Positions 1 through 12,022 of a stretch of DNA of 12,022 bases are shown piece after piece. The notes under the pieces were generated by a model. That model did not search any database and was not told the origin of the DNA. It was given only the letters and a program-made list of their open reading frames with translations. The translations under genes were made by a program, and so were the position numbers. Positions within the stretch are counted from its first letter, which is position 1. Each line of letters opens with the position of its first letter. Origin of the DNA: Eubacteriales bacterium (GTDB taxonomy: Bacteria > Bacillota_A > Clostridia > Christensenellales > Aristaeellaceae); the NCBI GenBank assembly GCA_030528845.1, contig JAUMYC010000060.1, positions 1 to 12,022 of the forward strand, read 5' to 3'.

Positions 1-2
1 AT

Positions 3-119
3 TACATAGAGGAACATGCGAAACATGCCCCGTGGAAATCAGATGAAGAGACGATCAGAAAAATTCAGAATGCGACCAGCACAAGCGACATGATGAATCG
101 GAACGATCAGAAACACTGA
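3..119 (+). CDS. possible C-terminal fragment of an unknown plus-strand gene (partial)
   Basis: An open frame enters from the left edge and reads 38 codons to a TGA at 117-119. The visible peptide is hydrophilic and charged, running from YIEEHAKHAPW to NRNDQKH, with no domain I recognise. The stop is followed about 95 bp later by an inverted repeat and a T-run that could be its terminator, which would suit a plus-strand gene converging on the ABC transporter. A 38-codon open frame at a sequence edge can easily arise by chance, and the A-rich composition differs from the rest of the window, so it could be decayed or acquired DNA. No function is proposed. Confidence 0.25.
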   Translation, partial: YIEEHAKHAPWKSDEETIRKIQNATSTSDMMNRNDQKH

Positions 120-212
120 TGAGAAAAGAGGAAGGATCGCAGGCAGTAGTGGCTCAGCCAAATCCGTAGAAAGAGAGGTACAAAAAATGATGTTAGATAC
201 TAAGAAGGAACG
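120..212. other. A-rich stretch without a convincing gene
   Basis: Only tiny plus-strand frames are present. A 16-codon frame begins with an ATG overlapping the preceding TGA (119-169). A 10-codon frame begins at 187 behind a GAGAGG ribosome-binding-like sequence and ends at 219. Neither resembles a known peptide. The 11-mer AAGGATCGCAG occurs at 132-142 and again at 258-268. The base composition is visibly more A-rich than the GC-rich genes that follow. Confidence 0.4.
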
Positions 213-292
213 GAAATGACCCTTGATTGCGGATGATCCGAGTTTGTAAAGAAAGACAAGGATCGCAGAATGAAGCAATCAAGGGTCATTTC
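213..292 (+). repeat. 18-bp perfect inverted repeat; possible plus-strand terminator or element end
   Basis: The arms at 213-230 and 275-292 are perfect reverse complements (left arm GAAATGACCCTTGATTGC) around a 44-nt spacer. The left inner edge also carries CGGAT-G-ATCCG at 230-240. As RNA on the plus strand the right arm is followed by AG and then five Ts (295-299), which fits a long-stemmed terminator for a gene ending near 119. The large spacer is unusual for a terminator. A miniature or decayed transposable-element end is the alternative. The symmetry is certain; the role is not. Confidence 0.6.
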
Positions 293-310
293 AGTTTTTG
301 GGGAAAGAGC

Positions 311-352
311 AAGCCAAGGCAGTTCCGCGCGGCGGGGCTTTTTTGTTTTTTG
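311..352 (+). terminator. possible weak plus-strand terminator
   Basis: A short stem AAGCC (311-315) / GGCTT (336-340) encloses a GC-rich loop and runs into a T-rich tract, TTTTTTGTTTTTT. It abuts the minus-strand terminator of the ABC exporter, so the two could block transcription from both sides. The stem is poor, and the T-tract is the main support. Confidence 0.3.
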
Positions 353-355
353 GAG

Positions 356-388
356 AAAAAAGCTCCCCTCCCGGGCGGGAAGGGGAGC
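356..388 (-). terminator. Rho-independent terminator of the ArsR/ABC exporter operon
   Basis: On the minus strand an 8-bp stem (GCTCCCCT at 362-369 with AGGGGAGC at 381-388) can be extended by CCC/GGG pairing inside the loop and is followed by six Ts (356-361). It begins 8 bp after the exporter stop codon, the expected position for an operon terminator. Confidence 0.85.
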
Positions 389-395
389 GGAAGCC

Positions 396-2129
396 TTATT
401 CGAACATGTCGTTTTCGCGGAACTGCAGGGCGTAGAGGTCCTTGTAGAGGCCGCCCTTTGCGATGAGCTCCTCATGCGTGCCGCGTTCCTCGATGCGTCC
501 GTTTGTAACAACGGCGATCTCGTCGGCATTGCGGATGGTGGAGAGGCGGTGCGCAACGACCAAAGTGGTGCGGCCCTTGCAAAGCTCGTCCAGCGCTTCC
601 TGAATGAGCACCTCGGTGGTGTTGTCCAGCGCGCTGGTCGCCTCGTCCAGAATGAGGATGGCGGGGTCCTTCAGGAAGACGCGCGCGATGCTCAGGCGCT
701 GCTTTTGTCCGCCGGAGAGCTTCACGCCGCGTTCGCCGATCTCCGTGTCGTAGCCCTTTTCCAGCGTCATGATGTAATCGTGGATATTTGCCTTGCGCGC
801 GGCGTCATAGATCTCCTCGTCCGTCGCGTCCAGCCTGCCGTAGCGGATGTTTTCGCGGATCGTGCCGACGAACAGGAACACGTCCTGCTGCACGATGCCG
901 ATGCTGCGGCGCACGGAATCCATGGTCAGATCGCGCAGATCCTGCCCGTCGATGAGGATCGAGCCGTCGCCGTCGCGCAGCTTGTAGAAGTTGGGCAGCA
1001 GATGGCACAGGGTGGTCTTGCCGCCGCCGGAGGGGCCGACCAGCGCCAGCTTGCGTCCCTTTTCCAGGCGCAGGTTCACGTCATGCAGCACTTCCTTGGA
1101 GGGATCGTAGGAGTAGGTGACGTCGCGGAATTCGATCTCTCCCTGCACATTTTTGAGCTCTTTTGCGTTCTGCACGTCCGTCTCGGGGGTTTCGTCCATG
1201 ATCTCGCAGAAGCGCTTGAAGCCGCTGGCGCCGTTCTGGAAGGATTCCATGAAGTTGATCAGCGTGTTCACCGGCCCGATGAAGAGGTTGATGGAGACGA
1301 TGAAGGTGGAATAATCGCCGAAGGAGATGCGGCCGGAATAGAGGAAGAGGCCGCCGGCGATGAGGATGATGACGTTGAAGACCTCGGTCACGAAGGAAGT
1401 GGAGGAATGGAACTTGCCCATGGCCTTGTACGCGCGGCGGGATGCGTCCACAAACTGCTCGTCGCCCACGGAGAACTTTTCCTTTTCCTTCTCGGCGTTG
1501 GTATAGGCCTTGGTCACGCGGATGCCGGTGATGGAGCTTTCCACAGCCGCGTTGATCGTCGCGGTGGATCTTCTGCGGTCGTCAAAGGCCTTGGACATGG
1601 GCTTGCGCATGTGCAGCGTGACCAGAACGAGGATCGGCACACAGGCGAAGATGATCAGCGTGAGCATCCAGTCGATCGAGCACAGATAGGAGAAGGAGAG
1701 GATGATCATGATCGTGCTGATCAGCAGGTTTTCCGGGCCGTGGTGGGCCAGTTCGCAGACTTCGAACAGGTCGTTGGTCAGGCGGGACATGATGCGGCCG
1801 GTCTCGTTGTTGTCATAAAACGAGAAGGGCAGGCGCTCGAGATGGGCGAAGAGATCGCGCCGCATCTGCGACTGCATGCGCACGCCGATCATATGGCCGT
1901 AATACTGGATGAAGAAATTCAGCAGCATGCGCACGGCATACAGCGCAAGCACGCCGAAGCCCGACCAGACGATGGTCGCGTACATCTTCTCCGGGATATA
2001 AATGTTGAGCATGCGGTTGGTCATCACGGGATAGACCATGCCGATGAGGGAGATCATCAGGGAAGCCAGCATATCCAGCGCCAGCATTTTCTTGTGGGGC
2101 TTGTAGTAGCGGATAAAGCGTTTGAACAT
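396..2129 (-). CDS. ABC exporter, fused membrane and ATPase domains (Sav1866/MsbA-like)
   Basis: This is a half-transporter of 577 residues, the usual length of the family, probably working as a homodimer in the cytoplasmic membrane to export a drug, lipid or peptide. Residues 1-310 form the six-helix type 1 exporter membrane domain. Residues 330-577 are the ATPase: Walker A GPSGGGKTT (365-373), Q-loop QQD (414-416), signature LSGGQ (471-475), Walker B ILILDEA with catalytic Glu496, D-loop SALD and switch His527. All key ATPase residues are intact, so it should be active. It starts with ATG behind AAGGA, which overlaps the stop of the ArsR gene 9 bp upstream, so the two are probably co-transcribed and the exporter responds to whatever the regulator senses. 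The substrate cannot be told from sequence. No partner half-transporter is adjacent, which argues against a heterodimer. Confidence 0.93.
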   Translation of the reverse strand: MFKRFIRYYKPHKKMLALDMLASLMISLIGMVYPVMTNRMLNIYIPEKMYATIVWSGFGVLALYAVRMLLNFFIQYYGHMIGVRMQSQMRRDLFAHLERLPFSFYDNNETGRIMSRLTNDLFEVCELAHHGPENLLISTIMIILSFSYLCSIDWMLTLIIFACVPILVLVTLHMRKPMSKAFDDRRRSTATINAAVESSITGIRVTKAYTNAEKEKEKFSVGDEQFVDASRRAYKAMGKFHSSTSFVTEVFNVIILIAGGLFLYSGRISFGDYSTFIVSINLFIGPVNTLINFMESFQNGASGFKRFCEIMDETPETDVQNAKELKNVQGEIEFRDVTYSYDPSKEVLHDVNLRLEKGRKLALVGPSGGGKTTLCHLLPNFYKLRDGDGSILIDGQDLRDLTMDSVRRSIGIVQQDVFLFVGTIRENIRYGRLDATDEEIYDAARKANIHDYIMTLEKGYDTEIGERGVKLSGGQKQRLSIARVFLKDPAILILDEATSALDNTTEVLIQEALDELCKGRTTLVVAHRLSTIRNADEIAVVTNGRIEERGTHEELIAKGGLYKDLYALQFRENDMFE

Positions 2130-2138
2130 CGTTAGTCG

Positions 2139-2495
2139 TCATTCCTTTGTATTGTTTTCTTGTGCGATATAGGCCTTGCAGCGGATGGCTGCGGCTTCCG
2201 GACAGCCGTGAAACGGGCTGTCGCAGGGCTCGCGGTCCATCTGCAGCAGCGCGCTCAATTGCGCGATCACCTGCTGCAGGGCTTCTTTGTTCACCTGATA
2301 ATGCGTGTAATAGCCGCGTTTTTCGCCGGAGACCAGCCCGGCCTCGCGCAGGATCTTCAGATGCTGCGATACGGCCGATTCCGACATCCCGCTGCGCACG
2401 GCCAGCGCGCCTACGCAATAGGCCCGCTCGGACAGGAGCCGCAGCAGATTATATCGCTTCGGGTCGCCGAGCGCCTTGAGTGTGAGTTCGTCCAA
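2139..2495 (-). CDS. ArsR-family winged-helix regulator with C-terminal Cys/His cluster
   Basis: A 118-residue DNA-binding protein. The winged helix spans about residues 5-70, with the recognition helix near SESAVSQHLKILREAGLV and a wing at GEKRGYYTHYQV, typical of ArsR/SmtB repressors. Family members usually repress their own operon until a metal, metalloid, redox signal or small molecule binds. The start is TTG at 2495: AAGGA (2503-2507) lies 7 nt upstream and no in-frame ATG is better placed. The C-terminal tail carries Cys91, His96, Cys98 and Cys106, with a further Cys27 near the start of the HTH, which could form a metal or thiol sensor. The alpha-3 CxC metal site of classical ArsR is not complete (only AYC is present). 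The gene lies directly before an ABC exporter, whose expression it probably controls. Confidence 0.88.
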   Translation of the reverse strand: MDELTLKALGDPKRYNLLRLLSERAYCVGALAVRSGMSESAVSQHLKILREAGLVSGEKRGYYTHYQVNKEALQQVIAQLSALLQMDREPCDSPFHGCPEAAAIRCKAYIAQENNTKE

Positions 2496-2502
2496 AACCG
2501 TT

Positions 2503-2507
2503 TCCTT
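2503..2507 (-). promoter_or_regulatory. ribosome binding site deciding the TTG start of the ArsR gene
   Basis: AAGGA on the minus strand lies 7 nt before the TTG at 2495. An ATG at 2520 is out of frame, so TTG is the best-supported start. Confidence 0.7.
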
Positions 2508-2527
2508 CCCCCTTTCGCATAGGGGAA

Positions 2528-2557
2528 ATTATATCGCCGAACGATCATCTTCGTCAA
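2528..2557 (-). promoter_or_regulatory. sigma-A-type promoter of the ArsR/ABC exporter operon
   Basis: On the minus strand, -35 TTGACG (2552-2557) and a perfect -10 TATAAT (2528-2533) are separated by 18 bp. Transcription should begin near 2521, giving a leader of about 25 nt that carries the AAGGA site. The ArsR operator probably overlaps this promoter, but I see no clear dyad within it. Confidence 0.8.
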
Positions 2558-2580
2558 TTCTAAATCAGATGCGTTTTTGT

Positions 2581-2608
2581 TAAAACAAATGTCCTTTGTT
2601 CGCGGACA
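2581..2608 (-). terminator. weak terminator after the Crp/Fnr-family gene
   Basis: On the minus strand a 5-bp stem TGTCC (2604-2608) / GGACA (2590-2594) with a 9-nt loop is followed by TTTGTTTTA. It lies about 30 bp past the regulator stop. The short stem makes it marginal. The T-rich part is also a small palindrome (TTTGTT-AA-AACAAA on the plus strand, 2576-2589), which could instead be a protein site upstream of the next promoter. Confidence 0.35.
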
Positions 2609-2636
2609 GAGGCGCAATATTGTATCCGGGCGGGAT

Positions 2637-3326
2637 TCAGCGCTTCTGCGCCGCCTCCTGCGCGGGCTGTAAAAGGGTGAACTCGTTTTTGCTGCAGCGC
2701 AGCACGCCCTCTCTGCTCAGTTTGCCGATCTCCGCGGAGAGGCCGCTGCGGTCCACTTCGAGATAATCCGCCAGAGCCTGGCGGTCGAAGGGAATGGAAA
2801 AGGAAGCGCTGCCCGCGCGCTTGGCCTCTTCGAGCAGATAGGCCATCAGCTTTCCACGCGTGGTCCTGTGCGCGTTGATGGAGGCGCGGCGGTGCAGGGC
2901 GAGGTTTTTCTGCGCGACGATGCGCAGCATGTTGAAGATGAGGCGGCTGTGAAAGGCGCAGGCGTTCGTGCAGGAGGTGAGCAGCCGCTGACAGTTGATG
3001 AGCAGGATACGGCTGTCCTCCGTGGCGAGGGCGCTCACGGGAACGGTGGGCACGCCCGCACAGGCGAAGGTCTCGCCGAAGAGCTCACCCGGAGCGATCT
3101 GCATCATGACGCTGCGGCTGCCGTAATAATCCGTACGCAGGATCTGCACGCCGCCGCCGAGCAGAATGCCCACGTCCTGCGCGGCGTCGCCCTCGCTCCA
3201 GATCGCCTCGTTTTTGCGCACAAAAACCTCCCGCGCGCCGAGACAGGCCGTCATGGCGCGCAGGTCGTTCGGCTCGATGCCCTCGAAGAGCGGGCAGAGG
3301 AAAAGGATCTTATCGAATTTTTGCAT
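2637..3326 (-). CDS. Crp/Fnr-family transcription regulator, HcpR-like by context
   Basis: A 229-residue cytoplasmic regulator. Residues about 8-125 form the cyclic-nucleotide-binding-like beta barrel (WSEGD at 43-47, then APGELFGETFA at 78-88). A long dimer helix follows, and a C-terminal HTH lies near 178-212 (DRQALADYLEVDRSGLSAEI). Cys11, Cys28, Cys89, Cys112, Cys119, Cys123 and Cys211 are present, but there is no Fnr-type N-terminal Cys cluster. The ATG at 3326 is preferred because GGAGGAG lies 3 nt upstream; an in-frame ATG at 3356 lies inside the palindromic operator and has no such site. The gene diverges from a ferredoxin-like gene of the type linked to HcpR, the nitrosative-stress regulator of hcp and frdX. 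That link rests on context and on family knowledge. The effector could be NO/heme, a redox signal or another ligand. Confidence 0.82.
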   Translation of the reverse strand: MQKFDKILFLCPLFEGIEPNDLRAMTACLGAREVFVRKNEAIWSEGDAAQDVGILLGGGVQILRTDYYGSRSVMMQIAPGELFGETFACAGVPTVPVSALATEDSRILLINCQRLLTSCTNACAFHSRLIFNMLRIVAQKNLALHRRASINAHRTTRGKLMAYLLEEAKRAGSASFSIPFDRQALADYLEVDRSGLSAEIGKLSREGVLRCSKNEFTLLQPAQEAAQKR

Positions 3327-3329
3327 AAA

Positions 3330-3336
3330 CTCCTCC
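3330..3336 (-). promoter_or_regulatory. ribosome binding site of the Crp/Fnr-family regulator
   Basis: GGAGGAG on the minus strand lies directly before TTTATG at 3326. It fixes the start ten codons downstream of the longest open frame. Confidence 0.8.
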
Positions 3337-3340
3337 GCGT

Positions 3341-3354
3341 GTTGAAAATTCAAC
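3341..3354. promoter_or_regulatory. palindromic operator between divergent regulator and ferredoxin genes
   Basis: GTTGAA-AA-TTCAAC has perfect 6-bp arms. Its centre (3347.5) is about 42 bp upstream of the predicted plus-strand start (near 3390), the class II activator position of Crp/Fnr proteins. It is also about 17 bp downstream of the predicted minus-strand start (near 3364), where binding would repress the regulator gene. The TTGA half-sites resemble Fnr-like boxes, but the gap between TTGA and TCAA is 4 nt, not the 6 nt of E. coli FNR. The adjacent regulator is the obvious candidate ligand. Confidence 0.7.
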
Positions 3355-3370
3355 ATACTTACAGCGCTTG

Positions 3371-3399
3371 ATTGTACTATAATAACGCCGTCAGGTCAA
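3371..3399 (-). promoter_or_regulatory. sigma-A-type promoter of the Crp/Fnr-family regulator
   Basis: On the minus strand, -35 TTGACC (3394-3399) and -10 TACAAT (3371-3376) have the ideal 17-bp spacer. Transcription should start near 3364, placing the palindrome inside the initially transcribed region. Confidence 0.78.
3378..3383 (+). promoter_or_regulatory. -10 element of the ferredoxin operon promoter, probably activator-dependent
   Basis: A perfect TATAAT has no recognisable -35 hexamer 16-18 bp upstream (ATACTT at the 17-bp position). The palindrome at 3341-3354 occupies the region where a class II activator would replace -35 contacts. This -10 overlaps the spacer of the divergent promoter, so the two promoters probably compete for polymerase. 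Confidence 0.65.
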
Positions 3400-3420
3400 C
3401 AACGAAAGGGGAACAACACC

Positions 3421-4116
3421 GTGATCAGAAGGATCATTCGAATCGATGAAGAAAAATGCAACGGATGCGGCGCGTGTGCGTCCGCGTGCCATGAGGGCGC
3501 GATCGGCATGGAGAACGGCAAGGCGAAGCTGCTGCGCGAGGATTATTGCGACGGGCTGGGCGATTGCCTGCCGGCCTGCCCGACCGGCGCGATCAGCTTT
3601 GAGGAGCGCGAGGCGCCCGCCTATGCCGAAGTGGCCGTACCCGGGGCGCAGCTGGCGCCGGCGACGCCCTGGGGGGGTTGCCCGGGCCTGCCCGCACACA
3701 GCATCCGGCGCGCGCCGGAGCCGCCGCAGGCAGAGCCGACGCGCCTGCAGAGCCAACTGCGCCAGTGGCCGGTGCAGATCAAGCTCGCGCCGGTCAAGGC
3801 CCCGTATTTTCAGGATGCAAACCTGCTCATCGCGGCGGACTGCACCGCCTACGCCTATGCGAATTTTCATTCCGATTTCATGCGCGGCCGGGTCACGCTC
3901 ATCGGCTGCCCCAAGCTCGACGACGTGGATTACTCCGAGAAGCTGACGGCGATCCTGGCCAATAACGAGATCAAAAGCCTCGCGATCTTGCGCATGGAAG
4001 TGCCCTGCTGCGGCGGCATCGAATACGCCGCGAAGAAGGCCCTGCAGCAGAGCGGCAAATTCATCCCGTGGCAGGTCGTCACGATCTCCACCGACGGAAG
4101 GATATTGGAGCAATGA
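3421..4116 (+). CDS. ferredoxin-like 4Fe-4S protein (FrdX-like), two domains
   Basis: A 231-residue cytosolic protein. The N-terminal ferredoxin domain has C13-x2-C16-x2-C19-x3-C23 and then C43-x5-C49-x3-C53. The second motif has Leu46 where a bacterial two-cluster ferredoxin has its middle Cys, so the second cluster may be 3Fe-4S or absent. A Pro/Ala-rich linker (about 62-115) joins a C-terminal domain of about 110 residues with Cys141, Cys163 and the pair Cys196-Cys197 in EVPCCGG, which may hold or exchange a further cluster. Translation starts at GTG 3421, 9 nt after AAAGGGG. From memory, proteins of this shape accompany hcp in anaerobes, where they are thought to feed electrons in nitrosative stress; that role is inferred here. 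The next gene overlaps its stop (ATGA). The promoter looks dependent on the adjacent Crp/Fnr protein. Confidence 0.85.
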   Translation: MIRRIIRIDEEKCNGCGACASACHEGAIGMENGKAKLLREDYCDGLGDCLPACPTGAISFEEREAPAYAEVAVPGAQLAPATPWGGCPGLPAHSIRRAPEPPQAEPTRLQSQLRQWPVQIKLAPVKAPYFQDANLLIAADCTAYAYANFHSDFMRGRVTLIGCPKLDDVDYSEKLTAILANNEIKSLAILRMEVPCCGGIEYAAKKALQQSGKFIPWQVVTISTDGRILEQ

Positions 4117-4559
4117 GCGCGCAAGAGATGCTGCTGGGCTGCCTCGTGGGGCTGGCAAACGCTGCCACGGGCAATGCATGGAAGGCCGAGGAGCAGACCC
4201 ATGCGCTCGTTCGGGAGAGCCTGCGCCTGCTTGCGCGCAGGGCGGGGGAGGAGGAGCTGCGCCGGCAGGCGGACGCCGTGCGTGGGGAAAAGGCGCGGCT
4301 TGCGCCGGACTGCGCGGCGTGCAAAAATCCGTGCGGGCGCAATGCGGACTGGGACGCCGCGCAGATGCAGGACGAAAGTGACGGCCAGAACGCCGTCAAA
4401 GGGCTGATCGTCGCCGCGCTGTGCGCCGCGCAGCCGGAGGAAGGCGATACGGAGCTTCTCTATCGCGCGCTGCGCGCTCTCGGGGATGAATGGACGGCGG
4501 AGCGTCTTTTGCCCCTCGCGCTGCAGACGGGCGAGCTTGCTTTGCGGGCACTGCGATGA
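4113..4559 (+). CDS. small conserved-looking protein with CxxCxxxC motif
   Basis: A 148-residue protein whose ATG overlaps the TGA of the ferredoxin gene (ATGA at 4113-4116), implying translational coupling and a shared task. GGAAGGA (4096-4102) lies 10 nt upstream. An in-frame ATG at 4068 would extend it into the preceding gene and is not preferred. The protein looks almost entirely helical. Its one striking element is CAACKNPCGRNADWD near the middle, a C-x2-C-x3-C motif that could bind a metal or Fe-S cluster. I do not recognise the family with certainty. The motif and the location next to an FrdX-like gene suggest a redox or nitrosative-stress accessory protein. It is the last gene of its operon; the terminator begins a few bases later. 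Confidence 0.75.
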   Translation: MSAQEMLLGCLVGLANAATGNAWKAEEQTHALVRESLRLLARRAGEEELRRQADAVRGEKARLAPDCAACKNPCGRNADWDAAQMQDESDGQNAVKGLIVAALCAAQPEEGDTELLYRALRALGDEWTAERLLPLALQTGELALRALR

Positions 4560-4563
4560 ATTG

Positions 4564-4609
4564 AAAAAAAGAAGAGAGCCTTCGACGGAACTGTCGAAGG
4601 CTCTCTTTT
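4564..4609. terminator. bidirectional Rho-independent terminator between convergent operons
   Basis: A perfect 15-bp stem (4572-4586 with 4593-4607) and a 6-nt loop GGAACT are flanked by seven As on the left (4564-4570) and TTTT on the right (4606-4609). It therefore works for the plus-strand ferredoxin operon and for the minus-strand Rnf-like operon. It marks the true end of the Rnf-like operon. Confidence 0.93.
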
Positions 4610-4623
4610 GCGTGTACGGAAGA

Positions 4624-5061
4624 TCAGAGGAGGATGCCCGCGAAGCACTGTGCCGCAAAGCACAGGCACGCCGCGCTCACCAGCGGAGCGAGCTTGCCCA
4701 CAGGGCCGGAGGAGATGCGCTGCGTCATGGAGGTGAACAGCCATGTGCAGGCGGTGAAGATGATGCAGCCGCTCAGCGCGAGCTTCCAGACCTCGCCCGC
4801 CGCCGCATAGCCGGACGCGAGCGGGAGCAGCGCGAACGTCAGCGCCGAAAACACGGGGATGCAGACGTAGCAGCGCTTGGAATTGGGGGAGATGTAATGC
4901 TCCAGCACCAGCACGACCATCGAGAGCAGTACGAGGTTCGGGATGTTCGCCTGCGGCAGGATGGCATAGGGCAGCAGGGCGTGCACGATGGCCATCGCCA
5001 GAAGCCCCAGCGCCGTGATGATGATCAGCAGCGTGTTGAGAAGATAGGTCTTGTTTTTCAT
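4624..5061 (-). CDS. unrecognised five-helix, Cys-rich membrane protein in the Rnf-like operon
   Basis: A 145-residue integral membrane protein with five likely helices: about 8-31, 41-57, 66-84, 92-110 and 124-145. It has seven cysteines: C64-x2-C67 at the start of helix 3, Cys99 and Cys105 in helix 4, and Cys132, Cys134 and Cys139 in helix 5. His27 and His55 are the only histidines. It is shorter than RnfA or RnfE (about 190-230 residues, six helices) and I cannot align it to them with confidence. It is the last gene of the operon, 4 bp after rnfG, with GGGGAGG 8 nt before ATG. Its position, where RnfE/RnfA genes often follow rnfG, and the membrane cysteines suggest an electron-carrying or assembly role in the complex. 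That is inference. Confidence 0.8.
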   Translation of the reverse strand: MKNKTYLLNTLLIIITALGLLAMAIVHALLPYAILPQANIPNLVLLSMVVLVLEHYISPNSKRCYVCIPVFSALTFALLPLASGYAAAGEVWKLALSGCIIFTACTWLFTSMTQRISSGPVGKLAPLVSAACLCFAAQCFAGILL

Positions 5062-5065
5062 ACGC

Positions 5066-5602
5066 TCAGCCTCCCCATGTCGTCGCGCTCGAGAAAGTAT
5101 CCGCGCCGGTGACGACCGCGACGGCGGAATTCACGCTGCGGGCGATCGCCTTGGAGGTGACCGTCGCGCCGGAGATGGCGTCGACGGTTTCGCCGACGGC
5201 GGCTTCGCCGGAGGTGTTCAGGAACTGCGCGAGGAATTCGTGATCAAACAGGGCGTGCATGCCCAGGCCGAAGGTCTCTTCCATTTCGCGCACGACGAGC
5301 CCGGTGACGGTGCCTTCGTTGCTCACGCCCACGAGCATGCGGATCGGCCCGGCATAGCCCGCGGTCTCCGTTTCGACCACATAGCCGTTTTCCGCCTTGT
5401 AGAGGGCTTGGATGTTGGCGTCCTCGCCGGTATAAGGCTCAGAAGTGAACTCTTCGCTGCCGTGCAGCAGAGTCTGCAGAGTTTTCGTCAGCTGCTCCTG
5501 TTCGTTTTGCGCCTGCAGGCCGGCAAGGCCCCATGCGGCGCCGGAAAGGACGGCGGCGGCCACAAAGAGCGCAAGGAGCGGGATGAGGATCGATCTGTTC
5601 AT
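5066..5602 (-). CDS. rnfG: Rnf-type electron transport subunit G, covalent FMN
   Basis: A 178-residue protein, near the usual length, with one N-terminal anchor helix (about 4-27) and an extracytoplasmic FMN_bind domain. The flavinylation motif SGATVTS (144-150) puts FMN on Thr147 through a phosphoester bond, as known for RnfG/NqrC. YAGPIRMLVGV (83-93) followed by the GLGMHAL turn (112-118) is typical of the family. In Rnf complexes this subunit passes electrons between the membrane FMN of RnfD and other carriers on the outer face. Its ATG shares one base with the stop of rnfD (TGATG), so the two are translated together. The FMN would be supplied by the ApbE encoded upstream in the same operon. 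Confidence 0.9.
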   Translation of the reverse strand: MNRSILIPLLALFVAAAVLSGAAWGLAGLQAQNEQEQLTKTLQTLLHGSEEFTSEPYTGEDANIQALYKAENGYVVETETAGYAGPIRMLVGVSNEGTVTGLVVREMEETFGLGMHALFDHEFLAQFLNTSGEAAVGETVDAISGATVTSKAIARSVNSAVAVVTGADTFSSATTWGG

Positions 5603-6540
5603 CAGGCGCGGCCTCCCTTCTTAGTACCAAAGCGACGCGGCGCAGTGCAGCGGTCGATCGCCCAGACCAGCGCGTTCATGATCAAAATCGCATAGGTGAC
5701 GCCTTCGGGATAGAGCCCGAAATAGCGCAGCAGCACGGTCAGCGCGCCGCAGCCCACGCCGTAGAGCAGCTGGCCGTTGGGCGTGACCGGGGAAGTGGCG
5801 TAGTCGGTGGCCATGAAGATGGCTCCGAGCATCACGCCGCCGCTGAGCAGGCTGTAGAGCATCCACATCAGCGGAGCGTCCGTCTTATGGAAGACGAGCG
5901 TCAGCAGCGCGACCGTGCCCAGATAGGCCAGCGGGATGCGCATGGAGATGACCTTGCGCCAGACGAGATAGGCTCCGCCCAGCAGCAGCGCCAGCGCGGA
6001 GATCTCGCCGATGCAGCCCGGGCAATTGCCCAGCAGCATCGCAGCGAGGCTCTCCTCCGGCAGCGCGGGCATGACCATGTGATGCAGGGGAGTGGCGCTC
6101 GAAACGCCGTCCACGCCGAAGAAGCGGGTGAGATAGGCCGGCCATGCCAGCATCAGCAGCGCGCGCGCGGAGAGCGCGGGGTTGAAGATGTTCTGGCCCA
6201 AACCGCCGCACAGGCCCTTGACCACGACGACGGCAAAGGCGCTGCCGATCGCAGCGACCCAGAGCGGCACGGTGGAGGGCAAAGTCATCGCAAGAAGCAG
6301 GCCGGTGACGACGGCGGAGCCGTCCAGCACGGACTTGGGACGGCCAAAGAGCAGGCCGAAGAGGAACTCCGCAGCCACGGCCGCGGCGATGGAGACCAAA
6401 ACGACCAGCGCGGCCGACGCGCCGAAGCGCCAGAGCCCCACGCACAGCGCGGGCAGCAGCGCGATCACCACGTCGATCATGATGCGGCTCGTGTTGGAAT
6501 GATTGCGGATAAACGGCGAAAATGCATGCGTCAGCTTCAT
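5602..6540 (-). CDS. rnfD: Rnf-type electron transport subunit D, membrane, covalent FMN
   Basis: A 312-residue integral membrane protein of the NqrB/RnfD family with about eight to ten helices. Family signatures visible are SPFIRNHSNTSRIM (8-21), GLGQNIFNPALSARALL (113-129) and the C-terminal YPEGVTYAILIMNALV (277-292). The motif DGVSSATPL (144-152) is the covalent FMN site, with Thr150 as acceptor. In Rnf and Nqr complexes this subunit carries electrons across the membrane and is the likely ion-translocating part. The start is the ATG at 6540, which overlaps the rnfC stop (ATGA, 6537-6540); a longer open frame upstream reads through rnfC in the wrong frame. Confidence 0.93.
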   Translation of the reverse strand: MKLTHAFSPFIRNHSNTSRIMIDVVIALLPALCVGLWRFGASAALVVLVSIAAAVAAEFLFGLLFGRPKSVLDGSAVVTGLLLAMTLPSTVPLWVAAIGSAFAVVVVKGLCGGLGQNIFNPALSARALLMLAWPAYLTRFFGVDGVSSATPLHHMVMPALPEESLAAMLLGNCPGCIGEISALALLLGGAYLVWRKVISMRIPLAYLGTVALLTLVFHKTDAPLMWMLYSLLSGGVMLGAIFMATDYATSPVTPNGQLLYGVGCGALTVLLRYFGLYPEGVTYAILIMNALVWAIDRCTAPRRFGTKKGGRA

Positions 6541-7847
6541 TTCTTCTTCGCCTCCGAAAGTAATCTTTTGCCCCTGCGGAAGGTGGTCACGAGAGGCAGC
6601 TTGCCGGGGCAGGAGAAATCGCAGCAGCCGCACTCGATGCAGTCCATGAGGTTGAGCCGTTCGAGCTGCCGCGTGTCCTGCGCGTTCGCGTAGCGGTACA
6701 TGTACAGCGGCTGCAGGCGCATCGGGCAAACGTCGAGGCATTTGCCGCAGCGCAGGCAGACCGGGTCTTCCGCCGGGCCGTTCTCGTCCTTAAAGAGGCA
6801 GAGCACGGAGTTGGTGGCCTTGACGACCGGCGCGCTCAGATCCTGCTGGGCGATGCCCATCATCGGGCCGCCGCTGATCACGCGCTCGGCGCCCTTGAGC
6901 AGGCCGCCCGCCGCCTTGATCAGATCGCTCAGCGGCGTGCCGATGCGCACGCGGAAATTCTGCGGCTTTTTCACGGCTTCGCCGGAGACGGTCACGATCC
7001 TCTGCGTGAGCGGAACGCCATGGCGCACGGCGCGGTAGATGGACGCGCAGGAGGCCACGTTGAACACGCAGCAGCCGATGCTCGCGGGCAGCTGGCCCGG
7101 GGGCACCTCGCGCCCGGTCAGCGCCTGGATCAGCTGCTTCTCCGAGCCCTGCGGATAGCGCGTAGGCAGCACGCTCAGCTCGATCTCCGGGTAGTCCTTC
7201 ATCAGCGCGCGCAGCGTTTCGATGGCAACGGTCTTGTTGTCTTCCACGGCAAGGCAAACGCGCTTGGGCTCGAGCAGCTTGCGCATGATCAGCAGGCCGT
7301 CGAGCACGAGCTTCGGCTCGGTGCGCAGCAGCGCATCGTCCGCCGTGATATACGGCTCGCATTCGCAGGCGTTGGCGATCAGCGTATCGACCTTGTCGAT
7401 GCCGGAGAAGGCCTTAACGTCGCTGGGGAAGGCCGCGCCGCCCATGCCGATGATACCGGCGGAGCGGACCGCGCCGAGGATCTCCCCGGCGGTGAGCACG
7501 TTCAGGGGCGTGTCCAGCCCCTGCATCGGGCAGGCTTCGTCCTTGAAGTCGTTTTCGATCACAACGGCTTCGACCATGCGGCCGTTGGTATGCAGATGCT
7601 GCCCGATATCGACCACCTTGCCGGAGACGGAGGCATGCACGGGCACGCAAAGGCCTTCGCCGTCGCCGATCTTCTGGCCGAGCAGCACGCGCTCGCCCTT
7701 TGCGACAAGGGGCTTGCAGGGCGCGCCGATATGCTGCTGCATCGGGATGACGACCCGCTTCGGGCTCACGACCGGGAGCTCGAGGCTCTGCAAAGAGAGT
7801 TCCTTATTGTATTTCGGATGGATCCCTCCGAAAAACAGGCGTTTCAT
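6537..7847 (-). CDS. rnfC: Rnf-type electron transport subunit C, NADH/FMN and two 4Fe-4S clusters
   Basis: A 436-residue peripheral cytoplasmic subunit of normal length. The N-terminal RnfC barrel-sandwich domain begins GGIHPKYNKELS. The Complex I 51-kDa-like NADH/FMN domain includes GMGGAAFPS (135-143) and ANACECEPY (158-166). A SLBB-like domain follows (about 280-345). The C-terminus has two full ferredoxin motifs: C364/C367/C370/C374 and C403/C406/C409/C413. Known Rnf function is electron exchange with NADH at the inner face of the membrane. GAGGTGA precedes the ATG, 13 bp after apbE. All cluster ligands are present, so the subunit looks functional. In classical complexes it works with RnfB (ferredoxin side) and RnfA/E, none of which is encoded here. 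Confidence 0.94.
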   Translation of the reverse strand: MKRLFFGGIHPKYNKELSLQSLELPVVSPKRVVIPMQQHIGAPCKPLVAKGERVLLGQKIGDGEGLCVPVHASVSGKVVDIGQHLHTNGRMVEAVVIENDFKDEACPMQGLDTPLNVLTAGEILGAVRSAGIIGMGGAAFPSDVKAFSGIDKVDTLIANACECEPYITADDALLRTEPKLVLDGLLIMRKLLEPKRVCLAVEDNKTVAIETLRALMKDYPEIELSVLPTRYPQGSEKQLIQALTGREVPPGQLPASIGCCVFNVASCASIYRAVRHGVPLTQRIVTVSGEAVKKPQNFRVRIGTPLSDLIKAAGGLLKGAERVISGGPMMGIAQQDLSAPVVKATNSVLCLFKDENGPAEDPVCLRCGKCLDVCPMRLQPLYMYRYANAQDTRQLERLNLMDCIECGCCDFSCPGKLPLVTTFRRGKRLLSEAKKK

Positions 7848-7860
7848 CGTTTCACCTCGT

Positions 7861-8895
7861 TTATGTTCGAATCAGTTCTGAAAAGCCGGGGCTGTAGAGC
7901 AGCTCGCCCTCCGGCGAGACCCACAGCGCCTGCGCGCCGTATTGCTCCAGCAGCGCCTGCCCTTCCTCCTGCGGCAGCAGAAACAGCGCCGTGGAGAGCA
8001 TATCGCCCAGAGCGGAATCCGCGCAGACGACGCTGACCGAGCGCCAGAGAGAGGCGGGATAGCACGTCTGCGGATCGATGATGTGGTGGTAGGGCACGCC
8101 GTCGACGAGGTAGGCGCGCTGGTAATCCCCGCTGGTGATCACGCTGCCCTCGCTCAGGTAGATCGTGTGCAGATACTTGTCCGCCGCGCCGTCCGGGTCC
8201 TGTATGCCGATGACCCAGGGCGTGCCGTTTTCGTCCTTGGGGCCCGTCGCGCAGACGTTTCCGCCCACGCTGATGAGCATGCCCTCCGGAGCGCCTTCAC
8301 ATACCCTCTGCACGGCCCAGCCCTTGGCGATCGCGCCGACGTCCAGCGAGGCGGCCGGGTCGCTGAGAAAGACCGTGCCGGCCTCGGGGTCGATCTCGAC
8401 CGCATCAAAGGAGACATGCGCCTGCGCCTCGCGCAGCGCCTGTTCGTCCGGGAGATACGCGTTGGCCGGGTCGGCCGCGCCTGCGTCCCTTGCATCGTGC
8501 CAGAGGCGCAGCACGCTGCCCATGGCCGCGTTCACCATGCCGCCGGTAGCTTCGTAATAGGAGCGGCAGTCCTGCAGAAGGGCGATGATCTGCCCGTCCG
8601 CCCGCACGGGCGCGACGCCTGCGTTTTTGTTGATCGTACACAGGTTGTTCATGCCCTCGTATTCCTGATAGATATCGAAGAGCCGGTGATAGCGCAGCAG
8701 CTCGTCGTGGATGCTCTGCGCGCTTTTGCGAAATTCCTCCTCGCTTTCTGCGCGGCCGATGATCGTAGTCAGCGTGTCGAACAGATCGAGGAAGGTGGCG
8801 GTATACTGCGCTGTGCCGCCCTGCTCCGGGCGCTGCGAGGAGCACCCGGAGAGCAGGACGGACAGCAGGATGAGCAATGCTGCGGTGCGCTTCAT
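7861..8895 (-). CDS. apbE: ApbE-type FAD:protein FMN transferase, lipoprotein
   Basis: A 344-residue exported lipoprotein. The signal peptide ends at lipobox LLSGC, with Cys18 as the lipidated residue. The ApbE fold shows its usual signatures: SLDVGAIAKGWA, ISVGGNV, ITSGDYQRAY, YHHIIDPQTCYPA and the late ADSALGDMLSTALF that contributes to Mg/FAD binding. It transfers FMN from FAD onto Thr of S/T-x-A-T motifs. The targets are almost certainly RnfG (Thr147) and RnfD (Thr150) encoded just downstream, and possibly the lipoprotein upstream. The start at ATG 8895 gives a clean signal peptide; a longer open frame adds 60 residues from the wrong reading of the preceding gene. It lies 8 bp after the repeat lipoprotein gene and has only a weak AAGG site, so its expression may rely on coupling. 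Confidence 0.93.
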   Translation of the reverse strand: MKRTAALLILLSVLLSGCSSQRPEQGGTAQYTATFLDLFDTLTTIIGRAESEEEFRKSAQSIHDELLRYHRLFDIYQEYEGMNNLCTINKNAGVAPVRADGQIIALLQDCRSYYEATGGMVNAAMGSVLRLWHDARDAGAADPANAYLPDEQALREAQAHVSFDAVEIDPEAGTVFLSDPAASLDVGAIAKGWAVQRVCEGAPEGMLISVGGNVCATGPKDENGTPWVIGIQDPDGAADKYLHTIYLSEGSVITSGDYQRAYLVDGVPYHHIIDPQTCYPASLWRSVSVVCADSALGDMLSTALFLLPQEEGQALLEQYGAQALWVSPEGELLYSPGFSELIRT

Positions 8896-8903
8896 TGCCT
8901 TTT

Positions 8904-10034
8904 TTATTGCGCGGCCTTGGCGATGAGCGCCTGGAAGCCGCCGATGGCGATGGTCACGCTGGCGGAGAGATCCGCCTCGGCGGGAGCGGTCTTTTCGGTC
9001 ACGGCGATACCGGCCACGTCGGCGGCGGTCTTGCCGGTCACATAGGCGGCGAAGGAAGCGGCCTGCTCGTTCCATTCATACTTCGCGCCGGCATATTTCT
9101 TCATGCCGTAGTTCTCGCCCAGCGCGTTCTTGGTGAGCATGGGGGCGGTCAGGTCGGTGGTCAGAGCGCCGGCAGCGTCGAAGTTCACCTTCGCCTGCAG
9201 GGAATCGATGGCGCAGCTGGTGATCACGTCGCCGTTCATGGTCACGACGGCCACATCCACATCCAGCTGGGAGAGGCCGGCGGCTTCGGCGGTGGCGGAG
9301 GTGCTCGAGCCGGTGGAGCCGATGATCGCCAGCTTCAGCTCGTCGCCTTCCTGCGCGCCAAGGTCCTGTGCGTTGGCGACGGCGGCTTCGATGGCGGAGA
9401 CATAGCCGCCCAGAGCGATGGTCGCAGTGGCGGCGAGATCCACGTCGGCGGCCTTGCCGCTCTCGTTCACCGCGCCGGACTTGAGCTCTTCGACGGTCTT
9501 GCCCACGGCGTACTGCTCAAGGGCGTCGATCTGCTCGTTCCATTCGTACTTCGCACCGGCGTACTTCTTCATGCCGTAGTCCTCGCCCTGCTCGTCCTTG
9601 GTGCGCAGAGCGGCGGAGATGTCGGAAGTGATCTGGCCGGCGGCGTCGAAGGTGACGGTCGCGGGCAGGGAATCGACGATGCAGCTGCGGATGACGCCGT
9701 TTTCGTCGACGGTGACGGCGGCGACGGTCACGTCATACTTGGCCTGACCGGCAGCCTCGGCGGTGGCGGAGGCGCTCTCGGCGGCGGAGCCGGAGATGGC
9801 CAGGCCGGTCTTCAGAGCGCCGGTCTGCGCGTCGTCCGTATCCTGCACGGGGGACTCTTCGGAAGCGGCCTCGCCGGTAGCGCCGGTGTCGGCGTCGGTC
9901 TGCTCTTCCGTCGGGGCGGCGGTGGGCGCGGCGTAATAGTTGTTGGTCTGATAGACCACGGTGGTGCCGGTGCAGCTGCTGAGCAGGCCGAGCATCATGG
10001 TCAGCACGAGGATGGATGCGATCTTCTTGAGCAT
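8904..10034 (-). CDS. exported lipoprotein with two ~145-residue repeats, FMN-binding-like
   Basis: A 376-residue surface lipoprotein: signal peptide with lipobox LLSSC (lipidated Cys21), then an Ala/Thr/Glu/Asp-rich tether (about 22-72), then two related domains (about 74-220 and 233-376). Both carry the same block, YGMKKYAGAKYEWNEQ, at 153-168 and 309-324. Each has a strand pattern like VTVDENGVI that recalls FMN_bind domains. Each ends in a segment (DLAATATIALGG, DLSASVTIAIGG) placed like the flavinylation motif but without S/T-G-A-T. It may bind FMN loosely, hold it at a divergent Thr, or act in another way. By location and layout it resembles the two-domain lipoprotein PplA of flavin-based extracellular electron transfer in Listeria, though homology is not established. 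AGGAGG lies before the ATG, and the longer open frame upstream lacks a signal peptide. Confidence 0.78.
   Translation of the reverse strand: MLKKIASILVLTMMLGLLSSCTGTTVVYQTNNYYAAPTAAPTEEQTDADTGATGEAASEESPVQDTDDAQTGALKTGLAISGSAAESASATAEAAGQAKYDVTVAAVTVDENGVIRSCIVDSLPATVTFDAAGQITSDISAALRTKDEQGEDYGMKKYAGAKYEWNEQIDALEQYAVGKTVEELKSGAVNESGKAADVDLAATATIALGGYVSAIEAAVANAQDLGAQEGDELKLAIIGSTGSSTSATAEAAGLSQLDVDVAVVTMNGDVITSCAIDSLQAKVNFDAAGALTTDLTAPMLTKNALGENYGMKKYAGAKYEWNEQAASFAAYVTGKTAADVAGIAVTEKTAPAEADLSASVTIAIGGFQALIAKAAQ
9063..9588 (-). repeat. direct repeat inside the lipoprotein gene (58-bp copies at 9063-9120 and 9531-9588)
   Basis: Two 58-bp segments differ at five positions, are in the same orientation and lie 468 bp (156 codons) apart. 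They encode the most conserved block of the two protein repeats. The similarity at DNA level suggests a fairly recent duplication or gene conversion, or strong purifying selection on this block. Confidence 0.85.
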
Positions 10035-10069
10035 GGTTGTTCCTCCTGAACGTATGAACTTTATATGCC

Positions 10070-10087
10070 CGTCCGTTTGTGCGGACG
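10070..10087 (-). other. intergenic hairpin before the lipoprotein gene
   Basis: A perfect 6-bp stem (CGTCCG/CGGACG) with a 6-nt loop lies in the 76-bp gap between the Gx transporter and the lipoprotein gene, the largest gap in the operon. There is no T-run after it on the minus strand. It could protect or process the downstream mRNA, which would let the lipoprotein be made in larger amounts. Confidence 0.4.
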
Positions 10088-10110
10088 CGGACAACGAAAA
10101 AAGGGGGAGC

Positions 10111-10617
10111 CTACAGCGCGCGCCGATGCGGCAATGCCCGCAGCACTCCCGCGCCGGCAGCGCCCGTGGCCGTGCCGGTGGCCAGCGCTGTGCACAGCAG
10201 CCAGGGAAGGTACGCGCCGATGTAGACCGAGCGCATCATGCACATCGCCACGGCGATCTGGCCCACGCCGTGCGCGGCCGCGCCGAGGATGCTCACGCCG
10301 TAGATGGAAAGAAACGGCGCTTTTTTTGCAGCGCCCATGCACAGCACGGACAATACGCCGCCCGTGAGCGAAAACATCAGCGCCGTCACGCCGCCGCCAA
10401 AGAGCGAGCCGAGCAGGCAGCGCAGCACGAGGATGACCATGGCGCTGGAGAAATCAAGCGTATACAGCGCGATCAGCGTCACGATGTTGGCAAGGCCCAG
10501 CTTGATGCCCGGCAGGGGCACGATCATCTGCAGCGGGATAAAGCGCTCGATATAGGACAGGGCGAGCGCGGCGGAGATCATCACGGCGCACAGGGCGATC
10601 CTTCTGCTTTGTCTCAT
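10111..10617 (-). CDS. Gx transporter family membrane protein
   Basis: A 168-residue membrane protein with five to six helices of the family often annotated as heptaprenyl diphosphate synthase component I or Gx transporter. The signature PLPGIKLGLANIVTLIALY lies near residues 34-52, followed by a Gly-rich loop GSLFGGGVTALMF. The fold resembles ECF-transporter substrate subunits. The true substrate is not established. Its constant partners in Firmicutes are NusG domain II proteins, ApbE and FMN-binding proteins, as here, which points to flavin or quinone supply or to assembly of the redox system. GAGGTGA overlaps the upstream stop, 4 bp before this ATG. The C-terminus is short and basic. Confidence 0.85.
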   Translation of the reverse strand: MRQSRRIALCAVMISAALALSYIERFIPLQMIVPLPGIKLGLANIVTLIALYTLDFSSAMVILVLRCLLGSLFGGGVTALMFSLTGGVLSVLCMGAAKKAPFLSIYGVSILGAAAHGVGQIAVAMCMMRSVYIGAYLPWLLCTALATGTATGAAGAGVLRALPHRRAL

Positions 10618-10621
10618 CCGC

Positions 10622-11008
10622 TCACCTCACCACAAAGTCGACGTCGCCGGTCACGCCAGTGACGCGCAGCTCGACCCGGTTGGGCAGACAGGCGATGCTC
10701 CGGCCCGGCTGGGAGATCGCGCCGCTGTGCATGCAGTCGCCGCCGGGGCAATCCGAAAAAACGACGCTCGCACGGCCGTCTTCGATGCGGATCGTGTTGC
10801 GGTATTCGCCTTCGATCTCAAAGGTGATCTCCTGCGAAAGGGGCAGCTCGCGCAGCAGAGCGCCGTCCTGAAAGACCTGCAAAACGGCTTCTCCTTCGGA
10901 CGAGGAGCGCGGCAAATAGGCCGCCGCCGTTCCCAGCGCCAGCAGCACGACCAACGCGACCGCGAGCCAGTCGCCCCTGCCAAAGCGCAGGCGCATTTCC
11001 CTTTGCAT
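10622..11008 (-). CDS. NusG domain II-containing membrane-anchored protein
   Basis: A 128-residue protein with one N-terminal membrane helix (about 14-32) and an extracytoplasmic beta domain of the NusG domain II type. The family's Cys motif is seen as SDCPGGDCMHSGAI with Cys87 and Cys92, then Cys107 in SIACLPNRVEL. Despite the name it is not a transcription factor: it lacks the NusG N-terminal and KOW domains and is anchored outside. The start at 11008 is chosen because GGAAGGG (11017-11023) lies 8 nt upstream; an in-frame ATG at 11029 would coincide with the predicted transcript start. It is the first gene of the redox operon and is followed after 4 bp by the Gx transporter gene. The conserved cysteines suggest a thiol or metal site; the biochemical role is unknown. 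Confidence 0.85.
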   Translation of the reverse strand: MQREMRLRFGRGDWLAVALVVLLALGTAAAYLPRSSSEGEAVLQVFQDGALLRELPLSQEITFEIEGEYRNTIRIEDGRASVVFSDCPGGDCMHSGAISQPGRSIACLPNRVELRVTGVTGDVDFVVR

Positions 11009-11016
11009 ACGACACA

Positions 11017-11023
11017 CCCTTCC
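11017..11023 (-). promoter_or_regulatory. ribosome binding site deciding the start of the NusG domain II gene
   Basis: GGAAGGG on the minus strand lies 8 nt before ATG 11008, making this the better start over the ATG at 11029. Confidence 0.7.
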
Positions 11024-11036
11024 GAGCATTCGTTTT

Positions 11037-11045
11037 ATTGTACCA
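11037..11045 (-). promoter_or_regulatory. probable extended -10 promoter of the redox operon
   Basis: On the minus strand TGG-TACAAT (TG at the extended -10 position, hexamer at 11037-11042) would start transcription near 11030, about 22 nt before the ATG. The -35 region (TTATAA 17 bp upstream) is poor, which suits an extended -10 or activator-dependent promoter. The upstream DNA (about 11060-11095) is A/T-rich and may act as an UP-like element or regulator site. Confidence 0.5.
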
Positions 11046-11140
11046 CGTCGGGGAGGAAGTTATAAATCATATAAGTATAGTTAACATGCATTTAGCGACT
11101 TGAAACAGTCCGCAGCAGGTTTTTCGGCGGCAAAGAGAGG

Positions 11141-11176
11141 AAAAAGCGCGCCGCCCGGACAAAGCGGGCGGCGCGC
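11141..11176 (-). terminator. Rho-independent terminator of the phosphofructokinase gene
   Basis: A perfect 12-bp GC-only stem (11146-11157 with 11165-11176) and a 7-nt loop are followed on the minus strand by five Ts (11141-11145). It lies about 30 bp after the pfk stop and insulates the redox operon from pfk read-through. Confidence 0.93.
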
Positions 11177-11204
11177 CGAATGCGTGGGGGAGAAGAAAGC
11201 GGGA

Positions 11205-12022
11205 TCAATCGCCGAAGCTGATGCCCAGCGCCTTCGCTTCCTTGATGACGGAGGATTCCGGGTCGACCATCTTGAGCTTGCCGGCCACGTCTTCCAGCGG
11301 CACCTTGACGATCTCTCTGTTCTTGTAGCCGACCATGAAGCCGTATTCGCCCTTGAGGATCATCAGGCCCGCCGCAGAGCCCAGACGCGTGGCGAATACG
11401 CGGTCATACGGGCAGGGGGAGCCGCCGCGCTGCGTGTGGCCCGGAACGGTCACGCGCACGTCCAGCCCGGCCTTTTTGTTGATGGCCGCGGCGATCTCGT
11501 AGGACACGGAGGGGTATTTGGTCTCGGCCAGCTTCTTTTTGTAGTCCTTTTTGGAAAGAGCGGCGTCCTCCTTGGAGATGGCGCCCTCGGCCACGGCGAG
11601 GATGGTGAAGCGGCCGCCGTTGGCATGCCTCTCCTGGATCTTCTTGACGATCTTGTCGATGTCGTAGGGGATCTCCGGGATGAGGATGAGATCCGCGCCG
11701 CCGGCGATGCCCGCGTTGAGCGTGAGCCAGCCCACCTTGTGGCCCATGACTTCCACGATGAACACGCGGCCATGAGAGGCGGCGGTGGTGTGGATGCAGT
11801 CGATGGCGTCCGTCGCGACGTCCACGGCGCTCTGGAAGCCGAAGGTCATGTCCGTGCCCCAGAGGTCGTTGTCGATGGTCTTGGGCAGGGTGATGACGTT
11901 CAGCCCTTCCTCGCGCAGGAGGTTGGCCGTTTTGTGGGTGCCGTTGCCGCCGAGGATGACGAGGCAGTCCAGCTGCAGCTTGTAGTAGTTCTGCTTCATG
12001 GCGGCGACCTTGTCCACGCCGT
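11205..12022 (-). CDS. pfkA: 6-phosphofructokinase, C-terminal part (5' end outside window)
   Basis: The gene enters from the right edge; 272 residues and the stop are visible, and about 90-100 N-terminal residues are probably missing. The enzyme phosphorylates fructose 6-phosphate to the 1,6-bisphosphate in glycolysis. Visible motifs in order are GGNGT (nucleotide-site loop), PKTIDND with the catalytic Asp pair, EVMGHKVGWL in place of the usual MGR, IPEIPYD, and GHTQRGG near the sugar-phosphate site. The Gly in GGNGT (position 104 in E. coli numbering) favours ATP over pyrophosphate, whereas Lys in PKTIDND (position 124) is shared with PPi enzymes. This mix marks the so-called group III or mixed lineage common in clostridia. 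The GTG at 12017 is an internal codon, not the start. It is transcribed separately from the redox operon. Confidence 0.94.
   Translation of the reverse strand, partial: GVDKVAAMKQNYYKLQLDCLVILGGNGTHKTANLLREEGLNVITLPKTIDNDLWGTDMTFGFQSAVDVATDAIDCIHTTAASHGRVFIVEVMGHKVGWLTLNAGIAGGADLILIPEIPYDIDKIVKKIQERHANGGRFTILAVAEGAISKEDAALSKKDYKKKLAETKYPSVSYEIAAAINKKAGLDVRVTVPGHTQRGGSPCPYDRVFATRLGSAAGLMILKGEYGFMVGYKNREIVKVPLEDVAGKLKMVDPESSVIKEAKALGISFGD

Follow-up and report, generated by a model that had tools for sequence, protein, structure and literature searches.

The window analysed here is the whole stretch of 12,022 nucleotides. It carries an intact operon on the minus strand (11008-4624) with eight protein genes in the order NusG domain II protein, PF07456 protein, lipoprotein, ApbE, RnfC, RnfD, RnfG and a small membrane protein, here called P145. 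The following features were identified:

11145-11177, minus strand: terminator-like stem that follows the phosphofructokinase gene upstream (13-pair stem with a T run)
10622-11008, minus strand: NusG domain II protein, EetA-like (PF07009, 79.7 bits)
10111-10617, minus strand: PF07456 "Gx transporter", an EetB-like ECF-S subunit and predicted FAD exporter (136 bits)
8904-10034, minus strand: two-repeat lipoprotein of 376 residues, PplA-like (lipobox LSSC; start refined to 10034)
7861-8895, minus strand: ApbE flavin transferase (PF02424, 211 bits; start refined to 8895)
6537-7847, minus strand: RnfC (TIGR01945, 506 bits, cut-off 246; alignment to 7zc6_C)
5602-6540, minus strand: RnfD, 312 residues (TIGR01946, 295 bits for the longer ORF, cut-off 207; 7zc6_D, 290 bits)
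5066-5602, minus strand: RnfG-like protein, FMN_bind with SGAT (PF04205, 62.7 bits, over its own cut-off; 7zc6_G, 56.6 bits)
4624-5061, minus strand: P145, a five-helix membrane protein of 145 residues (AlphaFold model; profile match to RnfA)
4572-4607, minus strand: terminator-like stem closing the operon after P145 (15-pair stem with a T run)

For the NusG domain II gene the ATG at 11008 was chosen over 11029 as the start, given that a promoter-like site runs as far as 11037. With its start refined to 6540, rnfD overlaps the stop of rnfC by 4 bases. Against TIGR01947 the RnfG-like protein scored 61.6 bits, below the cut-off of 102. ApbE was judged by eye to be a lipoprotein, and EetA is taken here to be a member of PF07009, the NusG domain II Pfam family. 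There are 28 terminator-like sites in the window, compared with a mean of 9.5 in shuffled sequences; the longest stems among them are the two that bound the operon, at 4607-4572 and, behind the phosphofructokinase gene (PFK, 263 bits), at 11177-11145. A preliminary description of this DNA had placed terminators on both sides of the operon and had named a two-repeat lipoprotein, a Gx transporter and a NusG domain II protein as its additions; the stems bear out the former, and PF07456, PF07009 and the lipobox the latter.

RnfC, RnfD and RnfG retain their cofactor sites. Both [4Fe-4S] motifs of RnfC are intact, and its eight cluster cysteines and FMN loop are kept in the window and in all 15 relatives described below. 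The threonine of the RnfD motif ATPL, which we take to be the one that carries FMN in this family, is kept in the window (SSATPLHH) and in 15/15 relatives. RnfG has SGAT in the window and [ST]GAT in every relative; the RnfG match, and with it the comparison, stops at most 11 residues past this motif in seven of the 15. Profile matches and motifs agree with the preliminary description of RnfC, RnfD, RnfG and ApbE with intact sites. The longer form ATPLHH or ATPLHQ was found in RnfD of 16/16 operons, compared with 0/13 others (12 canonical, one degenerate), and is a signature of this operon class.

None of the ten window proteins scanned matched PF02508 (RnfA/RnfE) or reached a profile cut-off for RnfB; a Fer4 protein outside the operon (3421-4116) fell short of the rnfB cut-off (33.2 bits, with 68.7 required). 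The operon has no RnfA or RnfE with [2Fe-2S] cysteines, and no cysteine is conserved across the P145 family.

The lipoprotein repeats align collinearly with FMN_bind, although neither has SGAT (the motif sought was Dxx[ST]GA[ST]). Putative acceptor threonines are nearly invariant (T205) or invariant (T361) in the window and 14 loci. The best structural match of the AlphaFold model (pLDDT 83, pTM 0.77) was 3o6u, a protein annotated as FMN_bind. On these weak resemblances the repeats look like two divergent FMN-binding domains. It has been reported that FAD export in Listeria needs EetB, homologues of which fall in PF07456, and that deletion of eetA in that organism had no phenotype (PMC9973259, excerpt). 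The same excerpt records co-localization of eetB with Rnf in 572 Clostridia genomes, so the neighborhood as such is not new. EetB (PF07456) and ApbE are both present in the operon, and no membrane Ndh2 (K03885) domain was found in its eight proteins.

Relatives were collected from several samples. A profile built from 26 P145 homologues matched 10 genome loci. Six genomes with P145 were found among 295 from the order of G003, G003 itself being one of them, so five were new; the family sample gave two in 200, G007 (already known) and G451 (new). In the class sample (391 genomes), where scoring stopped at 10 candidates for each genome, P145 was detected in G003 only. Of these 16 P145 genomes, 15 were examined, all except G451. 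Comparison of the neighborhoods of P145 homologues, as proposed in the preliminary description, gave one block, lipoprotein-ApbE-RnfC-RnfD-RnfG-P145, in identical order at all 15 loci. The EetA/EetB-like pair lies no more than about 0.6 kb upstream of the block in the window and at six of the 15. ApbE was found at every P145 locus (15/15), compared with none of 12 canonical loci (stretches of 7.5-9.5 kb). RnfC was detected at E 1e-80 in at least 252 of the 295 genomes of the order, with at most five candidates scored per genome; the six P145 genomes of the order had three matches (one genome), two (four genomes) or one (G278).

Trees of RnfC and RnfD were built from the window, the 15 loci and 12 canonical copies, the canonical rnfC of G009 (cut at a contig end) being left out. 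The 16 operons form a single clade (support 100/99) apart from the canonical copies, some of which are on very long branches.

The missing subunits are encoded elsewhere in most relatives. Another operon with RnfA/E and RnfB was found in 13 of the 15: PF02508 was matched twice per genome (E 0.001), and RnfB (E 1e-20) was found in the same 13, each time adjoining the PF02508 pair. Neither was found at these thresholds in G001 and G278; this is only suggestive of a real absence, because the completeness of the assemblies is unreported. The preliminary description had named a complete rnf operon elsewhere, able to serve this set, as the finding that would speak against it. With RnfA/E and RnfB present in 13/15 relatives, that objection largely applies, and sharing of A, B and E is possible.

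P145 was modelled by AlphaFold as five helices (pLDDT 86, pTM 0.80). At E 0.001 it had no family match in Pfam or NCBIfam, and hmmscan gave no Pfam or NCBIfam match to Rnf families for any of 26 members. In local mode, comparisons of small profiles gave probabilities of 23% (RnfA), 33% (RnfA+E) and 0.1% (RnfE); in global mode the values were 0.1-1.2%. With 135 P145 and 46 RnfA sequences (redundancy filter at 90%), local hhalign gave 61% (P 7.9e-5, score 34.4), pairing the last two helices and reaching both C-termini; the same P145 profile gave 50% with RnfA+E and 0.7% with RnfE alone. Against 43 canonical RnfA sequences the probability was 67%, with P145 residues 53-145 aligned to RnfA 90-194 (TM3-TM6), and against the divergent set of 19 rows it was 57%. 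Upstream of this region P145 aligned more weakly, with the RnfA+E profile. Overall, local P145-RnfA scores were 33.7-35.6, with probabilities of 57-67%. None of 600 column shuffles reached 34.4 (the best, 33.9, came from the 10-column block set). Reversed profiles scored 22.5 and 22.8, and the control membrane families EetB, RnfD and ABC (8, 68 and 4 sequences) scored 15-19. Structure searches with P145 did not confirm the RnfA link. At 15/15 loci P145 occupies the slot of rnfE/rnfA, after rnfG.

Judged by profile and position, P145 is probably a reduced relative of RnfA that has lost the [2Fe-2S] ligands. It is about 50 residues shorter than RnfA/NqrE (PF02508), and the region of the first cluster cysteine has no counterpart; if the relationship holds, the first helix and both cluster cysteines would be gone. 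The preliminary statement that the operon lacks A, B and E would then be only partly true for A, although none is recognizable in it. The CxxC of the window protein (C64, C67) recurs at eight of 15 loci and is missing at seven, so an Fe-S role is not a trait of the family; of the earlier label "five-helix Cys-rich", the five helices stand and the cysteines do not generalize. The competing view, that P145 is unrelated to RnfA and that a separate membrane family, e.g., an assembly factor, joined the RnfC-RnfD-RnfG set, is the less likely one but deserves serious weight; against it are the hhalign probabilities, the alignment through both C-termini and the gap between the scores and the controls.

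In Rnf, electrons have been described as passing from ferredoxin through RnfB, the [2Fe-2S] cluster of RnfA/E, the FMN of RnfG, the FMN and riboflavin of RnfD and RnfC to NAD+ (PMC12174285, excerpt). It has been argued, in the excerpts of PMC8238504 and PMC10979944 used here, that half of this semicircular path is unidirectional. RnfG-RnfD-RnfC is exactly the half that is kept by the operon. We consider it reasonably likely that the operon encodes a one-way half-Rnf conduit from NADH to a surface flavin. An alternative conduit is the best reading because RnfC, RnfD and RnfG link NAD(H) with a flavin outside the cytosol, because the accessory genes correspond to those of flavin-based extracellular electron transfer, and because this gene set has been conserved as a lineage of its own. 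The NADH-to-exterior route of the preliminary description is retained to that extent, with two of 15 genomes lacking detected A, E and B; it is qualified by the 13 that carry them.

Gene content, intact cofactor motifs, the conserved block and the separate clade are observed; the direction, partners, flavinylation and ion coupling of the conduit, and the role of P145, are what we infer. NADH would reduce the FMN of RnfC, and electrons would pass by its two [4Fe-4S] clusters to the riboflavin and FMN in RnfD and then outward to RnfG with its covalent FMN. The two-domain surface lipoprotein, presumed to carry flavin, may take them up next and pass them to a further acceptor. Ferredoxin input through RnfB would be absent, as would the RnfA/E [2Fe-2S] cluster. 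The EetB-like protein would export FAD, and ApbE would attach FMN to RnfG and RnfD and may do the same for the lipoprotein. In place of the RnfA-RnfE pair, P145 may hold RnfD and RnfG together.

Alternatively, the set could work with RnfA, RnfE and RnfB borrowed from a complete Rnf encoded elsewhere in the genome, as a mixed complex that differs on its NAD or acceptor side. The paired PF02508 matches and adjoining RnfB in 13/15 genomes would allow this, but two genomes lack both as far as their possibly incomplete assemblies go, RnfC and RnfD belong to a separate clade, and P145 fills the slot after rnfG at every locus; borrowing is unlikely. It is also quite improbable that the conduit runs inward, with outside electrons (from reduced flavins, minerals or partner cells) reducing NAD+. 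Classical Rnf, running forward, does take electrons from RnfG by way of RnfD and RnfC to NAD+ (PMC12174285, excerpt); however, fermentative Clostridia would usually have to dispose of NADH electrons, and the accessory genes appear to match outward systems. A decayed duplicate of an rnf operon, which the preliminary description had allowed and which the absence of three of the rnfCDGEAB subunits might suggest, is rejected as highly improbable on the separate clade, the cofactor motifs kept in 16/16 operons, the conserved gene order and the RnfC frames of 15 relatives, none with an internal stop.

The half-Rnf conduit preferred here shares features with several known systems. With the Rnf complex (RnfABCDGE) it has homologous RnfC, RnfD and RnfG with their cofactor motifs, and the Fusibacter order C-D-G-E-A-B likewise begins C-D-G followed by a membrane protein. 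It differs in lacking RnfB, canonical RnfA/E and the [2Fe-2S] ligands and in adding the lipoprotein and ApbE, with EetA/B-like genes also present in the window. The Gram-positive system of flavin-based extracellular electron transfer (ndh2-pplA-fmnB-eetAB) has the EetA/EetB-like pair, ApbE and a two-repeat surface lipoprotein in common with it; RnfCDG would replace Ndh2 as the membrane NADH dehydrogenase, and the lipoprotein repeats here differ in having no SGAT. For another architecture, a one-way half-Rnf/Nqr conduit has already been proposed in print. Nqr/Rnf-like complexes (Meheust 2021; excerpts of PMC8238504 and PMC10979944) share a single transmembrane path from NAD(P)H to an extracytosolic FMN, proposed to be unidirectional. 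Their RnfD is described as fused to an NqrF-type NAD domain, with a flavinylation site that is not conserved (PMC10979944, excerpt). The operon instead has a separate RnfC, keeps the flavin threonine and adds P145; its RnfD matches PF03116 only, with no fusion to a PF00175 NAD domain. No description of an RnfB-less RnfCDG-P145 operon or of an RnfCDG-only operon was found among the matches listed from open-licence PMC papers. In the scheme excerpted from PMC8238504 a cluster counts as "RNF" only with RnfB present, so RnfB-less operons would not be counted there.

If correct, this would show a redox ion pump that was divided at the outer flavin and put to a new use, NADH disposal to the surface, in animal-gut Clostridia. 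It would also offer a natural case of the RnfC-RnfD-RnfG half on its own, in which the disputed question whether ions are pumped at RnfA/E or at RnfD would become directly testable.

Degenerate RnfE/A pairs were observed in two other genomes of the phylum sample, at L077 and L078; all four proteins still match PF02508. The L077 pair keeps none of the four ligand cysteines, and RnfA of L078 has lost the first and kept the second (its RnfE partner is outside this count). These two loci suggest that the RnfA/E cluster may have been lost more than once. Tentatively, and with the odds against it, RnfC-RnfD-RnfG-P145 could add a third architecture to the Rnf/Nqr superfamily, in which RnfA was reduced to a scaffold of five helices without a cluster, perhaps homodimeric, and a ferredoxin:NAD+ pump became an NADH:surface-flavoprotein reductase, possibly coupled to Na+ or H+ through RnfD; L077 and L078 would then be parallel or earlier stages. 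The L078 genes run RnfC-D-G-E-A; no RnfB match was found on that contig, the RnfB of the genome lying on another contig beside a canonical pair. The L078 run adjoins a gene for an exported protein with five CxxCH motifs, a putative five-heme cytochrome (Cytochrome_C7, 38.5 bits).

The motif ATPLH[HQ] immediately followed the presumed flavin threonine of RnfD in all 16 half-Rnf operons, and in none of the 13 other RnfD proteins compared. The histidine of this signature could function in metal binding or flavin tuning. The window features concerned are:

5602-6540, minus strand: RnfD carrying the ATPLH[HQ] signature

The half-Rnf operon is the sole Rnf set found in the relative G278. The lipoprotein match in this genome (L041:11324-11875) spans approximately one repeat only; thus, a one-domain form of the two-repeat lipoprotein may exist.

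Degenerate RnfE/RnfA pairs were identified at loci of two other genomes:

L078:4818-9693: operon RnfC-D-G-E-A
L077:8046-9186: tandem RnfE/RnfA-like genes (PF02508)

The L078 pair has lost part of its ligands, and no match to RnfB was detected anywhere on that contig; adjoining the operon is a gene whose exported product carries five CxxCH heme motifs. None of the four cluster cysteines was present in the L077 tandem genes. Upstream of them, at the contig end, lies an apparent FMN_bind C-terminus with SGAT (judged by eye).

Long ORFs with an RnfC fusion (L093-L096) represent a third RnfC class in the genomes concerned; at L096 the fusion ORF is followed by a methylenetetrahydrofolate reductase gene.

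Three further genes were located in the window:

within 2637-4559, minus strand: Crp-type regulator (PF00027 and PF13545)
within 2637-4559, plus strand: 4Fe-4S protein, beside the regulator
within 2637-4559, plus strand: small protein with several cysteines and of no known family, beside the regulator

Both plus-strand genes are convergent with the half-Rnf operon.
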